64,000 bases of DNA, from contig NZ_CP072309.1 in NCBI RefSeq assembly GCF_017726655.1, positions 186,001 through 250,000 of the forward strand, written 5' to 3'. How positions within the stretch are numbered: position 1 is the stretch's first letter; each line of letters begins with the position of its first letter. The notes below the pieces were generated by a model, which saw only the letters and a program-made list of their open reading frames with translations, had not been told where the DNA came from and did not search any database. The position numbers were made by a program, and so were the translations under genes. This document shows, piece after piece, positions 1-64,000 of the stretch. Source of the DNA: Agrobacterium tumefaciens. GTDB lineage: Bacteria > Pseudomonadota > Alphaproteobacteria > Rhizobiales > Rhizobiaceae.

Positions 1-462
1 GCGCTCGCCTTTGTCAGTACCATTGGCCCTTCCATGCCTGTTGTCATTCTGGCAATTGCGCTTGGCGCGTGGGCCGATCCGGCGCGGCTGATGCGGGCAC
101 AGGTCTTGAGTATCCGCGAGCGTGACTATGTGCAATCCGCCCGCGCCATCGGCATGCATCCGTTGGAAATAGCCTTCCGGCAAATCTTGCCGAATGCGCT
201 GCCGCCCGTCATGGCTCTCGCCGCCATCATTGTCGCTGCCGCCATCCTCACAGAAGCAGCCCTTTCTTTCCTTGGGCTTGGGGACCCTAATATCGTCACC
301 TGGGGTTCGATGATTGCGGAAGGACGCAACGTCCTGCGTTCGGCCGCCTTCCTGTCTGTAATTCCCGGTCTCGGGTTACTCGTTACGGTTCTCGGCGTCT
401 ATCTCCTTGGCGAGGGCATCAACAGGGCGATGGCGACAGGGAGGCAGGACCATGACCGGTAA
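1..462 (+). CDS. ABC transporter permease, DppC/OppC type (5' end outside window)
   Basis: Inner-membrane permease of a peptide/nickel-type ABC importer. The reading frame is open from base 1, so the N-terminus lies before the window. The visible 153 residues hold the cytoplasmic coupling loop with the EAA-like segment (ARAIGMHPLEIAFRQILPNA), then hydrophobic segments and the family hallmark SFLGLGDPNIVTWGSMI near the C-terminus. The next gene, an ATPase, starts inside this one (ATG at 452), which fits translational coupling in one operon. The substrate cannot be told from the permease. Family call is secure. Confidence 0.9.
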   Translation, partial: ALAFVSTIGPSMPVVILAIALGAWADPARLMRAQVLSIRERDYVQSARAIGMHPLEIAFRQILPNALPPVMALAAIIVAAAILTEAALSFLGLGDPNIVTWGSMIAEGRNVLRSAAFLSVIPGLGLLVTVLGVYLLGEGINRAMATGRQDHDR

Positions 463-1255
463 CGCTCTGTGCCGCATCGACGATCTCAGCGTTCACTACA
501 GGCCGGGTCAGGCTCCCGCTTTGCTGAATGTTTCACTGACCATCCGCCAAGGGCAACGGCTGGCGATCATCGGAGAAAGCGGCTCGGGGAAATCCACGCT
601 TGGCAAAGCCGTTGCCGGGCTTCTTCCCGGTAACGCACGGGTTACCGGCGACATTTCCTGGAGCCGCGACAGCGGCCTGTTTCAGGGCCGGCCAAAGCCG
701 GGGCGCGATATCGGCACGATCTTTCAGGATACCGGCGCGACGCTTAATCCGGTTCTCACAATAGCGGAACAGGTGGCGGAAGGTGCCGTCCGGCATCTGG
801 GCCTGTCCTGGCGGCAAGGCCAGGATCTCGCTCGCGACCTCTTGGAACGGGTTCGGCTGCCACATCCATCCCATCTTCTCAAAGCGTTCCCGCACCAGCT
901 TTCCGGCGGCCAAAGGCAGCGTGTTGCGATTGCCGCCGCTATTGCCGCAAGCCCTTCCATTCTGATTGCCGACGAGGCAACGAGCGCACTGGATACGGTC
1001 AGTCAGGCCGCCATTGCCACGCTTCTTGACGATCTGGTGCGGCGGGAAAACAAAACGCTTGTGTTCATCACCCATGACATTGGCCTCGCGTCCAGTCTTG
1101 CCGACGAAATCGCAGTTTTACATTCCGGCCGGCTGGTTGAACACGGTCCGACGCGGCGGGTCCTGTCTGCACCCAGCCATGACTACACACGGGCGCTGCT
1201 TGCGGATTATCTGGACCTGTCCACTCCGCCGCTCATCAGCGAGGCTGCGTCATGA
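452..1255 (+). CDS. ABC transporter ATP-binding protein, DppD/OppD type
   Basis: Cytoplasmic ATPase energising the upstream permease. 267 residues. Walker A GESGSGKST at residues 41-49, signature LSGGQRQRVAIA and Walker B ILIADEATSALD are all intact, followed by the switch region FITHD. The start at 452 is preferred to an in-frame ATG at 407 because it gives a normal N-terminus (NALCRIDDLSVHY) and an 11-base overlap with the permease stop. The downstream ATPase begins at 1252, overlapping by 4 bases. Shorter than many DppD proteins because the C-terminal oligopeptide-type extension is minimal. Confidence 0.93.
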   Translation: MTGNALCRIDDLSVHYRPGQAPALLNVSLTIRQGQRLAIIGESGSGKSTLGKAVAGLLPGNARVTGDISWSRDSGLFQGRPKPGRDIGTIFQDTGATLNPVLTIAEQVAEGAVRHLGLSWRQGQDLARDLLERVRLPHPSHLLKAFPHQLSGGQRQRVAIAAAIAASPSILIADEATSALDTVSQAAIATLLDDLVRRENKTLVFITHDIGLASSLADEIAVLHSGRLVEHGPTRRVLSAPSHDYTRALLADYLDLSTPPLISEAAS

Positions 1256-2030
1256 ACGAGGCCCTTCTCAGCGTCGAAGGACTGTCGAAAACCTATCGCA
1301 CCCCCGCCAGAACGGTGGCGGCACTTTCCGATATTTCTTTTTCGCTCCAGCCCGGGGAAACTCTGGGACTGGCCGGCCCCTCCGGCTGCGGGAAGTCGAC
1401 ACTGGCTCGCATTTTGATGCGGCTCATCCCCCCGATTCTGGGACAATCCGTTTCCAGAATCGCGACTGGCTCACGCTTGACGGGAGCGGGCTGCGTTCCG
1501 CCCGCCGGCACGTGCAGATGGTCTTTCAGGATACGCACGGCGCCTTCAATCCGCGCGCGCGTGTCGAGGATGCCATCGGTGAGCCGCTGCGCATTCATCG
1601 CCTCGTCAGACGGCGCGATCGCGCGGCGGAAATACGCCGTCTTCTGGACCGCGTTGGCCTGGCGGACATCGATGCCAGCCGCTCGATATTGGAGCTTTCC
1701 GGTGGGCAGAGGCAACGTGTTGCCATAGCGAGGGCCATTGCAGTCCGGCCGGCGGTGCTCATTCTTGACGAGGCCGTCTCTGCCCTCGACGTGTCAGTGC
1801 GCAGGCAAATCCTCGAGCTGCTGGTGGAAATCCAAAGGGATACCGCCGTGTCCTGCATTTTCGTCTCGCACGATCTCGCTGTGATACGCGCCGTCTGCCA
1901 CCGCGTTGCCATCATGGAAGCCGGGCGGATCGTTGAAATTGGCACGACGCGCGACATCATCTCGGCACCGCAATCGTCGACAGCCAGAACATTGATTGAC
2001 GCCGCACCGCGGCTGATCAGAACCAGGTAA
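1252..2030 (+). pseudogene. ABC ATPase, DppF/OppF type, split by a one-base frameshift
   Basis: Second ATPase of the peptide-type ABC system. The N-terminal part (MNEALLSVEGLSKTYRTP, Walker A GPSGCGKST, then ILMRLIPP) is read from 1252. The rest (DSGTIRFQNRDW, signature LSGGQRQRVAIARA, Walker B VLILDEAVSALD, VSHD switch) is in another frame up to the stop at 2028-2030. The frames join at a run of six C at 1428-1433; one extra C would restore a continuous ATPase of about 259 residues (IPPDSGTIRF). Both halves look well conserved, so this is either a recent mutation, a homopolymer sequencing error or, less likely, slippage during translation. Confidence 0.85.
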
Positions 2031-2039
2031 GGAAGAGAC

Positions 2040-3158
2040 ATGCCCGCTCCGGATTACGCCTTGCTGCTTGACCCACCTGCTTTTCCCGCGGAGCGTTACG
2101 CGATCCTTGCCGACCGGCTCGCAGCCTTGATGGGCACGAAGAACGATGTCCTCCTTATACAGGCGGAAGCCGTGCTGGCGCTTGAGGCGGCGGCCACAAG
2201 CCTTGCCCGGCCCGGGCTGAGGGCGCTCAACATCGTCACGAGCCCCTACGGCGCCTGGTTCGGCGGCTGGCTCGCCAGGGGCGGCGCCAGCGTGCGAAAT
2301 CTGACAGCCACTCCGGCAAAACCAGTAACGCTGGAGGAGGTTGAACAGGCGCTGTACGAGGCACCCGACTTTGATCTTCTCGCCGTCGTCCATGCGGAAT
2401 CGGCAAGCGGCATTCTCAACCCTCTGCCAGCCATTACGGCACTCGCGCACGAACGCGGCATCGTCACTCTTGTCGATGCGGTCGCCTCCATTGGCGGGCA
2501 CCCGCTGGACGTCGATCGGCTCGGTATCGACATTGCCGTCATTGGACCGCAGAAAGCACTGGCCGGGCCGGCCGGCGTGTCGGCTATTTCCGTCAGCGAC
2601 AAGGCCTGGGGCCTTCTATCGCATGGGCAAGCGCCTGAAAATTCCATGCTTTCGCTTCTGGACCAGAAAAGGCTCTGGCTGGATGCCGGCCGCGGCGCGC
2701 TGCCCGGGACGCCGGCTCCACTGGAGTTTTATGCGCTGGAGGCAGCCCTTGATCGAATAGAGGCGGAAGGTTTGGCATCGGTGCTTCAACGCCACGAGAT
2801 GGCGGCCGCAGCCACGCGCAACGGCATAAAGGCGCTCGGCATCAAAAACTGGGCCGACGAGGCGAAGGCGTCAGCGCTCGTTTCCACGGCAATTCTGCCT
2901 GATGGCGTCAACCTCAAGGCGCTGCTTGAAGCTGCATCCCGGAAAGATGGTGCTGACATCACCGCCGGTGTCGGCCCCGGCGCCGAGAGGTTGATAAGGC
3001 TCAACCACACCGGCCGGCGGGCGAACCGGCAGGCGGTCGAGGCAAACATCGAAGCATTCGCCAGCTCTTTAAAAGACCTAGGGTACGCCGCAGAAGCTTC
3101 CTCTACTCTCGAAGCAGTTGACACTGTCTACCTTGATGCTGGTTCGACCGGTGCCTGA
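2040..3158 (+). CDS. class V (fold type I) aminotransferase, alanine/serine-glyoxylate type
   Basis: PLP enzyme of 372 residues related to alanine-glyoxylate and serine-glyoxylate aminotransferases. Visible landmarks are the cofactor aspartate region TLVDAVASIGG and the probable Schiff-base lysine in IGPQKALAGPAG. It starts 9 bases after the preceding ATPase stop with a purine-rich ribosome site (GGAAGAG), so it belongs to the peptide-type ABC operon and probably acts on the imported amino compound or its breakdown product. The last 30 residues are not typical of the family core. The exact amino donor cannot be read from sequence. Confidence 0.8.
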   Translation: MPAPDYALLLDPPAFPAERYAILADRLAALMGTKNDVLLIQAEAVLALEAAATSLARPGLRALNIVTSPYGAWFGGWLARGGASVRNLTATPAKPVTLEEVEQALYEAPDFDLLAVVHAESASGILNPLPAITALAHERGIVTLVDAVASIGGHPLDVDRLGIDIAVIGPQKALAGPAGVSAISVSDKAWGLLSHGQAPENSMLSLLDQKRLWLDAGRGALPGTPAPLEFYALEAALDRIEAEGLASVLQRHEMAAAATRNGIKALGIKNWADEAKASALVSTAILPDGVNLKALLEAASRKDGADITAGVGPGAERLIRLNHTGRRANRQAVEANIEAFASSLKDLGYAAEASSTLEAVDTVYLDAGSTGA

Positions 3159-3283
3159 TGCTGCCAGGAAAAGATCGTTGCGGAAATTGTACGTCTTTTG
3201 AAACGTTGCTCACGACATTGTTGTTAAAAATAGTAGACAAATTCCTCCGTCAATCTTGACGAAATCATGGCAAAGCGCGAAAC

Positions 3284-3298
3284 TTAACGCAGCGTTAA
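3284..3298. promoter_or_regulatory. CtrA-type box TTAA-N7-TTAA upstream of a small gene
   Basis: TTAA, seven bases (CGCAGCG), TTAA: an exact match to the binding pattern of the alphaproteobacterial cell-cycle regulator CtrA. The surrounding GTTAAC adds symmetry. It lies 17 bases before the likely start of the small gene at 3316. The pattern is short, so a chance match is possible. Confidence 0.4.
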
Positions 3299-3315
3299 CT
3301 TGCGTGAAGAAGGGA

Positions 3316-3510
3316 ATGGCCATGGTAGCAGGGTTCAACATGCTCTCCTTTGACCTCTTTGGCATCGGCCGAAGAATGCCCCTCGTCAATGAGCGGGTGG
3401 AGACCGAATTTCAGGAAAAGACGCCGCGCCGGCCTGATGACGAGTCGCAGAACGACGACCGAGATCAAGAATATGAACTGTTTTTCTGGTCGCTTTATCC
3501 GGTGATCTAA
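3316..3510 (+). CDS. small hypothetical protein (64 residues)
   Basis: Open frame with the start MAMVAGFNMLSFDLFG preceded by GAAGAAGGGA, a good ribosome site. The frame also extends upstream to an ATG at 3256, but the CtrA-type box would then lie inside the gene. The protein has a short hydrophobic start, an acidic, charged middle (EKTPRRPDDESQNDDRDQEYE) and an aromatic end (LFFWSLYPVI). I recognise no family. An internal ATG at 3340 (MLSFDLF) is another possible start. It stands alone between two operons. Confidence 0.4.
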   Translation: MAMVAGFNMLSFDLFGIGRRMPLVNERVETEFQEKTPRRPDDESQNDDRDQEYELFFWSLYPVI

Positions 3511-3601
3511 AGCTTTCAAGGCGATATACTAAGGCGTTTACCCGGTGCAGAACGCCTGTTTTGATCCCACGAGACGGCGCATTATTCGTATTTTCAAAGT
3601 C

Positions 3602-3634
3602 AAAAAAGCGGCCCCGAGGAAACCTCGAGGCCGC
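3602..3634 (-). terminator. intrinsic terminator of the sugar-acid dehydratase gene
   Basis: GC-rich hairpin GCGGCCTCGAGG-TTT-CCTCGGGGCCGC (minus strand) with one mismatch, followed by six T on the minus strand. It lies 18 bases after the dehydratase stop. The other side is TAATTTATTTT, so it may also stop plus-strand transcripts. Confidence 0.85.
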
Positions 3635-3652
3635 TAATTTATTTTGGGCTGG

Positions 3653-5464
3653 TCAGTGGTTATCGCGCGGCAGACCCTTGGTCTGGGCGATACGCTGATA
3701 TTTCACCGCCGGTTCGAGAACCGCGCCGGTTTCCATCTGGCTGACGATGCCGCGCTGAATTTCCTGCCATGGTGTCTGGTGGTCTGGGAACTTGTAGCCG
3801 CCCTCCGCATGCAGCGCCTCGTAGCGCTTTGCGAGTTCCTCGCCGGAAATCAGGATGTCCGCCTTGCCGCGGCCCACATCGATGCGGACGCGGTCGCCCG
3901 TCTGAAGAACGGCAAGGCCGCCGCCTGCAGCTGCTTCCGGGGAAGCGTTGAGGATAGACGGGCTGCCTGACGTGCCGGACTGGCGGCCATCACCGATGCA
4001 GGGCAGCGAACTGACACCTTGCTTCAGAAGATAATCCGGTGCGCGCATGTTCACGACTTCCGCGGCACCCGGATAACCGATGGGGCCTGCGCCGCGCATG
4101 AAGAGAACGGTGTTGGCGTCAATGCCGAGCGACGGATCGTCGATGCGGTGATGGTAATCTTCCGGACCATCGAACACCACGGCGCGGCCTTCGAAGGCCT
4201 CCGGATCGTCAGGATTGGAGAGATAACGGTTGCGGAACTCTTCCGAGATGACGCTTGTCTTCATGATGGCGGAGGAGAAGAGATTGCCGCGCAGCACGCG
4301 GAAGCCAGCGCGCTCCTTGAGCGGCTGCTCATAGGGGCGGATGACCTTTTCGTCTTCGATAATCGCGCCACGGCAGTTTTCGCCGATGGTCTTGCCGTTG
4401 ACCGTCATGGCATCTTCCATGATCAGTCCCTGGTTCATCAGCTGGTTGACGACAGCGGGAACGCCGCCGGCGTGGTAGTAATCCTCGCCGAGATATTCAC
4501 CAGCGGGCTGCAGGTTGACGAGCAGCGGCACGTCTTCACCATAGGTCTGCCAGTCGTCCACTGTCAGTTCGACGCCGACGTGGCGCGCGAGGCCGTTCAG
4601 ATGGATCGGTGCGTTGGTGGAGCCACCAATCGCCGAGTTGACGCGGATGGCGTTGATAAACGCATCCTTGGTCATGATGTCTGATGGCTTCAGGTCTTCC
4701 TTGACCATTTCAACGATGCGCAGGCCGGTAAGGTAGGAGACTTCCTGACGGTCACGGTAAGGCGCGGGGATGGCGGCGGAGCCTGGAAGCTGCATGCCGA
4801 GCGCTTCGGCGAGCGAGTTCATGGTCGTTGCCGTACCCATGGTGTTGCAATAGCCGGTCGACGGAGCCGAAGAAGCGACGAGCTTGACGAAGCCCTGGTA
4901 ATCGATCTCGCCCTTGGCCAGCAATTCGCGTGCCTTCCAGACGATGGTGCCGGAACCGGTGCGCTCGCCGCGGAACCAGCCGTTCAGCATGGGGCCGACG
5001 GAAAGAGCAATGGCCGGGATGTTGACGGTGGCCGCCGCCATAAGACAGGCAGGCGTGGTCTTGTCGCAGCCAATGGTCAGCACGACGCCATCGAGCGGAT
5101 AGCCATAAAGCACTTCCACGAGGCCGAGGTAAGCCAGGTTGCGGTCGAGGCCGGCGGTCGGACGCTTGCCGGTTTCCTGAATCGGATGCACCGGAAACTC
5201 AATCGCGATGCCGCCGGCTTCACGGATACCTTCACGCAGGCGATTTGCGAGTTCGAGGTGGTGGCGGTTGCAAGGGGAAAGGTCAGAGCCCGTCTGTGCG
5301 ATACCGATGATCGGGCGATCAGACTGAAGCTCGGCTTGGCTGAGACCAAAATTCATGTAGCGCTCGAGATAAAGCGCCGTCATGTCCGCGTTGGCGGGAT
5401 TGTCGAACCAGGCGCGCGAACGCAGCTTGCCCTGAGTTGCAGGAAGATTATCAGATGTCGTCAT
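3653..5464 (-). CDS. IlvD/Edd-family sugar-acid dehydratase, D-xylonate dehydratase-like
   Basis: 603 residues, iron-sulfur dehydratase that removes water from an aldonic acid to give a 2-keto-3-deoxy acid. The probable cluster cysteines sit in [18 protein letters not shown] and [15 protein letters not shown]. The N-terminal [21 protein letters not shown] and the C-terminal TPWQEI and VKYQ segments resemble the Caulobacter D-xylonate dehydratase rather than branched-chain dihydroxy-acid dehydratase. It is divergent from the ytfQRT-yjfF transporter across a 523-base gap, which suggests a shared regulon for a sugar or its aldonate. Whether the true substrate is xylonate, arabinonate or galactonate is open. 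Confidence 0.88.
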
Positions 5465-5987
5465 GATGCGGGTCTCCAGCCGGAAGTGGCCAACGGTAAA
5501 ATATTACGAAATGCGACAAGCTTATGTTGCGCGCAAGGAAAATGGAATCAGCGTTTCGGAGATCACGCATAACCGACAGTGCTGCGCCAGACGAGTGGCA
5601 TCGAGCGGCACTTCGGCTTTAACCGAATATTTTTCGGCAGTTACGGCCATCGCGGGATTACGCAACGGAATCTCCCTCCCTCTTTTGCCGTTTAACTTCG
5701 ACCCTAGGGGGCGAAATTCCGGCAAAAAATCATCTTCTTATTTGTATGACTATTAGATAGAACCACGCCCTGTCAAGCACTCGAATACCAGACCCAGCGG
5801 TAAGCGAGATCTTCCAAACCACAAATTGTGAATTATTTATCATATTGATTTAACACAATATATTCTCTCTTTCAGGGCGTGAAAGCCCATTCGAAACCTG
5901 AAATATACGAAAATGCCTCTTTTCAAGAGTATTACTATATGCTCATAGTGTCTGCGTCACGCTGACATCATCTCTGGGAGGAATAAG
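5465..5987. other. divergent promoter region, dehydratase / ytfQ
   Basis: 523 bases between divergent genes, without a convincing coding frame. The right half (about 5690-5960) is AT-rich and should hold the ytfQ promoter; ytfQ has a strong ribosome site (GGGAGGAATA) just before its ATG. One match to the FadR-family operator pattern is listed separately. I see no RNA gene or strong terminator here. Confidence 0.6.
5742..5752. promoter_or_regulatory. candidate GntR/FCD operator TTGTATGACTA
   Basis: Exact match to TNGTNNNACNA, the half-palindromic signature of FadR-subfamily GntR operators. The only regulator of that class in this operon is encoded at 10803-11537, so it is the natural candidate to bind here. 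Position between the divergent genes fits control of both. Short motif; supported by context only. Confidence 0.45.
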
Positions 5988-6947
5988 ATGAGAAAAGCTC
6001 TCGCGACAGCTACTGTCGCCGTTTCGCTGTGCCTTGCATCAAGTGTTTCCGCAAAATCGCTGACCGTCGGCTTCTCGCAGATCGGTTCGGAATCGGGCTG
6101 GCGCGCCGCTGAAACCACCGTCACAAAACAGCAGGCCGAAAAGCGCGGCGTAACGCTGAAATTTGCCGACGCACAGCAGAAGCAGGAAAACCAGATCAAG
6201 GCCGTGCGCGGCTTTATCGCGCAGGGCGTCGACGCAATCCTGATTGCACCTGTGGTCGCCACGGGCTGGGATGCTGTCCTGAAGGAAGCCAAGGAAGAAA
6301 AAATCCCTGTCATCCTGCTCGACCGCCAGATCGAGGCTCCCGACGACCTTTACCTGACAGCCGTCACGTCCGATCAGGTTCATGAAGGCAAGGTTGCCGG
6401 CGACTGGTTGGTCAAGGATGTCGGCTCCAAGGATTGCAAGGTGGTGGAATTGCAGGGCACGACCGGCTCGTCGCCTGCCATAAACCGCAAGAAGGGCTTC
6501 GAAGAAGCCATTGCCTCGCACAAAAACATCAAGATCGCGCGCTCGCAGACGGGTGACTTCACCCGGACCAAGGGCAAGGAAGTGATGGAAAGCTTCATCA
6601 AGGCCGAGGGCGGCGGCAAGGATATCTGTGCCGTTTACGCCCATAATGATGACATGGCCGTTGGCGCAATCCAGGCCATCAAGGAAGCCGGTCTGAAGCC
6701 CGGAACCGACATCAAGGTCGTCTCCATCGACGCCGTGCCTGATATCTTCAAGGCCATGGCAGCCGGTGAAGCCAACGCCACCGTCGAACTGACGCCCGAT
6801 ATGGCAGGCCCAGCCTTCGACGCGCTCGAAGCCTACTTGAAGGACAAGAAAGAGCCGCCGAAGTGGATACAGACCGAATCCAAACTTTACACGGCATCTG
6901 ATGACCCGATGAAGGTCTACGAGGCGAAGAAGGGTCTGGGTTACTAA
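5988..6947 (+). CDS. ytfQ: galactofuranose-type sugar ABC substrate-binding protein
   Basis: Periplasmic binding protein of 319 residues, family of ribose/galactose binders. A cleavable signal peptide is visible (MRKALATATVAVSLCLASSVSA). The mature start LTVGFSQIGSESGWRAAET and the segments KQENQIKAVRGFIAQGVDAI and VVELQGTTGSSPAINRKKGF closely follow E. coli YtfQ, which binds galactofuranose. First gene of ytfQ-ytfR-ytfT-yjfF. Start chosen at the ATG preceded by GGGAGGAATA. Strong family call; the exact sugar is inferred from YtfQ. Confidence 0.93.
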   Translation: MRKALATATVAVSLCLASSVSAKSLTVGFSQIGSESGWRAAETTVTKQQAEKRGVTLKFADAQQKQENQIKAVRGFIAQGVDAILIAPVVATGWDAVLKEAKEEKIPVILLDRQIEAPDDLYLTAVTSDQVHEGKVAGDWLVKDVGSKDCKVVELQGTTGSSPAINRKKGFEEAIASHKNIKIARSQTGDFTRTKGKEVMESFIKAEGGGKDICAVYAHNDDMAVGAIQAIKEAGLKPGTDIKVVSIDAVPDIFKAMAAGEANATVELTPDMAGPAFDALEAYLKDKKEPPKWIQTESKLYTASDDPMKVYEAKKGLGY

Positions 6948-6962
6948 GCCATTCTTCGGAGG

Positions 6963-6991
6963 AACGGCACATGACTGTGCCGTTTCTTTCT
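6963..6991 (+). terminator. hairpin with T-rich tail after ytfQ
   Basis: Perfect 9-bp stem AACGGCACA / TGTGCCGTT with a four-base loop, followed by TCTTTCT. It begins 16 bases after the ytfQ stop and probably terminates part of the transcripts or protects the 3' end, giving more binding protein than membrane parts. Confidence 0.65.
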
Positions 6992-7063
6992 GCTGAAGAG
7001 AAGGAAACTTCTCCGATTTTTGTCTGCTGAATGATCACGTATGGAGCGAGCGGACCCCACTTG

Positions 7064-7185
7064 TTCTTCTCCCCGCCGGGGAGAAGTCCGCGGCAGCGGG
7101 ATGAGGGGGCGACGGTAGCGATAGGCCGAGAGCTAGCCCTTTCATCCGGCCCTTCGGCCCACCTTCTCCCCGGCGCGGAGAAGAA
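7064..7185 (+). repeat. RIME-like intergenic mosaic repeat, copy 1
   Basis: A 122-base element bounded by the inverted ends TTCTTCTCCCC and GGAGAAGAA, with internal complementary segments. The copy at 55228-55349 has the same length in the opposite orientation and matches along its whole span with scattered differences. Such elements are widespread between genes in Rhizobium and Agrobacterium. It lies between ytfQ and ytfR without breaking either gene. Confidence 0.85.
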
Positions 7186-7241
7186 ATACGCCGCTCGATA
7201 CACGATTATTCCAAGACCCATTGTAATGCGGAACCTGCTCA

Positions 7242-8765
7242 ATGTCCGAAACGGCACCACTTCTGGAAGCACGCGCCATCGGCAAATCCTTTCTAGGGAT
7301 CACGGCGCTTGATGGCGTTGATTTTACGCTTGGACGCGGCGAAATCCATGCCCTCCTCGGCGAAAACGGCGCAGGCAAATCGACGCTGATCAAAATTCTG
7401 ACGGGCGTCTACAGCCGCGGCAGCGGATCCGTCTTTCTGGAAGGCAGCGAAATCTCGCCCGCGAATGTGGGTGAAGCGCAGGCGCTTGGCATCGGCACCG
7501 TCTACCAGGAGGTCAACCTTCTCGAAAACCTTACCGTTGCGGAGAACCTCTACCTTGGCCGCCAGCCGCGGCGCTTCGGGCTGATCGACCGCAGCACGAT
7601 GCAAAAGAATTCAAAGGCGCTGCTTGCCCAGTATGGGCTCTCCATCGACGTCAACGCCCTGCTTTCCAGCTATTCCGTCGCTATCCGCCAAATCATAGCC
7701 ATTGCGCGTGCCGTCGATCTTTCCGGCAAGGTGCTGGTTCTCGACGAGCCAACGGCCAGCCTGGACGCCCATGAAGTTGAGATGCTTTTCGGGGTTCTGA
7801 AGAAGCTGCGCGCCCGGGGCATCGGCATCGTCATCATCACTCACTTTCTCAATCAGGTCTACGATATTGCCGATCGCGTGACGGTGCTGCGCAATGGTCG
7901 TCTCGTTGGCACCCGCGACATCGGCAATCTGCCGAGGCCGGAACTCATTTCCATGATGCTCGGCCGAGAGCTTCAGCACATCACCCACGAACATCAGGCA
8001 ACCGACGACACGGTCGTTGAAGGCGAGCCACCGATCCGCTTCGAAGGTTATGGAAAACGCGGCAGTATCGCCCCCTTCGATCTCGGCATCCGCCCCGGCG
8101 AGATCGTGGGCATCGCCGGTCTCCTTGGTTCTGGCCGAACAGAAACTGCCTTCCTGCTGTTTGGCATAGACCGTCCCGACACCGGCGTTGCGACGATCGA
8201 CGGCAAGCAGGCGGCCATCTCGTCGCCGGAGGCGGCAATCTCTGCGGGCTTCGGCTTCTGTCCCGAAGAGCGCAAGACGGATGGGATTATCGGCGACTTC
8301 TCCGTTACCGATAATATCGCGCTGGCGCTTCAGGCGAGACAAGGCTGGGCGCGCCCTCTTTCGCGACGGCAGAAGGCGGAGCTTGCCCAAAACTTCATTA
8401 GGTCGCTGGATATCCGTCCTGCGGATCCGGACCGGCCGATCAAGTTCCTTTCAGGCGGCAACCAGCAGAAGGCAATTCTTGCCCGTTGGCTCGCTACGCA
8501 GCCGCGACTTCTGATCCTCGATGAGCCCACACGCGGTATCGATATCGGCGCGCATGCGGAAATTCTTAAAATGATCGAAAAACTCTGCACCGAGGGCATG
8601 TCGCTCGTCGTCATCTCTTCCGAGCTGGAAGAGCTGACGGCCGTTGCGCACCGGGTTATCGTCCTCTCCGACCGCCGCCACGTCAACGAATTGAAGGGCA
8701 GCGAGGTGACCGCGGATAACATCATGCGCGCCATTGCCGATGCAGCGAAAACGGAGGCGGCATGA
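7242..8765 (+). CDS. ytfR: sugar ABC transporter ATPase with two nucleotide-binding domains
   Basis: 507 residues, tandem ATPase of the carbohydrate CUT2 class. First domain: Walker A GENGAGKST at residues 40-48 and Walker B VLVLDEPTASLD; its signature position reads YSVAIRQ, degenerate as usual in this class. Second domain: GLLGSGRTE in place of a full Walker A, signature LSGGNQQK, Walker B LLILDEPTRGID. The gene overlaps ytfT by 4 bases. It powers the YtfT/YjfF channel. Separated from ytfQ by the hairpin and a mosaic repeat. Confidence 0.93.
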   Translation: MSETAPLLEARAIGKSFLGITALDGVDFTLGRGEIHALLGENGAGKSTLIKILTGVYSRGSGSVFLEGSEISPANVGEAQALGIGTVYQEVNLLENLTVAENLYLGRQPRRFGLIDRSTMQKNSKALLAQYGLSIDVNALLSSYSVAIRQIIAIARAVDLSGKVLVLDEPTASLDAHEVEMLFGVLKKLRARGIGIVIITHFLNQVYDIADRVTVLRNGRLVGTRDIGNLPRPELISMMLGRELQHITHEHQATDDTVVEGEPPIRFEGYGKRGSIAPFDLGIRPGEIVGIAGLLGSGRTETAFLLFGIDRPDTGVATIDGKQAAISSPEAAISAGFGFCPEERKTDGIIGDFSVTDNIALALQARQGWARPLSRRQKAELAQNFIRSLDIRPADPDRPIKFLSGGNQQKAILARWLATQPRLLILDEPTRGIDIGAHAEILKMIEKLCTEGMSLVVISSELEELTAVAHRVIVLSDRRHVNELKGSEVTADNIMRAIADAAKTEAA

Positions 8766-9808
8766 TGGTGGCTTTGACACGACGTCTCAAAAGACTTGCG
8801 CCGCAACTTGCAGCGCTGTTCATCATTCTGGGCGCGATAACAATCATTTCGCCCGGCTTTCTGAATGTTTCGCTGCAGAACGGTCGGCTTTACGGAAGCC
8901 TGGTCGACATTCTCGTGCGTGCCGCTCCCGTGGCGCTTTTGACCATAGGCATGACGCTGGTCATCGCCACCAAGGGTATTGATCTTTCCATCGGCGCTGT
9001 CATCGCCATCTGTGGTGCGGTCGCGGCCACGCTTATCAGCAATGGTTATTCCATTCCCTCGGTCATCGCCATCTCGCTCGCGGTTGGCATCGTCTGTGGC
9101 GTTTGGAACGGGGTGCTGGTCGCTCTTTTGGACATCCAGCCGATTATTGCCACGCTGATCCTCATGGTGGCGGGGCGCGGCATTGCCCAGCTCATAACCG
9201 AAGGCGTCATTCTCACCTTCAATAATGACAGCTTCGCCGCCATCGGCTCAGGCTCATTTGCGGGGATCCCCCTGCCGGTCATCATCTGGGTGACGGCGGC
9301 GCTGGTTATCGGTCTTCTCGTGCGCAAAAGCGCGCTCGGCTTCCTGATCGAAGCAACCGGCATCAACCGTCGCGCCGCGGCATTGGCCGGGGTGCGGGCA
9401 CGCTTCCTATTGTTTTTCGTCTATGCCGTTTCCGGCCTCTGCGCCGCCATAGCCGGTATGATCGTGACCGCCGATATTCGCGGTGCGGATGCCAACAATG
9501 CCGGGCTGTGGTTGGAGCTTGATGCGATCCTGGCGGTCGTGATCGGCGGGACATCGCTGAATGGCGGCCGCTTCTCCATCACCGCATCGCTGATCGGGGC
9601 ATTGATCATCCAGACAATCAATACCGGTATTCTCGTCTCGGGCTTTCCGCCGGAATTCAATCTCATCATCAAGGCAGGCATCATCATGGTGGTGCTGACG
9701 CTGCAATCGCCGGCGATCATGGCCCTGCTCGGTTTCGTGAAGGCGCCCAAGCCACAGGCCAAACCGGCTGCTACGAACGGCATCACCAAGGAAGGAACCG
9801 TGCGATGA
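8762..9808 (+). CDS. ytfT: sugar ABC transporter permease
   Basis: 348-residue multi-span inner-membrane protein of the RbsC/YtfT family. Typical motifs are GMTLVIATKGIDLSIGAV and LDAILAVVIGGTSLNGG. The start overlaps the ytfR stop and the stop overlaps the yjfF start, both by 4 bases, so the three genes are translationally coupled. Pairs with YjfF as a heterodimeric channel, as in the E. coli galactofuranose system. Confidence 0.92.
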   Translation: MMVALTRRLKRLAPQLAALFIILGAITIISPGFLNVSLQNGRLYGSLVDILVRAAPVALLTIGMTLVIATKGIDLSIGAVIAICGAVAATLISNGYSIPSVIAISLAVGIVCGVWNGVLVALLDIQPIIATLILMVAGRGIAQLITEGVILTFNNDSFAAIGSGSFAGIPLPVIIWVTAALVIGLLVRKSALGFLIEATGINRRAAALAGVRARFLLFFVYAVSGLCAAIAGMIVTADIRGADANNAGLWLELDAILAVVIGGTSLNGGRFSITASLIGALIIQTINTGILVSGFPPEFNLIIKAGIIMVVLTLQSPAIMALLGFVKAPKPQAKPAATNGITKEGTVR

Positions 9809-10785
9809 TCCATAGCCGCAATCTGCCGTTCCTCACCACACTGACGATCTTCGTGGTCGCCTATCTGCTATGCGTGCTGCAATATCCAGCGATCTTCTCG
9901 ACGCGGGTGATCGGCAATCTTCTGACGGACAACGCTTTCCTCGGCATCGCCGCTGTCGGCATGACATTCGTCATCCTGTCGGGTGGCATCGACCTTTCGA
10001 TCGGTTCGGTCATCGCATTCACCAGCGTTTTCGTGGCGGTCATGGTGGGCACCTATAATCTCCACCCCCTGCTGGCCTTCGCGATCGTGCTCGCTATCTC
10101 GACGCTGTTCGGATGCCTGATGGGGGCGATGATCCGCTTCCTGTCGATCCCGCCTTTCGTGGTGACGCTCGCGGGCATGTTTTTGGCACGCGGCGCAGCT
10201 TACCTCATTTCCACCCAGTCAGTGCCAATCTCGCACCCCGTCATTGACGCGATACAGGGCTTCTATTTCCGCTTTCCGGGCGGCGGCAGGCTGACGGCGC
10301 TCGCCATGCTGATGCTTGTCGTCTTCGCGGCCGGCATGTTGATCGCCAGCCGCACCCGGTTTGGCGCCAATGTCTATGCGCTCGGCGGCAATCAGCAGTC
10401 GGCAGAACTGATGGGCGTCCCGATCGGGGCGACGACTATCGGCATCTATGCGCTCTCGGGTTTCCTTTCGGGTCTCGCCGGCATCGTTTACACGCTTTAC
10501 ACGTCGTCGGGTTATTCGCTGGCGACGGTGGGCGTGGAGCTGGACGCCATCGCAGCCGTCGTCATCGGCGGCACGCTCTTGACGGGTGGCACAGGGTTGG
10601 TGGCGGGAACCTTTGTCGGCCTGCTGATCCAGGGGCTGATCCAGACCTACATCGTTTTTGACGGGACGCTGTCCTCCTGGTGGACGAAAATCGTCATCGG
10701 CGTGCTGCTTTTTGTCTTCATCGTGTTGCAGCGCGCAATCATCTGGTATTCAAACAGGAGAATGGCCGGACCGCATCCGGCATAA
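9805..10785 (+). CDS. yjfF: sugar ABC transporter permease
   Basis: 326-residue paralogue of the preceding permease with GMTFVILSGGIDLSIGSV and LDAIAAVVIGGTLLTGGTG. Last structural gene of the transporter. The regulator gene follows 17 bases later, so it is probably cotranscribed. In E. coli the YtfT/YjfF pair forms the galactofuranose channel. Confidence 0.92.
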   Translation: MIHSRNLPFLTTLTIFVVAYLLCVLQYPAIFSTRVIGNLLTDNAFLGIAAVGMTFVILSGGIDLSIGSVIAFTSVFVAVMVGTYNLHPLLAFAIVLAISTLFGCLMGAMIRFLSIPPFVVTLAGMFLARGAAYLISTQSVPISHPVIDAIQGFYFRFPGGGRLTALAMLMLVVFAAGMLIASRTRFGANVYALGGNQQSAELMGVPIGATTIGIYALSGFLSGLAGIVYTLYTSSGYSLATVGVELDAIAAVVIGGTLLTGGTGLVAGTFVGLLIQGLIQTYIVFDGTLSSWWTKIVIGVLLFVFIVLQRAIIWYSNRRMAGPHPA

Positions 10786-10802
10786 CGCAAACGGAGGCTT
10801 TA

Positions 10803-11537
10803 TTGGGGCTGCTCGAAACGACGATTAGCGGACGAAAACGCCGGAATAGCCACGCCCATGTGGTTTCCGAACTCGGCAGCGCCATCGTCTCGGGCCGGAT
10901 TGCGGAAGGCTCCCTGCTCCCCAATGATGCCGAACTCTCGCTGCGTTTCGGTGTCTCGCGCACCGTGCTGCGGGAGACCATGAAGACGCTGGCAGCCAAG
11001 CGGCTGGTTGAGCCCAAGGCCAAGGTGGGCACGCGGGTTCTTGATCGCTCCAGCTGGAATTTCTTCGATCCTGACGTGCTGGGGTGGCGGTGCGAGGCCG
11101 GTATTGATCAGGAATTCGTGACCCATCTGGCGGAAATCCGCCTCGCGCTGGAGCCGGCTGCCGCCGCGGCTGCAGCCCTGCAGGCCTCCAACGACGATAT
11201 CGTCTCCCTCTACGTCATCGCCGCGAAATTCGACAATCCGAAACATACGCCGGAAAGTATCGCGAAGGTCGATCTCGAATTCCACCTTGCCGTGGCGCAT
11301 ATGTCCGGCAATCCCTTCATGCGCTCGGCAAGCGGCCTGATTGAAGCTGCGCTGGCCATTTCGTTCCAGCTGTCGTCACCGGCCGCTTCAACCGGCACCA
11401 TCGCCGAAATTGCTTCCAACCATCTGCGCATCGTGCATGCAATTGCGGCGCGGGACGCCGATGCCGCGGTGAAGGCCATGCGTCACGTTATCGAGGTGGG
11501 CAAGGACAGGACACAGAACGCGATCAAACCGATCTAG
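10803..11537 (+). CDS. GntR-family regulator, FadR/FCD subfamily
   Basis: 244 residues from a TTG start preceded by ACGGAGG at proper spacing; an upstream in-frame ATG at 10680 would put 100 bases inside yjfF. N-terminal winged helix (LGSAIVSGRIAEGSLLPNDAELSLRFGVSRTVLRETMKTL is the recognisable region, residues about 20-65) and C-terminal FCD ligand domain with the metal-type histidines in DLEFHLAVAHM and NHLRIVHAI. Probably a repressor of the transporter and the divergent dehydratase, released by a sugar acid; the site at 5742-5752 fits its class. Confidence 0.87.
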   Translation: MGLLETTISGRKRRNSHAHVVSELGSAIVSGRIAEGSLLPNDAELSLRFGVSRTVLRETMKTLAAKRLVEPKAKVGTRVLDRSSWNFFDPDVLGWRCEAGIDQEFVTHLAEIRLALEPAAAAAAALQASNDDIVSLYVIAAKFDNPKHTPESIAKVDLEFHLAVAHMSGNPFMRSASGLIEAALAISFQLSSPAASTGTIAEIASNHLRIVHAIAARDADAAVKAMRHVIEVGKDRTQNAIKPI

Positions 11538-11645
11538 AGCTTCCGCCCTCGCGAGTGGAAGGTGGTACGCCAAGGGTGACATCCCGGCGTTTTCATGCTA
11601 GGAATTTTATATTCCTTAACTTTGCGTCCACATCTGGAAACAAGC

Positions 11646-12587
11646 ATGAATGATGCCCTCACCGAAATGTTGCGTGGCCTGCGGCTTGACGGGGTGGAAT
11701 ATGGCCGGTGCCGCATGGCTACCCCATGGGCGACGGCCTTTCCCGAGCAGGAAGCCGCACGGTTTCATTTTATCGGTGTTGGCCAGGCGAAGTTGCGCAA
11801 ACCGTCCGGCGAGTGGCTGACGCTCACATGCGGCGACGCGGTGCTTCTTCCCCGAGGCCACGCGCATGTTCTTGGCAGCGGCGAGACCGTGACACCTTCT
11901 CCTTTTGATAACTTCGGCAAGAAGGAAGTCTGTCAGGGTGTCTTCGACCTGCAATGTGCCAGTGCCGGCGGGGATACGATTGCCTTTACCGCCTCGATGC
12001 GTTTCAACATGGACAATCTGCATCCCCTGCTCCAGATGATGCCAGATGTGATGTTGACCAGCGACCTCGCCAAGAGCGATCCAGCCATTCCACACCTGCT
12101 GGAAGCCATGACGCGCGAGGTGGAGTTGAACCGCGTCGGTGCGGGCGGCATTCTGGCAAGGCTTGCCGACGTGCTGACGGCAACGTTGATCCGCACATGG
12201 GTGGAACATGGCTGCGGCGATTCGAGCGGCTGGCTTGCTGCCGTGCGCAATCCGGAACTCGGACGGGTGCTGGCGGCCATCCACCTCAACCCCGAAAAAG
12301 ACTGGAACGTCGAGGAACTTGCGTCTCTGATGGGCGCATCCCGTTCCAGCTTTGCTGAACGTTTCACACGTATCGTCGGTGAAAGCCCCGCCCGCTATGT
12401 CGTGCGCGTACGCATGCATCAGGCACGCCTGTGGCTGCGCGAGGGAATGCGTGTGACAGTGGCGGCGGAAAAGCTCGGTTATGACTCCGAAGCTTCGTTC
12501 AGCCGCGCGTTCAAACGTGTGATCGGCGCGCCGCCCAGCCAGTTCCGCAGGAAAGACGCGGTGGCGCTGGAGGATGCCGCCGCCTGA
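11646..12587 (+). CDS. AraC-family regulator with N-terminal cupin domain
   Basis: 313 residues from the ATG at 11646 (MNDALTEMLRGLRLDGVEYG); an upstream ATG at 11595 gives 17 unusual extra residues. The N-terminal half has the cupin-type ligand domain (ARFHFIGVGQAKLR, LTCGDAVLLPRGHAHVLG). The C-terminal 100 residues hold two helix-turn-helix motifs (WNVEELASLMGASRSSFAERF and VAAEKLGYDSEASFSRAFKR) in the usual AraC arrangement. It stands alone, converging on dnaE2. No target is evident from position. Confidence 0.88.
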   Translation: MNDALTEMLRGLRLDGVEYGRCRMATPWATAFPEQEAARFHFIGVGQAKLRKPSGEWLTLTCGDAVLLPRGHAHVLGSGETVTPSPFDNFGKKEVCQGVFDLQCASAGGDTIAFTASMRFNMDNLHPLLQMMPDVMLTSDLAKSDPAIPHLLEAMTREVELNRVGAGGILARLADVLTATLIRTWVEHGCGDSSGWLAAVRNPELGRVLAAIHLNPEKDWNVEELASLMGASRSSFAERFTRIVGESPARYVVRVRMHQARLWLREGMRVTVAAEKLGYDSEASFSRAFKRVIGAPPSQFRRKDAVALEDAAA

Positions 12588-12592
12588 ACGGC

Positions 12593-15500
12593 TCAATGAA
12601 AATCGCGGGATTTCACGCGGATTTCCTCTCTTTCATATTCTTCCAGATCCGGCGAAGGACGCTTCTTGAGATCGCGCCTGTCCAGATGGGATATGCCGCG
12701 ATGAAACTCGTCGCCACGCCCATGGGGCAGCGGAAAAGCATGATTTCGCTCCCCGACGCTCGCCAGTTCTCCCGAAAGATCGGTCAGCCGGTGGGCGACC
12801 AGATGCACAACCTCGCCTTCGCGCTGAATCTTGCCGTAAATGCCGACCATGCTGCCCGTTAACACCACGCGGCGGTACTTTTCGAAGGTTTTCACCCATA
12901 GCACCGCATTGGCAATGCCCGTCTCGTCCTCCAGCGTCATAAAGATCACGCCCTTTGCCGAACCGGGACGCTGGCGCACCAGCACCAGGCCCGCTGTTTC
13001 CAGCCACGCGCCATCCCTTGATCGATAGGCTTCAGCGCAGGTGACGATGCGACGGCTCGAAAGATCACGACGCAGGAATGTCATGGGATGCTCCCGAAGG
13101 GTCAGCCCCACATGGCCATAATCCTGCACGACCTCGCCGCCATCAGTCATGGCGCGAAGCGCCACGGAAGGCTCCTGAAGCTCTTCGATAACGGCGTTTT
13201 CCCTAATGGCGGCAGCGGCAAAAAGCGGCAGAGGCTCATCCCGCAAGGCCTTGATCGCCCAGAGTGCTTCGCGTCTGGCAAGGCGAAGCGACGGCAAAAA
13301 GCCATCGGCTTCGGCAAGGCACACGAGGGCAGCGACCGGAACACCTGCCCGTCGCCACAGATCATCCACGGAGGCAAAAGGCCGATCCTGCCGCGCCGCG
13401 ACGATTTTTGCGGCGTGATCATTGGCCAGACCCTTCACAAGACGCATGCCAAGCCGCACGGCATAACGTTCTTTGCCCTCCGCATTCATCTCGCCTGTCG
13501 GCTCAAGTGTGCAGTCAAACCGGCTTTCATTGACACAGACCGGGCGAACCTCCACCCCATGATCGCGCGCATCGCGCACGATCTGCGCCGGGGCGTAAAA
13601 GCCCATGGGCTGCGAATTCAAAAGCGAGGCACAGAAAATATCCGGATGATGGCACTTCAGCCATGCGGAGGCATAGGCAATCAGCGCGAAGGACGCCGCG
13701 TGGCTTTCCGGGAAACCATAACTGCCGAACCCTTCGAGCTGTTTGAAGATGCGTTCGGCGAAGTCCTTGTCATAGCCGCGTCCGACCATGCCATCGATCA
13801 AATCCTGCTGGAACTTGGAGATGGTGCCGACATTCTTGAAAGTCGCCATGGCACGGCGCAACTGGTCCGCCTTGCCCGGCGAAAAACCGGCGCATTCGAT
13901 AGCAACACGCATCGCCTGCTCCTGAAACAGCGGTACGCCCAGCGTCTTGCCCAGAACGCGTCGCAATTCCTCCTTGGGGTAATGGACCGGCTCCTTTCCC
14001 TGTCTTCGACGGAGATAGGGATGAACCATATCGCCCTGAATGGGACCGGGACGAACGATAGCCACCTGGATAACGAGATCATAAAATTCTTTCGGCTGTA
14101 GGCGAGGCAGCATGGACATCTGCGCCCGGCTTTCAATCTGAAAGGTGCCAAGCGTATCGGCCTTCTGGATCATTGCGAACGTCGCGAGGTCCTTGGCTGG
14201 CATTGACGTGAGGTCGTATTTCTTGCCTGTCCGCTCCTCCAGCATGTTGAAGCCGCGCTTCATGCAGGAAAGCATGCCGAGCGCCAGGCAATCCATCTTC
14301 ATGAATTTGACGATATCGATATCGTCCTTGTCCCACTCGATGATCTGTCGATCATCCATGGCGGCAGGTTCAATCGGCACCAATTCATCGAGCCTATCGT
14401 GCGTGAGAACGAAGCCGCCGGGATGCTGGCTATGATGTCGCGGCGTGCCGACGAGCTGGTTGGCAAGCTCGAAGGCGAGTTGCAGGCGGCGGTCCTCCAT
14501 ATTGAGGTTCAACTCTTTCACCTGCTTTTCGCCAACGCCCTCGCTCCAGCGCCAAACCTGCGATGAAAGCAGTTTCGTCAGGTCTTCGGGCAGGCCCAGA
14601 ACCTTGCCGACATCCCGCAACGCCCCTCGCCCACGGTAGCGTGTCACGACTGAACAGAGTGCTGCCTTATCCCGCCCATAGGTATCATAGACCCACTGGA
14701 TGACTTCCTCACGCCGCTGATGCTCGAAATCCACGTCGATATCAGGCGGTTCCCGGCGCTCTTCGGACACGAAACGCTCAAAAAGAAGATCGACTTTCAA
14801 AGGATCAATCGATGTAATCCCGAGCACGAAGCAGACGACGGAATTGGCTGCGGATCCTCGTCCCTGACATAAAATATCCAGCTTGCGGGCATGCTGCACG
14901 ATTGCGTTGACCGTCAGAAAATAGGGGGCGTATTCCAGCCTGCCGATAAGACCGAGCTCATGACACAGCGCCTTCTCCACCTTCTCCGGCAAACCATCCG
15001 GGTAACGGGTCGGCACCGCTTCCCAGACCATCTTCTCCAGCGCCTGCTGCGCCGTCAGCCCGGGCAGACTGCGCTCCTCGGGATATTGATAGACCAACTC
15101 CTCCAGCGAGAACTTGCAGCGTTTGGCAATTTCGAGGCTGCGAGCCAGCGCCTCGGGGTAACGGGCAAACAGCCGGTGCATTTCCTGCGGCGGCTTCATG
15201 TAGCGGTCGGCATGGCGCTCACGCCGGAAACCCGCCTCGTCGATGGTGCAATTGTGCCGGATACAGGTGACGACGTCCTGCAACATACGCCGCTCGGGCA
15301 CATGGAACAGCACATCATTGGTCACCACAGTCGGCACGCCAGCGGCCTGCGCCATATCAGACAATTCGAAAAGCCGCATCTGGTCGTTGGGGCGTCTTCG
15401 AAGACTGAGCGCCATATAGGCCCGGTCGGCAAAGGCGGCCTTCAGTCGCCGCAAACGAAGAGCGCAGAGATCGTCGGCCAGATCGGCCAACAGAACGACG

Positions 15501-15865
15501 ATCTGGCCTTCGCCATAGGTGACCAGATCATCCCATGCCAGTCGGCATTTGCCCTTGCCGCCCCTTTTCTTGCCCACGGAAAGAAGCCGGCAGAGCCGCC
15601 CATAGGCCGCACGATCCATGGGATAGACGAGAACCGAAAGATCGTCGTCCAGATCGAGCCGGCAGCCGATCACGAGCCGGATATTGTGATTATTGGCGGC
15701 CTCATAGGCACGGGGAATAGCGGCAAGGCTGTTTCGATCAACAATGCCCAGCGCCTCGATGCCGAGGGTTTTTGCCTGTTCGAAAAGCTCGTCGCAGGAG
15801 CTTGCGCCACGCAGAAAGGAAAAATGCGTGGTGACCTGCAACTCGGCATAACGCGGCGCACTCAT
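12593..15865 (-). CDS. dnaE2: error-prone DNA polymerase DnaE2 (ImuC)
   Basis: 1090 residues, C-family polymerase alpha subunit used for translesion synthesis in damage-induced mutagenesis. N-terminal PHP domain ([28 protein letters not shown]), then the polymerase palm with [13 protein letters not shown] and the catalytic acidic cluster [14 protein letters not shown], and a C-terminal OB-fold part. Last gene of the imuA-imuB-dnaE2 operon; its start overlaps the imuB stop by 4 bases. SOS control is expected through the LexA box before imuA. Confidence 0.96.
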
Positions 15866-17379
15866 GCGAAAAACCCATGAATAAACCAGCCCTGCGAACC
15901 CGTCTCGGCATGCTCGCCGTCACCGGAGCGGAAAATCCAGAAGCGTTCGCCGCTTTGGTTTTCGACCGTGAAATAATCGCGAACGGCGGCCTTTTCCCGG
16001 TCGCGTTTCCACCATTCACCAAACACCCGCTCGGGTCCATCGGCGCGCCGCACGAGATGGCGCACGCCCTTCCAGATGAAATAGCGCGGCGGATGGTCTG
16101 GCAGAAGCGCCATGGTTTCGACGGGTTCAGGCCTTGCCAGCAGCCGCACGGGACGTGGCCAATGACCGGGCCAGCCAAGCTGGTCCTCGGGGGATAGGGC
16201 CGCAACTGAAGTAACGGACCGTTCCGGCACATCGCTTGCCACCGCTGCATAGCGATAAACGCGATGGCCGCGGTTGAGGATCACATCCACAGTGCCAGCG
16301 ATGTCGGCACGCTCCTCGTCCAGCAAGGAAGAACGGGCCTGGGCGGCGAGAAGCGGTTCCGCATGGGTGGCGGTCAGCACCATCATCTCGATGCCGAAAC
16401 CGGGATCGATCGTGTCGATGCGGTCGGTCAGAAGCCGAACCAGCTGTTTGACGTCGCGCACCGGTCTTGATGTGCCCGCTCTTATGGCCTGCAGACCGCT
16501 ATCGACCCTGTGCAACACCAGATCGACCCGGCGCGCGCCAAGGCCACGTTTTTCCAGCGCGACACAAAGGCCGGTAACCAGCTTCTGGGTATAGCGGGCT
16601 ATCGTCTCCGCCGCCGCGATCGGTTCGGGAAAGGCGCGGCGTACTTCCACCAGATCGGCCACACGCACCGGTTCGATGGGTTCGCCGATCTCCCCGAAAG
16701 CCTGCGACAGACGACGGACGACCTCCGGGCCGAAACGCAGGGTGAGCGGTGCGCGCGGGGCTTCGGCAAGATCGCCGATGGTGCGAAAGCCGAGCACCTT
16801 CAACCCGGAAACGACACGGTCTTCCAGCCTCAGCGCGGCCAATGGCAGAGCACTGATCGCCGCCCGCTGCCCGTCTGGCGGCACGATGCTGATTTCCTCT
16901 CGGCTGAAACGTGCAAGCGCATGAGCGGCCCCCCAGCTATCGGCAATGGCCGCGCGGGCGGCAAAGCCTGCGGCATGCAGACGGTTGACCATGCCGCTCA
17001 ACATCAGCGTCTCATTGCCGTGCAGATGGTCCGCACCCGCCGTGTCCAGCACCAGCCCATCAGGCGCATCGGCGGCGACGATAGGGGCATAAATGCGCAG
17101 GAAATGAAATGCGAGCTGTTGAAGCGCACGGGCATCTCCCGCCGCATCCAGATCTTCCACAAGAAGACCCGGCACCAGCGCCTGCGCCTTGCTGACCGGT
17201 GTGCCTGCACGGATGCCTGCCGCCTTTGCGGCCTGGTCGAGTGCCAGCACCAGCCGGCGGCTGCCCTGGCGACCGATCATGACCAGCGGCTTTTCAGCCG
17301 GCGGCGCGTTCTGTCCCAAAAGACGCCGGAAACGATCCGTCGGCCATGTCGGCAGGTAGAGCGAGACGACCCTTTGCAT
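15862..17379 (-). CDS. imuB: ImuB, Y-family polymerase-like mutagenesis protein
   Basis: 505 residues from the ATG at 17379 ([17 protein letters not shown]). Y-family fold without the usual N-terminal catalytic acidic motif: YLPTWPTD replaces the DxD-type segment, as in other ImuB proteins, which act as adaptors between DnaE2, ImuA and the sliding clamp. A clamp-binding-like stretch EDQLGWPG lies toward the C-terminus. The N-terminus overlaps the 3' end of imuA by 86 bases in another frame; a longer upstream extension of the frame has no typical sequence. Confidence 0.93.
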
Positions 17380-18058
17380 CACAGGCTTCCACTTCAAATT
17401 CGGCGCTTTCGCCGCCGCGACATCGCAAGAGTTCAAGAATCCAGCGCGGCCTGCCCACACCCGGCACCGGCAAGGGCGTAGAAGGCCGCACGGAGATACG
17501 CCAGCGGGTGACGGCCGCTGTCGGTTCACCAAACAGCTTTGCATCGTCCGCACGCCGGAAACGACGGATGGCAAGGCCGGTCACGCCTGATGTTTCCGCC
17601 GCCAGTTGCAGTCGCCGGGAAGCATTCATCGGCAGTTTCGCCATTTCACCCATCACCACGCCGAAACCGTTGCAGCGCAGCCCTTCTTCGAAACAGTCGA
17701 GCACGCCTTTTTCATCACGACATTCAACGATGATGAGCCGGTTCTGCGACAGGCCCACCTGCGTCAGACCCGGCATGAACAGATCCCGACGGGTGACGCA
17801 CCATAAAACCTTGCCGGAAAGCCTTGCCGCCACACCAGCCGCAAAGAGCGCGGCGGCCGCACCATCGGCAGCGCCATTGCCGGCGCCGCTCAGCTCATGC
17901 AGGCAACCAAGCTTGAGCCCGCCTCCCGGCAGGTGATGGTCGATGGCATCCACGCCGAAAGGCAAGGTCTCGTGCAGGCGCTGAGCGCCGTTACCGATCC
18001 TTTCCAGCCTTTCACGCAGCTCTTCGACAACGAGCAACTGATCCGCGCGCTTCTGCAT
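17294..18058 (-). CDS. imuA: ImuA, RecA-like mutagenesis protein
   Basis: 254 residues, member of the ImuA/SulA-like RecA-fold family that works with ImuB and DnaE2. The start MQKRADQLLVVEELRERLERI leads into LPFGVDAIDHHLPGGGLKLGCLHEL, the characteristic opening of the family. First gene of the operon, with a LexA box 38 bases upstream. No full Walker A is seen, which is usual for ImuA. Confidence 0.92.
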   Translation of the reverse strand: MQKRADQLLVVEELRERLERIGNGAQRLHETLPFGVDAIDHHLPGGGLKLGCLHELSGAGNGAADGAAAALFAAGVAARLSGKVLWCVTRRDLFMPGLTQVGLSQNRLIIVECRDEKGVLDCFEEGLRCNGFGVVMGEMAKLPMNASRRLQLAAETSGVTGLAIRRFRRADDAKLFGEPTAAVTRWRISVRPSTPLPVPGVGRPRWILELLRCRGGESAEFEVEACDAKGRLALPADMADGSFPASFGTERAAG

Positions 18059-18095
18059 GGCATGACAGGTTTCAACTTGGGTTATTCATCTTATT

Positions 18096-18110
18096 GTTCA
18101 TGTTTTGTTC
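18096..18110. promoter_or_regulatory. LexA (SOS) box GTTC-N7-GTTC
   Basis: GTTCATGTTTTGTTC is an exact match to the direct-repeat LexA operator of alphaproteobacteria. It lies 38 bases upstream of imuA, where it can block the promoter of the mutagenesis operon until DNA damage inactivates LexA. Confidence 0.88.
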
Positions 18111-18279
18111 CTATTTCAGCAAAGAGTCAAGCAATAGGCTGACGCTCATCAACAGTTTACATGGGAGGACGGGATTCTGCCCTTGCAGCCCTTCGTCCCA
18201 CCGTTAAAACGGAAGTGTCCGCTCGCCCCGTGTTTACCCCGACAACGGCAACGGACATCATGGTTTGGAGGAACCACCG

Positions 18280-18633
18280 ATGATCGCCAGCATCTTGATT
18301 GCCGTGGTTGCGGCCATCCATATCTACATCGTCATTCTGGAAATGCTGCTGTGGGAGAAGCCAGCCGGCCGAAAAGCCTTCGGTCTCTCGGCAGATTTCG
18401 CCCGGCAGACAAAGGTGCTTGCCGCCAATCAGGGACTTTATAACGGCTTTCTCGCAGCCGGGCTGATCTATGGGCTCACACAGGGCGATGAAGGGTTGAG
18501 CTTCAAGCTCTTCTTCCTAATCTGTGTGCTGGTGGCCGGTATTTTTGGCGCGATCACTGCCAATATGAAGATCCTGTTCATCCAGGCATTGCCGGCATTG
18601 TTTGCCCTTGGCTTCCTCTGGCTTGGAGCATGA
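18280..18633 (+). CDS. DUF1304 small membrane protein
   Basis: 117 residues with about four membrane segments (IASILIAVVAAIHIYIVIL, then GFLAAGLIYGL, LFFLICVLVAGIFGA, LPALFALGFLWLG). The motif ANQGLYNGFLAAGL is typical of DUF1304. Start chosen at 18280, which has TTGGAGGAA seven bases upstream. The function of the family is not known. It is followed after 4 bases by the glycerate kinase gene, so the two are probably cotranscribed. Confidence 0.85.
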   Translation: MIASILIAVVAAIHIYIVILEMLLWEKPAGRKAFGLSADFARQTKVLAANQGLYNGFLAAGLIYGLTQGDEGLSFKLFFLICVLVAGIFGAITANMKILFIQALPALFALGFLWLGA

Positions 18634-18637
18634 ACCG

Positions 18638-19924
18638 ATGACCGCCTGGAACGACACCTCCGCAAGGGACGCACTCAACCGCATCTTCATGGCCGCCGTC
18701 GCCAGCGCCGATCCGGCAAAGGTATTGCAACACCACCTGCCCTCCCCGCCCAAAGGCCGTTGCGTGGTGGTTGGCGCGGGCAAGGCCTCCGCCGCCATGG
18801 CCGCAGCGCTTGAAGCGGCATGGCCAGATGTCGACCTTTCAGGTGTGGTGGTGACACGTTACGGCCATGCCGTGCCGACTGCGCGTATCGAGATCATCGA
18901 AGCCTCGCATCCGGTGCCGGACGACAGGAGCGCCGAAGCGGCAAAACGCATTCTCGCCGCCGTTAAAGGGTTGACTGCAGACGACATGGTCATTGCACTG
19001 ATTTCCGGCGGTGGTTCGGCGCTGATGGTCGCACCCGCCCAGGGAATGACGCTTGCAGACAAGATGGCGGTCAACCGCGCGTTACTCGCCAGCGGCGCGA
19101 CGATTTCCGAAATGAACGCCGTGCGCAAGCACCTCTCGCGTATCAAGGGCGGGCGGCTGGCACTAGCTGCCAGACCGGCAAAGGTTGTTTCTCTGCTGAT
19201 TTCCGATGTGCCTGGTGATGACCCCTCGGAAATCGCCTCCGGTCCGACGGTTGCCGATCCGAGCGATATCGAAACCGTGCGGGAAATCGTCGCGCGCTAT
19301 GCCCTCGATCTCCCCGAAACCGTGCGTCAGGTGCTGGAAAAAGGTGAGGAAACCCCGAAGGCCGGCGATATCGACGAGGATATCCGGCTCATCGCGGCTC
19401 CCTCGCTCGCCCTGCAGGCGGCAGCGGACGAGGCGGTGATGCTAGGGCTAACGCCTCTTATCCTCGGGGATTCGCTGGAGGGCGAGTCGAAAGATGTCGG
19501 TGCGGTCATGGCCGGTATTGCGGTTTCCGCCAGCGGCAAGGGCCTGCCGATCAAAGGCCCGGCCGTCCTGCTTTCCGGTGGCGAAACCACAGTCACGCTG
19601 AACAGGGGAGTTGGCGGCAAAGGGTCGGCCGGTAAGGGCGGCCGCAACACGGAATTCCTTCTGAGCCTTGCGCTGACCCTCAAGGGAGCCCAGGGCATCT
19701 GGGCTATTGCTGGCGATAGCGATGGCATCGATGGCGTCGAAGATGCTGCGGGGGCCGTGATTACACCGGATACCTTAAAGCGCATGCGCGAGGCGGGGGT
19801 CGATCCGCGCCAGTCGCTGGTGAGCCATGACAGCTATACAGCCTTCAAGGCGACCGATGATCTCGTCGTAACGGGTCCAACGCTCACCAATGTGAATGAT
19901 ATCAGGGCGATCTTGATCGCGTAG
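18638..19924 (+). CDS. glycerate kinase of the MOFRL family (GckA/TtuD type)
   Basis: 428 residues. Phosphorylates D-glycerate, normally to 2-phosphoglycerate, feeding tartronate, serine or hydroxypyruvate routes into lower glycolysis. Landmarks: N-terminal VVVGAGKASAAMAAALE, ALISGGGSALM, VRKHLSRIKGGRLA, ISDVPGDDPSEIASGPT and the C-terminal MOFRL region GGRNTEFLLSLAL with AGDSDGIDG. Start at 18638 gives MTAWNDTSARDALNRIF; an earlier in-frame ATG lies inside the DUF1304 gene. No hydroxypyruvate reductase is adjacent, so its pathway partner is elsewhere. Confidence 0.92.
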   Translation: MTAWNDTSARDALNRIFMAAVASADPAKVLQHHLPSPPKGRCVVVGAGKASAAMAAALEAAWPDVDLSGVVVTRYGHAVPTARIEIIEASHPVPDDRSAEAAKRILAAVKGLTADDMVIALISGGGSALMVAPAQGMTLADKMAVNRALLASGATISEMNAVRKHLSRIKGGRLALAARPAKVVSLLISDVPGDDPSEIASGPTVADPSDIETVREIVARYALDLPETVRQVLEKGEETPKAGDIDEDIRLIAAPSLALQAAADEAVMLGLTPLILGDSLEGESKDVGAVMAGIAVSASGKGLPIKGPAVLLSGGETTVTLNRGVGGKGSAGKGGRNTEFLLSLALTLKGAQGIWAIAGDSDGIDGVEDAAGAVITPDTLKRMREAGVDPRQSLVSHDSYTAFKATDDLVVTGPTLTNVNDIRAILIA

Positions 19925-19960
19925 GCTTGATAGCAACCACCGTGTGACGGCGTTTTTGAT

Positions 19961-19989
19961 GCGGCCTGTTCCGATAGGCAACAGGCCGC
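19961..19989. other. GC-rich hairpin between convergent genes
   Basis: Perfect 10-bp stem GCGGCCTGTT / AACAGGCCGC with a nine-base loop, between the ends of the glycerate kinase gene and the minus-strand oxidoreductase gene. Neither side has a long T run, so it is at best a weak terminator or a 3'-end stabiliser. Confidence 0.5.
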
Positions 19990-20004
19990 AAAAGGTCTTC
20001 AGTA

Positions 20005-21192
20005 TTAGAGCTTTACCCAGCCGCCATTGTTCTTGCCGGACTCGATGCAGGCCGTGACGAAAGCGACGCCTTTGACCCCGTCATCCACGGTCGGATAAAT
20101 CACCGCCTTGTCCAGCGCCGATCCGTCGCGGCGTGCCTCGATGGCATGGGCCGCTTCAGTATAGATGGTGGCGAAGGCTTCGAGATAACCTTCCGGGTGG
20201 CCCGATGGAATGCGGGTGACGCGCGCCGCCGCAGCCCCTGCGCCTGCGCCGCCGCGGGTGATCAACTGCTTGGGCTCGCCAAGCTTCGTGAACCAGAGAT
20301 AGTTCGGGTCGGCCTGCGTCCATTCAAGGCCGGCCTTGTCACCATACACACGAACTTTCAGCCCGTTTTCGTGACCGACCGCAACCTGGCTGCACCAGAG
20401 CAGCCCCTTCGCCGCCTGCTTGCCGTCCTTCGCCTTGAAGCGCAGCATCACATGCGCGTTGTCGTCCAGCCGGCGGCCTTCAACGAAGGTGTGTACATCG
20501 GCTGCCAATTCGTCGACTTCCAGACCGGAAATGAAGCAGCCGAGATTATAGGCGTGGGTGCCGATATCGCCTGTGGAACCGCCTGCACCCGATTGTGCCG
20601 GGTCGGTGCGCCAGACCGCCTGTTTGGCACCCGTCTGCTCAATGGGCTCCGCCAGCCAGTCCTGCGGATATTCCATCTGTACCAGACGGATATTGCCAAG
20701 GGCACCTGACTCCACCAGCTCGCGCGCATGCCGCACCATGGGGTAGCCGGTATAGTTATGCGTCAGGATGAACAGCGCATCCGCCTTGTCGGCCACGTCC
20801 TTCAGCTTCTTCGCGTCTTCCAGATTGGAGGTCAGCGGCTTGTCGCAGATCACATGGATGCCGCGCTCGAGAAAGGCCTTTGCCGCCGGGTAGTGGACGT
20901 GGTTCGGGGTGACGATAGCCACCGCCTCGATGCCATCCTCTCGCAGCGCTTCCTTTTCGGCCATTTCTTCGAACGAACCGTAGCAACGCTCGGGGTCGAG
21001 CCCCAGTTCGCGGCCGGAAGCGAGGGATTTTTCCGGCGTCGATGACAGGGCCCCGGCCACGAGATCGAAGCGATTGTCGAGCCGGGCAGCCATGCGATGA
21101 ACGCCGCCGATAAAGGCGCCCGAACCACCGCCCACCATGCCAAGACGAATCCGCTTGTTCGCCGCGTCGGTTGTCTTTCCTTCAATAGCCAT
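20005..21192 (-). CDS. Gfo/Idh/MocA-family oxidoreductase
   Basis: 395 residues, NAD(P)-dependent sugar dehydrogenase fold. N-terminal Rossmann motif RLGMVGGGSGAFIGGVHR and the conserved EKP-like lysine in HVICDKPLTSNLEDA; C-terminal part has GGSTGDIGTHAYNL with the likely catalytic histidine. Last gene of the minus-strand sugar operon, 21 bases after the isomerase gene. With the isomerase and the divergent ThuB-like enzyme it suggests oxidation of a sugar or glycoside to a keto form. The substrate is not known. Confidence 0.88.
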   Translation of the reverse strand: MAIEGKTTDAANKRIRLGMVGGGSGAFIGGVHRMAARLDNRFDLVAGALSSTPEKSLASGRELGLDPERCYGSFEEMAEKEALREDGIEAVAIVTPNHVHYPAAKAFLERGIHVICDKPLTSNLEDAKKLKDVADKADALFILTHNYTGYPMVRHARELVESGALGNIRLVQMEYPQDWLAEPIEQTGAKQAVWRTDPAQSGAGGSTGDIGTHAYNLGCFISGLEVDELAADVHTFVEGRRLDDNAHVMLRFKAKDGKQAAKGLLWCSQVAVGHENGLKVRVYGDKAGLEWTQADPNYLWFTKLGEPKQLITRGGAGAGAAAARVTRIPSGHPEGYLEAFATIYTEAAHAIEARRDGSALDKAVIYPTVDDGVKGVAFVTACIESGKNNGGWVKL

Positions 21193-21213
21193 AATGTTTC
21201 CCCTGCAATGCTT

Positions 21214-22266
21214 TCAAAGCCCAAGCATACGGCGGTTTGCCGCATCGTCGGTGCCGCTGGATGCGAAGTCGTCAAAGGCCTTTTCCGTGACGCGGATGAT
21301 ATGCGCCTTGACGAATTCCGCCCCTTCGCGGGCGCCGTCTTCAGGATGTTTCAGTGCGCATTCCCACTCAACCACAGCCCAGCCATCGAAGTCATTGGCA
21401 GCCATTTTCGAGAAAACCGCGCCAAAATCCACCTGCCCATCGCCTAGCGAACGGAAGCGGCCGGCGCGCTCCACCCAGCCCTGATAACCGCCGTAGACGC
21501 CCTGCCGTCCGGTTGGGTTGAACTCCGCATCCTTGACGTGGAACATCTTGATACGATCTTTGTAGATATCGATATTGTCGAGATAATCCAGGCATTGGAG
21601 CACATAATGCGAGGGATCGTAGAGCATGTTGGCGCGGGGATGGTTCTTGACCCGCTCCAGGAACATCTCGAAGGTTATGCCATCATGCAGATCTTCACCC
21701 GGGTGGATTTCATAGCAGACATCCACACCCTGCTCATCGGCATAATCGAGGATCGGCGTCCAGCGTTTTGCCAGTTCATCAAAAGCGGTTTCCACCAGCC
21801 CTGCCGGGCGCTGCGGCCAAGGATAGATGAAAGGCCAGGCGAGTGCGCCGGAGAATGTTGCATGTGCCTTGATGCCGAGATTCTTCGACGCTTTCAGCGC
21901 CAGCTTCACCTGCTCGACCGCCCATTGCTGGCGCGCTTTCGGATTACCGCGCACTTCCGGCGCGGCAAAACCGTCAAATGCCTCATCGTAAGCGGGGTGA
22001 ACGGCGACGAGTTGCCCTTGCAAGTGGGTGGAAAGCTCCGTGACCTCCACGCCGTTCTGGCGCGCGATACCGGCAAACTCGTCGCAATAATCTTTTGATT
22101 CCGCCGCTTTTTTGAGATCGATCAGCTGGCCTGCCCAGCTTGGCACCTGCACACCGGCATAGCCTTTTTCCGCTGCCCATTTGGTAATGCCGTCCCAGCT
22201 GTTGAAGGGCGCTGCATCACCGGCAAACTGACCGAGAAAAAGACCCGGTCCCTTGATCGTTCTCAT
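21214..22266 (-). CDS. sugar phosphate isomerase/epimerase family (xylose isomerase-like TIM barrel)
   Basis: 350 residues from MRTIKGPGLFLGQF; the ATG 18 bases upstream is part of the strong ribosome site (AGGAGGAG). Metal-binding type residues of the AP-endonuclease-2/xylose isomerase fold are seen in CYEIHPGEDLHDG, YDPSHYVLQ, MFHVKDAEFNP and AVVEWEC. Such enzymes accompany Gfo/Idh/MocA dehydrogenases in keto-sugar and inositol pathways. The gap to the upstream ATPase gene is 142 bases. Confidence 0.87.
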   Translation of the reverse strand: MRTIKGPGLFLGQFAGDAAPFNSWDGITKWAAEKGYAGVQVPSWAGQLIDLKKAAESKDYCDEFAGIARQNGVEVTELSTHLQGQLVAVHPAYDEAFDGFAAPEVRGNPKARQQWAVEQVKLALKASKNLGIKAHATFSGALAWPFIYPWPQRPAGLVETAFDELAKRWTPILDYADEQGVDVCYEIHPGEDLHDGITFEMFLERVKNHPRANMLYDPSHYVLQCLDYLDNIDIYKDRIKMFHVKDAEFNPTGRQGVYGGYQGWVERAGRFRSLGDGQVDFGAVFSKMAANDFDGWAVVEWECALKHPEDGAREGAEFVKAHIIRVTEKAFDDFASSGTDDAANRRMLGL

Positions 22267-22408
22267 AAAAATCTCCTCCTGCATCGATACAGTTGCGCGG
22301 TAACCCGCTCTTTCTCCAGCGCCAAGCTAACCGCTCGTGATTTTCAAACAAGCCCCAAAAGCGGGGGGCAAGAAAATTTCCGTATTTCATTCAAAAGACG
22401 GGAGCCTC

Positions 22409-23482
22409 TTAAAGCGCCAACCCACTTGCTCTGTCGAATACATGCACGCGCTCATGATGAACGCTTGCGGCAAAGGGCGTGTTGACCTTCACCAGTTGCT
22501 CGCCATCAACCACCGCCGTCACTTGATCCCCTGCCAGTTCGAAGACCACATGGGTCTGCGCTCCCGTCGGCTCCACCAGCACCGTTCTGCCGGTGAGCGA
22601 GATGTCTCCGCCGATCGCCGAGCCGATATGTTCAGGACGAAGCCCGATCGTTACCGGCTGGCCGCGCGTGACCTTGCGCGAGGCGCCAATGCGGATTGCG
22701 GTTCCATCCTTTAGCCGGGCAGCGGGTTGGTCACCCTCGCCATCGACCACACCTTCGATGAGGTTCATGGCGGGTGAACCGATGAAGGCGGCGACGAAGA
22801 GATTGGCAGGCGTCTTGTAGAGCTCAAGCGGCGTGCCCTGCTGCTCGATCCGGCCGTGATTGAGCACCACCACCCGGTCAGCCAGCGTCATCGCCTCGAT
22901 CTGGTCATGGGTGACATAGATGGAGGTGGTGCCGACTTTCTGGTGAAGCGCCTTGATTTCGCTGCGCATCTGCACGCGCAGCTTGGCGTCGAGGTTGGAG
23001 AGCGGCTCATCGAACAGGAAGACGGCCGGATTACGCACCACGGCGCGGCCCATGGCCACGCGCTGGCGCTGGCCGCCGGAGAGCTGCGAGGGCTTGCGGT
23101 CGAGAAGCTTGCCGAGATCGAGCATGCGGGCGGCTTCCGCCACGCGCTCCTCGATGACGTTTTTCGGCTGGCCGGCGAGCTTCAAATTGAAGCCCATGTT
23201 TTCGGCCACCGTCATATGCGGATAAAGCGCATAGGACTGGAACACCATGGCGATGTTGCGTTCACGCGGGGTCATGCCGTTCACCACCTTGTCACCGATG
23301 AGAATATCGCCATCGGTGATTTCCTCCAGCCCGGCGATCATGCGCAAAAGCGTGGACTTGCCGCAGCCAGAAGGCCCGACCAGCGCGATGAACTCCCCAT
23401 CGGCAATATCGAGCGATATGCCGTGAATGACATCGAGCGCGGCATAGGACTTGCGGATATCCCTAAGTTCGACGGAAGCCAT
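22409..23482 (-). CDS. sugar ABC transporter ATPase, UgpC/MsmK type
   Basis: 357 residues. Walker A GPSGCGKST at residues 36-44, signature LSGGQRQRVAMGRA, Walker B VFLFDEPLSNLDAKL, followed by a C-terminal TOBE-type regulatory domain (VTIGLRPEHIG). Serves the two CUT1 permeases encoded just upstream in the same operon. This ATPase class is sometimes shared between several sugar transporters. Confidence 0.94.
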   Translation of the reverse strand: MASVELRDIRKSYAALDVIHGISLDIADGEFIALVGPSGCGKSTLLRMIAGLEEITDGDILIGDKVVNGMTPRERNIAMVFQSYALYPHMTVAENMGFNLKLAGQPKNVIEERVAEAARMLDLGKLLDRKPSQLSGGQRQRVAMGRAVVRNPAVFLFDEPLSNLDAKLRVQMRSEIKALHQKVGTTSIYVTHDQIEAMTLADRVVVLNHGRIEQQGTPLELYKTPANLFVAAFIGSPAMNLIEGVVDGEGDQPAARLKDGTAIRIGASRKVTRGQPVTIGLRPEHIGSAIGGDISLTGRTVLVEPTGAQTHVVFELAGDQVTAVVDGEQLVKVNTPFAASVHHERVHVFDRASGLAL

Positions 23483-23499
23483 GTTTTGCTCCTTTCAAG

Positions 23500-24348
23500 T
23501 CACGATTTGACGGCACCGGCCGTCAGGCCCGCGATGATGTGTTTCTGTGCGAGGAAGAAGACGATGACGGTCGGCAGGATCGTCAGCGTGATGAAAGCGA
23601 GCACCAGCTGCCATTCCGTGCCGAACTCACCGCGATAGACCATGATGCCGAGCGGCCAGGGATATTTCGATTCCGAATTCAGCATGATCAGTGGCAGGAT
23701 GTAGCTGTTCCAGCTGCCGACGAAAGAGACGATGCCAACGGTCGCCACGATCGGCCGCGAAAGCGGCACGGAGATATGCCAGAAGAAGCGCAGATACCCG
23801 CAGCCATCCACAAAGGCTGCTTGAAACAACTCATCCGGCAGGTTACGGAAATAATTGCGGAACAACAGAATGCTCATGCCGAGGCCAAAGGCCACCTGCG
23901 GCAGCACCACGCCCCAATAGGTATCGAGCAGGCCAAGATCGCGAATGCGGATGAAAAGCGGCAGGATGGCGGTGGCCGCCGGAAACATCAGCCCCAGCAA
24001 GAAATAGTTGAGCAGGAAGGACGAGCCGAAAAACTTCACATGCGCGAAAGTGAACGCCGCCATGGCCGAGACGGTCAGCGTCAGGAATACCGTCAGCAGT
24101 GCGATGACGAGCGAATTGAAGATTTGCAGCCAGTAGCGTTTACCGAAGAGAATATCGCCGTAATTGGCCCATTGCCACTCGGCCGGAATGCCGAACGGAT
24201 TGACGCGCAGGTCTCCCAGCGTCTTGAAGCCGCCAAGGGCAGTCGTCAGAAGCGGGATGAGGACGATGGCTGCAATCAGGCTCAGCGAGATATAGAGATA
24301 AAGCTTGGTTTGCAGCGGCATGCGGACGGAAGTGGATGTGTCAGTCAT
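23500..24348 (-). CDS. sugar ABC transporter permease, MalG type
   Basis: 282 residues, about six membrane segments. The coupling loop reads ELFQAAFVDGCGYLRFFWHISVPLSRP, a CUT1 EAA motif. Overlaps the preceding permease gene by 8 bases. Forms the channel with the MalF-type partner. Confidence 0.92.
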   Translation of the reverse strand: MTDTSTSVRMPLQTKLYLYISLSLIAAIVLIPLLTTALGGFKTLGDLRVNPFGIPAEWQWANYGDILFGKRYWLQIFNSLVIALLTVFLTLTVSAMAAFTFAHVKFFGSSFLLNYFLLGLMFPAATAILPLFIRIRDLGLLDTYWGVVLPQVAFGLGMSILLFRNYFRNLPDELFQAAFVDGCGYLRFFWHISVPLSRPIVATVGIVSFVGSWNSYILPLIMLNSESKYPWPLGIMVYRGEFGTEWQLVLAFITLTILPTVIVFFLAQKHIIAGLTAGAVKS

Positions 24349-25279
24349 GGCGCATGAAAATCCTTTTATAACCGAAGGCGAGCGTCACGCAGATGACGAA
24401 GAGAACGACGCCGACCGCACTGCCAAGCCCAACCTGCATGCGCATGACGCCGTAGGTGTAGAGGAAGGTGACCATGGTCTGTGTCGAGTTGGACGGACCA
24501 CCGCCGGTAAGCGGCATGATCATGTCGAACAGCTGCAGCGAGCCGATGACCGCAAAGAAGACGGAAAGGCGCACCGTGGAGCCGAGCATCGGCAGCGTGA
24601 CGTAACGGAATTTCTGCCAGCCGGACGCGCCGTCGATTTCGGCCGCTTCCAGCACGTTCTTGTCGACCGATTGAAGGCCGGCGATGAACAGCATCATGTG
24701 GAAACCGAAATACTTCCAGACGATGACGCCGAGCACGGCGTAAATCGCAACATCCTTGTCTGCCAGCACATAGGGATTGGCAAACCCGAAGAAATTGGAG
24801 ATGGCGGCAAAGAGACCATAATCGCCATCATAAACGAAACGCCAGATCAGACCCGCAGCGACATCCGCCAGAACATAGGGCAGGAAGAAAACCAGCCGGA
24901 AGGCGACGACGCCGGGGATGCGGTGCGCCAGCATCATGGCGAGCCAGATGGCCAGCGGGATCTGGATCAGGATCGAAATGAGGATGATGAGGCCGTTATT
25001 GATCAGGGCCTGCGAGAATGCGGCATTGCCGAACAGGACCTGGAAATTCTTCAAGCCGACGAAATCGGTCGGTGTGCCGTAACCGTTCCAGCGGTAAAGG
25101 CTGTACCAAGCCGCCTCGCCCATGGGCAGAATGACGAAGAGGGTAAAGAGCAGAAGTGCGGGCGGCAGGAAGACCAGAAGGGTCAACGCCCGGTCATGCG
25201 CGACTGAACTTTGCTTGCGCTTGGTCTTTGAAGCGCCGCGCGCCGGTATGGACGCAGAAGTCATGGAAATATCCGTCAT
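24341..25279 (-). CDS. sugar ABC transporter permease, MalF type
   Basis: 312 residues, six predicted membrane segments after a basic N-terminal tail. EAA loop LEAAEIDGASGWQKFRYVTL. First permease gene after the binding-protein gene, 70 bases downstream of it. Together with the MalG-type partner, ATPase and binding protein it makes a complete CUT1 importer. Confidence 0.93.
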   Translation of the reverse strand: MTDISMTSASIPARGASKTKRKQSSVAHDRALTLLVFLPPALLLFTLFVILPMGEAAWYSLYRWNGYGTPTDFVGLKNFQVLFGNAAFSQALINNGLIILISILIQIPLAIWLAMMLAHRIPGVVAFRLVFFLPYVLADVAAGLIWRFVYDGDYGLFAAISNFFGFANPYVLADKDVAIYAVLGVIVWKYFGFHMMLFIAGLQSVDKNVLEAAEIDGASGWQKFRYVTLPMLGSTVRLSVFFAVIGSLQLFDMIMPLTGGGPSNSTQTMVTFLYTYGVMRMQVGLGSAVGVVLFVICVTLAFGYKRIFMRHD

Positions 25280-25349
25280 CTCTATCCGCTTTCATGGAGG
25301 CAGAGTGGCAGCGCCGCACGGTGTCGGCGCTGCCATGGAAACCGTCAGA

Positions 25350-26651
25350 TCAACGCAGTTCGAAAGCGTCCTGAATCTGCTGGGCACCTTCTTCAGGCGT
25401 CATCTGGCCGGAGACGATCTCGACTGAGATATCGTTGACAACACGGCCGACGGCGGCGCCCAATGTCTGATCGAAGAAGTTCTGGTGCCAGGTAGAGGCA
25501 GCCAACTGCTTGGCCGAATCCGCCAGCAGCGGGTTCTTCACCGCGCCGGCGGCACCCGTGGCAACCGGCAGGATCATGCCCGCAGTCGCCATCTTCTCTT
25601 CGCTTTCCTTGCTGGTCAGGAAGGTGGCGAAATCGATCGCTTCCTTGGACGCGTTTTTGGTAAGCGCCCAGCCGTTCAGGCCGCCCAGAGTGTCGGTGGC
25701 CTTGCCTGCGCCGCCCTCGACGACCGGGAAGGCGAAGCGGCCGATATTTTCAGGGGCCAGCCCCTTGCCGTCACCGGCGTTCTTGCGCTGGTTCGCTTCC
25801 GTATTGTCGAAGCCAAGAATGATCGCAGCCTTGCCGTCACCAAAGACGCCGAGAGCCTGCGGCCATGTCGCGCCGAGATAACCCGGCTGGAAGGGTTCGA
25901 GCTTGCCGAATTCAGCCAGTTGCTCACCGGCCTTGATGATTGTCGGGTCCATGAAGCCTTCGCCTTCGCCCTTGCGGGCTGCGTCAAAGACGGCTTGGCC
26001 GCCATTTCGCATCACGAGATAGCTCCAGTAGAAATGAATCGGCCATTTCTCACCACCGCCACCGGCGATCGGCACGATGCCCGCATCCTTGATCTTCTTG
26101 ACCGTGGCGTTGAAATCAGCCCATGTCTTGATGTCTTCAGCCTTCACACCCGCCTTGGCGAACAACTCCTTGTTATAAAAGAAGCTGACGAGGCTGACGC
26201 GGTAGGGTACGGCCCAGACCTTGCCATCAAAAGACAGGCCGTCGATTGCGGAAGCGTTATAGGCCTGACGCAGCTTGCCGCCATCGGCATCGAAAACCTC
26301 GGTCAGGTCCTTCAACGCGCCGGTCTTGGACTGCTCTTCGAGAACCCCGCCACCCCAGCTGTAGAAGAAATCAGGTACGTCGTTGGATTGCAGCAGCGTC
26401 GGCAATTTTGCCTTGAAAGCCTCGTTTTCGAGGAACTGCAACTGAACATCGACATCGGGGTGCTTGGCCTCATACTCCTTGGCGATCTCCTCCCAGACGG
26501 CCACGGATTTGGGATCCAGCTCCACGTGCATCCATTTTACGACCGTCGCGGCCGAAGCGCTCGCTGCACCGAGCATGAGAGCAATACTTGTCGTTGTGGC
26601 AAAGCTTACGAGCCTGCCGCTCAGGCTTGCGCCTGCGTGCCAAATCGTCAT
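25350..26651 (-). CDS. extracellular sugar-binding protein (family 1)
   Basis: 433 residues from the ATG at 26651, which follows GGGAGGATCACC; a longer frame to 26681 would overlap the operator region. Signal peptide to about ...LMLGAASASA. The mature start ATVVKWMHVELDPKSVAVWEEI and the later TDTLGGLNGWALTKNASKEAIDFATFL fit CUT1 sugar binders. First gene of the operon; promoter TTGACA-N17-TGAATT and a candidate ROK operator lie directly upstream. Confidence 0.92.
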   Translation of the reverse strand: MTIWHAGASLSGRLVSFATTTSIALMLGAASASAATVVKWMHVELDPKSVAVWEEIAKEYEAKHPDVDVQLQFLENEAFKAKLPTLLQSNDVPDFFYSWGGGVLEEQSKTGALKDLTEVFDADGGKLRQAYNASAIDGLSFDGKVWAVPYRVSLVSFFYNKELFAKAGVKAEDIKTWADFNATVKKIKDAGIVPIAGGGGEKWPIHFYWSYLVMRNGGQAVFDAARKGEGEGFMDPTIIKAGEQLAEFGKLEPFQPGYLGATWPQALGVFGDGKAAIILGFDNTEANQRKNAGDGKGLAPENIGRFAFPVVEGGAGKATDTLGGLNGWALTKNASKEAIDFATFLTSKESEEKMATAGMILPVATGAAGAVKNPLLADSAKQLAASTWHQNFFDQTLGAAVGRVVNDISVEIVSGQMTPEEGAQQIQDAFELR

Positions 26652-26674
26652 GATGGTGATCCTCCCTGGGGATA

Positions 26675-26702
26675 TCCTCATTTATTCCCCGATGCGGATT
26701 AA
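26675..26702 (-). promoter_or_regulatory. candidate ROK operator, copy facing the sugar ABC operon
   Basis: Read on the minus strand it runs TTAATCCG-C-AT...ATAAAT..GGA over 28 bases. It matches the copy at 26788-26815 in 20 of 28 positions by eye. It overlaps the -10 region and likely start of transcription of the binding-protein gene. Confidence 0.55.
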
Positions 26703-26729
26703 TTCATATCAGGGTTCTCTCATTGTCAA
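26701..26729 (-). promoter_or_regulatory. sigma70-type promoter of the sugar ABC operon
   Basis: On the minus strand: TTGACA (26729-26724), 17-base spacer, TGAATT (26706-26701), with TATGAA as an alternative -10. It points to the binding-protein gene and overlaps a candidate operator. Confidence 0.5.
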
Positions 26730-26759
26730 GGCACGATGCCGATTTTTTGCGCTTAGTGC

Positions 26760-26789
26760 TTGACACACCCCTCCCCCGCGCCGTTATTT
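26760..26789 (+). promoter_or_regulatory. sigma70-type promoter of the ROK-thuB-like-thuA-like operon
   Basis: TTGACA at 26760-26765, 18-base spacer, TTATTT at 26784-26789. Its downstream end meets the plus-strand operator copy. Confidence 0.5.
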
Positions 26790-26815
26790 AATCCGTATTC
26801 CGATATAAATCGGGA
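26788..26815 (+). promoter_or_regulatory. candidate ROK operator, copy facing the ROK gene
   Basis: Plus-strand copy of the 28-base site: TTAATCCG-T-AT...ATAAAT..GGA. It begins at the -10 region of the plus-strand promoter and ends 26 bases before the ROK gene, the mirror of the copy at 26675-26702. This suggests autoregulation and matched repression of both operons. Confidence 0.55.
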
Positions 26816-26841
26816 GACGACATTGATCGCAGCAGGACCCC

Positions 26842-28041
26842 ATGAAGACCGCAGACCCAGAATTGATGCGCGCGATCAACAGGCTGAGCGTGCTCGACAG
26901 TATCCGCCGGCACGGACCCATCTCCCGAGTAGAGATCAGCGAACGCACCCAGCTCTCCACCACGACGGTTTCCGCCATCACCGCCTCGCTGCTGGATGAC
27001 GGCCTCATTCTGACCCGCCACCTCGGCGACATCAGGACGGAAGGTGGGCGCGGAAGACCGCGCGTGATGCTGGAGCTGAACCCGGATGCTGCCCGCGTCG
27101 TGGGGGCAAAGATTGCCGCCAACCGCATGGTGTTCGTTGTTACCGATTTCTGCGGAAATGTCCTTTCTACTCTCGCGTTGCCAATTCGTGTCGATCGCCA
27201 GCCGATCGGCGTTATCGCCGATCTTGTCGAGGACGGCGTTCGCCGATGCGTGGTTGACGCGGGCTTTTCGCTTGAGGATGTGGACATGGTCTGTCTCGGG
27301 CTGCCCGGCGTCATCGAGCATCGCACCGGCAAGATCCGCAGCAGCCCTATTCTCCGGGAAGTGAACGTCAATTTCGCCGAGGAAATGACGGCAAGGCTGA
27401 ATTCGCCGACCATTATCGAAAGCGATGCCCATGCCATCACGCTGGCGCACCACTGGTTCGGCCATGCGCGCGATCTCGAAGACATGGTGTTGATTTCACT
27501 CGAACAGACGCTTGGGCTGGGTGTCCTGCATCAAAACCAGCTATTTCGCGGCGCGGGCGGCCTTAGCCACAATCTCGGTGACCTCGTCATCGGCCTTGCC
27601 AATGAGGGCACGGTGCGGCTGGCAAGCCAGGCGGGCGAAAACGCAATTCTGGGCTCCCGCCCGGCCGACGGACGTTTTGCCGAAGCGATCCGGCTCGGCC
27701 GCGGCATGCAGCATGCCCATGCACTGATTGCGGCTGAAGACCACGATCTCATCACGGCCGCCTTGCGCGCCGGTGCCGCCCTCGGCCTGACACTAGCCAA
27801 TATCGTCACGCTGTTTGCGCCGCCACGGGTCATCATTACCGGCTCCAGCCTCGAACTTGGCGAACCTTTCATCGCCAGCATCCGCAACAGCTACAACGCC
27901 GCCGTGCCGCCATCTCTGGCCGGTGTGGCGGAACTGGTTTTCGATGTTGCGAGCGACGAATTGTGGGCGCAGGGGGCCGCGGCCGTTGCGCTTTACGAAC
28001 TTTACGAATCGCCATGGAACACAACCGGGCCGGCACTCTAG
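26842..28041 (+). CDS. ROK-family transcriptional repressor
   Basis: 399 residues. N-terminal winged helix (VLDSIRRHGPISRVEISERTQLSTTTVSAITASLLDDG region), then an actin-like ROK sugar-binding fold with GRGRPRV, CLGLPGVIEHRTG, ESDAHAITLAHHWFG and LISLEQTLGLGVL. The usual zinc-binding cysteine cluster of ROK proteins (GH...CxCGxxGC) is absent: the region reads GLSHNLGDLVIGLANEGTVRL. First gene of the plus-strand operon and, by position, the regulator of both arms. Confidence 0.9.
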   Translation: MKTADPELMRAINRLSVLDSIRRHGPISRVEISERTQLSTTTVSAITASLLDDGLILTRHLGDIRTEGGRGRPRVMLELNPDAARVVGAKIAANRMVFVVTDFCGNVLSTLALPIRVDRQPIGVIADLVEDGVRRCVVDAGFSLEDVDMVCLGLPGVIEHRTGKIRSSPILREVNVNFAEEMTARLNSPTIIESDAHAITLAHHWFGHARDLEDMVLISLEQTLGLGVLHQNQLFRGAGGLSHNLGDLVIGLANEGTVRLASQAGENAILGSRPADGRFAEAIRLGRGMQHAHALIAAEDHDLITAALRAGAALGLTLANIVTLFAPPRVIITGSSLELGEPFIASIRNSYNAAVPPSLAGVAELVFDVASDELWAQGAAAVALYELYESPWNTTGPAL

Positions 28042-28092
28042 CCCGCAGGGCGAGCACGGGCGCAGGCATTTCTGATTTACGGGAGGAACTAT

Positions 28093-29193
28093 ATGAACAA
28101 GGTCGGTATCGGCATCATCGGCTGCGGAAACATCTCCAGCGCCTATCTCAAGGCCATGGCATCGTTTCCCATTCTCGACATTCGTGGTCTTGCAGATATG
28201 AACGCGGAGGCCGCAAAGGCGCGGGCGGATGAATTTGGCCTCCAGGCGAAAAGCATCGACGCACTTCTCGCCGATCCGTCAGTGGAGATCATCGTCAATC
28301 TGACGATCCCCAAGGCGCATGTCGAAGTCGGTCTGCGGGCGCTGGACGCCGGCAAACATGCTTATTCCGAAAAGCCGCTTGGCATCAATTTCGCCGAAGG
28401 CAAACGCCTTGCGGATGCGGCAAAGGCCAAAGGCCTGCGCATCGGCTCTGCCCCGGACACCTTCCTTGGCGGCGGCCATCAGACGGCGCGTCGCCTGATC
28501 GATGAGGGCGTTTTGGGTCAGCCGGTGGGCGGAACGGCAACCTTCATGTGCCCCGGCCATGAGCGCTGGCACCCCAACCCCGCCTTTTATTATGAGGTCG
28601 GCGGCGGTCCGATGCTCGATATGGGCCCGTATTACATCACCGATCTCGTCAATCTGTTCGGCCCGGTGGCCAAGGTGGCAGGTTTTGCCATAGCGCCGCG
28701 CAATGAGCGTCTCATCACCAGCGAGCCGAAGAACGGTGAGAAAATCCCCGTTCATGTCGCCACCCACGTCTCCGGCGTTCTCGCCTTCGAGAACGGTGCG
28801 GTGGTGCAGATGGGCATGAGCTTCGATGTGGCGGGCCACAAGCATGTACCGCTGGAACTCTACGGCACCGAGGGCACGCTCATCGTGCCTGACCCCAACC
28901 ATTTCGGCGGCGAGGTGCAATTGCTGAAAAAGGGCGGCCAGTTCGAGACGCAGGCGCTATCATCTCCCTATGCCGACGGCAATTACCGGTCCATCGGTGT
29001 GGCGGACATGGCCCATGCGATCCGCGAAAACCGACCGCACCGCGCCAATGGCGATCTTGCCCTGCATGTGCTGGAAGTCATGGAAGCTTTCCAGACCGCA
29101 TCGGACAGCGGCGCCACCGTTTCCATCACCACCAAGGCGGAGCGCCCTGCCCCGCTCGAAACATCGCTGGTCGACGGCCAGCTTGGCAAATAA
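28093..29193 (+). CDS. Gfo/Idh/MocA-family dehydrogenase, ThuB-like
   Basis: 366 residues with Rossmann start GIGIIGCGNISSAYLKA and the conserved lysine in HAYSEKPLGINFAEGK; the C-terminal part has GGGPMLDMGPYYITDLVNLFG. In Sinorhizobium and Agrobacterium, ThuB oxidises disaccharides such as trehalose to the 3-keto form; this protein is of that general type and is paired with a ThuA-like gene in the same order-independent way. It starts after GGGAGGAACTAT, 51 bases after the ROK gene. Confidence 0.87.
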   Translation: MNKVGIGIIGCGNISSAYLKAMASFPILDIRGLADMNAEAAKARADEFGLQAKSIDALLADPSVEIIVNLTIPKAHVEVGLRALDAGKHAYSEKPLGINFAEGKRLADAAKAKGLRIGSAPDTFLGGGHQTARRLIDEGVLGQPVGGTATFMCPGHERWHPNPAFYYEVGGGPMLDMGPYYITDLVNLFGPVAKVAGFAIAPRNERLITSEPKNGEKIPVHVATHVSGVLAFENGAVVQMGMSFDVAGHKHVPLELYGTEGTLIVPDPNHFGGEVQLLKKGGQFETQALSSPYADGNYRSIGVADMAHAIRENRPHRANGDLALHVLEVMEAFQTASDSGATVSITTKAERPAPLETSLVDGQLGK

Positions 29194-29210
29194 TCCTGAG
29201 GAGGAAATAA

Positions 29211-29852
29211 ATGCGCGAAGCACTCATCGTCTGGGGCGGCTGGAGCGGCCACGAACCGCAGGAATGCGCGACCATCGTCAAGGACATCCTCGAAGAGGAT
29301 GGCTTCAAGGTCTATGTGGAGCACTCAACGGAAGCTTTTGCAGATCCTTCGGTGCATGATCTCAGCCTTGTTGTGCCTATTGTCACCATGTCGAAGATCG
29401 AGAAAGAAGAGATCAAGAACCTGACGGCTGCCGTCGAAAACGGCGTCGGCATTGCCGGTTTCCATGGCGGTGCGGGTGACAGTTTCCGTGAATGCGTGGA
29501 ATACCAGTTCATGATCGGCGGGCAATGGGTCGCCCATCCCGGCAATATCATCGATTACACCGTCAACATCACCCGCCCCGACGATCCGTTGATGGAGGGG
29601 ATTTCCGATTTTCCTTACACGTCGGAGCAATATTACATGCATGTCGACCCCTCCAACGAGGTGCTGGCGACGACGACGTTCACCGGTGACCACGCCTGGT
29701 GGATCGACGGTGTCGTGATGCCAGTGGTCTGGAAACGCAAATACGGCAAGGGCCGGGTTTTCTATTCGGCACTCGGCCACCAGGCCAAGGAGTTCTCCGT
29801 CCCGCAAATGAAAACCATGTTCCGCCGCGGTGCCAACTGGGCGGCCCGCTGA
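29211..29852 (+). CDS. ThuA-like protein (trehalose utilisation domain)
   Basis: 213 residues, ThuA family with a class I glutamine-amidotransferase-like fold. Recognisable segments: ALIVWGGWSGHEPQECA, GVGIAGFHGGAGDSFRE and DHAWWIDGVVMPVVWKRKYGKGRVFY, with histidines that could bind a metal. It follows the ThuB-like dehydrogenase by 17 bases. ThuA/ThuB pairs are needed for trehalose-type disaccharide breakdown through keto-sugars in rhizobia. The exact reaction of ThuA-like proteins is not settled. Confidence 0.88.
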   Translation: MREALIVWGGWSGHEPQECATIVKDILEEDGFKVYVEHSTEAFADPSVHDLSLVVPIVTMSKIEKEEIKNLTAAVENGVGIAGFHGGAGDSFRECVEYQFMIGGQWVAHPGNIIDYTVNITRPDDPLMEGISDFPYTSEQYYMHVDPSNEVLATTTFTGDHAWWIDGVVMPVVWKRKYGKGRVFYSALGHQAKEFSVPQMKTMFRRGANWAAR

Positions 29853-29866
29853 GGCATAGGTGGAGA

Positions 29867-29896
29867 GGCGGCCGAACAAGGCCGCCTTTTCCTTTC
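29867..29896 (+). terminator. intrinsic terminator of the ROK-thuB-like-thuA-like operon
   Basis: Hairpin GGCGGCC-GAACAA-GGCCGCC followed by TTTTCCTTTC, 14 bases after the ThuA-like stop. Confidence 0.82.
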
Positions 29897-31256
29897 ATCG
29901 GCCGCGAATAATCTCTTCCGCCGCCATCGCCACGCTGAGAACATGTTCATCCATCCCGTGCAGGGCGGAAAGCAGCAACCCAACCGGCATGCCCGCCTCA
30001 CCGGTTCCGCAGGGGATCGAGACACCGCAGAGGTCGAAGAAATTGCCGATCTGCGTGTTGCGCAGCGTTTTTGCATTCATGGCGAAAAAGGCGTCGTCAT
30101 CACCGAGAAGCGGTTCCACCTTGGCGGCGACATGCGGCAGCGTCGGAGAAACGAGCAGTTCGTGCCTGCCGATCATACCGGCAAAAGCCGCGGTCATATG
30201 TTGGCGCGCCTCGATGATGGCGATGTAATCAGGCATGGACATATTGCCACCCAGCCGTGTTCGAGCAACCACCCGGGGATCCATGCGCGCGGCATCTGCG
30301 CTTTCCAGCCGTGTCTTATGCAAAGCAAAAGCTTCCGCCGTCACCAGCGCCCCCTTTTCCTTGATCAGGTCGAACAGCTCTGAAAAGACCGGGAATGACT
30401 GCCGCCGCACGGTAGCACCAGCGCGAACAAGACGGTCTACCGCCTCTTCGAAGGCCGCGGCGACCCCATCCTCGATACCGTCGAAAAACACCGTTTCAGG
30501 CACCACCAGCGAAAGGCCGGCAAGAGGCGCGCGCTGGACATCAGCCGCGACCTTGCCGCGCATCGCGGCATCGACCCAGACGGCGTCCTGCACGGTGTGC
30601 GTCAGCGGGCCGAGCGAATCGAGGCTTTTTGCCAAGGGATAGACTCCCCGCATCGAATAACGGCCGCGACTCGCCTTGTAGCCGACAACGCCGTTGAAAG
30701 CAGCGGGGATACGGACCGATCCGCCGGTATCCGTGCCGATCGCCACAGGCACCAGGCCAGCGGCGACACTCACGCCCGCACCGGAAGAGGAACCGCCCGG
30801 CAGTCGGTGACCATCCCTCGAGGCTGGATTACGCGGAGTGCCATAATGCGGGTTAATACCGAGACCGGAAAAAGCAAACTCGCTCATATTGGTGCGGCCG
30901 ATGCAGACCATGCCCGCCTGCTTCAGCGCGGCAACCACATCCGCGTCGTGGGTCGCAGCCGCATCATCTGCAAGAACCGTCGATCCCGCAGTCGTCGCCA
31001 TGTTTTCAAGATCAAAAAGGTCCTTCCATGCCACTGGAATACCATCGAGCACGCCGCAGGAACGACCCTCACGGATGCGCTTTGAGGCGGCTTCTGCTTC
31101 CGCCATGGCCCGCTCCGCCGTCAACGCGACGAAAATCGACTGATCTTTGTCATTGCGGATCGCACTCAGTGTATCCTCCGCCAACTCGCGCGGATCAAGC
31201 TGACCGCTCTGGATCAAAACCGAAAGCTGCGCGATGTTTTTTCTAGTGTGAGCCAT
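29895..31256 (-). CDS. amidase (amidase signature family)
   Basis: 453 residues from MAHTRKNIAQLSVLI at 31256; a longer open frame upstream lacks family similarity. The Ser-Ser-Lys catalytic triad is visible: lysine in GIPVAWKDLFD, the cis-serine and nucleophile in PGGSSSGAG and GTDTGGSVRIPAAFNG. Hydrolyses an amide bond in a small substrate. It is a single gene convergent with the sugar cluster; no transporter is attached, so the substrate cannot be guessed from context. Confidence 0.9.
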   Translation of the reverse strand: MAHTRKNIAQLSVLIQSGQLDPRELAEDTLSAIRNDKDQSIFVALTAERAMAEAEAASKRIREGRSCGVLDGIPVAWKDLFDLENMATTAGSTVLADDAAATHDADVVAALKQAGMVCIGRTNMSEFAFSGLGINPHYGTPRNPASRDGHRLPGGSSSGAGVSVAAGLVPVAIGTDTGGSVRIPAAFNGVVGYKASRGRYSMRGVYPLAKSLDSLGPLTHTVQDAVWVDAAMRGKVAADVQRAPLAGLSLVVPETVFFDGIEDGVAAAFEEAVDRLVRAGATVRRQSFPVFSELFDLIKEKGALVTAEAFALHKTRLESADAARMDPRVVARTRLGGNMSMPDYIAIIEARQHMTAAFAGMIGRHELLVSPTLPHVAAKVEPLLGDDDAFFAMNAKTLRNTQIGNFFDLCGVSIPCGTGEAGMPVGLLLSALHGMDEHVLSVAMAAEEIIRGR

Positions 31257-31598
31257 GATGTTTTCCCTGACGCGGCATGTTTCGCACAAGATGCCGTTTA
31301 TCGTCTGCTTGGCAAGTTCAATCGGCGCGATATCGAAGCTCCAAACCTCTGATCCGAAGGAAGCCGGACGCACCGGGAGCTTGGTCGACTTTGCGCTTCA
31401 ACGCGTTAAAGAGGCACGATTTCTTCAACCTGCAGTGTGCATCACGCGATTTATATATAAGCGACGACTATAAAAAGACGGATTAATTCTTAATTGCCTC
31501 TAAACTTTGTTGAATTATTTAGCAGACATCGATGAAACGCATGCCCTATAAAATTCCAAATAACAATTATAACGCGACATCGCGGGGGACTATCGCGA
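31257..31598. other. divergent intergenic region, amidase / GGDEF-EAL gene
   Basis: 342 bases. The right part (31440-31560) is AT-rich and includes the palindrome TTATATATAA near 31451; it should carry the promoter of the plus-strand gene. I see no RNA gene, repeat or terminator. Confidence 0.5.
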
Positions 31599-33917
31599 AT
31601 GGAAGAGACTGCCTATCGCGGGACGGATAGACAGGTTGAATCGGGCCGCACGCTTCGCTCACCGACACAGCCGGAAACAGGCCGGTTTTCGCGGCGGCGT
31701 TCGCTTGCCAGCAAGATTATCCTGATTTTTCTGGGCGGCGTGATCTTTTCCTACAGCATCGGCGCACTCGTCGGCTGGTACATGTTCGTGGCCGCCGCCA
31801 GCGAGCAATGGCTCAATCAAGCCCGCGTCAACTCACAGATCGCCAGCGCAACACTTCGCAGCATCTATACCTATGTCAGCGTGACCGCCGACGCGGACGG
31901 ACAGGTCAATGGCATTTTGACCGACAAACCGATCGGTGATGATGACTCCATTCTCGTTACCGGTTTCAACCCCAGCGACGTTCTGGCGCTCATCGGAGCG
32001 CAAACCAAAAATGCCGTGTCGCTGTTCCGCTACGACGAAGACGATTCCGGTTTCAGGCAGATCGCAGCAGCCTTTGATAACGCCACCGATGACGACGAAA
32101 AGCCGCTTGCGACCGACCCGATCTTTTCCCGTGACGCGGTTGCGGCACGATTTTCCACCGGCTTTGCGACCATTGGCGACTCGAGCCATTATATCGGCCT
32201 GCTGCCAATCATCAGCACGGAAACGAAAAAGCCGATCGGCGCCGTCGCCGTCAGCATTGGTGCTTCAGATGCGCTTTACGGCGCGCAACGCAAGTTGATC
32301 TACAACTCTCTTGCCGCGCTCATCGTGGTGCTGACCGTCACCGGCATCGTTGTGACCGTTATCGCACGGCATTTCCTGAAGCCGGTCCCGGCGCTGGTGC
32401 AGGCGACGCTGAGAATTGCCCGTGAGGAAACTGATGTCGTTACGCCTTTTCAGAGACGGCGGGATGAGATCGGCGATATGGCACGCGCCGTCGAGACCCT
32501 GCGTGAGGCGGTTTTGGAACGCGGACGCCTGCGGCAGATACGTGACATGGCGCAACAATTGGAGCACATGGCCCATCACGATGCGCTGACCGGCCTGCCA
32601 AATCGCGTGCTATTGATGAAGACGCTGGAAAACCGTCTTGACCATCTTTCGGCCTCCGGCCAGCCGTTCAACGTCATGCTGCTCGACCTCGACCGCTTCA
32701 AGGCCGTCAACGACACGCTTGGACACGCCGCCGGCGATGCCCTGCTCGTCGCGGTCGCGTCACGAATTTCCGCCGTCCTTGGTGAAAATGACTTGGTAAG
32801 CCGTCTCGGCGGCGATGAATTTGCGATCATCCAGACACCGAAAGGCGACTGCGAAAGTGATGCCGCAATGCTCGCGGCCCGGGTGGTTCACGCGGTCTCG
32901 CGTAGTTTCAGCCTTGAAGACAGCACGATCAGCATCGATACCAGCATCGGCATTGCCTGCGCCCCCGGTCACGGCACATCCGCCACGCAGCTTCTGCAAC
33001 ATGCCGATCTCGGTCTGTATCGCGCGAAGTCAATGGGTTGCGGCTATTTCGTCTTCTATGAGCCGGGCATGGACATGGCAGCGCAGCACAAGCATGCGCT
33101 TGAAATCGACATGAAGTCCGCGCTGGAAAACAGGGAATTCGAGCTGCACTATCAACCCGTGGTCAATCTTGAGAGTGGCCGCATCGTCGCCTACGAGGCA
33201 TTGGCCCGTTGGCGCCACGGCAAGCTCGGACTTATTGCGCCCGACCGTTTCATAGCGCTTGCGGAGGAGAACAACTTCATCAAACCGCTGGGCGAGTGGG
33301 TTCTCGCTCAGGCCTGCATGGATGCAATGAGCTGGCCGAAAGATGTCAGGCTTGCCGTCAACCTATCGGCCGTTCAGCTCTATAACGACGATATCGTCCC
33401 TATCGTCGATCAGGCACTCGAGGCGTCCGGCTTGCCGGCTGGGCGGCTTGAACTCGAAGTCACTGAAACCGCCATGCTGGAGCGCGACAGCAGCACGCGC
33501 GTGCTGAACATGCTGAAAGAGAGAGGCGTTCGTCTGGTACTCGATGACTTTGGTACCGGTTATGCCGGGCTCAGCACATTGACCCATGTGGCCTTCGACA
33601 AGATCAAGATCGACAGGGAATTCGTCTCGGGTCTGCCCGACAATCCGATGTGCTCAGCCATCGTCAACACCGTCATCGATATGGCGGAGCAGATCGGTCT
33701 CAAAGTCACAGCCGAAGGCGTGGAAAACAGTGAGCAGATCGACGTCCTGAGGCGCGTCGGGTGCGACGAGGCGCAGGGCTACTATTTCGCCGAGCCCGCC
33801 CCGCTTGCCCACATTCTGAAAAACCGAGGCACTATCCCTCCAATCGTAAGAAGCGGACCGGATGTTTTTGGTCCGGCGGCGACGGATACCTTTTGCCCAA
33901 CACAGAAAGCGATTTGA
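31599..33917 (+). CDS. membrane GGDEF-EAL protein (cyclic-di-GMP turnover)
   Basis: 772 residues. One membrane segment near residues 35-62 (IILIFLGGVIFSYSIGALVGWY), a periplasmic sensor of about 165 residues, a second segment near 235-258, a HAMP-like linker, GGDEF domain (RLGGDEFAI near residue 402) and EAL domain (YEALARW near 531, VNLSAVQLY, EVTETAML, LDDFGTGYAGLSTL, AEGVEN). The active motifs of both domains are intact; the RxxD inhibition site is missing (GEND at that place). It can therefore in principle make and degrade cyclic-di-GMP. Two periplasmic binding protein genes follow on the same strand. Confidence 0.93.
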   Translation: MEETAYRGTDRQVESGRTLRSPTQPETGRFSRRRSLASKIILIFLGGVIFSYSIGALVGWYMFVAAASEQWLNQARVNSQIASATLRSIYTYVSVTADADGQVNGILTDKPIGDDDSILVTGFNPSDVLALIGAQTKNAVSLFRYDEDDSGFRQIAAAFDNATDDDEKPLATDPIFSRDAVAARFSTGFATIGDSSHYIGLLPIISTETKKPIGAVAVSIGASDALYGAQRKLIYNSLAALIVVLTVTGIVVTVIARHFLKPVPALVQATLRIAREETDVVTPFQRRRDEIGDMARAVETLREAVLERGRLRQIRDMAQQLEHMAHHDALTGLPNRVLLMKTLENRLDHLSASGQPFNVMLLDLDRFKAVNDTLGHAAGDALLVAVASRISAVLGENDLVSRLGGDEFAIIQTPKGDCESDAAMLAARVVHAVSRSFSLEDSTISIDTSIGIACAPGHGTSATQLLQHADLGLYRAKSMGCGYFVFYEPGMDMAAQHKHALEIDMKSALENREFELHYQPVVNLESGRIVAYEALARWRHGKLGLIAPDRFIALAEENNFIKPLGEWVLAQACMDAMSWPKDVRLAVNLSAVQLYNDDIVPIVDQALEASGLPAGRLELEVTETAMLERDSSTRVLNMLKERGVRLVLDDFGTGYAGLSTLTHVAFDKIKIDREFVSGLPDNPMCSAIVNTVIDMAEQIGLKVTAEGVENSEQIDVLRRVGCDEAQGYYFAEPAPLAHILKNRGTIPPIVRSGPDVFGPAATDTFCPTQKAI

Positions 33918-33946
33918 GAAACCGGCCACAGGCCAAAGGACATAAA

Positions 33947-34840
33947 ATGCGTCTGCCAGTATTTTGCCTTTTACTCACATGCTTTATCCCCATCCCGCCC
34001 GTCCAGGCCGCCGACGACATCGATACCCTGCAGCGAATTGCCAAAACAGCAAAAATCCGCATCGGGTATCGTGAGGCGGAGCCGCCCTTTTCGTACCTGC
34101 TGCCCGACGGCGAGGTCACCGGTTTCTCGACTGATCTCTGTCGGATCATTAGCGAGGACATCAGAAAGAAGCTGAAGCTCGACAAGATCGAGCTGGAGTT
34201 CGTCAAGGCGACGCCGGCGACCCGATTTATCCTCGTTCGCAGTGGCCAGATCGATATCGAATGTGCGGCGACGACCAATAACAGCGAACGCCGCAAGATG
34301 GTCGATTTCTCCTACCCCAATTTCATGACCGCGACACAGTTTCTCTCCCGCAAGGAGGACAATCTGCAAAGCCTGGACGATCTTGCAGGACGGTCTGTCA
34401 CATCAGCCTCCGGCACCGTCAATATCGAGCAGCTGAACGCGGTGAACCGGGCGAAGAACCTCAATATCTCGGTCATGCCGACAAAAACGAACGAGGAGGC
34501 TTTTGAACTGGTCGTCGCCGGAAAGGCCTCCGCATTTGTAATGGACGGCATATTGCTCGCGGCACTTGCAGCGACATCGCAGAAACCCGAGCTTTATGCG
34601 CTGTCGGAGGAAACGCTGAGCGCGCCTGAACCATACGGTCTCGTCTTCCGGCGCAACGATCCGGCCTTCAAGGCGGCAGTCAATGAAAGCCTCAGGCACA
34701 TCTTCACCGGGCCGGATATTCACGGCCTCTACGAGAAATGGTTCGCGAAACCCATTCCTCCGAACGGCATGAACCTGAACCTGCCGATGGCCGCGTCGTT
34801 GAGGCGGGCCTATGAAGATCCAAGCGAATACCGGGATTAA
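33947..34840 (+). CDS. periplasmic amino-acid-type binding protein (SBP family 3), first of a pair
   Basis: 297 residues from the ATG at 33947, after AAAGGACATAAA. Signal peptide MRLPVFCLLLTCFIPIPPVQA. Mature sequence is of the polar amino acid binder type: IRIGYREAEPPFSYLLPDGEVTGFSTDLCR, VRSGQIDIECAATTNNSERRKMVDFSYP. It begins 30 bases after the GGDEF-EAL stop, so cotranscription is likely. No ABC permease or ATPase is nearby, so it may deliver a ligand signal rather than serve transport. Confidence 0.88.
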   Translation: MRLPVFCLLLTCFIPIPPVQAADDIDTLQRIAKTAKIRIGYREAEPPFSYLLPDGEVTGFSTDLCRIISEDIRKKLKLDKIELEFVKATPATRFILVRSGQIDIECAATTNNSERRKMVDFSYPNFMTATQFLSRKEDNLQSLDDLAGRSVTSASGTVNIEQLNAVNRAKNLNISVMPTKTNEEAFELVVAGKASAFVMDGILLAALAATSQKPELYALSEETLSAPEPYGLVFRRNDPAFKAAVNESLRHIFTGPDIHGLYEKWFAKPIPPNGMNLNLPMAASLRRAYEDPSEYRD

Positions 34841-34912
34841 GAGCCCGGAGTGGTTGGCCGCAATGATTTTAACAACAATATTTTGACGGATTATTTTAGC
34901 TGGAGATGAGCG

Positions 34913-35815
34913 ATGCTGAGATCGACATTATGGCTTTTGTTATTTTTCTTCAGTCTTCTGCCCGCCCGCGCGGCCAGCGACAATACCCAGCCGCCGACGC
35001 TTGAGACGATCGCCAGAACCGGCACCATTAAGCTCGGTTATGCCGACCGCAACCTGCCCTTTTCCTATCTGGGAACGGGGACGGAGCCGATCGGCTACAG
35101 CATTGAGCTGTGCCTCAGAGTGGCTGACTCCATCAAAAGAAGGCTGGGTTTGCCGGAATTGAAGGTGGAGTTCGTCAAGCGCACCCCCAGCAATCGCATC
35201 ACGCTTCTGAACGACGGCACGATGGACATGGAGTGTGTGGCGAGCACGAACACGGAGGAGAGGCGAAAGGCGGTATGGTTTTCCTACAGTCATTTCATTA
35301 CCGGCACGCGCTACGTGGCGCTGAAATCGAGCGGTCTGAAAACGGTTGCTGACCTTGCCGGGCGAACGGTGGTGGTGACGACAGGAACCATCAATATCAG
35401 CCAGCTGAACGTGCTCAATCGTAAGCTCGGCCTCAACATCGCCGTCCTGCAAAATGACAGCACGGAAGGTAGTTTCGATATGGTGACGGAAAATCGCGCC
35501 TCGGCTTTCGTAATGGACGATATACTTTTGCGATCCTTCGTCGCTGAAACCGGCAGGCCTGATGATTACGTCATCTCCGACGAATATCTTGCCCCGCCTC
35601 AGCCCTATGGCCTGATGCTCCGCCACGGCGACACCGGCTTCAGGGATGCCGTCAACGAGGCGCTGGGACAAATCTATGCCAGCGGCGAAATCGAGACGAT
35701 TTACGACAAGTGGTTCAACGCGCCGATCGCACCTGATGGGATCAACCTCAAGCGCCCATTGCCCGGGGACCTGAAGGAGTCGTTTAGAAGACCGGTTGAT
35801 ACGACGGCAGAATAA
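34913..35815 (+). CDS. periplasmic amino-acid-type binding protein (SBP family 3), second of a pair
   Basis: 300 residues, paralogue of the preceding protein along its whole length: IKLGYADRNLPFSYLG, LNDGTMDMECVASTNTEERRKAVWFSYS and KWFNAPIAPDGINL have direct counterparts there. Signal peptide MLRSTLWLLLFFFSLLPARA. Ribosome site GGAGATGAG. Clearly a tandem duplication that has diverged. Like its neighbour it lacks transporter partners. Confidence 0.88.
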   Translation: MLRSTLWLLLFFFSLLPARAASDNTQPPTLETIARTGTIKLGYADRNLPFSYLGTGTEPIGYSIELCLRVADSIKRRLGLPELKVEFVKRTPSNRITLLNDGTMDMECVASTNTEERRKAVWFSYSHFITGTRYVALKSSGLKTVADLAGRTVVVTTGTINISQLNVLNRKLGLNIAVLQNDSTEGSFDMVTENRASAFVMDDILLRSFVAETGRPDDYVISDEYLAPPQPYGLMLRHGDTGFRDAVNEALGQIYASGEIETIYDKWFNAPIAPDGINLKRPLPGDLKESFRRPVDTTAE

Positions 35816-35820
35816 AAACG

Positions 35821-35850
35821 AAAGCCGCCCGAGAAAGGGCGGCTTTCATC
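35821..35850 (+). terminator. hairpin terminator after the binding-protein pair
   Basis: AAAGCCGCCC-GAGAAA-GGGCGGCTTT, a 10-bp perfect stem with A and T flanks, between convergent genes. It can act on both strands and also lies just after minE. Confidence 0.75.
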
Positions 35851-35862
35851 GCAGAATCCTTG

Positions 35863-36123
35863 TCAGGCGGCACGCAGGTCGGCACCCAGCGGAATTTCGA
35901 CATCGATCTCGAGAATCGAGAAATGCTCGTCGCGGTCCATCTTCACATGCACGCGGTCACCATCGATCTGCACGTGCTTGGCAATGACCGCGAGAATTTC
36001 TTCCCGCAGGATAGCCACAAGATCAGAGCCTGACGATGCGCGCTCGTGGGCGAGCAGCACTTGCAGACGCTCACGCGCGAGCGGCGCCGACTTTTGTTTG
36101 CGGAAAAGATTGAAGAGACTCAT
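35863..36123 (-). CDS. minE: MinE, topological specificity factor for division site
   Basis: 86 residues. N-terminal membrane/MinD-binding segment [20 protein letters not shown] and HERASS, then the dimerisation part ending [15 protein letters not shown]. Drives release of MinD from the membrane, giving the pole-to-pole oscillation. Start overlaps the minD stop by 4 bases. Length and motifs normal. Confidence 0.96.
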
Positions 36124-36935
36124 GCGGCCCTCCTTGCGAAGATCTTGGAGAAGATGCCACGCTTCTCGCCCGGAATGACCACCGGAATATCCTCACCAGA
36201 GAGGCGGCGGGCAGCGTCAAAATAGGCCATCGCCGGCGCACACCGGGCATCCGCAAGCGTCACAGGCGCGCCGACGTTGGAAGCACGCAGGACATCCGAG
36301 CTCTCGGGAATGATGCCGATCAACGGGATCGACAGGATTTCGAGAACGTCGTCAACCTTCAGCATATCGCCCCGCTCCGCACGGGCCGAGTCATAACGGG
36401 TGATGAGAAGGTGCTTTTCCATGCGCTCGCCGCGTTCGGCCTTGAGCGTCTTGGAATCGAGCAGGCCAATGATACGGTCGCTGTCACGCACGGAGGAGAC
36501 TTCCGGATTTGTGACAACGACAGCGACGTCCGCATGGCGCATGGCAAGCGTTGCACCGCGCTCGATGCCAGCAGGACTGTCGCAGATCACCCAGTCAAAA
36601 TGCTTCTTCAGCTCGTTGATGACCCATTCCACACCTTCCGGCGTCAAGTTATCCTTGTCGCGCGTCTGCGAGGCGGGCAGGAGGAACAGCGTCTCGAGGC
36701 GCTTGTCGCGGATCAGCGCCTGCGTCAGCTTGGCATCGCCCTGGATCACGTTGACGAGATCGTAGACCACGCGGCGTTCGGCACCCATGACAAGATCGAG
36801 GTTACGCAGACCGACGTCAAAATCGACGACCACGACCTTCTCTTTGTTTTGCGCCAATGCGGCGCCAAGCGCTGCGGTCGAGGTGGTCTTACCAACCCCG
36901 CCCTTGCCGGAAGTAACAACGACTACCTTCCCCAT
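36120..36935 (-). CDS. minD: MinD, septum-site ATPase
   Basis: 271 residues. Deviant Walker [12 protein letters not shown] near residues 8-18, [17 protein letters not shown], and a C-terminal amphipathic membrane anchor ([13 protein letters not shown]). Recruits MinC to the membrane when bound to ATP. Middle gene of minCDE, 35 bases after minC. Confidence 0.97.
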
Positions 36936-36970
36936 ATGGCTCTCTCCTGTTCCTGTTCGTTTCTGTGTTA

Positions 36971-37699
36971 TCAGCCGAGTTTCGCGGCCTTGATCGTATC
37001 GTTTTCCAGCCAGAGCTGAACCGGCTGGCCCCGCAGCTTGTCGTCAATGTCCTCGGCCACCTTGTAGACCCCATCGATGGCCAGGAGCTCCGCTTCGAGC
37101 TTGCGGCAGAAGATGCGCGCCGAGGTGTTGCCAAGTGAACCGGCCATGGCGCGGCCGCGCAGCGCCCCGTAAATATGCACCGAACCGCCGGCGATGATTT
37201 CCGCCCCCGAAGCGACCGAACCGATGACAGTGACGTCGCCCTCAGGAAACATGATCGACTGGCCGGAGCGAACTGGCTCGTTGATGACCAGCGACTGGAC
37301 GACAGCCCTGACCTCGCCGGACGTGTGCGGCTTTTCTTCCGGCAGTTCGGCAGCGGCCGCGACCGGCTCAACCTCTACATCGGAGGCAGGCTTCCCGCCC
37401 TTCAGCGATGGCGGCATGCCGGGCTCGATCATCGACGGGCGAACGCCCTCGATACCCATGATGCCGACATTGCGCTCGCGCAGTGACGCCAGCAGCTCTT
37501 TCAGCCCCGCCTTGTCGAGCGCCAGCTCCGACACATCCAGTACCACCGGCCGCGACAGGAAGAAGCCAGCCGAGCGCGCCGCCAGATCATCGAGCCTTTC
37601 AAGCCACTGATCGACCGGAGATTCGGGAGAAAGGACGACCGCGAGAAAAGAGCGGCCTTTGATACGGATCGAACGCTGGTCTGTTAGCACTTTGGTCAT
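36971..37699 (-). CDS. minC: MinC, septum formation inhibitor
   Basis: 242 residues from the ATG at 37699 (MTKVLTDQRSIRIKG); a TTG four codons upstream is an alternative start. N-terminal FtsZ-antagonist domain, a variable linker rich in E, P and A, and the C-terminal beta-helix domain (GDVTVIGSVASGAEIIAGGSVHIYG, RGRAMAG) that binds MinD. First gene of the operon. A CtrA-type box lies 43 bases before the start. Confidence 0.95.
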   Translation of the reverse strand: MTKVLTDQRSIRIKGRSFLAVVLSPESPVDQWLERLDDLAARSAGFFLSRPVVLDVSELALDKAGLKELLASLRERNVGIMGIEGVRPSMIEPGMPPSLKGGKPASDVEVEPVAAAAELPEEKPHTSGEVRAVVQSLVINEPVRSGQSIMFPEGDVTVIGSVASGAEIIAGGSVHIYGALRGRAMAGSLGNTSARIFCRKLEAELLAIDGVYKVAEDIDDKLRGQPVQLWLENDTIKAAKLG

Positions 37700-38106
37700 C
37701 TTGGTAAACAAATCGTTGACAATTAGGTACCTCGAATATGGTTAACAAAAGGTTAACGCGGACCCTAAATGGGCGGTAGCGTTAAGAAAATTCCGCCGGG
37801 AATTCCTTCGCAGGGAACTTTCGAATTCCTGGTCATCCCTTTGATTACACACCATTCTGATACCCACGAACGCCTATGATGCCCTTTCATCCTTGCAGGA
37901 GGCTGACGTGGCGTCATGTTGGGCGTGTTTTGAACCGGGGGTGCGCCCGCAGCGCGCACCAATAGAATCATGGCTGTCCGATTCCGGTACAACGCCGCCT
38001 ACCGTCCCTTGAGCCATTCATCGACGTCCTCACCGAAAACCGATTCCGTTCCGTCTCCGGATAAGATAGACACGGACCGCCCCGACAGTTTTAACGGAAG
38101 AATAAG
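37700..38106. other. divergent intergenic region, minC / HAD phosphatase
   Basis: 407 bases. Holds the CtrA-type box and presumably the minC promoter at its left end, a GC-rich hairpin (GGTGCGC / GCGCACC, 37940-37960) without a T tail, and the promoter and ribosome site (GGAAGA) of the phosphatase gene at the right. No convincing coding frame. Confidence 0.5.
37742..37756. promoter_or_regulatory. minC: CtrA-type box before minCDE
   Basis: TTAA-CAAAAGG-TTAA. On the minus strand it reads TTAACCTTTTGTTAACCAT, which contains both the TTAA-N7-TTAA pattern and the TTAACCAT form known for CtrA. It lies 43 bases upstream of the minC start. Control of min genes by CtrA is known from Sinorhizobium. 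Confidence 0.65.
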
Positions 38107-38793
38107 ATGCACAGCAAAGTCCCGCTCCAGAACGAGATATTTTCGCAAGAGTTCGGGGCCTTCCTGTTCGACATGGATGGAACTCTCGTCAATTCGATAG
38201 CCGTCGTCGAGAGAGTCTGGCGGGAATGGGCCATCGCAAATGGCATCGAGCCGAATGCTTTCCTGCAGCGTATTCACGGCATGCGCGCCTCGGAGGTGAT
38301 CCGCCGCGAGGCAGTTCCCGGCCTTGATGTCGATGCTGAGGCGGACATGATATTGCGTGCGGAAATGGACGATGTGAATGGCATCATCCAGATACCGGGT
38401 GCTGCAGATTTTCTTGCGACTTTACCGGCAGATAAATGGGCCATCGTGACCTCGGCTGTGCGTGCATTGGCCGAGCGACGGCTTGCTGCGGCCGGCATCA
38501 CTCCTCCGGCCGTCATGATCTGCGCCGACGACGTGGTCAACGGCAAACCCGATCCGGAAGGATACCGAAAGGCCGCCGACAGGCTGGGTGTTACCCCGGA
38601 AATGTGTGTTGTCTTTGAGGATGCGCCCGCAGGCATTGAGGCTGGGGAGCGGATGGGTGCTGCGGTCGTGGTGATTAACGTCACTCACTCTCACCCGATA
38701 GAAACCCCTCATCTTTCCATTTCTGGATACGGCGAGGTAACTGTGGTCATTGGTGAGAACGGTAAGCTGAAGCTGACGGGTAGCAGAGCCTAA
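38107..38793 (+). CDS. HAD-superfamily phosphatase (subfamily IA)
   Basis: 228 residues. Catalytic motif I FLFDMDGTLVNS with the nucleophile and acid aspartates, motif II VTSA, motif III lysine in VNGKPDPEGY and motif IV VFEDAPAGIEAG. The pattern suits phosphosugar or phosphoglycolate-type phosphatases. It is followed after 137 bases by the GntR regulator of the hexuronate cluster; a role in dephosphorylating a sugar there is possible but unproven. Confidence 0.9.
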   Translation: MHSKVPLQNEIFSQEFGAFLFDMDGTLVNSIAVVERVWREWAIANGIEPNAFLQRIHGMRASEVIRREAVPGLDVDAEADMILRAEMDDVNGIIQIPGAADFLATLPADKWAIVTSAVRALAERRLAAAGITPPAVMICADDVVNGKPDPEGYRKAADRLGVTPEMCVVFEDAPAGIEAGERMGAAVVVINVTHSHPIETPHLSISGYGEVTVVIGENGKLKLTGSRA

Positions 38794-38871
38794 TAAGGCA
38801 TTTCCGGATAACAGCAGACTTTTAAATAGCGGCTAATTGACAGCCCGGCATAAATGCGTCCTAATAAAATT

Positions 38872-38888
38872 GGTAAGACCATCTTACC
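38872..38888. promoter_or_regulatory. GntR/FCD operator GGTAAGA-CCA-TCTTACC
   Basis: Perfect 7-bp inverted repeat with a three-base spacer. It contains TGGTAAGACCA, an exact match to the FadR-type pattern TNGTNNNACNA. It sits 42 bases before the GntR/FCD regulator gene, so autoregulation and control of the downstream TRAP operon are likely. Confidence 0.65.
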
Positions 38889-38930
38889 GCTTGCGCGAAC
38901 GGGGGGAGACCTTCGCGCTGGGAGGACATC

Positions 38931-39647
38931 ATGTTCGTGGCTCTGGAGCCGCGCCGCCTTTATCGGCTGGTCGCGGAACAAATTCGTTTGCTCATCGAAA
39001 GCGGGGAACTGACCGAAGGTCAGCGCCTGCCGGCAGAACGCGACCTTGCGGAACGCTTTGGCGTATCACGCCCCACGGTCCGGGAAGCGCTTATCGTTCT
39101 TGAAGTGGAAGGCCACATCCATATCCGCATGGGGTCTGGCGTTTACGTTAGCTCTGCTGGAAGACAGGCCCGGGAAAAAGCGCCGGTGCCGGATGCGCAT
39201 GGTCCGTTCGAAATCCTGCAGGCGCGCTGCATCATCGAGAGCGCGATTGCGGAGGAAGCCGCACGGCTTGCTACGCCGGACTGTATCGCCAAAATTAACG
39301 ATATTATTGAACGCATGGCCGGTGCGCTTGATAATTCTCCGCAGGCGCTTAATCTCGACCGGGCCTTCCATACTGCCATCGCCGATATCATCGGCAATTC
39401 CGCGCTCAATCGCTTCACCGGCCTGATTTACGACGAGCGCAGCCTTTCCCCTTTTTTCGAAAAGCTTGCCAGCTATTTTGAAGGTCCGCACACCTGGAAC
39501 CTCGCCGTGCAGGAACACCGGGTGATCCGCGACGCCATTGCAGCAAACGACCCTGCGCGCGCCCGCGAGGCGATGCGGCAGCACCTGACACTGTCGCAGA
39601 AGAGATTTTCCGAGAGCTTCGGGGAGGAAGCAATCGGGGAAGACTGA
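38931..39647 (+). CDS. GntR-family regulator, FadR/FCD subfamily (UxuR/ExuR-like)
   Basis: 238 residues, ribosome site GGGAGGACATC. Winged helix with RLYRLVAEQIRLLIESGEL, LPAERDLAERFGVSRPTVREAL and HIRMGSGVYV; FCD domain with DRAFHTAIADIIG and EHRVIRDAI. Located directly before TRAP transporter and uxuA genes, like UxuR/ExuR-type repressors of hexuronate catabolism, which respond to uronate intermediates. An inverted-repeat operator lies upstream. Confidence 0.88.
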   Translation: MFVALEPRRLYRLVAEQIRLLIESGELTEGQRLPAERDLAERFGVSRPTVREALIVLEVEGHIHIRMGSGVYVSSAGRQAREKAPVPDAHGPFEILQARCIIESAIAEEAARLATPDCIAKINDIIERMAGALDNSPQALNLDRAFHTAIADIIGNSALNRFTGLIYDERSLSPFFEKLASYFEGPHTWNLAVQEHRVIRDAIAANDPARAREAMRQHLTLSQKRFSESFGEEAIGED

Positions 39648-39710
39648 CCGTTGCCACCACCGGCGACGGAGAAAACAGCACATCTGGCTTTAATTCGGGA
39701 GGAGTTAAGA

Positions 39711-40685
39711 ATGAAAATCAGATTGTCGACTTTGATGGGCGCAACCGCCGCCATCCTGCTATCCGCGCTAACTGCGCAGGCACAGACCACGCTGAAATGG
39801 GCCCATGTTTACGAGACCTCCGAGCCGTTCCATACGGATTCGGTCTGGGCTGCGGAAGAGATCGCCAAGCGCACCGATGGTCGCTACAAGATCGATGTCT
39901 TCCCGGCCTCGCAGCTTGGCAAGGAAGCCGATATCAACCAGGGCCTCAAAATCGGTACGGTTGACATCATCATCTCCGGTTCGAGCTTCGCGGCGCGTGA
40001 CTACAAGCCGATCGGCGTGACCTACTTCCCTTATATCTTCCGCGATCCGAGCCATCTGATCGCCTATACCAAGAGCGATATCTTCAAGCGCCTCGCCAAG
40101 GGTTACGAAGACAAGACCGGCAACCACATCGCCGCCGTCAGCTATTACGGCACGCGGCACACGACATCCAACAAGCCGATTGCCGCCTGCGCCGACATGG
40201 CGGGCTTGAAAATGCGCGTTCCCGACGTTCCAGCCTATCTGGCCATGCCACGGGCCTGCGGCGCCAACACGACGCCGATTGCATTTGCGGAAGTCTATCT
40301 GGCACTGCAGAACGGCACCGTCGATGCGCAGGAAAACCCGTTGACCACCATCGAGGCGAAGAAGTTCTTCGAAGTGCAGAAGAACATCGTGCTCACAGGC
40401 CACATCGTTGACCACCTCAACACGGTGATCTCAAAGAACCTGTGGTCCAAGCTGTCAGATGAAGACAAGAAAATCTTCACCGAGGTCATGCAGCAGGCGG
40501 CCGAGCGGACCACCAAGACCATTGATGAACGCGAAAAAGGACTGGTTGAAGAGTTCAAGAAGCGCGGCCTGACCGTCGCTGAAGTCGACAAGGCCGACTT
40601 CGAGAAGAACGTCATCGAAAAAGTGAAGTTCGAAGACTTCGGTTACGACAAGGCCGACTGGGAAGCCATTCGCGCCGTCAAGTGA
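39711..40685 (+). CDS. TRAP transporter substrate-binding protein (DctP family)
   Basis: 324 residues with signal peptide MKIRLSTLMGATAAILLSALTAQA and ribosome site GGGAGGAGTTAAGA. DctP-type features are TLKWAHVYETSEPFHTD and GLKMRVPDVPAYLAM, the latter holding the arginine that usually binds the substrate carboxylate. Context with uxuA and a zinc dehydrogenase points to a hexuronate or aldonate ligand. A GC-rich hairpin separates it from the membrane subunit genes, probably to favour its expression. Confidence 0.92.
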   Translation: MKIRLSTLMGATAAILLSALTAQAQTTLKWAHVYETSEPFHTDSVWAAEEIAKRTDGRYKIDVFPASQLGKEADINQGLKIGTVDIIISGSSFAARDYKPIGVTYFPYIFRDPSHLIAYTKSDIFKRLAKGYEDKTGNHIAAVSYYGTRHTTSNKPIAACADMAGLKMRVPDVPAYLAMPRACGANTTPIAFAEVYLALQNGTVDAQENPLTTIEAKKFFEVQKNIVLTGHIVDHLNTVISKNLWSKLSDEDKKIFTEVMQQAAERTTKTIDEREKGLVEEFKKRGLTVAEVDKADFEKNVIEKVKFEDFGYDKADWEAIRAVK

Positions 40686-40694
40686 GCCAAGATC

Positions 40695-40718
40695 CGGTGC
40701 GGCCCCGTTGCCGCACCG
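40695..40718 (+). other. intercistronic hairpin after the TRAP binding-protein gene
   Basis: CGGTGCGGC-CCCGTT-GCCGCACCG, a 9-bp perfect stem, followed by CCCTTTCTCTTC. No clean T run, so mRNA 3'-end protection or partial termination is more likely than full termination. Confidence 0.6.
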
Positions 40719-40745
40719 CCCTTTCTCTTCAGACGGGATATCTCA

Positions 40746-41318
40746 ATGTCGCAGGAAATCCATACTCAGGTCACGCCTGAGGAGCTCGCCCATTCATTCG
40801 ATGAGGCGCCGCCCGAGGTCGATCTCAAGGTCTATTCATTCGAGGACTGGGTCACGCTCGGCCTCTTCTGGCTGATGACAGGGTGCGTGTTCCTTCAGTT
40901 CTTCACCCGCTACGTGCTCAACGACAGCTACGCCTGGACGGAAGAAATCGCCGTCAACTGCCTGATCGGCGTCGTCTTTTTAGGTTCGGTCATGTGTGTG
41001 CGCATGTCGCGCCACATCCAGGTGGACGTGCTTTATCACTATGTGCCGCCGCAGGTCGCCCGTGCCATGTCGATCCTCGTCGACGTTCTGCGTATTCTCT
41101 TCTTCGCCTACACCTCATGGCTGATGTGGCGTTATCTGGAAATCGTTGCCGATGAGGAGATGGTCACCGTTGCGCTGCCGCGCAATATCGTTTTCTACAC
41201 GGTATTGGCCGCTTTCGTTCTGATGTTCTTCCGATCGGTGCAGGTCTTCGTCGCCAATATGAGGCGCGGTTATTCCGTTCTGGAACGGCCCGAAGAATTC
41301 CAGAGCGCGGGAGATTGA
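40746..41318 (+). CDS. TRAP transporter small membrane subunit (DctQ family)
   Basis: 190 residues with four membrane segments (WVTLGLFWLMTGCVFLQFFTRYVL, NCLIGVVFLGSVMC, ILVDVLRILFFAYTSW, VFYTVLAAFVLMFF) and the typical RYVLNDSYAWTEEIAV motif. Followed after 4 bases by the large subunit gene. Needed with DctM for sodium- or proton-driven import. Confidence 0.92.
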   Translation: MSQEIHTQVTPEELAHSFDEAPPEVDLKVYSFEDWVTLGLFWLMTGCVFLQFFTRYVLNDSYAWTEEIAVNCLIGVVFLGSVMCVRMSRHIQVDVLYHYVPPQVARAMSILVDVLRILFFAYTSWLMWRYLEIVADEEMVTVALPRNIVFYTVLAAFVLMFFRSVQVFVANMRRGYSVLERPEEFQSAGD

Positions 41319-41322
41319 TCAG

Positions 41323-42729
41323 ATGCTGCTTCTTATCGGTTCATTTCTTCTCCTGATGCTGATCGGCCTTCCCGTCGCCATTTCCATGGCTTCGGCCTCG
41401 CTGCTCTACATCATCATCTACGATGTCGCGCCTGATATCATCGCGGCGCAGCGCCTGATCGCGGGTGTGGAAAGCTTCCCGCTTCTCGCCGTGCCCTTCT
41501 TCATCCTTGCCGGTAACCTGATGAATACGGCAGGCGTGACAGGACGTATCTATTCCTTCGCCGTCGCCCTCGTCGGCTGGATGAAGGGCGGTCTCGCCCA
41601 GGTCAACATTATCGGCTCGGTTATCTTTTCCGGCATGTCAGGCACGGCACTTGCCGATGCGGCCGGCATCGGCACCATCGAAATCAAGGCCATGAAGGAC
41701 CACGGTTATCCCGTCGAAGCCGCCGTCGGTGTCACCGCCGCCTCCGCAACGCTCGGCCCGATCTTTCCGCCGTCCCTGCCCTTCGTCATCTACGGCATGA
41801 TGGCCAATGTCTCGATCGGCGCATTGTTCATGGCAGGCATCGTGCCCGGCGTCGTCATGACGCTTTTGATGATGATCACGGTCGCGGTGTTCGCCTATAT
41901 TAAGGGCTGGGGCTCCGATACGCCGTTCAGTCTCAGAACCATCTTCGGCGCATCGATCGAAGTCTTCGTGGTGATGATGGTGCCGCTCGGCATCTATATC
42001 CTCACGGCGCTCGGCCTGTCGCTCAACCTGTCGATCCTGATCGCGCTGGTCATCCTGCTCGCCTGCGACTGGTATTTCGACTTCTCCGCCGTGATGGCGC
42101 TGATGACACCCGTGATCCTGATCGGCGGCATGACCATGGGCTGGTTCACGCCGACGGAGGCGGCTGTAGCGGCCGTTCTCTGGTCACTGTTCCTCGGCCT
42201 CGTCCGCTATCGGACGATGACCTTCAAGACGCTGGCGAAATCGACCTTCGACACCATCGAAACCACCGCTTCGGTGCTCTTCATCGTCGCGGCTGCCTCG
42301 GTTTTCGCATGGCTGCTGACCGTCAGTCAGGCAGCGCAGCTTCTGTCGGCGGCAATTCTCACGATCACCGACAGCAAGTGGATTTTCCTCGTGCTGGTCA
42401 ATCTGCTGATGCTCTTCGTCGGCTGCTTCCTCGATACGATTGCGGCCATCACCATTCTCGTGCCGATCCTTCTGCCGCTTGTGCTGCAGTTTCATATCGA
42501 TCCGGTGCATTTCGGCCTGATCATCACACTCAACCTGATGATTGGTCTGCTGCATCCGCCGCTCGGCATGGTGCTTTTTGTGCTCTCGCGCGTGGCGAAA
42601 CTTTCCGTCGAACGCACGACCGTCGCAATCCTGCCATGGCTGGTGCCTCTGTTCGTCGCACTGTTGCTGATCACCTTCATTCCGGCAATCACCCTATGGC
42701 TGCCGACCGAGATGGGCCTGATCCGCTGA
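41323..42729 (+). CDS. TRAP transporter large membrane subunit (DctM family)
   Basis: 468 residues, 11-12 membrane segments. DctM landmarks: AVPFFILAGNLMNTAGVTGRIY, GSVIFSGMSGTALADAAGIG, PIFPPSLPFVIYG and LMIGLLHPPLGMVLF. Forms the transport channel with the DctQ partner. Confidence 0.94.
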   Translation: MLLLIGSFLLLMLIGLPVAISMASASLLYIIIYDVAPDIIAAQRLIAGVESFPLLAVPFFILAGNLMNTAGVTGRIYSFAVALVGWMKGGLAQVNIIGSVIFSGMSGTALADAAGIGTIEIKAMKDHGYPVEAAVGVTAASATLGPIFPPSLPFVIYGMMANVSIGALFMAGIVPGVVMTLLMMITVAVFAYIKGWGSDTPFSLRTIFGASIEVFVVMMVPLGIYILTALGLSLNLSILIALVILLACDWYFDFSAVMALMTPVILIGGMTMGWFTPTEAAVAAVLWSLFLGLVRYRTMTFKTLAKSTFDTIETTASVLFIVAAASVFAWLLTVSQAAQLLSAAILTITDSKWIFLVLVNLLMLFVGCFLDTIAAITILVPILLPLVLQFHIDPVHFGLIITLNLMIGLLHPPLGMVLFVLSRVAKLSVERTTVAILPWLVPLFVALLLITFIPAITLWLPTEMGLIR

Positions 42730-42748
42730 CGTCAACATAACATTATTG

Positions 42749-42770
42749 CCCGCGCGGATCGCCGCGCGGG
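42749..42770 (+). other. GC-rich hairpin after the TRAP large-subunit gene
   Basis: CCCGCGCGG-ATCG-CCGCGCGGG, a 9-bp perfect stem, followed by TTCATCATTCC. It may dampen read-through into the dehydrogenase gene or stabilise the upstream message. Confidence 0.55.
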
Positions 42771-42805
42771 TTCATCATTCCATATCGAGACATGAGGGCA
42801 TGGTC

Positions 42806-43852
42806 ATGCAGACACGCGTGGCACGTCTACACGGTGAGAAGGACATTCGCGTCGAGACGCAGGATCTCGCCGAGCCGGGACCCGGCGAAGTGCTGCTCGC
42901 CATGGCGGCGGGCGGCATCTGCGGCTCCGATCTTCATTATTATCAGGATGGCGGCTTCGGCCCGGTCCGGGTGCGCGAGCCGATCATCTGCGGGCATGAG
43001 GCATCCGGCCATGTGCGGGCGCTGGGGGAAGGCGTTAGCGGGCTCGCCATCGGCCAACTCGTCGCCGTCAATCCCTCGCAGCCCTGCGGCCACTGCCAGT
43101 TCTGCCAGAAGGGCCAACCCATCCATTGCCTCGACATGCGCTTCATGGGCAGCGCCATGCGCCTGCCGCATGAGCAGGGCATGTTCCGCGACCGGCTGGT
43201 GGTTCCGGCAAAACAATGCGTGACATTCTCAGACGCGACTTCGCCTGCCGAGGCCGCCTGTACCGAGCCGCTCGCCGTCTGCCTGCACGCCGTGGCGCAG
43301 GCCGGCGACCTCAGAGGGGCCAAGGTGCTTGTGACCGGGGCGGGACCTATTGGCCTTCTCACCATCGCAGCTGCCCGCCACGCGGGAGCCGGCGTCATCG
43401 TCGCCACAGATCTTACCGATGCAGCCTTGCAACGCGCGCCGGCCATGGGTGCTGATCGTTCGATCAACGTTGCGACAGATGCCCATGCCCTTCTGCCGTA
43501 TCAGGAGAGTAAAGGATACTTCGACGTCATCTTCGACTGCTCGGCGGCAGCTCCTGCGCTTCGCACCGCCTTTGCGTGCGTGCGTCCACGCGGCACTATC
43601 GTGCAGGTGGGCGTCACCGGCGACTTAACCATCCCGCTCAACGCATTGGTTGGCAAAGAAATTGTCTGGCGCGGCTCGCAGCGTTTCCACGACGAATTCA
43701 CCATTGCCGCCGAGCTGATCTCAAGCCGCGGGATCGACGTGCGGCCGATCATTTCCCACAGCTTCCCGCTGGGCGAAGCAAAAGCGGCATTCGAGCAGGC
43801 CGGAGACCGCTCCACCGCCTGCAAGGTGCAGCTGACATTTTCCGCAGACTGA
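42806..43852 (+). CDS. zinc-dependent alcohol dehydrogenase, L-idonate 5-dehydrogenase-like
   Basis: 348 residues, medium-chain dehydrogenase. Catalytic zinc ligands in GGICGSDLHYY and CGHEASGH; structural zinc cysteines in CGHCQFCQKGQPIHC; NAD-binding VLVTGAGPIGLLTIAAARHAGA. The ATG at 42806 is preferred to that at 42800 because it gives proper spacing from GAGGG. Resembles L-idonate 5-dehydrogenase, which oxidises a sugar acid at C5. Downstream lies uxuA, 16 bases after its stop. It may supply or drain the mannonate pathway in the absence of a nearby UxuB. Confidence 0.87.
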   Translation: MQTRVARLHGEKDIRVETQDLAEPGPGEVLLAMAAGGICGSDLHYYQDGGFGPVRVREPIICGHEASGHVRALGEGVSGLAIGQLVAVNPSQPCGHCQFCQKGQPIHCLDMRFMGSAMRLPHEQGMFRDRLVVPAKQCVTFSDATSPAEAACTEPLAVCLHAVAQAGDLRGAKVLVTGAGPIGLLTIAAARHAGAGVIVATDLTDAALQRAPAMGADRSINVATDAHALLPYQESKGYFDVIFDCSAAAPALRTAFACVRPRGTIVQVGVTGDLTIPLNALVGKEIVWRGSQRFHDEFTIAAELISSRGIDVRPIISHSFPLGEAKAAFEQAGDRSTACKVQLTFSAD

Positions 43853-43868
43853 TATTTGAGGACGAAAG

Positions 43869-45092
43869 ATGAGACATACATGGCGCTGGTTCGGCCCGGT
43901 CGACAAGGTCACGGTTCAGGATGCGGCTCAGGCGGGCGCGGAAGGCATCGTCAGTGCGTTACACCACATCGCCACCGGCGATGTCTGGCCGGTGGATGAA
44001 ATCACCAGGCGGCATGAGGCCATCAAGGCCGGCGGTCTTTATTGGGACGTGGTGGAAAGCGTGCCGGTTTCCGAGGATATCAAAACCCAGACGGGCGACT
44101 GGAAATCCCATATCGCCAACTGGCAGGAAACGCTGCGCCGACTCTCGGCCTCGGGCATCAGCACCGTCTGTTACAACTTCATGCCGGTGCTCGACTGGAC
44201 CCGCACCGACCTGCGCTGGGAAACGAAACACGGCGCGAAGGCGATGCGCTTCGACCTCACCGATTTCGCTGCCTTTGATATACACATTCTCAAGCGCCCG
44301 GACGCAACACAGGATTATCCCGACTGGTTGCTGGACGCTGCCGCAAAGCGGTTCACCGAGATGCCCGACGCAAAAATCGTCGCGCTATCGCGCAATATCG
44401 GCGCTGGCCTGCCCGGCTCGGCGGATGGCTATACCCTGCCGGAACTCATCGAAAAACTGCGCTCCTATCACGGCATCAATCGCGAAAGGCTGCAGCAGAA
44501 CCTGATCGACTTTCTTTCCGAGGTGACACCGGTTGCCGAAGACGTCGGAATCAACATCTGCGCCCATGGCGATGATCCGCCGTGGCCCCTGCTCGGCCTG
44601 CCACGTATTCTCTCAACGGAGGCGGATTACGCCCATATGCTGTCGCAGGTCGACAGCCGCGCCAATGGCGTCACGCTTTGCACAGGCTCTCTCGGTGCGC
44701 GCGCGGATAACGACCTGCCCTTCATTGCCAACCGATTTGCCAATCGAATCCATTTCGTGCATCTGCGCAATGTGACGCGCGACACAGACACCGTGCCCTG
44801 TTCCTTCTTCGAAGACGAACATCTTGAAGGCGGAACGGATATGGTCGCCGTCATCGCCGCCCTCATCACCGAAGAAGCGCGTCGGCGGAAAGAGGGCCGT
44901 GAAGACCACACCATCCCGATGCGGCCCGACCATGGACAGGAAATTCTCGATGATCTGACGCGGGGCGCACAACCAGGCTATCCCGCCATAGGCCGGCTAA
45001 AGGGGCTGGCGGAATTGAGAGGCATTGAAAGGGCATTATCCCATGGCCGTTTCGGGCTTGGGAAAAACAACGCCGAATTGGGCGCACTATAA
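43869..45092 (+). CDS. uxuA: D-mannonate dehydratase
   Basis: 407 residues, TIM-barrel enzyme converting D-mannonate to 2-keto-3-deoxygluconate. The start MRHTWRWFGPVDKVTVQDAAQAG, YNFMPVLDWTRTDL and the late segments NICAHGDDPPWPLLGLPRI and FVHLRNV, MRPDHGQEILDD are diagnostic of UxuA. Placed at the end of the TRAP/dehydrogenase operon. Products would enter the Entner-Doudoroff route through a KDG kinase encoded elsewhere. Confidence 0.95.
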   Translation: MRHTWRWFGPVDKVTVQDAAQAGAEGIVSALHHIATGDVWPVDEITRRHEAIKAGGLYWDVVESVPVSEDIKTQTGDWKSHIANWQETLRRLSASGISTVCYNFMPVLDWTRTDLRWETKHGAKAMRFDLTDFAAFDIHILKRPDATQDYPDWLLDAAAKRFTEMPDAKIVALSRNIGAGLPGSADGYTLPELIEKLRSYHGINRERLQQNLIDFLSEVTPVAEDVGINICAHGDDPPWPLLGLPRILSTEADYAHMLSQVDSRANGVTLCTGSLGARADNDLPFIANRFANRIHFVHLRNVTRDTDTVPCSFFEDEHLEGGTDMVAVIAALITEEARRRKEGREDHTIPMRPDHGQEILDDLTRGAQPGYPAIGRLKGLAELRGIERALSHGRFGLGKNNAELGAL

Positions 45093-45105
45093 TGCACGAG
45101 TAGCG

Positions 45106-45459
45106 TCAGCCTGCCGCCGAACGAGCCCGGAAAAACAGATAGGAGAACATCGCCGTTCCACCGGCGATGGCCCCGGCAGCTTTCACGGCGGCGTCGGTCA
45201 GATGCGGGTGGCGGGTTGGCGAGAGGTACTGCAAGGCTTCGATGCCGAAGGCGGCAACGATGCCTGCAGCGATCACCAGCAGCCAATGTCGGGGATAGGC
45301 AAGTACGAATGCGGCCGCGCAGACGGCAAATGCGCCGGCGCGATCAATACTCACCGTCGTCAGCGTATGGGGCCTCAGCCCGATTGGGCTGACAGTCGCA
45401 ATCACGATCAGCAGAAGAAGCGACCAAGCGACATATTTGGGAAATCTGTTTGTCATCAT
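45106..45459 (-). CDS. VanZ-like small membrane protein
   Basis: 117 residues from the ATG pair at 45459/45456 (MMTNRFPKYVAWSLLLL); upstream extension of the frame is not membrane-like. Three to four membrane segments and the VanZ-type motif FGIEALQYLSPTRHPHLTDAAVKAAGAIAG with the conserved R and D (key residues in SPTRHPHLTD). Function unknown. It lies on the opposite strand between uxuA and the aldehyde dehydrogenase gene and ends 13 bases from uxuA. Confidence 0.78.
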   Translation of the reverse strand: MMTNRFPKYVAWSLLLLIVIATVSPIGLRPHTLTTVSIDRAGAFAVCAAAFVLAYPRHWLLVIAAGIVAAFGIEALQYLSPTRHPHLTDAAVKAAGAIAGGTAMFSYLFFRARSAAG

Positions 45460-45702
45460 GGCGTCACAATAGAGCGCCGACCGAGGAAACGGAAGCGCGT
45501 CTTTTTCACGCCCTGCCCAATTAATCACACTTTTTGGTCAGATAGTTCAAAAACCGGCTTTCGCTCAGGCCCCACACGGGCTAAGGCAGAAGGCAACCGG
45601 ACGCGGATCGCGGCTGATGGCGTTCACGCTGTCGCCTTCCGGTGCGATGTCATGGTGTCGGTGGATTTTCCACATAGGATCAGATTTTCAGGGATGAGCA
45701 TA

Positions 45703-47214
45703 ATGAGTTTCAAGCCGCACGGCAAACATCTGGTTGCAGGAGAATGGGTCGCAACGGAAGCAAAATTCCGCAGCGAGCCTGCACATGGCGAGGCTTTCGA
45801 TTTTTCGGTCGGCACGGTCGATCTGGTGAATGCGGCCTGTGAAGCAGCAGAAGATGCCTTCTGGAGCTATGGCTACACCACCCGCGAAGAGCGCGCCGCA
45901 TTCCTCGACACCATCGCCGATGAAATCGAAGCCCGCGCCGACGCCATCACCGAAATCGGCTCGTCCGAAACCGGCCTGCCTGCCGCCCGTCTCCAGGGCG
46001 AGCGCGGCCGCACCGTCGGTCAGCTCCGCCTGTTTGCGTCGCATATCCGCAAGGGCGACTATCTTGATCGTCGCCACGACGAAGCGCTACCGGATCGCCA
46101 GCCGCTGCCGCGTCCTGATATCCGCCTGATGCAGCGCCCGATCGGCCCCGTTGCCGTCTTCGGTGCATCGAACTTCCCGCTTGCCTTCTCGACGGCCGGC
46201 GGCGACACGGCCGCCGCACTCGCAGCCGGTTGTCCTGTCGTCGTCAAGGGCCATTCAGCCCATCCCGGCACCGGTGAAATCGTCGCTGAAGCGGTACTCG
46301 CCGCTGTCAAGAAGCACAATCTGCATCCCGGCGTCTTCTCGCTGATCCAGGGCGGCCGCCGCGATGTCGGCTCCGCGCTCGTCCAGCATCCGCGCATCAA
46401 GGCGGTCGGTTTCACCGGTTCGCTCGCCGGCGGCCGCGCGCTATTCGACCTCTGCGCACAGCGCCCTGAGCCGATCCCCTTCTTTGGCGAACTGGGTTCC
46501 GTTAACCCGATGTTCCTGCTGCCGGAAGCCGTTGCCGCTCGTGGCGAAGCCATTGCCAAGGGCTGGGCCGGTTCGCTCACCATGGGTGCTGGCCAGTTCT
46601 GCACCAACCCGGGCATTGCGGTCATTCTCTCCGAGCAGGCAGATGCGGTTGCTGAAACTGCCCGCGCGGCTCTTTCGGAAGTCGGCCCTCAGGTCATGCT
46701 GACAGACGGCATCGCCGCTGCCTATCGCGACGGCCGTGATCGTATCGCTGCCGGCAACGGCGTGCGCGACGTTCTGACGACCACCTGCAACCTGCGCAAT
46801 GCAACGCCTTACCTGTTCCGCGTTTCCGGCAAGGATTGGGTTGCCAACCATGCGCTATCAGAAGAAGTCTTCGGCCCGCTCGGCCTGATCGTGACCGTTG
46901 ATAGCACCGAGGAAATGCTTGAGGTTGCCAAGAGCTTCGAAGGCCAGCTGACGGCAACCATGCATCTCGATGCCGGCGACGCCGAACTCGGCCGCAAGCT
47001 GCTGCCAATCCTGGAGCGCAAGGCAGGCCGCGTTCTCGCCAACGGTTTCCCGACCGGCGTGGAAGTTTCCGAAGCCATGGTTCACGGCGGCCCTTACCCG
47101 GCCTCGACGAACTTCGGCGCAACTTCGGTCGGCACCATGTCGATCCGCCGCTTCATGCGTCCGGTTTCCTATCAGAACATTCCTTCGGACGTTCTGCCGG
47201 AAGACATTCGCTAA
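45703..47214 (+). CDS. aldehyde dehydrogenase, alpha-ketoglutarate semialdehyde (2,5-dioxovalerate) type
   Basis: 503 residues from the ATG at 45703 (MSFKPHGKHLVAGEWVAT), preceded by AGGGATGAG at good spacing. Family features: RPIGPVAVFGASNFPLAFS, KGHSAHPGTGE, FTGSLAGGRAL, ELGSVNPMFLLPEA and the catalytic cysteine in GAGQFCTNPG. This subfamily oxidises 2,5-dioxovalerate to 2-oxoglutarate at the end of non-phosphorylated pentonate and glucarate pathways. It is separated from uxuA by the reverse-strand VanZ-like gene, so it probably has its own promoter in 45460-45702. Confidence 0.9.
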   Translation: MSFKPHGKHLVAGEWVATEAKFRSEPAHGEAFDFSVGTVDLVNAACEAAEDAFWSYGYTTREERAAFLDTIADEIEARADAITEIGSSETGLPAARLQGERGRTVGQLRLFASHIRKGDYLDRRHDEALPDRQPLPRPDIRLMQRPIGPVAVFGASNFPLAFSTAGGDTAAALAAGCPVVVKGHSAHPGTGEIVAEAVLAAVKKHNLHPGVFSLIQGGRRDVGSALVQHPRIKAVGFTGSLAGGRALFDLCAQRPEPIPFFGELGSVNPMFLLPEAVAARGEAIAKGWAGSLTMGAGQFCTNPGIAVILSEQADAVAETARAALSEVGPQVMLTDGIAAAYRDGRDRIAAGNGVRDVLTTTCNLRNATPYLFRVSGKDWVANHALSEEVFGPLGLIVTVDSTEEMLEVAKSFEGQLTATMHLDAGDAELGRKLLPILERKAGRVLANGFPTGVEVSEAMVHGGPYPASTNFGATSVGTMSIRRFMRPVSYQNIPSDVLPEDIR

Positions 47215-47245
47215 TAAAAAAGGGGAGGCGCTCACACGCCTCCCC
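47215..47245 (-). terminator. intrinsic terminator of the TRAP/monooxygenase operon
   Basis: On the minus strand: GGGGAGGCG-TGTGAG-CGCCTCCCC followed by TTTTTTATTAG. A textbook terminator 23 bases after the DctP-type gene. It also lies just after the plus-strand dehydrogenase gene and may serve both. Confidence 0.88.
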
Positions 47246-47268
47246 CGTTCTTCGTCTGCCCCATAGTC

Positions 47269-48267
47269 TCAGGCAGACTGCACGGCCTGTATCTTCTCAA
47301 GACCGCCAACGACCCCGGCGAAATCCTGCCAGACGCCCTGCGCGCCCTTGCGCCATTCATCCAGCGCTTCCGGCTGCAGCACTTTGCCGCCCTTGGACAG
47401 CGCAAGCTCAACAGACTTCGCTTCATCCTCAACGATCAGCTGATTGAAGTACTTCGCGCCTTCGCTGGAAGCCTCCGACAGCACCTTCTTCTCTTCGTCA
47501 TCCAGCTGGTTCCAGAAGGTCGCGCCATAATAAACGACGCCGGAAGCCCAGATGTGGCCGGTTTCCGTCAGATAGGGCACGACCTCGTAAAGCTTGAAGC
47601 CGGCATAGGCCGACTTGGTGAGGTCCATGGCATCGGCCACGCCGGTTGCCAGCGCATTATAGGTCTCGGTGATCGGAATACCGACCGGCGTCGTGCCGAA
47701 GGCGCTCCACAGCTTGGTATGCAGCGGGCTCTGGATAACGCGGATCTTCTTGCCCGCAAGCTGCTCTGGCCGTGTCACCGGCTCCTTTGTCAGCAGGTGG
47801 CGTGCGCCGTAATTGATGAAATCGGCGGCGATGAATTGCTGAGCGGCGAGCTTCGTCTTCAGATCAGTGCCGGTCTCGCCCGTCACCACCTTGCGCACAT
47901 GGTCGGCATCGCGGAAGAGGAAGGGCAGATCGAGGATTTGCAGTTCCGGCACCCAACCGGAAAGCGAGGAAACGGTTGAAAGACTGGCCTGAACCGAGCC
48001 GAGACGACTATTTTCCGCCACTTCCTTTTCACCGCCCAGCGCACCGCTTTTCACGATGTTGAAGCGGAAACGGCCGGGCAGCTTCGCTTCCACCAGCTCA
48101 CTGATCTTGACCCAGATCTTCGTCTCCGGCTTGTCGTCAGCGAAAAGCGAGGCGACGGTGAGGTTGCGGGCCCTGGCATTTGCCGTGCGCACGAAGGCCG
48201 GTGCGGCGAGCGTTGCCGCACCGAGAGCGGAGAGTTTGAGGAGATGACGACGGTCCATAATGGTCAT
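47269..48267 (-). CDS. TRAP transporter substrate-binding protein, Tat-exported
   Basis: 332 residues. The N-terminus MDRRHLLKLSALGAATLAAPAF is a twin-arginine-type signal (an ATG three codons upstream is also possible). DctP features: NSRLGSVQASLSTVS, LQILDLPFLFRDADHVRKV and KKIRVIQSPLHTKLW with the substrate arginine. Last gene of an operon read SsuA-like, SsuD, DctQM, DctP. The enzyme context suggests a sulfonate or related organosulfur anion rather than a dicarboxylate. Confidence 0.9.
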   Translation of the reverse strand: MTIMDRRHLLKLSALGAATLAAPAFVRTANARARNLTVASLFADDKPETKIWVKISELVEAKLPGRFRFNIVKSGALGGEKEVAENSRLGSVQASLSTVSSLSGWVPELQILDLPFLFRDADHVRKVVTGETGTDLKTKLAAQQFIAADFINYGARHLLTKEPVTRPEQLAGKKIRVIQSPLHTKLWSAFGTTPVGIPITETYNALATGVADAMDLTKSAYAGFKLYEVVPYLTETGHIWASGVVYYGATFWNQLDDEEKKVLSEASSEGAKYFNQLIVEDEAKSVELALSKGGKVLQPEALDEWRKGAQGVWQDFAGVVGGLEKIQAVQSA

Positions 48268-48282
48268 GAATAAAGCCCCGGA

Positions 48283-50115
48283 TTAGAAGAAAATGGCCCA
48301 GACGCACAGAATGGCAAGGGAAACTAGAAGAGAGACAAGATAGGGAACAACAGCCCGGAAAAGTGCTGTCGCCGGAATGCGGGTGACGCCGCTGACCACA
48401 AAGATCAGCATGCCGAGCGGTGGTGTCAGGCCGTGGATCATGAGATTGACCACGAGGATGACACCGAAATGGATGGGATCGATACCGGCCGCCACGGCAG
48501 CGGGCAACAGGATCGGCCCGAACAGCAGGATGGCAGCACCGATATCCAGCACCAGTCCCACCACGAGCAGGATGAGGTTGGAAAGCAGCAGCACCGCGAT
48601 CTTGCTGCCGCCGAGCAAAGTCACGAAATCCGTGACGAGGCCGGAGACATTATCAACCGCCAGCAGGAAGGCGAAGGGGCCAGCCGTGCCGATCAGGAGG
48701 CCAATCGCCGCCGCCTCACCGGCAGACTGGCGGAAAGTTGCGAAAATGCGGCCCGCGCCCAGCCGATAACCGAAACCGAGAAACAGCGTATAGAGCGCAG
48801 CAAGGGCAGCAGCCTCCGTAGTGGTGACGACACCGATACGGATACCGACCACCACGATGACGCCAAGACCGAAAGCCGGTATGGCAGAGATAGCCGAACG
48901 CCAGCGCTCAGCACCTAAGGCACGCGGCAACGTGTCGACGCTGCGCACGCTGAGATGGATTGCCACCGCAAGGCAGATCGCCATCAGCCCGCCGGCGAAG
49001 AAGCCGCCGACCAGCAGCGAGCCGACCGACAGATTGGTAGCCGTCGCAAGGATCAGAAATGCGATGGAGGGTGGAATGACATTGTCCAGCACCGAGGTGG
49101 CGGCAATGATCGCGCCTGCCTGTGCCGGTGGATAGCCGTGCTTCACCAGTTCCGGCTGGAAGGTGGAAGCGCCGAAGGCGGCATTGGCAACCGAAGAACC
49201 GGATGCGCCGGAAAAAAGCACGCTGGTCAAAAGCGTCGTCTGCGCCAGCCCCGCACGCCGATGGCCGACCATGGAAGAAGCGAAACGGACGAGCTGGTTG
49301 GCGACGCCCGATTCCGTCAACAGGCTTCCGGCCAGCAGGAAGAAGGGAATGGCGAGCAACAGGAATTTCGACATGCCGGTCACCGTCGAAGACACGATGG
49401 CTGGTTCCGGCAGGGTGCTGCCGAAGGCGATCGCTACATAGGCCGCAGCAAGGAAGGCATGGGCGAGCGGTGCGGCCAGAACCAGTCCCACGGCCGCCGT
49501 CAGCGCCAGAAACAGACTCGGCGGCAGGCTCGTATCGACAAACAGTTCCGGCAGGCCGACATAAGAAACGACCGCGATGGCGACGGAGAGCAGAACGGCA
49601 AGCGCCTTGCCTTCACCGACCCGCTGAAGCGCCAGATAGACAAAGATCAGCGCGCCGCCCGCTCCGAGAAAACCGAAGCGCACCCATTCCGGCAGACCGA
49701 GCGTTGGCGACGTGCCGCCTAGCATGGCCGCAATCTCCACCCCGCCGAAAGCAAGGATGAGGGCTGCGACAAAGGAAAAGGCATCGGCCAGAACTTCGGT
49801 TGCCGCATGAAAGCGTTCCGGCAGGAAGCGCACGAATACATCCAGCCGCATGGCCAAAGCGCTCTTCAGACTGAGGGGCGCGCCGACCGCGATCATCGCC
49901 ACATTCAGCCATATGCCCAGATCTTCCGCGCCGATGAAGCCGGTATGGAACAGATACCGCAGGGTGACATTGACCAGCACCACCACGAGCAGCGTCGCAA
50001 GGATGGCGGCGGCAACCGCGCCCAGCACCTTGTCCAGAACGCCAAGCGCCCGTTCGGCCACGCGTTGTGGACCGAAGCGCCGTTGCACGATTGTTGTTGC
50101 CGGACTTGCCGTCAT
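48283..50115 (-). CDS. fused TRAP transporter membrane subunit (DctQ-DctM)
   Basis: 610 residues from MTASPATTIVQRRF at 50115, ribosome site GGAGAAG. Residues up to about 190 are a DctQ-like part (VVLVNVTLRYLFHTGFIGAEDLGIWL); the rest is DctM with LLAIPFFLLAGSLLTESGVANQL, SVLFSGASGSSVANAAFGAS, NVIPPSIAFLILA and LMIHGLTPPLGMLIF. Fusion of the two subunits is a known variant. It contrasts with the split DctQ and DctM of the hexuronate system 6 kb away. Confidence 0.92.
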   Translation of the reverse strand: MTASPATTIVQRRFGPQRVAERALGVLDKVLGAVAAAILATLLVVVLVNVTLRYLFHTGFIGAEDLGIWLNVAMIAVGAPLSLKSALAMRLDVFVRFLPERFHAATEVLADAFSFVAALILAFGGVEIAAMLGGTSPTLGLPEWVRFGFLGAGGALIFVYLALQRVGEGKALAVLLSVAIAVVSYVGLPELFVDTSLPPSLFLALTAAVGLVLAAPLAHAFLAAAYVAIAFGSTLPEPAIVSSTVTGMSKFLLLAIPFFLLAGSLLTESGVANQLVRFASSMVGHRRAGLAQTTLLTSVLFSGASGSSVANAAFGASTFQPELVKHGYPPAQAGAIIAATSVLDNVIPPSIAFLILATATNLSVGSLLVGGFFAGGLMAICLAVAIHLSVRSVDTLPRALGAERWRSAISAIPAFGLGVIVVVGIRIGVVTTTEAAALAALYTLFLGFGYRLGAGRIFATFRQSAGEAAAIGLLIGTAGPFAFLLAVDNVSGLVTDFVTLLGGSKIAVLLLSNLILLVVGLVLDIGAAILLFGPILLPAAVAAGIDPIHFGVILVVNLMIHGLTPPLGMLIFVVSGVTRIPATALFRAVVPYLVSLLVSLAILCVWAIFF

Positions 50116-50143
50116 GTTGTTCTTCTCCACTCCCGCGCCATGC

Positions 50144-51271
50144 TCAGGAGGCCTTGGCCGAGAGGTCGCGGTCGAACAGGGTCGACCAGGTGAACTGTTT
50201 CGCCGCTGACACTTCCCGCGACACATCGAGGCGTGGCAGAACCTTTTCCCCGAAGCGGAAGGCTTCCTCCAGCAATGGCATGCCGGAAAGAATGAAGGTA
50301 TTCACACCCGCCTTCTTATAGGCCTCCAGCGTCCGGATGACAGTATCGGGCGAGCCGACAATCGCGGTTCCCGGGCCCGGACGGACAAGCCCGATGCCAG
50401 CCCAAAGATTGGGGGCGATTTCCAGATCGCGCAGGTTCTCCGGCTTCTGCCCGCCATGCATCGCCGTCATGCGCTGCTGGCCGACGGAATCGGTCTTGCC
50501 GACAAAACGCTGGTTGGCGGCAATCGCTGCCTCATCCATGCGCCCGTAAAGGTCTGCAGCGGCGGCCCAGGCTTCTTCATCCGTATCGCGCACGATAACA
50601 TAGAGGCGAATACCATATTCCAGTTCTCGGCCGAGCTTTTCCGCCCGCGCCTTGACGAGGTCGACCTTTGCGCCAATCTGATCAGGCGTTTCACCCCATG
50701 AGAGATAGGTCTCGACATGTTTGGCCGCAACGTCGATTGCCTTGTCCGAAGAGCCGCCAAACCATAGCGGCGGCTGCTCAATACCCTGCCCCACCGGCAG
50801 AGCGAGCTTTGCCCCCTGCGTCTGGAAATAATGCCCTTTGAAATCTACTGTTTCGCCGGCGAAGAGCCGGTGCCAGATTTGCAGATATTCATCCGCCATA
50901 TCGTAACGCTCATCATGCGGCATGGTCATGCCGTATGCGCCGAGCATCTTCGCATCGCCGGACACGACGTTGATCAGCAGACGCCCACGCGAAAACTCCT
51001 GGAGGGTTGCCGCCATTTTAGCAAGCAGCGTCGGCGCAATCAGGCCCGGATGAATGGCGACCAGCAATTTGAGCCGCTCGGTATGGGAGAGCAATGCGCC
51101 CGCCAGAACCCAGACGTCATGCGCGCCGGTCGCAAACAGCGCGCCGGTATAACCCAGCTGATCGTAAGCGAGCGCCAGTTGCTTGTAATAACCGAGGTCG
51201 ACCTTCCGGGAGCCTTCCGGCTGCCAGGGATAGGCGCCGTCGGGGGCGCACATGTACCAGAAAACATTCAT
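50144..51271 (-). CDS. ssuD: FMNH2-dependent alkanesulfonate monooxygenase type (luciferase-like)
   Basis: 375 residues, bacterial luciferase-like TIM barrel. MNVFWYMCAPDGAYPW, the long LAYDQLGYTGALFATG, LLVAIHPGLIAPTLLAKMAATLQEFS, INVVSGDAKMLGAYG and WFGGSSDKAIDVAAKH follow SsuD. Uses reduced flavin and oxygen to split a C-S bond, giving an aldehyde and sulfite. Overlaps the SsuA-like gene by 4 bases. No flavin reductase (SsuE) or SsuBC transporter is present; a TRAP transporter takes their place in the operon. Confidence 0.88.
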   Translation of the reverse strand: MNVFWYMCAPDGAYPWQPEGSRKVDLGYYKQLALAYDQLGYTGALFATGAHDVWVLAGALLSHTERLKLLVAIHPGLIAPTLLAKMAATLQEFSRGRLLINVVSGDAKMLGAYGMTMPHDERYDMADEYLQIWHRLFAGETVDFKGHYFQTQGAKLALPVGQGIEQPPLWFGGSSDKAIDVAAKHVETYLSWGETPDQIGAKVDLVKARAEKLGRELEYGIRLYVIVRDTDEEAWAAAADLYGRMDEAAIAANQRFVGKTDSVGQQRMTAMHGGQKPENLRDLEIAPNLWAGIGLVRPGPGTAIVGSPDTVIRTLEAYKKAGVNTFILSGMPLLEEAFRFGEKVLPRLDVSREVSAAKQFTWSTLFDRDLSAKAS

Positions 51272-52134
51272 CTGTCGCCTCCGACGCTGGCTGATTGCGG
51301 GGCCGGGCTCTGCCCGGTCTGAACCGGTAAAGAGAAATGGCCGTGCCTGTAAAGCGTATCGGCCTCCTCCTGCTGTTCGGCAAGGATATTTTTAGTGGCG
51401 GGAACCACGGAAAGATCGCGCGAACGCAGCACCTTCGCCCAGGAGGCCGCATCACCCTCACTGCCAGGCCCAGCGGCAAGCAGCGCCGCCGCCTTGTCGA
51501 TATCCGCCATGACGGCGCGGCCGACGCGGTCCAGTTCGGCCGCTATCGCCTGTCCTCTCTCCCGCGTTATATTGTGACGCGCAAGCGTCCAGAACAGCGA
51601 GCGGTTGGGAATGGTTGAACCGCAGCGGACGAGAAGGTTGATCTCCTCGTGGGTCAGCGCCTTTTCCAGCCGCGGCGACATCGTCACCCAGGCATCCACG
51701 CGGCCTTCCACGAGATCAAGCAGGCTGTCGCTGTCACCGCTTTCAATCCGCGTCACATCCGAAAGACCAAGACCTGCCCCTTCCAGGCTGCGCGCCAGAA
51801 GATAGGTGTGAAAAGACCCGTCGATCAGCGAGATCCGCTTTCCCTCGAGATCGCCGGCAGAGCGGATCGGGCTGTCACGCCGAACGAGGATCGCGCCATT
51901 CGCCGGCCTCGGCGCGGAAGCAGCTATATAGGTTGCCGAAAGCCCGCGCGCATCGGCTTCGATGGGCGGCGTCGAACCGGTGCCACCGAAATGAATGGCG
52001 CCCTTTTCCAGAAGAGCTGCCGTATCGCGGCCTTCACGATAGGCCACGAATTCCGGATCGAATTCTTCAAAGGCGCCGGGCCAGAGCCGGGCGAGCCGCA
52101 AATGCAGATTATTGGGATGGACCCCGATTTTCAT
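51268..52134 (-). CDS. SsuA/NMT1-like binding protein without signal peptide
   Basis: 288 residues, fold of sulfonate/nitrate/taurine-type periplasmic binders: KIGVHPNNLHLRLARLWPG, LLEKGAIHFGGTGSTPPIEA, GAILVRRDSPIRSAGDLEGKRISLIDGS and VEGRVDAWVTMSPRLE. The protein starts directly in the binding domain. An in-frame TGA lies 12 bases before the ATG, so no signal peptide can be added; the ribosome site is GAGGTG. It is first in the operon with SsuD and the TRAP genes. It may act in the cytoplasm as a substrate sensor or carrier. Confidence 0.82.
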   Translation of the reverse strand: MKIGVHPNNLHLRLARLWPGAFEEFDPEFVAYREGRDTAALLEKGAIHFGGTGSTPPIEADARGLSATYIAASAPRPANGAILVRRDSPIRSAGDLEGKRISLIDGSFHTYLLARSLEGAGLGLSDVTRIESGDSDSLLDLVEGRVDAWVTMSPRLEKALTHEEINLLVRCGSTIPNRSLFWTLARHNITRERGQAIAAELDRVGRAVMADIDKAAALLAAGPGSEGDAASWAKVLRSRDLSVVPATKNILAEQQEEADTLYRHGHFSLPVQTGQSPAPQSASVGGDR

Positions 52135-52156
52135 GTCGACACCTCATTTCACGATC

Positions 52157-52323
52157 AATCTACTTTTTTATAGAGTGTTTTCGAGGAAGGTTTTGGCGAT
52201 CCTTGGTCCGAAAGCGAAAGAGAAATCTACCAATCCTGTAGATTTTAAAAATTCTGGAGCCACCCTCAGGTTGCCTCCATCAAACCATTGAAATTTATCG
52301 CTATACATTTTACTTTTTTATAG
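52157..52323. promoter_or_regulatory. repeated operator-like elements between the sulfonate operon and arsR-like gene
   Basis: The 211-base divergent gap holds an exact 13-base direct repeat TACTTTTTTATAG at 52161-52173 and 52311-52323, one copy next to each divergent gene. Between them is a perfect 8-bp inverted repeat AAATCTAC-N7-GTAGATTT (52223-52245). The half-site AATCTAC occurs again at 52157. The ArsR-type regulator encoded to the right is the likely binder of one of these elements. Confidence 0.55.
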
Positions 52324-52345
52324 TCTGAAACATGGGCCCGCAGTC

Positions 52346-52711
52346 GTGACGAAACCCGTTTCCAATCTCATCTGCCGCAGTGTGGTGGAAGCGAGCGAGC
52401 TTCTGAAGCTTGTCGCCAACGCCAACCGTCTGGCCATCGTCTGTTACCTCATGGAAACGGAGGCCTCAGTTTCGGCGCTGGAATACGAACTCGGTATTCA
52501 ACAGCCAACACTTTCCCAGCAGCTCGCTGAACTGCGCGACGCCGGGATCATCGAAGGTACACGGGAAGGCAAGGCGGTGATATATCGTGTCACCGATCCG
52601 CGTATTATCCAGCTGGTTCTGACCTTGCGCAGTCTTTACAAAGACCTTTCCGATGTGACCGGCAAGAAAGGCCGTCGCGACGTGCCGCTGGATGAGGCGA
52701 TGTTCGACTGA
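52346..52711 (+). CDS. ArsR-family regulator, BigR/SqrR-like
   Basis: 121 residues from a GTG start. Winged helix typical of ArsR: LLKLVANANRLAIVCYLMETEASVS, LGIQQPTLSQQLAELRDAGII, GTREGKAVIYRVTD. The sequence is nearest in pattern to persulfide sensors BigR/SqrR/YgaV. The first sensor cysteine has a counterpart at C33 (AIVC), but the second, normally in a LYC segment near the end, is replaced (RSLYKDL); the only other cysteine is C10. Divergent from the sulfonate operon and followed by a GST gene after 1 base. Confidence 0.87.
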   Translation: MTKPVSNLICRSVVEASELLKLVANANRLAIVCYLMETEASVSALEYELGIQQPTLSQQLAELRDAGIIEGTREGKAVIYRVTDPRIIQLVLTLRSLYKDLSDVTGKKGRRDVPLDEAMFD

Positions 52712-52712
52712 C

Positions 52713-53342
52713 ATGATCGACCTTTACACCTGGATTACGCCGAACGGCCTTAAAATCTCGATTGCACTGGAAGAACTTGGCCTGCCCTATGTCAGCCACG
52801 CCATAGACATCGAAAAGGGCGAGCAATTCGCGGCTGATTATATCCGCATCAATCCCGGCTCGAAAATTCCAGCAATCATCGACAATGACAACAGCACCGT
52901 CCTGACGGAATCAAACGCGATCCTCCTCTATCTCGCCGAAAAGGTCGGGCGGCTTCTGCCCGCCTCTAGCGCTGAGCAGCTGATCGTGACCGAATGGCTG
53001 ATGTGGCAGGCCGCCAATCTCGGCCCGACACTCGGTTATGCCCATTATTTCCTGACTTATCATTCCGGAGAGGCGCCCTTTGCTGAGACGCGTTTTGCAG
53101 CCGATGTCGAGCGTCTCTACCGAACATTGAACAACCGTTTAACAGACAGGGAATATGTGGCCGGCGATTTTTCCATTGCCGATATTGCCATATGGCCGTG
53201 GGTCTCGCGTTTCGCACGCCATAAAATCAACCTCGATGATTTTCCCTCGGTACAGCGATGGTATCGCCGGCTTGGAGAACGCGAAACTTTCCAGCGTGGT
53301 TACCGCGTCCCCTTCTCAACGGCGGACATACCGGGACTTTAG
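52713..53342 (+). CDS. glutathione S-transferase family protein, YfcG/Nu-class-like
   Basis: 209 residues. Thioredoxin-like N-terminal domain MIDLYTWITPNGLKISIALEELGLPY with the TPNGxKI motif of YfcG-type disulfide-bond oxidoreductases, NPGSKIPAIID and the glutathione contact TESNAILLYLAE; helical C-terminal domain to the end. Cotranscribed with the ArsR-type gene. A thiol role would fit sulfite or persulfide stress from desulfonation, which is inference. The 3' end overlaps the following minus-strand gene by 4 bases. Confidence 0.88.
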   Translation: MIDLYTWITPNGLKISIALEELGLPYVSHAIDIEKGEQFAADYIRINPGSKIPAIIDNDNSTVLTESNAILLYLAEKVGRLLPASSAEQLIVTEWLMWQAANLGPTLGYAHYFLTYHSGEAPFAETRFAADVERLYRTLNNRLTDREYVAGDFSIADIAIWPWVSRFARHKINLDDFPSVQRWYRRLGERETFQRGYRVPFSTADIPGL

Positions 53343-55174
53343 CAGGCGACGAGATGGCCGGGCGAAACTTCGCGATACTCCCGCGGCTTCACGACATAAT
53401 CGACGGCGCGGATCGGGCTTTTCAGCTCGTCATTCGCAGCGCCGCGCCTTGTGCTGCGGCGATCCGGATCCGGCACGGGAACAGCAGCCATCAGCTTGCG
53501 GGTATAGTCGTGCTGAGGGTTGTCGAAGACAGCGGCACGCGGACCGATTTCCACGATCTCACCAAGATACATCACCGCCACACGGTGACTGACGCGCTCC
53601 ACCACTGCCATATCATGGGAAATGAACAGGAAAGCGAGATCAAGGCTCTGCTGCAAGTCCAGCATCAGGTTGATGACCTGTGCCTTGATGGAAACATCCA
53701 GCGCCGACACGCTCTCATCAGCGACGATCACCTTGGGCTGGAGTGCGAGCGCGCGGGCAATGCAGATGCGTTGCCGCTGGCCACCGGAAAACTCATGCGG
53801 ATAACGCGCCGCCATCTCGGGAGAGAGGCCCACCTTGTGCAGCGTGTCGGCCACAACATCCTTTGCTTCACGGGCACTTCCCATGCGATGTTCCAGATAG
53901 GGTTCGGCAATCGCCGCACCCACCGTCATACGCGGATTGAGCGAGGCGAAAGGGTCCTGAAAGATCATCTGCACTGTCTTGCGCATGTCACGCATCCCCG
54001 CCTTGTCGAGGGTGAGAATATTTTGACCGTTCACAACGACAGAACCGGCATCCGGCTCGATGAGCCGCATGATGGCGCGCCCGGTCGTGGACTTGCCGCA
54101 GCCGCTTTCGCCCACCAGTGACAACGTCTCCCCGGCCCTCAGGTCGAAGGACACGTTTTCCACCGCATGTACGCGGCCACTGAGCCGACCCATGAGACCG
54201 GAATGAATGTCGAAGCGCTTTGTCAGCCCCTCAACTTTGAGCACCGGCTGTGCTGCGGCATTGACGGTATCAGCCGGACGCGCCGGTTGCTGCGTTTCCC
54301 CCGTGGTGGTGTTGACGATGGGAAACCGGAGAGGCCGTTCCTCGCCCGTCATGGAACCGAGAACCGGAACCGCGGACAAGAGTGCACGCGTATAGGGATG
54401 TTTGCCGCGATGGAAGATATCAGCGGTAGCGCCGACTTCCACCTGTTCGCCGCGATACATAACGACGGTACGGTCGGCGATTTCAGCAACGACGCCCATG
54501 TCATGGGTGATGAAGAGGACGGACGTTCCCTCCTCTTCCTGCAAGGTCTTGATGAGGTCGAGGATCTGGCCTTGAATGGTGACGTCGAGCGCCGTCGTCG
54601 GCTCGTCCGCGATCAGAAGCTTCGGTCTGGACGCAAGCGCCATCGCGATCATCACGCGCTGGCGCATGCCACCGGAAAAGCGATGCGGATATTCATCGAA
54701 ACGAGATGCTGCCGAGGGGATGCGGACTTTTTCCAAGAGGCGGATCGTCTCGGCCCGCGCCTCGGCTTTTGACATGGGCTGGTGGCACAGAAGAGCCTCG
54801 GAGATCTGGTCACCGATGGTGAAGAGCGGGTTGAGGCTGGTCATCGGCTCCTGGAAGATCATCGCGACTTCGTTGCCACGCACCCGCCGCATGGCATCTT
54901 CAGAAAGAGAGAGCAGATTGCGCCTGCCGAGCAGGATTTCGCCCTCGACCCTGCTGCTTTCCCGATCCAGCAGCCGCATGATGGAGAGCGATGTCACGCT
55001 TTTGCCTGAACCGCTTTCGCCAACGATCGCAACCGTCTCGCCCGGCCCGACGTCGAAGGAAATATCACGCACAACCGGTTTCCAGCCGCCATCCACGTGG
55101 AAGGACGTGGTGAGATTGCGGACGGAAAGCACCGCATCTTCAGCACTCAGAAGTGCCGCATGTGGGATGGTCAT
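53339..55174 (-). CDS. peptide-type ABC transporter ATPase with two fused domains (DppD-DppF/GsiA type)
   Basis: 611 residues. First half: Walker A GESGSGKSV, signature FSGGMRQRV, Walker B LLIADEPTTALD. Second half: GESGCGKST, FSGGQRQRICIARA, VIVADESVSALD. The fusion replaces separate DppD and DppF subunits. It lies downstream of the PLP-enzyme gene with a mosaic repeat between them, and is the only ATPase that can serve the DppB/DppC permeases at 59308-61124. Confidence 0.93.
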   Translation of the reverse strand: MTIPHAALLSAEDAVLSVRNLTTSFHVDGGWKPVVRDISFDVGPGETVAIVGESGSGKSVTSLSIMRLLDRESSRVEGEILLGRRNLLSLSEDAMRRVRGNEVAMIFQEPMTSLNPLFTIGDQISEALLCHQPMSKAEARAETIRLLEKVRIPSAASRFDEYPHRFSGGMRQRVMIAMALASRPKLLIADEPTTALDVTIQGQILDLIKTLQEEEGTSVLFITHDMGVVAEIADRTVVMYRGEQVEVGATADIFHRGKHPYTRALLSAVPVLGSMTGEERPLRFPIVNTTTGETQQPARPADTVNAAAQPVLKVEGLTKRFDIHSGLMGRLSGRVHAVENVSFDLRAGETLSLVGESGCGKSTTGRAIMRLIEPDAGSVVVNGQNILTLDKAGMRDMRKTVQMIFQDPFASLNPRMTVGAAIAEPYLEHRMGSAREAKDVVADTLHKVGLSPEMAARYPHEFSGGQRQRICIARALALQPKVIVADESVSALDVSIKAQVINLMLDLQQSLDLAFLFISHDMAVVERVSHRVAVMYLGEIVEIGPRAAVFDNPQHDYTRKLMAAVPVPDPDRRSTRRGAANDELKSPIRAVDYVVKPREYREVSPGHLVAC

Positions 55175-55227
55175 GATCGTTCCCTTCTTTCTTCTCGTTT
55201 GAACTCAGGCACGGCGTCGCGGCTTGT

Positions 55228-55349
55228 TTCTTCTCCCCGAGGGGGAGAAGGTGGCCCGAAGGGGCGGATGAGAGGGCAAGCTCTCGATCTATCGCTGCCC
55301 TCGCCCCCTCGTCCCGCTACCGCGGACTTCTCCCCCTCGGGGAGAAGAA
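55228..55349 (-). repeat. RIME-like intergenic mosaic repeat, copy 2
   Basis: 122 bases, reverse orientation of the copy at 7064-7185 with high similarity over the full length, including the terminal TTCTTCTCC inverted ends and an internal GAGAAGGTGG. It lies in the 211-base gap between the PLP-enzyme gene and the ATPase gene of the same operon, so it is probably transcribed. Confidence 0.85.
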
Positions 55350-55385
55350 GCTCGCGGCACCCGCTCGTTCCATAGGCAGTCGCTA

Positions 55386-56582
55386 TTACTCCGGCCAGCG
55401 CAACATGCCGTCGAAACGGTGGCGGCTGCGGTCCTCGAACGGTGTGGTGATTACCTCGTTGGAGGCGCGCGCCTTGTCCAGTTCCTCCGCCAGACGCGCG
55501 GCCACGATGGTTTCCTGACCGGGATGCAGATTGCACGGGTCGAGATGGAAATAATGATGCTCCACCTCATGGTCACGGGTGATGATGGGAGGGTTGCCCT
55601 GCGCCAGCGCCGTCGTCAGATCCCAGGCGGAAATGTGCGCTTCCTCGGCGTTGATGATGACACGCAAGCGCTCGAGCGGGTTATTGGTTGGGTCGGGCTC
55701 GATCAGCGGCGTCACGCCGGGGCGTCCGTCCAGTGTCTGTTTCCAGAGGTTGAGATAGCCAGTCTCCCGCTCGCGAATGCCGGCATGGTCCCGCTTTTCC
55801 CAGGCCTCGAGCGCCGCCATTACGCCATAGATGCTTTCCTTGCCGACCTTCATGCCGCGGCCGATACCCATATTCTGCAGGAAAGCATGGCGAACCAACT
55901 CCTTCTTGCCCGCAACGATGCCAGAGGTGGGGCCGCCAAGAAACTTGTGGCCGGAATAGAGCACGACATCCGCGCCCGTCGCCAAAAAGAGTTTCAGATC
56001 ATATTCAGACGCTGCATCGACGATCACGGGCACCCCCCTGGCATGGGCGATCTCAACGAACTCCGACAGATGCAGCAGGCCGTAATCAACCACATGATGC
56101 GAAACGACGTAGACAGCCGCAGCCGTCTTTTCGCTGATGGCATGTTCCATATGGTAACGATGGGTCGATGTCGCCTGTCCGATCAGCACGACCTTGCCGC
56201 CGCCAAGACGGATCGCCTGATCCACTGGCGCGCCGTAGCTAACCACATGCCCCATCTGCACAAGCACTTCGTTCTTTTCCGGCGTGATATCGGGCAGTTT
56301 CTCAATCGCCAGCAGATTGTTGCCGGTAATGGCGCCCGCCACCGCAAGGCTGATGCCGGAGGAGCAGGAGGCCGTGACGAAGCCCGCCTCGCCGCCCGTC
56401 AGTCGCGCTATCACGGCACTTGCCTTGCGCTGCAGGTCGTTTACCTCGACAAATTGCGGCAGGATCGCCGCCATCGCCTCGACGGCTTCCGGAACAACGA
56501 TGGATGCGCCAAGTGAAGTCATCGTACCCGAGACGTTGATGACCGGTCGAAGCCCGATCCTGTTCCTGATATCCTCGGTCAT
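55386..56582 (-). CDS. PLP-dependent enzyme, SelA/DgaE-like (amino-acid or amino-sugar-acid lyase type)
   Basis: 398 residues from [19 protein letters not shown] at 56582, ribosome site AGGAG; a longer open frame upstream crosses the promoter. Features: [48 protein letters not shown] and the probable Schiff-base lysine in [14 protein letters not shown]. The family is related to selenocysteine synthase and includes D-glucosaminate-6-phosphate ammonia lyase. Its neighbours are a COG3964 hydrolase and a RidA protein. An ammonia-lyase reaction giving an enamine would suit this context. The substrate is not known. Confidence 0.87.
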
Positions 56583-56627
56583 GTCTTTCTCCTGTCCTTG
56601 CGATGCGATGGGCATCGACATATATGC

Positions 56628-56637
56628 CATAATAATG
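56628..56637. promoter_or_regulatory. CATAATAATG motif, copy between PLP-enzyme gene and iclR
   Basis: CATAATAATG lies in the 88-base divergent gap. It recurs before the binding-protein gene (62886-62895, minus strand). With flanks the two sites agree in 16 of 20 positions (TATNNCATAATAATGNAA). The motif is nearly palindromic. Likely operator of the IclR-type regulator or a shared promoter part. Confidence 0.5.
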
Positions 56638-56670
56638 TAATAGCCTCTCAAGAATGATGAGGAGCCAAAA

Positions 56671-57507
56671 TTGGACGCCCATAGACTGGACGAATTGTCT
56701 TCAAGAAGTCTCCCCGATGCCACTGAGAGCACGCAGGCGCAGGCAGCCAAGCGCTCGCGCGTCAGCGGCATCGACCGCGCTCTTCAGGTGATTGATTATC
56801 TTTACGAAACCGGCTCTCCCGCCGGGGGTTACGCTATTGCCAAGGCAATCAAGGCGCCGCTTTCCACCGTTTACGTAATCATCGACGATCTCGTCGAAAA
56901 AAACATGCTTGCCCGCAATGCCGACGGCAACATCTGGCTTGGCTCGCGACTTTACCACTATGGCCTCGCCTATGCCCGCTCTCTCGATTTCATGGGCGTT
57001 GCCACGCACGAAATGCACGACCTCTGCCGCCATGCGGGTGAAACTGTGCAGCTTTGCGGCCGCGATGGCGACCATATGCTCGTACTCGCCATGGCGGATG
57101 GGCCGAGCCATTTTCAGGTTGCGTCCCGCGTCGGCACCCGTATTCCCTTGAACTGGACGGCATCCGGCCGTCTGCTGGTCGGTCATCTTCCCGAGGCAGA
57201 GCGCCTGGAGCTTTTCCGCCGTTGCGCCCGCTCCTCGCCGACCGGCCGCGCGGAGATCAATCCAGAAACGCTTTCCCAGTCTGCGGCAACCGCATTTCAT
57301 GACAGACTGTCGATACAGGTCGCCGAATCCGATTACGCCGTGGCCTGCATCGCGTCGCCGATCTGTGACAACCGGGGCGAATGCGTCGCGACCATTTCCA
57401 TCGTGCTGCCGGAGCAAAAGGTGCTGGCCGACGAGAACCATTATACCGAACAGGTCAGGGTTTCGGCCGAACGGATCGAAAAGCTGATGGGCTGGCGTAA
57501 CCATTAA
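56671..57507 (+). CDS. IclR-family transcriptional regulator
   Basis: 278 residues from a TTG start with GAGGAG six bases upstream. N-terminal winged helix ([28 protein letters not shown], then [17 protein letters not shown]) and the C-terminal IclR effector domain ([64 protein letters not shown]). It is the only plus-strand gene within this minus-strand cluster and the obvious local regulator. Confidence 0.9.
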
Positions 57508-57512
57508 ATTTT

Positions 57513-58004
57513 TCAGCCCTTAAGTGCCACGATGGCTTCGATCTCGACAGTGATATTGCCCGGCAGTGACCCAAACCCTACGGCGGAGCGGGCATGCTGC
57601 CCGGCATCGCCGAAGACGTCGATAAAGAGGTCGGAACAGCCGTTGATGACGCTCGGGTGATCCCTGAAGTCGCTGACGGCATTGACCATGCCAAGCAGCT
57701 TCACCACCTTTTTGACGCGTGACAGATCTCCCAGCGCCGCATGCATGACCGCCAGAAGATTGATGCCGGTGAGGCGGGCGTGATGATAAGCCTCCTCGAG
57801 CCCGATATCGGCCCCCACTTTTCCCGCGTAAAGATGGCCATCCTCCTCACGAGGCCCCTGCCCCGAGAGATACAACATGTTGCCTTCCACCACATGCGTG
57901 ACGAAATTGGCAATCGGCGGCGGCGGTGGCGGCAGCGAGATGCCGAGCGCGGCAAGCCGGTCATAGGGCGAAAGACCCTCGGCGCTAAGTGAAGACTGTT
58001 TCAC
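57513..58004 (-). CDS. RidA/YjgF superfamily protein (longer, polyproline-start subfamily)
   Basis: 163 residues from a GTG start after TGAGGAATTCGC. The sequence LGISLPPPPPPIANFVTHVV and MLYLSGQGPREEDGHLYAGKVG marks the longer YjgF-like subfamily (about 150 residues) rather than short RidA. The arginine used by RidA for imine hydrolysis has a counterpart in ARSAVGFGSLPGNITVEIEAI. RidA proteins hydrolyse enamine/imine products of PLP enzymes, so it fits the nearby PLP lyase-type gene. Convergent with iclR, 5 bases apart. Confidence 0.9.
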   Translation of the reverse strand: MKQSSLSAEGLSPYDRLAALGISLPPPPPPIANFVTHVVEGNMLYLSGQGPREEDGHLYAGKVGADIGLEEAYHHARLTGINLLAVMHAALGDLSRVKKVVKLLGMVNAVSDFRDHPSVINGCSDLFIDVFGDAGQHARSAVGFGSLPGNITVEIEAIVALKG

Positions 58005-58082
58005 GCGAATTCCTCATAATACCGGGACTGCACGTCCCGTCGTGTCGGCGGCGGCAAAGGTGTCCTTCGCCACCAGAACGGT

Positions 58083-59306
58083 TCAGCGCCAGGAGTAACC
58101 GTGGCTGTGGCGTACCAGTTTGCGGGCCCTTGGAATGTATCTGCTGGCAGCGATCGCCTCCGCGCCGATGACGGCATAGCGCGGCTCGAACAGGCGCTTC
58201 AGCCGCGAGACATCACCATTCGAATCCGTTGCTTCCAGATCGGCATCGACGAGGTCGAAAACGGTGAAATCAGCGCGCTGACCGACATCAAGCCGGTTGG
58301 ACATATCCACGCCGATGACCGAGGCGGGATTTCTGGTGACGGCTTCGACCACCTTCTCAAAAGGCATCTCGACGGAAAGCAGCTTGGACATGGTGGTCGC
58401 CAGATCCCAGACCGGGAAATTCATGGAATGGCCATGCAGGTCGGTGGAGATCGAGAAGGGCAACAGCCCGCGGGCAATCGCCGCCTCGGCCACCTTGAAG
58501 GAAAAGGATGCGCCGCCATGGCCGATATCAAGCCGAATGCCTTCACCTGCGCAGCGTTCGGCAAGATTAAACAGATCCTCGTCTTCCATGATGCTGGAGC
58601 CCGACTTGCCGTTGAAGCAATGGGTCACGACATCGCCGGGTCCAAGAATTTCCAGCACCTCATCGTAGAGTGCGGGCGGCTCGCCCACATGTACCATCAT
58701 CGGCACTTTCAGGATCTTGGCGATTTTCTTGCCGAGCTTCACCGGCGTGACGCCCCAGGAGCCGGTGATGACGTGGCTTGCACGCACCTTCAGCCCCACG
58801 ATGTGCTCGCTGTTTTCGGCATAACACTCAAGGATACGATCGAGGTCGATATCCTTGATATCGCGCAGTTCCGGCACGCGGTTACAGGCGACAAGGCCGA
58901 TGGAGCCGAGATTAAGGAAGGCTTTGATGCGTTCCCGTGAGGGCTCGATAATATATTCCCTGAAGCCGTGGAAATTTGCCTCACCGGCTGAACCGGCATC
59001 GACCAGTGTCGTAACGCCGCGCTCAGCACCACATTCGGAAGGGCGGATCGAGATATCCGTGCCTCCATGCCAGATATGAACGTGCAGATCGACCCAGCCG
59101 GGCGAGATGAAGGCGCCCTTTGCGTCGATGCGCTGCGCATCCGCAGGTGCCTGCAAGGAGGCACCGACAGCAGCGATATTTCCGTCGCCGCCCACGAGGA
59201 TATCGGTCGAGCCCTGTGGCGCGCCGGTTCCAAAACCGACGGGCTTGACATTGGTAAAAAGAATGGGCGCTTGAAGAGGCATTTTTGCCTGTTCGCCAGA
59301 CGACAT
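58083..59306 (-). CDS. amidohydrolase-superfamily enzyme, COG3964
   Basis: 407 residues from MSSGEQAKMPLQAPILF at 59306. Metal ligands of the amidohydrolase barrel: HxH in WVDLHVHIWHGG, bridging lysine in IVGLKVRASH, histidines in MMVHVGEPPAL and THCFNGKSG, and the catalytic aspartate in ISTDLHGHS. COG3964 members are often misnamed dihydroorotase or adenine deaminase; an Agrobacterium member was shown to hydrolyse acetyl-(R)-mandelate and similar esters. It directly follows the permease gene (1 base apart), so it probably processes the imported compound. Confidence 0.9.
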   Translation of the reverse strand: MSSGEQAKMPLQAPILFTNVKPVGFGTGAPQGSTDILVGGDGNIAAVGASLQAPADAQRIDAKGAFISPGWVDLHVHIWHGGTDISIRPSECGAERGVTTLVDAGSAGEANFHGFREYIIEPSRERIKAFLNLGSIGLVACNRVPELRDIKDIDLDRILECYAENSEHIVGLKVRASHVITGSWGVTPVKLGKKIAKILKVPMMVHVGEPPALYDEVLEILGPGDVVTHCFNGKSGSSIMEDEDLFNLAERCAGEGIRLDIGHGGASFSFKVAEAAIARGLLPFSISTDLHGHSMNFPVWDLATTMSKLLSVEMPFEKVVEAVTRNPASVIGVDMSNRLDVGQRADFTVFDLVDADLEATDSNGDVSRLKRLFEPRYAVIGAEAIAASRYIPRARKLVRHSHGYSWR

Positions 59307-59307
59307 A

Positions 59308-60183
59308 TTACAAATCCCTTCGCAGTCTTGGGTCGAGCATGTCCCGCAACCCGTCGCCGACCATTTGCAGCGAGAGCACGGAAAGAATGATGGCAAAGCC
59401 AGGGAAATAGGTCATCCAGTCGGCCTGACCGATATATTGGCGACCGGCGGAGATCATGGTTCCCCATGTTGGAATTTCAGGGCTGACGCCAAGCCCGAGA
59501 AACGAGAGGCCAGCCTCGGCCAGCATCGCACTGGCAAACAGAAAGGTGCACTGCACGAGAATCGGCGAGATCAGATTGCGCAGCACATGGCGGGTCATGA
59601 TGTGAAAGGTTGAAATGCCGAGCGCCTTTGCCGCCTCAACATAGGGCAACTCTCGGATCACGAGTGTCGAGGCGCGCACGATGCGGGCAAGGCGCGGCGA
59701 ATAGACCACGGCAAGCGCGATGATGACGGTCGTCAACGACGGGCCGAGTGCGGCCACCAGCGCAATTGCCAGGAGAATATCGGGAAACGCCATCATGGCA
59801 TCGATTAACCGGGCAATCGGCGTATCCAGCTTTTTGAAGAAGCCGGCAAGCAGGCCGAGCGTAATGCCGATCAGGGCCGATAGCGCGACCACTGCGGCGC
59901 CAACGAGAAGTGATAGCCTTCCCGCGTAGATCGTACGGGAAAAGACGTCACGGCCAAACTCGTCGGTGCCGAACCAGTAGAGTTCGCTCGGCGGTTTCAG
60001 GCGATTGACAATCGAGAGTTTCGACGGGGAATAGGGCGCGATCATCGGCGCAAAAACCGCGAGCAACACGAAGATCAACAGCACGATCAGGCCAGCGGCG
60101 ACCGTCTTGCGCTTCAGCAATCGGCGAATGAACAGCCAGGTCGGGTTGCGTGCCGGTGGAACGCTTGAAACAATGTCAGCCAT
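59308..60183 (-). CDS. peptide-type ABC transporter permease, DppC family
   Basis: 291 residues. N-terminal cytoplasmic tail, then LIVLLIFVLLAVFAPMIAPYSP, the signature FGTDEFGRDVFSRTIYAGR, coupling loop EAAKALGISTFHIMTRHVLRN and AEAGLSFLGLGVSPEIPTWG. Overlaps the dppB-type gene by 1-3 bases. Works with the fused ATPase at 53339-55174. Confidence 0.94.
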   Translation of the reverse strand: MADIVSSVPPARNPTWLFIRRLLKRKTVAAGLIVLLIFVLLAVFAPMIAPYSPSKLSIVNRLKPPSELYWFGTDEFGRDVFSRTIYAGRLSLLVGAAVVALSALIGITLGLLAGFFKKLDTPIARLIDAMMAFPDILLAIALVAALGPSLTTVIIALAVVYSPRLARIVRASTLVIRELPYVEAAKALGISTFHIMTRHVLRNLISPILVQCTFLFASAMLAEAGLSFLGLGVSPEIPTWGTMISAGRQYIGQADWMTYFPGFAIILSVLSLQMVGDGLRDMLDPRLRRDL

Positions 60184-61124
60184 CAGTAACGAACCCTCGG
60201 ATCGACCAGCAGATAGAGCATGTCGATTGCAAAATTGATGAGCACGTAGAGCCCGGCGATGACGAGAAGCGCACCCTGAATGACCGGATAATCGCGACGC
60301 AGCACGGCAGAGACGACGAGGTTACCGACGCCCGGCAGCCCGAAAACCGTTTCCGTCACAACAGCACCTGAAATCAGCACGGCGGCAGTCAGACCAAGCA
60401 CTGTGAGGATGGGGATCAGGGCGTTCTTCAATGCATGTTTCATCACCACGCGGCGCTCTTTCACGCCTTTGGCTCTGGCGGTCCGTACATAGTCGTCGCC
60501 GAGGACATCCAGCATCGAAGCGCGCGTGAAGCGCAGAATGAGCGCCGAAGAGACGAGCCCAAGCGCGATTGCCGGCAAAGTGAGGTGATACATGCGCTCA
60601 AGAAAACTTGCGCCCGGCCCACCATAACCCGACACCGGGAACAGATCGAGCCGCACGGCGAAGAGCTGCATCAGGATGAGCCCGAGCCAGAAGCTTGGAA
60701 TGCTGGCGGCCAGCATCGCGACGGTCGTTGCGGCCTGATCCACGAAAGAACCGCGCCGGTATGCTGCGTAGATGCCGATCGGAAGCGCGATGACGCTCGC
60801 GATGAGCAGCGAAAAGATCGTCAGGAAAAATGTCGGCTCCGCCCGGTCCAGCAAGGCCGATCCAACGGGCATGTTGAGAAAGATCGACTGTCCGAGATCG
60901 CCCCTTAGCAATTGCCCGATGTAATAGACATATTGCACGCCGAGCGACTGATCGAGACCGAGCCGCGTGCGAAGCTCAGCGATATCCTGCGCGGAGGCAT
61001 CCGGCCCGAGCATCACGGCAGCCGGGTCGCCGGGCGTGACGCGCAGGATGACGAAAACGATGGTGACGACGAGAAACATCACCACGATCATTCCCGCAAG
61101 TCTCTGAAAAATATAACGTATCAC
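60183..61124 (-). CDS. peptide-type ABC transporter permease, DppB family
   Basis: 313 residues from a GTG start (MIRYIFQRLAGMIVVMFLV). Typical DppB segments: VILRVTPGDPAAVMLGPDAS, LGLDQSLGVQYVYYIGQLLRGDLGQSI, DYVRTARAKGVKERRVVMKHALKNALIP. It is separated from the binding-protein gene by a 207-base gap holding a repeat. Confidence 0.94.
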   Translation of the reverse strand: MIRYIFQRLAGMIVVMFLVVTIVFVILRVTPGDPAAVMLGPDASAQDIAELRTRLGLDQSLGVQYVYYIGQLLRGDLGQSIFLNMPVGSALLDRAEPTFFLTIFSLLIASVIALPIGIYAAYRRGSFVDQAATTVAMLAASIPSFWLGLILMQLFAVRLDLFPVSGYGGPGASFLERMYHLTLPAIALGLVSSALILRFTRASMLDVLGDDYVRTARAKGVKERRVVMKHALKNALIPILTVLGLTAAVLISGAVVTETVFGLPGVGNLVVSAVLRRDYPVIQGALLVIAGLYVLINFAIDMLYLLVDPRVRY

Positions 61125-61199
61125 GAATAAGGGCTCCGAAGCGCTTGATTGCCGCTATCAGGCGACGGTTGAACCGGGTTGCTTAAAAATCGACTCCTC

Positions 61200-61316
61200 G
61201 CTTCCGTCATGCCGGACTTGATCCGTCATCCAGCCACCACACGTCTGCGTGGTGAAAAGCTTTTTCCGATCAATGACTTGATCGCGCTGGACCCCGGCTC
61301 AAGGCCGGGGTAACGG
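61200..61316. repeat. rhizobial intergenic repeat-like element with hairpin
   Basis: The stretch from CTTCCGTCATGCCGGACTTG to the strong hairpin CCCCGGC-TCAAG-GCCGGGG (61292-61310) resembles dispersed intergenic elements common in rhizobial genomes, which often carry GTCATGCCGGACTTGATCC and CCCCGGCTCAAGGCCGGGG. No second copy lies in this window. It separates the binding-protein gene from the permease genes. Confidence 0.5.
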
Positions 61317-61331
61317 TGTGCGGTGTCGGCC

Positions 61332-62858
61332 TTATTTCGTGACCGAGGCATTCCAGAAGTAAGGCCAGGGCGCGGCGTCGACTCCATCAAGCTTGTTGGA
61401 CTTCGCCGCTACGGCGTTGAAGTCGCCGATCTTGAGGAGCGGCAGCTCCGCGTAGATCGTCTTCTGCACGTTGGCCCAGAGCGCGATGCGCTTATCAGGA
61501 TCGACTTCGGCGGTAAAAGCGTCGACTGCTGCCTTGCGTGCCGGCGTATCCCACCAGCCCGGCGAGCTCGTGGACAGCGCACCCATCAATGCGGGCTCCG
61601 GGAGGAAGGGGCTGTGGCTGATGTAAATATCCCAAAGCTTGGGATCGGCCCGGCGCTGTGTCAGCGTCGCCCAGTCCACCACCTGCATGTCGACCTTGAA
61701 GCCGGCGAGTTTCAGATATTCGGCTGCGACCTGCGCCATTTTATAATGGAATTCATATTGGCGACTGGTGAGAATGCGAAGCGGCTCGCCATTATAGCCC
61801 GCGGCCTTCAGCTTTTCGGCTGCAGCTTCGGGATTGCCGACATTGTAATTGCCCTCCACGCCCTCTTCCGTGTGCCAGGAGAAGTTATCGGGATAATAGG
61901 CGCCATCGAGGGCGTAGAACTCCGTGCTGCCGAAAGCAGCAGCCAACATGTCTTCCGTATTCAGCGCCTCAGCGACCGCCTTGCGGACCTCAAGCTTGGA
62001 TGAAAGCCCTTCCTTGGTGTTGAAGACAAAGACCGGGAACCCGAAGGGCTTCAGCATGAGCGGCTGCGACGCCGAAGACGACTTCACCTTGTCGAAGGAT
62101 TCAACGGGGATGGAATCGACGTAGTCATATTGTCCCGAGACAGCCGCCTCAACGCGTGTGTTCGGATCGGGCACCGGCACAAAGCGGATTTCATCGAGAT
62201 ATTGATGGCGCGCGCCACCGTAACCGTCGCTTTCGCCGTCGCGGGATTTGTAGCCATCGAAACGAACGAGCTGGATATATTGGTCGGCCTTGCGCTCCTT
62301 CAACATATAGGGGCCGGTGCCGATGAATTCGGCCATCGGCTCCGCCTGCTTTTCAGCCGGGAGAATGATGGCGGCGGAATTGTTGAAAGCGAGGAGCGAC
62401 GTAAGCGGCGCATAGGGCTGCTTGAGGGTGATCGCGACCGTTCCGGCGTCGGGTGCGGAGATGTTCTCGATAAATCCGGCTGCCTGTTTGCCACGCGAGG
62501 CAATCTTCATCCAGCGTCCGAGCGAGGCGACGACGTCTTCCGATGTCATGTCGCTGCCGTCATGGAATTTGATGCCCTGGCGCAGCTTGATCGTGTAGGT
62601 CTTGCCATCGGCGCTAATCTCCGGCAGCGCCTCCGCCAGAAGCGGCGTCACCTTCCAGCTCTTGTCGAAGGTGTAGAGCGTTTCGAAGATATGCTGCGTG
62701 ACGATGCCGACAAGATCGGCCGTTGACGCCATCGGATCGAGTGTCGGCGGCTCGCCGATCGTCGCGACATTGATCACGCCGCCCTTCTCTTGGGCCATCA
62801 ACACACCCGGTGCAAGCAGCAAAGCGGCAGTGGCGAGAAATGCGAGTTTACGTCTCAT
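61332..62858 (-). CDS. peptide-type ABC transporter substrate-binding protein (SBP family 5)
   Basis: 508 residues from MRRKLAFLATAALLLAPGVLMA, a clear signal peptide. Family 5 features: VINVATIGEPPTLDPMAST, KTYTIKLRQGIKFHDGSDMTSEDVV, NTEDMLAAAFG and a C-terminal AKSNKLDGVDAAPWPYFW. First gene of the minus-strand import operon. The family binds peptides, opines, glycosides and other ligands, so the substrate is open. Confidence 0.93.
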   Translation of the reverse strand: MRRKLAFLATAALLLAPGVLMAQEKGGVINVATIGEPPTLDPMASTADLVGIVTQHIFETLYTFDKSWKVTPLLAEALPEISADGKTYTIKLRQGIKFHDGSDMTSEDVVASLGRWMKIASRGKQAAGFIENISAPDAGTVAITLKQPYAPLTSLLAFNNSAAIILPAEKQAEPMAEFIGTGPYMLKERKADQYIQLVRFDGYKSRDGESDGYGGARHQYLDEIRFVPVPDPNTRVEAAVSGQYDYVDSIPVESFDKVKSSSASQPLMLKPFGFPVFVFNTKEGLSSKLEVRKAVAEALNTEDMLAAAFGSTEFYALDGAYYPDNFSWHTEEGVEGNYNVGNPEAAAEKLKAAGYNGEPLRILTSRQYEFHYKMAQVAAEYLKLAGFKVDMQVVDWATLTQRRADPKLWDIYISHSPFLPEPALMGALSTSSPGWWDTPARKAAVDAFTAEVDPDKRIALWANVQKTIYAELPLLKIGDFNAVAAKSNKLDGVDAAPWPYFWNASVTK

Positions 62859-63262
62859 GGTCAAGCTCCCAGCTCTTACGTGTTCCATTATTATGTTATA
62901 TGCATCTTTATAACAGAATATATCGATAAGACGCCTTGTCAATCACAATGCGTGCGACGAAGCACTCGAAGATCGGGATTGTCGTCGCGGGAGTGGAAAA
63001 GGTCCGCAGCGGCCTTGTGAGGTTAGGATGTGTCTGGAGCCTCCAGATGTGGAGATGCGAGTGATACTCGCGGGGTCTGTCCTGAGCGACCAACCGTTGC
63101 ATTGCCTATGAGGCAGGGCTTTCGCTGCCCGGCAGCCATATGCGCCATTACAAAAGTTTAAGGTGATTTTGCAGCGCATTGGGTGTCTTGTGGAGGAAAG
63201 CTGCTCCCAAGGCTTGCCGCACATGTTCGGGAAACATGTAATCTCATTCGCGGAATCGTCAG
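62859..63262. other. divergent intergenic region, binding-protein gene / RND adaptor
   Basis: 404 bases. The left 90 bases are AT-rich, with CATTATTATG, TTATAACAG and TATATCG, and should hold the promoter of the import operon. The right part is more GC-rich. No convincing gene, RNA or terminator is visible. Confidence 0.5.
62886..62895. promoter_or_regulatory. CATAATAATG motif, copy before the ABC binding-protein gene
   Basis: On the minus strand CATAATAATG, 28 bases upstream of the binding-protein start, within a stretch that agrees with the site at 56628-56637 in 16 of 20 positions. Supports common control of the import operon and the PLP-enzyme/iclR genes. Confidence 0.5.
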
Positions 63263-64000
63263 ATGAAACGTTTCTGGACCGCCCTTAGCGTTCTTGCCAT
63301 CGCAGCCGCCGGCGGCTGGTATTTCAGGGATCGCCTGCCACTCGACAAAATCCCCTATTTCAAACAGTTTGCCGTCACGCCGCAGCCAACCGGCGCGGAA
63401 ACCGCAGCGCAATCGACCCAGAACGGCCAGCCTGCCCGGCAGCAGGGGCAAAGACAAGGTGGGCGGCGCAACGGAGCACCGCCGACGGTCAGCACCATTG
63501 CCGTCAGCAAGGCGACACTGCCAATGGATGCGACAGCGACCGGTTGGGCAGTCGCAGCCGACATCACCAATATTGCACCTCTTCAAGCTGGCCTTGTCAC
63601 CGAAATCGCGGCGAAGGACGGCCAGCATATCAAGGCTGGCGATCTGATCCTCAAGATGGACGATCGCATCGCACGCGCCGCAGTGGACAAGGACAAGGCC
63701 AATATTGCCGCCGATCAGGCCACGCTTGAGCAGACGGAGGCAGCTTTCCAGCGTGCCGCGAACCTCGTCAAGCAAAGCGCCGAGTCCCAGCAGGTGCTGG
63801 ACCAGGCAAGAGCGGCCCGCGAGAGCGCCAGCGCAAAGATCGACGCGGATAAGGCAACGCTTGCATCGGATCAGGTGACGCTCGAGCATATGGAAATCCG
63901 CGCGCCCTTCGATGGCCGGCTGGGCGATATCACGGTTAGTCCCGGTGCCTATCTCAGCGCCGGCATCAATATTGTGACGATCACCAAATATGATCCCATT
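63263..64000 (+). CDS. RND efflux periplasmic adaptor (MdtA/AcrA-type), 3' end outside window
   Basis: 246 codons are visible from MKRFWTALSVLAIAAAGGWYF; the frame is open at the window end. One N-terminal membrane or signal segment, a linker rich in Q, G and R, then the lipoyl-like half motif NIAPLQAGLVTEIAAKDGQHIKAGDLILKMDD, a helical hairpin (residues about 140-200) and the second half EIRAPFDGRLGDITVSPGAYL. Links an inner-membrane RND pump to an outer-membrane channel in drug or metabolite export. The pump gene is expected just beyond the window. Confidence 0.9.
   Translation, partial: MKRFWTALSVLAIAAAGGWYFRDRLPLDKIPYFKQFAVTPQPTGAETAAQSTQNGQPARQQGQRQGGRRNGAPPTVSTIAVSKATLPMDATATGWAVAADITNIAPLQAGLVTEIAAKDGQHIKAGDLILKMDDRIARAAVDKDKANIAADQATLEQTEAAFQRAANLVKQSAESQQVLDQARAARESASAKIDADKATLASDQVTLEHMEIRAPFDGRLGDITVSPGAYLSAGINIVTITKYDPI

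What the first reader, a model, noticed from the sequence alone, without database searches (positions are those of the whole stretch)
47269..53342. TRAP transporter in one operon with an SsuD-type monooxygenase and a signal-less SsuA-like protein
Seen: SsuA-like gene, ssuD-type gene, fused dctQM and dctP follow one another on the minus strand with overlaps or short gaps and one terminator. Known: SsuD normally works with the SsuABC ABC importer and SsuE flavin reductase. Inference: here a TRAP system imports the sulfonate (or a related compound), and the SsuA-like protein, which cannot be exported as written, has a cytoplasmic job such as sensing or handing substrate to SsuD. I know of no description of such a complete set.
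Basis: partly seen in the sequence, partly recalled or inferred. Interest (0 to 1): 0.75.

Follow-up and report, generated by a model that had tools for sequence, protein, structure and literature searches.

The report
Cytoplasmic SsuA-SsuD pair with swappable importer
A self-contained bacterial gene set appears to import an organic acid, probably a sulfur compound, and break it with an unusual oxygenase that is regularly partnered by a binding-protein relative kept inside the cell, a combination that points to an undescribed way of handling organosulfur compounds.

Summary
SsuA-like (SsuA'), SsuD-type (SsuD'), fused DctQM and DctP are consecutive on the minus strand and end at one strong terminator-like hairpin. 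A divergent ArsR gene and a GST gene belong to the unit.
It is conserved: ArsR<->SsuA'-SsuD'-DctQM-DctP is kept in 39 of 40 loci, from Rhizobiaceae to Rhodobacterales, while flanks change with lineage.
In five relatives with 79-82% identical SsuD', ABC genes replace TRAP; in four of these the ABC set has its own signal-bearing SsuA-type protein, and SsuA' stays. So the importer is exchangeable and SsuA' is not its binding protein.
SsuA' shows no export signal, keeps the SsuA fold, and has its own fingerprint. SsuD' keeps the sulfonate clamp W196/R226/R297 but has replaced H11, C54, H228, Y331 and H333: a distinct subfamily, substrate unknown.
Two operator-like sites flank the divergent promoters and match nowhere else in the genome.
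Best reading: an inducible import-and-oxygenolysis cassette for an acidic organosulfur compound, with SsuA' as cytoplasmic partner of SsuD'. Whether SsuA' is sensor/carrier or a DszB-like enzyme is open.

The parts
51268..52134 (-). SsuA' : cytoplasmic SsuA-fold protein, 288 aa, no signal peptide
50144..51271 (-). SsuD' : SsuD-related LLM flavin monooxygenase with remodelled active site
   Evidence: PF00296; TIGR03565 412.9 bits, below cut-off 518.2; residue check in 40 cassette rows
48283..50115 (-). fused TRAP permease DctQM (610 aa from the ATG at 50115; scanned without the first Met)
   Evidence: PF04290 and PF06808; TIGR00786 299.1 bits over cut-off 268.45; start read
47269..48267 (-). 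DctP-type TRAP solute-binding protein with RR-containing leader
   Evidence: PF03480; TIGR00787 176.0 bits over cut-off 175.05; RR in the first 20 residues of 40 of 40 rows
52346..52711 (+). divergent ArsR-family regulator with Cys10 and Cys33
   Evidence: PF01022; BigR model NF040642 86.9 bits, below cut-off 155; both Cys in 40 of 40 rows
52692..53342 (+). GST of the GSH-dependent disulfide-bond oxidoreductase type, overlaps arsR by 20 bp
   Evidence: PF02798; NF010579 165.8 bits, below cut-off 332; hit in 37 of the 39 TRAP loci
52155..52178 (-). operator-like site 20 bp before SsuA' (consensus TCAATYTATAAAAAAGTARATTGA)
   Evidence: two sites in 38 of 40 intergenic regions; core found only at these two places in the genome at up to 2 mismatches
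52305..52328 (-). second operator-like site, 17 bp before arsR, 150 bp from the first and in the same orientation
   Evidence: spacing 149-151 bp in 37 of 38 regions with two sites, 139 bp in L024
47221..47246 (-). terminator-like hairpin after DctP
   Evidence: 11 pairs, 8 G-C, loop 4, T run

Best explanation
A self-contained inducible cassette. A TRAP transporter (in sister lineages an SsuABC-like ABC importer) brings in an acidic organosulfur compound, and SsuD' breaks its C-S bond with FMNH2 and O2. SsuA' is a cytoplasmic partner of SsuD' that binds the same compound or its product. ArsR represses both transcription units through two dedicated operator-like sites and is released by a thiol-reactive signal such as sulfite or a reactive sulfur species; GST deals with glutathione disulfides or adducts formed on the way. 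Shown here: gene set, conservation, absence of an export signal, importer exchange, SsuD' residue changes, conserved paired sites. Inferred: the substrate class, the reaction, repression at those sites, the signal, the GST role, and the role of SsuA' (about equally ligand carrier/sensor or DszB-like enzyme).
For: Synteny in 39 of 40 loci. The same 4 of 297 order genomes hold SsuA' and SsuD', adjacent. Importer exchange with SsuD' 79-82% identical: L057, L058, L071, L072, L073; the permease of L073 has a 71-85% identical counterpart in the other four; the binding proteins of L071 and L072 pass the SsuA cut-off (189.5 and 186.1 bits against 163.5), and the L073 permease matches SsuC below cut-off. 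SsuA'-SsuD' adjacency reaches a Streptomyces plasmid with ABC genes. SsuD' keeps W196, R226 and R297 in 40 of 40 cassette rows, the clamp residues of MsuD (passages of PMC8234197). Two related genomes carry an FMN reductase gene beside GST; the one scanned scores 226.7 bits on MsuE over cut-off 212.5. SsuA' shares G53, G106, S107 and W149 with most of the four canonical proteins compared and adds H6, N9, R76, R178. Operator-like pair in 38 of 40 regions, and no other match in the genome.
Against: No substrate is known to me for any member. SsuD' lacks H11, C54, H228, Y331, H333 and the RGGA loop (has RPGP), so it may act on something other than a sulfonate. TRAP binding proteins mostly take carboxylates (recalled), and DctP is not close to the isethionate-binding DctP (E 4.6e-24, 33rd of 93 matches). 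The window's ArsR has no cysteine after residue 33, unlike the described BigR/SoxR group. No flavin reductase lies in the window's cassette, and no SsuE model match in the genome. L052 has the monooxygenase about 3.6 kb from SsuA' rather than adjacent. GST is absent from the two Rhodobacterales loci, and no GST match was seen in L055-L060, L071-L073 or L075, so it is not essential to the unit.
Confidence: 0.55

Rival explanations
1. SsuA' is a cytoplasmic enzyme that acts after SsuD', like the desulfinase DszB after the monooxygenase DszA: SsuD' makes a sulfinate (or similar) and SsuA' releases sulfite.
Confidence: 0.3
2. SsuA' is a cytoplasmic ligand sensor that regulates the importer, as the SBP-like regulatory domains of CmpC and NrtC are thought to do (recalled).
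Against: SsuA' sits next to SsuD' whatever the importer, TRAP or ABC; a regulator of a transporter would be expected to follow the transporter. It has no fused partner domain.
Confidence: 0.2
3. SsuA' is an ordinary SsuA that lost its signal and is a relic of an ABC importer replaced by TRAP.
For: Fold and family are those of SsuA.
Against: Five relatives with 79-82% identical SsuD' have ABC genes and still keep SsuA'; in four of them (L057, L071, L072, L073) the ABC set has its own signal-bearing SsuA-type protein, signal judged by eye. The signal-less form is conserved in the 40 loci with an SsuA'-only fingerprint. Relics decay.
Confidence: 0.03
4. The cassette serves a non-sulfonate acid (for example a carboxylate or a glutathione-derived adduct) and only looks sulfonate-related by descent.
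For: SsuD' active-site changes; TRAP importer; GST in 37 of 39 TRAP loci and a gamma-glutamyltransferase-family gene after DctP in L055 and L075; succinate was seen in the MsuD sulfonate site (PMC8234197 passage).
Against: The importer that replaces TRAP is SsuA/SsuC-related, with the binding proteins of L071 and L072 over the SsuA cut-off, and the sulfonate clamp is kept in the rows compared.
Confidence: 0.3

Closest known systems
SsuEADCB / MsuED alkanesulfonate systems
   Same: SsuD-family flavin monooxygenase, SsuA-fold protein, dedicated importer; two relatives have an MsuE-type reductase gene
   Different: TRAP instead of ABC in most loci seen; SsuA' is cytoplasmic; SsuD' active site remodelled; ArsR gene beside it; no reductase in the window's cassette
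DszABC dibenzothiophene pathway
   Same: LLM monooxygenase partnered by a cytoplasmic protein of the periplasmic-binding fold
   Different: SsuA' has no cysteine near the DszB Cys27 position and is nearer to SsuA; SsuD' is SsuD-like; own importer and ArsR
Isethionate and other sulfonate TRAP transporters (DctPQM)
   Same: TRAP import; a solved isethionate-binding DctP exists (8t9t)
   Different: DctP here is not close to it; the enzyme is an oxygenase, whereas the C2-sulfonate TRAP cases I know serve anaerobic lyases (recalled; PMC6453916 seen as search listing only)
CmpC/NrtC cytoplasmic regulatory domains
   Same: SBP-like fold used in the cytoplasm (fold match; function recalled)
   Different: separate protein here, next to an oxygenase rather than fused to an ABC ATPase

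Membership tests
SsuA (aliphatic sulfonate-binding protein, TIGR01728) | score over the curated cut-off | tested here: not met
   101.1 bits against 163.5
SsuA (aliphatic sulfonate-binding protein, TIGR01728) | exported (signal peptide) | tested here: not met
   starts at the mature fold; in the window a stop 9 nt upstream; no signal found in 40 relatives, 9 of them judged by eye
SsuA (aliphatic sulfonate-binding protein, TIGR01728) | fold | tested here: met
SsuA (aliphatic sulfonate-binding protein, TIGR01728) | binds sulfonates | not testable with these tools
   some conserved residues shared with canonical SsuA
SsuD alkanesulfonate monooxygenase (TIGR03565 / PRK00719) | score over the curated cut-off | tested here: not met
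   412.9 against 518.2 and 426.6 against 510
SsuD alkanesulfonate monooxygenase (TIGR03565 / PRK00719) | sulfonate clamp W196, R226, R297 | tested here: met
   40 of 40 cassette rows; clamp residues from PMC8234197 passages
SsuD alkanesulfonate monooxygenase (TIGR03565 / PRK00719) | RGGA loop and H11, C54, H228, Y331, H333 | tested here: not met
   RPGP present in all 41 rows (40 cassette rows and L052); A, A, Y, M, L in 40 of 40 cassette rows
TRAP transporter | DctP, DctQ and DctM components over cut-off | tested here: met
DszB desulfinase | sequence relation | tested here: inconclusive
DszB desulfinase | catalytic cysteine (Cys27) | tested here: inconclusive
   the structural offset puts His6 near it, read from range ends only
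BigR/SoxR/SqrR reactive-sulfur repressors | two cysteines like Cys50 and Cys116 of sHdrR | tested here: not met
   only Cys10 and Cys33 are conserved, in 40 of 40 rows; no other column has more than 2 Cys, and none lies after residue 33 in the window protein; description from PMC12423496 passages
BigR/SoxR/SqrR reactive-sulfur repressors | score over the BigR cut-off | tested here: not met
   86.9 against 155

The most novel reading that the evidence does not exclude
SsuA' founds a family of cytoplasmic PBP-fold enzymes (or obligate substrate-loading factors) that work as a fixed second component of a remodelled SsuD-type monooxygenase, from Rhizobiales to Streptomyces, on an acidic organosulfur compound not yet known to be degraded this way, with the import machinery exchanged freely between TRAP and ABC.
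Probability: 0.35. Interest if true: 0.78.

Novelty: new variant of a known kind. Interest (0 to 1): 0.62.

Why it matters
SsuA is a textbook periplasmic binding protein. Here a conserved relative has moved into the cytoplasm and stays with the oxygenase rather than with the transporter. If it is an enzyme or loading factor, it would add a component to two-component flavin monooxygenases and explain genes now annotated as 'ABC transporter substrate-binding protein'. The natural exchange of TRAP for SsuABC-like genes beside one enzyme also gives a clean way to find the substrate, because two unrelated binding proteins should accept the same compound.

Tried and rejected
Missing signal as an annotation error: rejected. 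In 31 of 40 relatives fewer than 15 codons are open upstream; in the other 9 the upstream stretch is polar or short, by eye; the start matches the mature SsuA start in the model.

Relic of a lost ABC importer: rejected, because SsuA' coexists with signal-bearing SsuA-type proteins.

Extra conserved genes beyond GST and DctP: none universal among the 39 loci, three neighbours per side taken; neighbours cluster by lineage. DszB sequence link: not found. SsuE (TIGR03567) in the own genome: none at E up to 0.001, but 8 PF01613 reductases. Sigma-70-type promoter scan: none found. The genome samples scored only some first-look candidates per genome (6 to 12 at most), so their tallies are lower bounds.

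Literature: 10 searches. Seven bear on the set or on signal-less binding proteins, three on other points (17, 30, 36). Searches returned no paper. I found no description of the set, but opened passages of only five papers (PMC8234197, PMC13352529, PMC4839641, PMC5395668, PMC12423496); all other hits, including all 10 listed, were seen as listings. The library lacks most subscription journals.

Tree of SsuD' (32 rows chosen from the loci): TRAP and ABC forms are not cleanly separated and deep forks are open, so the number and direction of importer exchanges are undecided. A second structure job was not used.
Full report
OBSERVATION. The window lies in a 5.08 Mb genome of two contigs; the loci most like it are from Agrobacterium and strains filed near it. 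The stated range also holds a divergent ArsR gene and a GST gene overlapping it by 20 bp.

CONSERVATION. A genome-contig scan with the SsuA-like protein gave 40 loci. In 39 of 40, ArsR is divergent and SsuA', SsuD', DctQM and DctP follow in order; GST is found in 37 of these 39 and not in the two Rhodobacterales loci L049 and L050. L052 (Tardiphaga, 42% SsuA') differs: the monooxygenase lies about 3.6 kb before SsuA', with ABC-type genes before and between. These loci were found by exact peptides, so I also took samples not chosen that way: SsuA' in 4 of 297 genomes of the order at E up to 1e-35, with SsuD' in the same four and adjacent; 8 of 199 of the family at E up to 1e-30; and 1 of 385 of the class, the window's own. 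Not all first-look candidates were scored, so these are lower bounds. The nine places other than the window's were read: all nine have ArsR<->SsuA'-SsuD'. The set is rare, but its two core genes go together in these samples, and its flanks change with lineage.

IMPORTER EXCHANGE. Of the six new places, three have TRAP (L069, L070, L075). The other three (L071, L072, L073) have an ABC permease, an ATPase match and an SsuA-type protein with a signal-like leader in place of TRAP, beside SsuD' that is 80-82% identical to the window's. The binding proteins of L071 and L072 pass the SsuA_fam cut-off (189.5 and 186.1 bits against 163.5), and the L073 permease best matches SsuC, below its cut-off. Rhizobium lusitanum (L057) has the same arrangement. 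Ti plasmid pTiQ15_94 (L058) has an ABC permease after SsuD' with an ATPase-like frame further on, and no binding protein was identified there. I fetched 8 of 47 plasmid records matched: six are SsuA' loci, all six with SsuD' adjacent (TRAP in Thioclava, Marinibacterium and Terrarubrum; ABC in R. lusitanum, pTiQ15_94 and Streptomyces SAT1), and two hold signal-bearing SsuA-type proteins of ABC operons. So SsuA' follows SsuD', not the importer.

SsuD'. With E. coli SsuD numbering derived from the alignment, W196, R226 and R297 are kept in 40 of 40 cassette rows, while H11, C54, H228, Y331 and H333 read A, A, Y, M, L in all 40 (in the alignment H11 faces a gap). The passages of PMC8234197 I saw name W195, R225, R296 and A/S299 of MsuD as the sulfonate-binding motif, RGGA as loop consensus, and H10 and H227 as second shell. 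The loop here is RPGP, in TRAP and ABC forms and also in the Streptomyces and Tardiphaga relatives. A tail with TLFD is kept in 40 of 40 cassette rows and is not in L052 or, in the part shown, in the Streptomyces relative. SsuD' is thus a separate subfamily. In the own genome, the two next most similar genes (47% and 36%) have a PF01613 flavin reductase within about 1.1 kb, whereas none lies near the cassette. L069 and L070 carry a reductase gene after GST; the L069 protein scores 226.7 bits on the MsuE model over the cut-off of 212.5. This supports FMNH2-dependent chemistry.

REGULATION. Two operator-like sites, consensus TCAATYTATAAAAAAGTARATTGA, occur in 38 of 40 ArsR-SsuA' intergenic regions (39 loci and the window) at up to 8 mismatches; in mononucleotide shuffles 20 of 8000 regions reached the same criterion. 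They are missing by that criterion in the two Rhodobacterales loci. They lie 149-151 bp apart in 37 of 38 regions, and 139 bp apart, about one helical turn less, in L024. The core occurs at up to 2 mismatches only at these two places in the window's genome (control pattern: 1 match). The regulator therefore looks local. That ArsR binds these sites is inference. ArsR keeps Cys10 and Cys33 in 40 of 40 rows but lacks the second cysteine position described for the BigR/SoxR group (PMC12423496 passages).

MECHANISM. Best reading: substrate-induced or sulfur-species-induced release of ArsR; import by TRAP (or ABC); oxygenolytic cleavage by SsuD'; SsuA' working with SsuD' in the cytoplasm. Whether SsuA' carries or senses the ligand, or is an enzyme in the manner of DszB (PMC4839641 passages), cannot be settled here. 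GST in the rhizobial TRAP forms and a gamma-glutamyltransferase-family gene after DctP in L055 and L075 hint at a glutathione-related compound or glutathione-linked clean-up; this is speculation.

NOVELTY. Seven of ten searches of the held library bore on this set or on signal-less binding proteins, and none gave a description, with most hits seen only as listings. The two papers holding TRAP transporter, alkanesulfonate monooxygenase and SsuD together are a SAR202 genome paper, where the passages I saw do not join them, and an anaerobic C2-sulfonate paper seen as listing only. The parts are known kinds; the cytoplasmic SsuA' tied to a remodelled SsuD' with exchangeable importers is a new variant.

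Noticed in passing
52155-52178 and 52305-52328: The two operator-like sites keep a spacing of 149-151 bp in 37 of 38 regions while the DNA between diverges; the one exception (L024) is 11 bp shorter. This may mean DNA looping by an ArsR protein.
   Followed up: partly
L069:11269-11829 and L070:10332-10904: An FMN reductase gene follows GST in two relatives' cassettes; the L069 protein is over the MsuE cut-off.
   Followed up: yes
L055:12947-14539 and L075:13635-15227: A gamma-glutamyltransferase-family gene without obvious signal directly follows DctP in two lineages.
   Followed up: partly
L058:5373-10781: On Ti plasmid pTiQ15_94 the ArsR<->SsuA'-SsuD'-ABC permease set lies next to an octopine/nopaline dehydrogenase-family gene.
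   Followed up: no
L034 and L035, GST gene: GST matches in two pieces, as if interrupted, in two of 37 loci; may be decay or assembly error.
   Followed up: no
L059:10001-13169: DctP matches are split over two overlapping frames on the Terrarubrum plasmid, and a NIPSNAP gene sits between SsuD' and DctQM.
   Followed up: no
window 53339-58004: Neighbouring cluster: GsiA-type ABC ATPase with two ATPase domains, a DgaE/SelA-like PLP enzyme (below cut-off) and a Rid-family protein. The first two lie beside the cassette only in L014-L022 of the 40 loci, so they are not part of it.
   Followed up: partly
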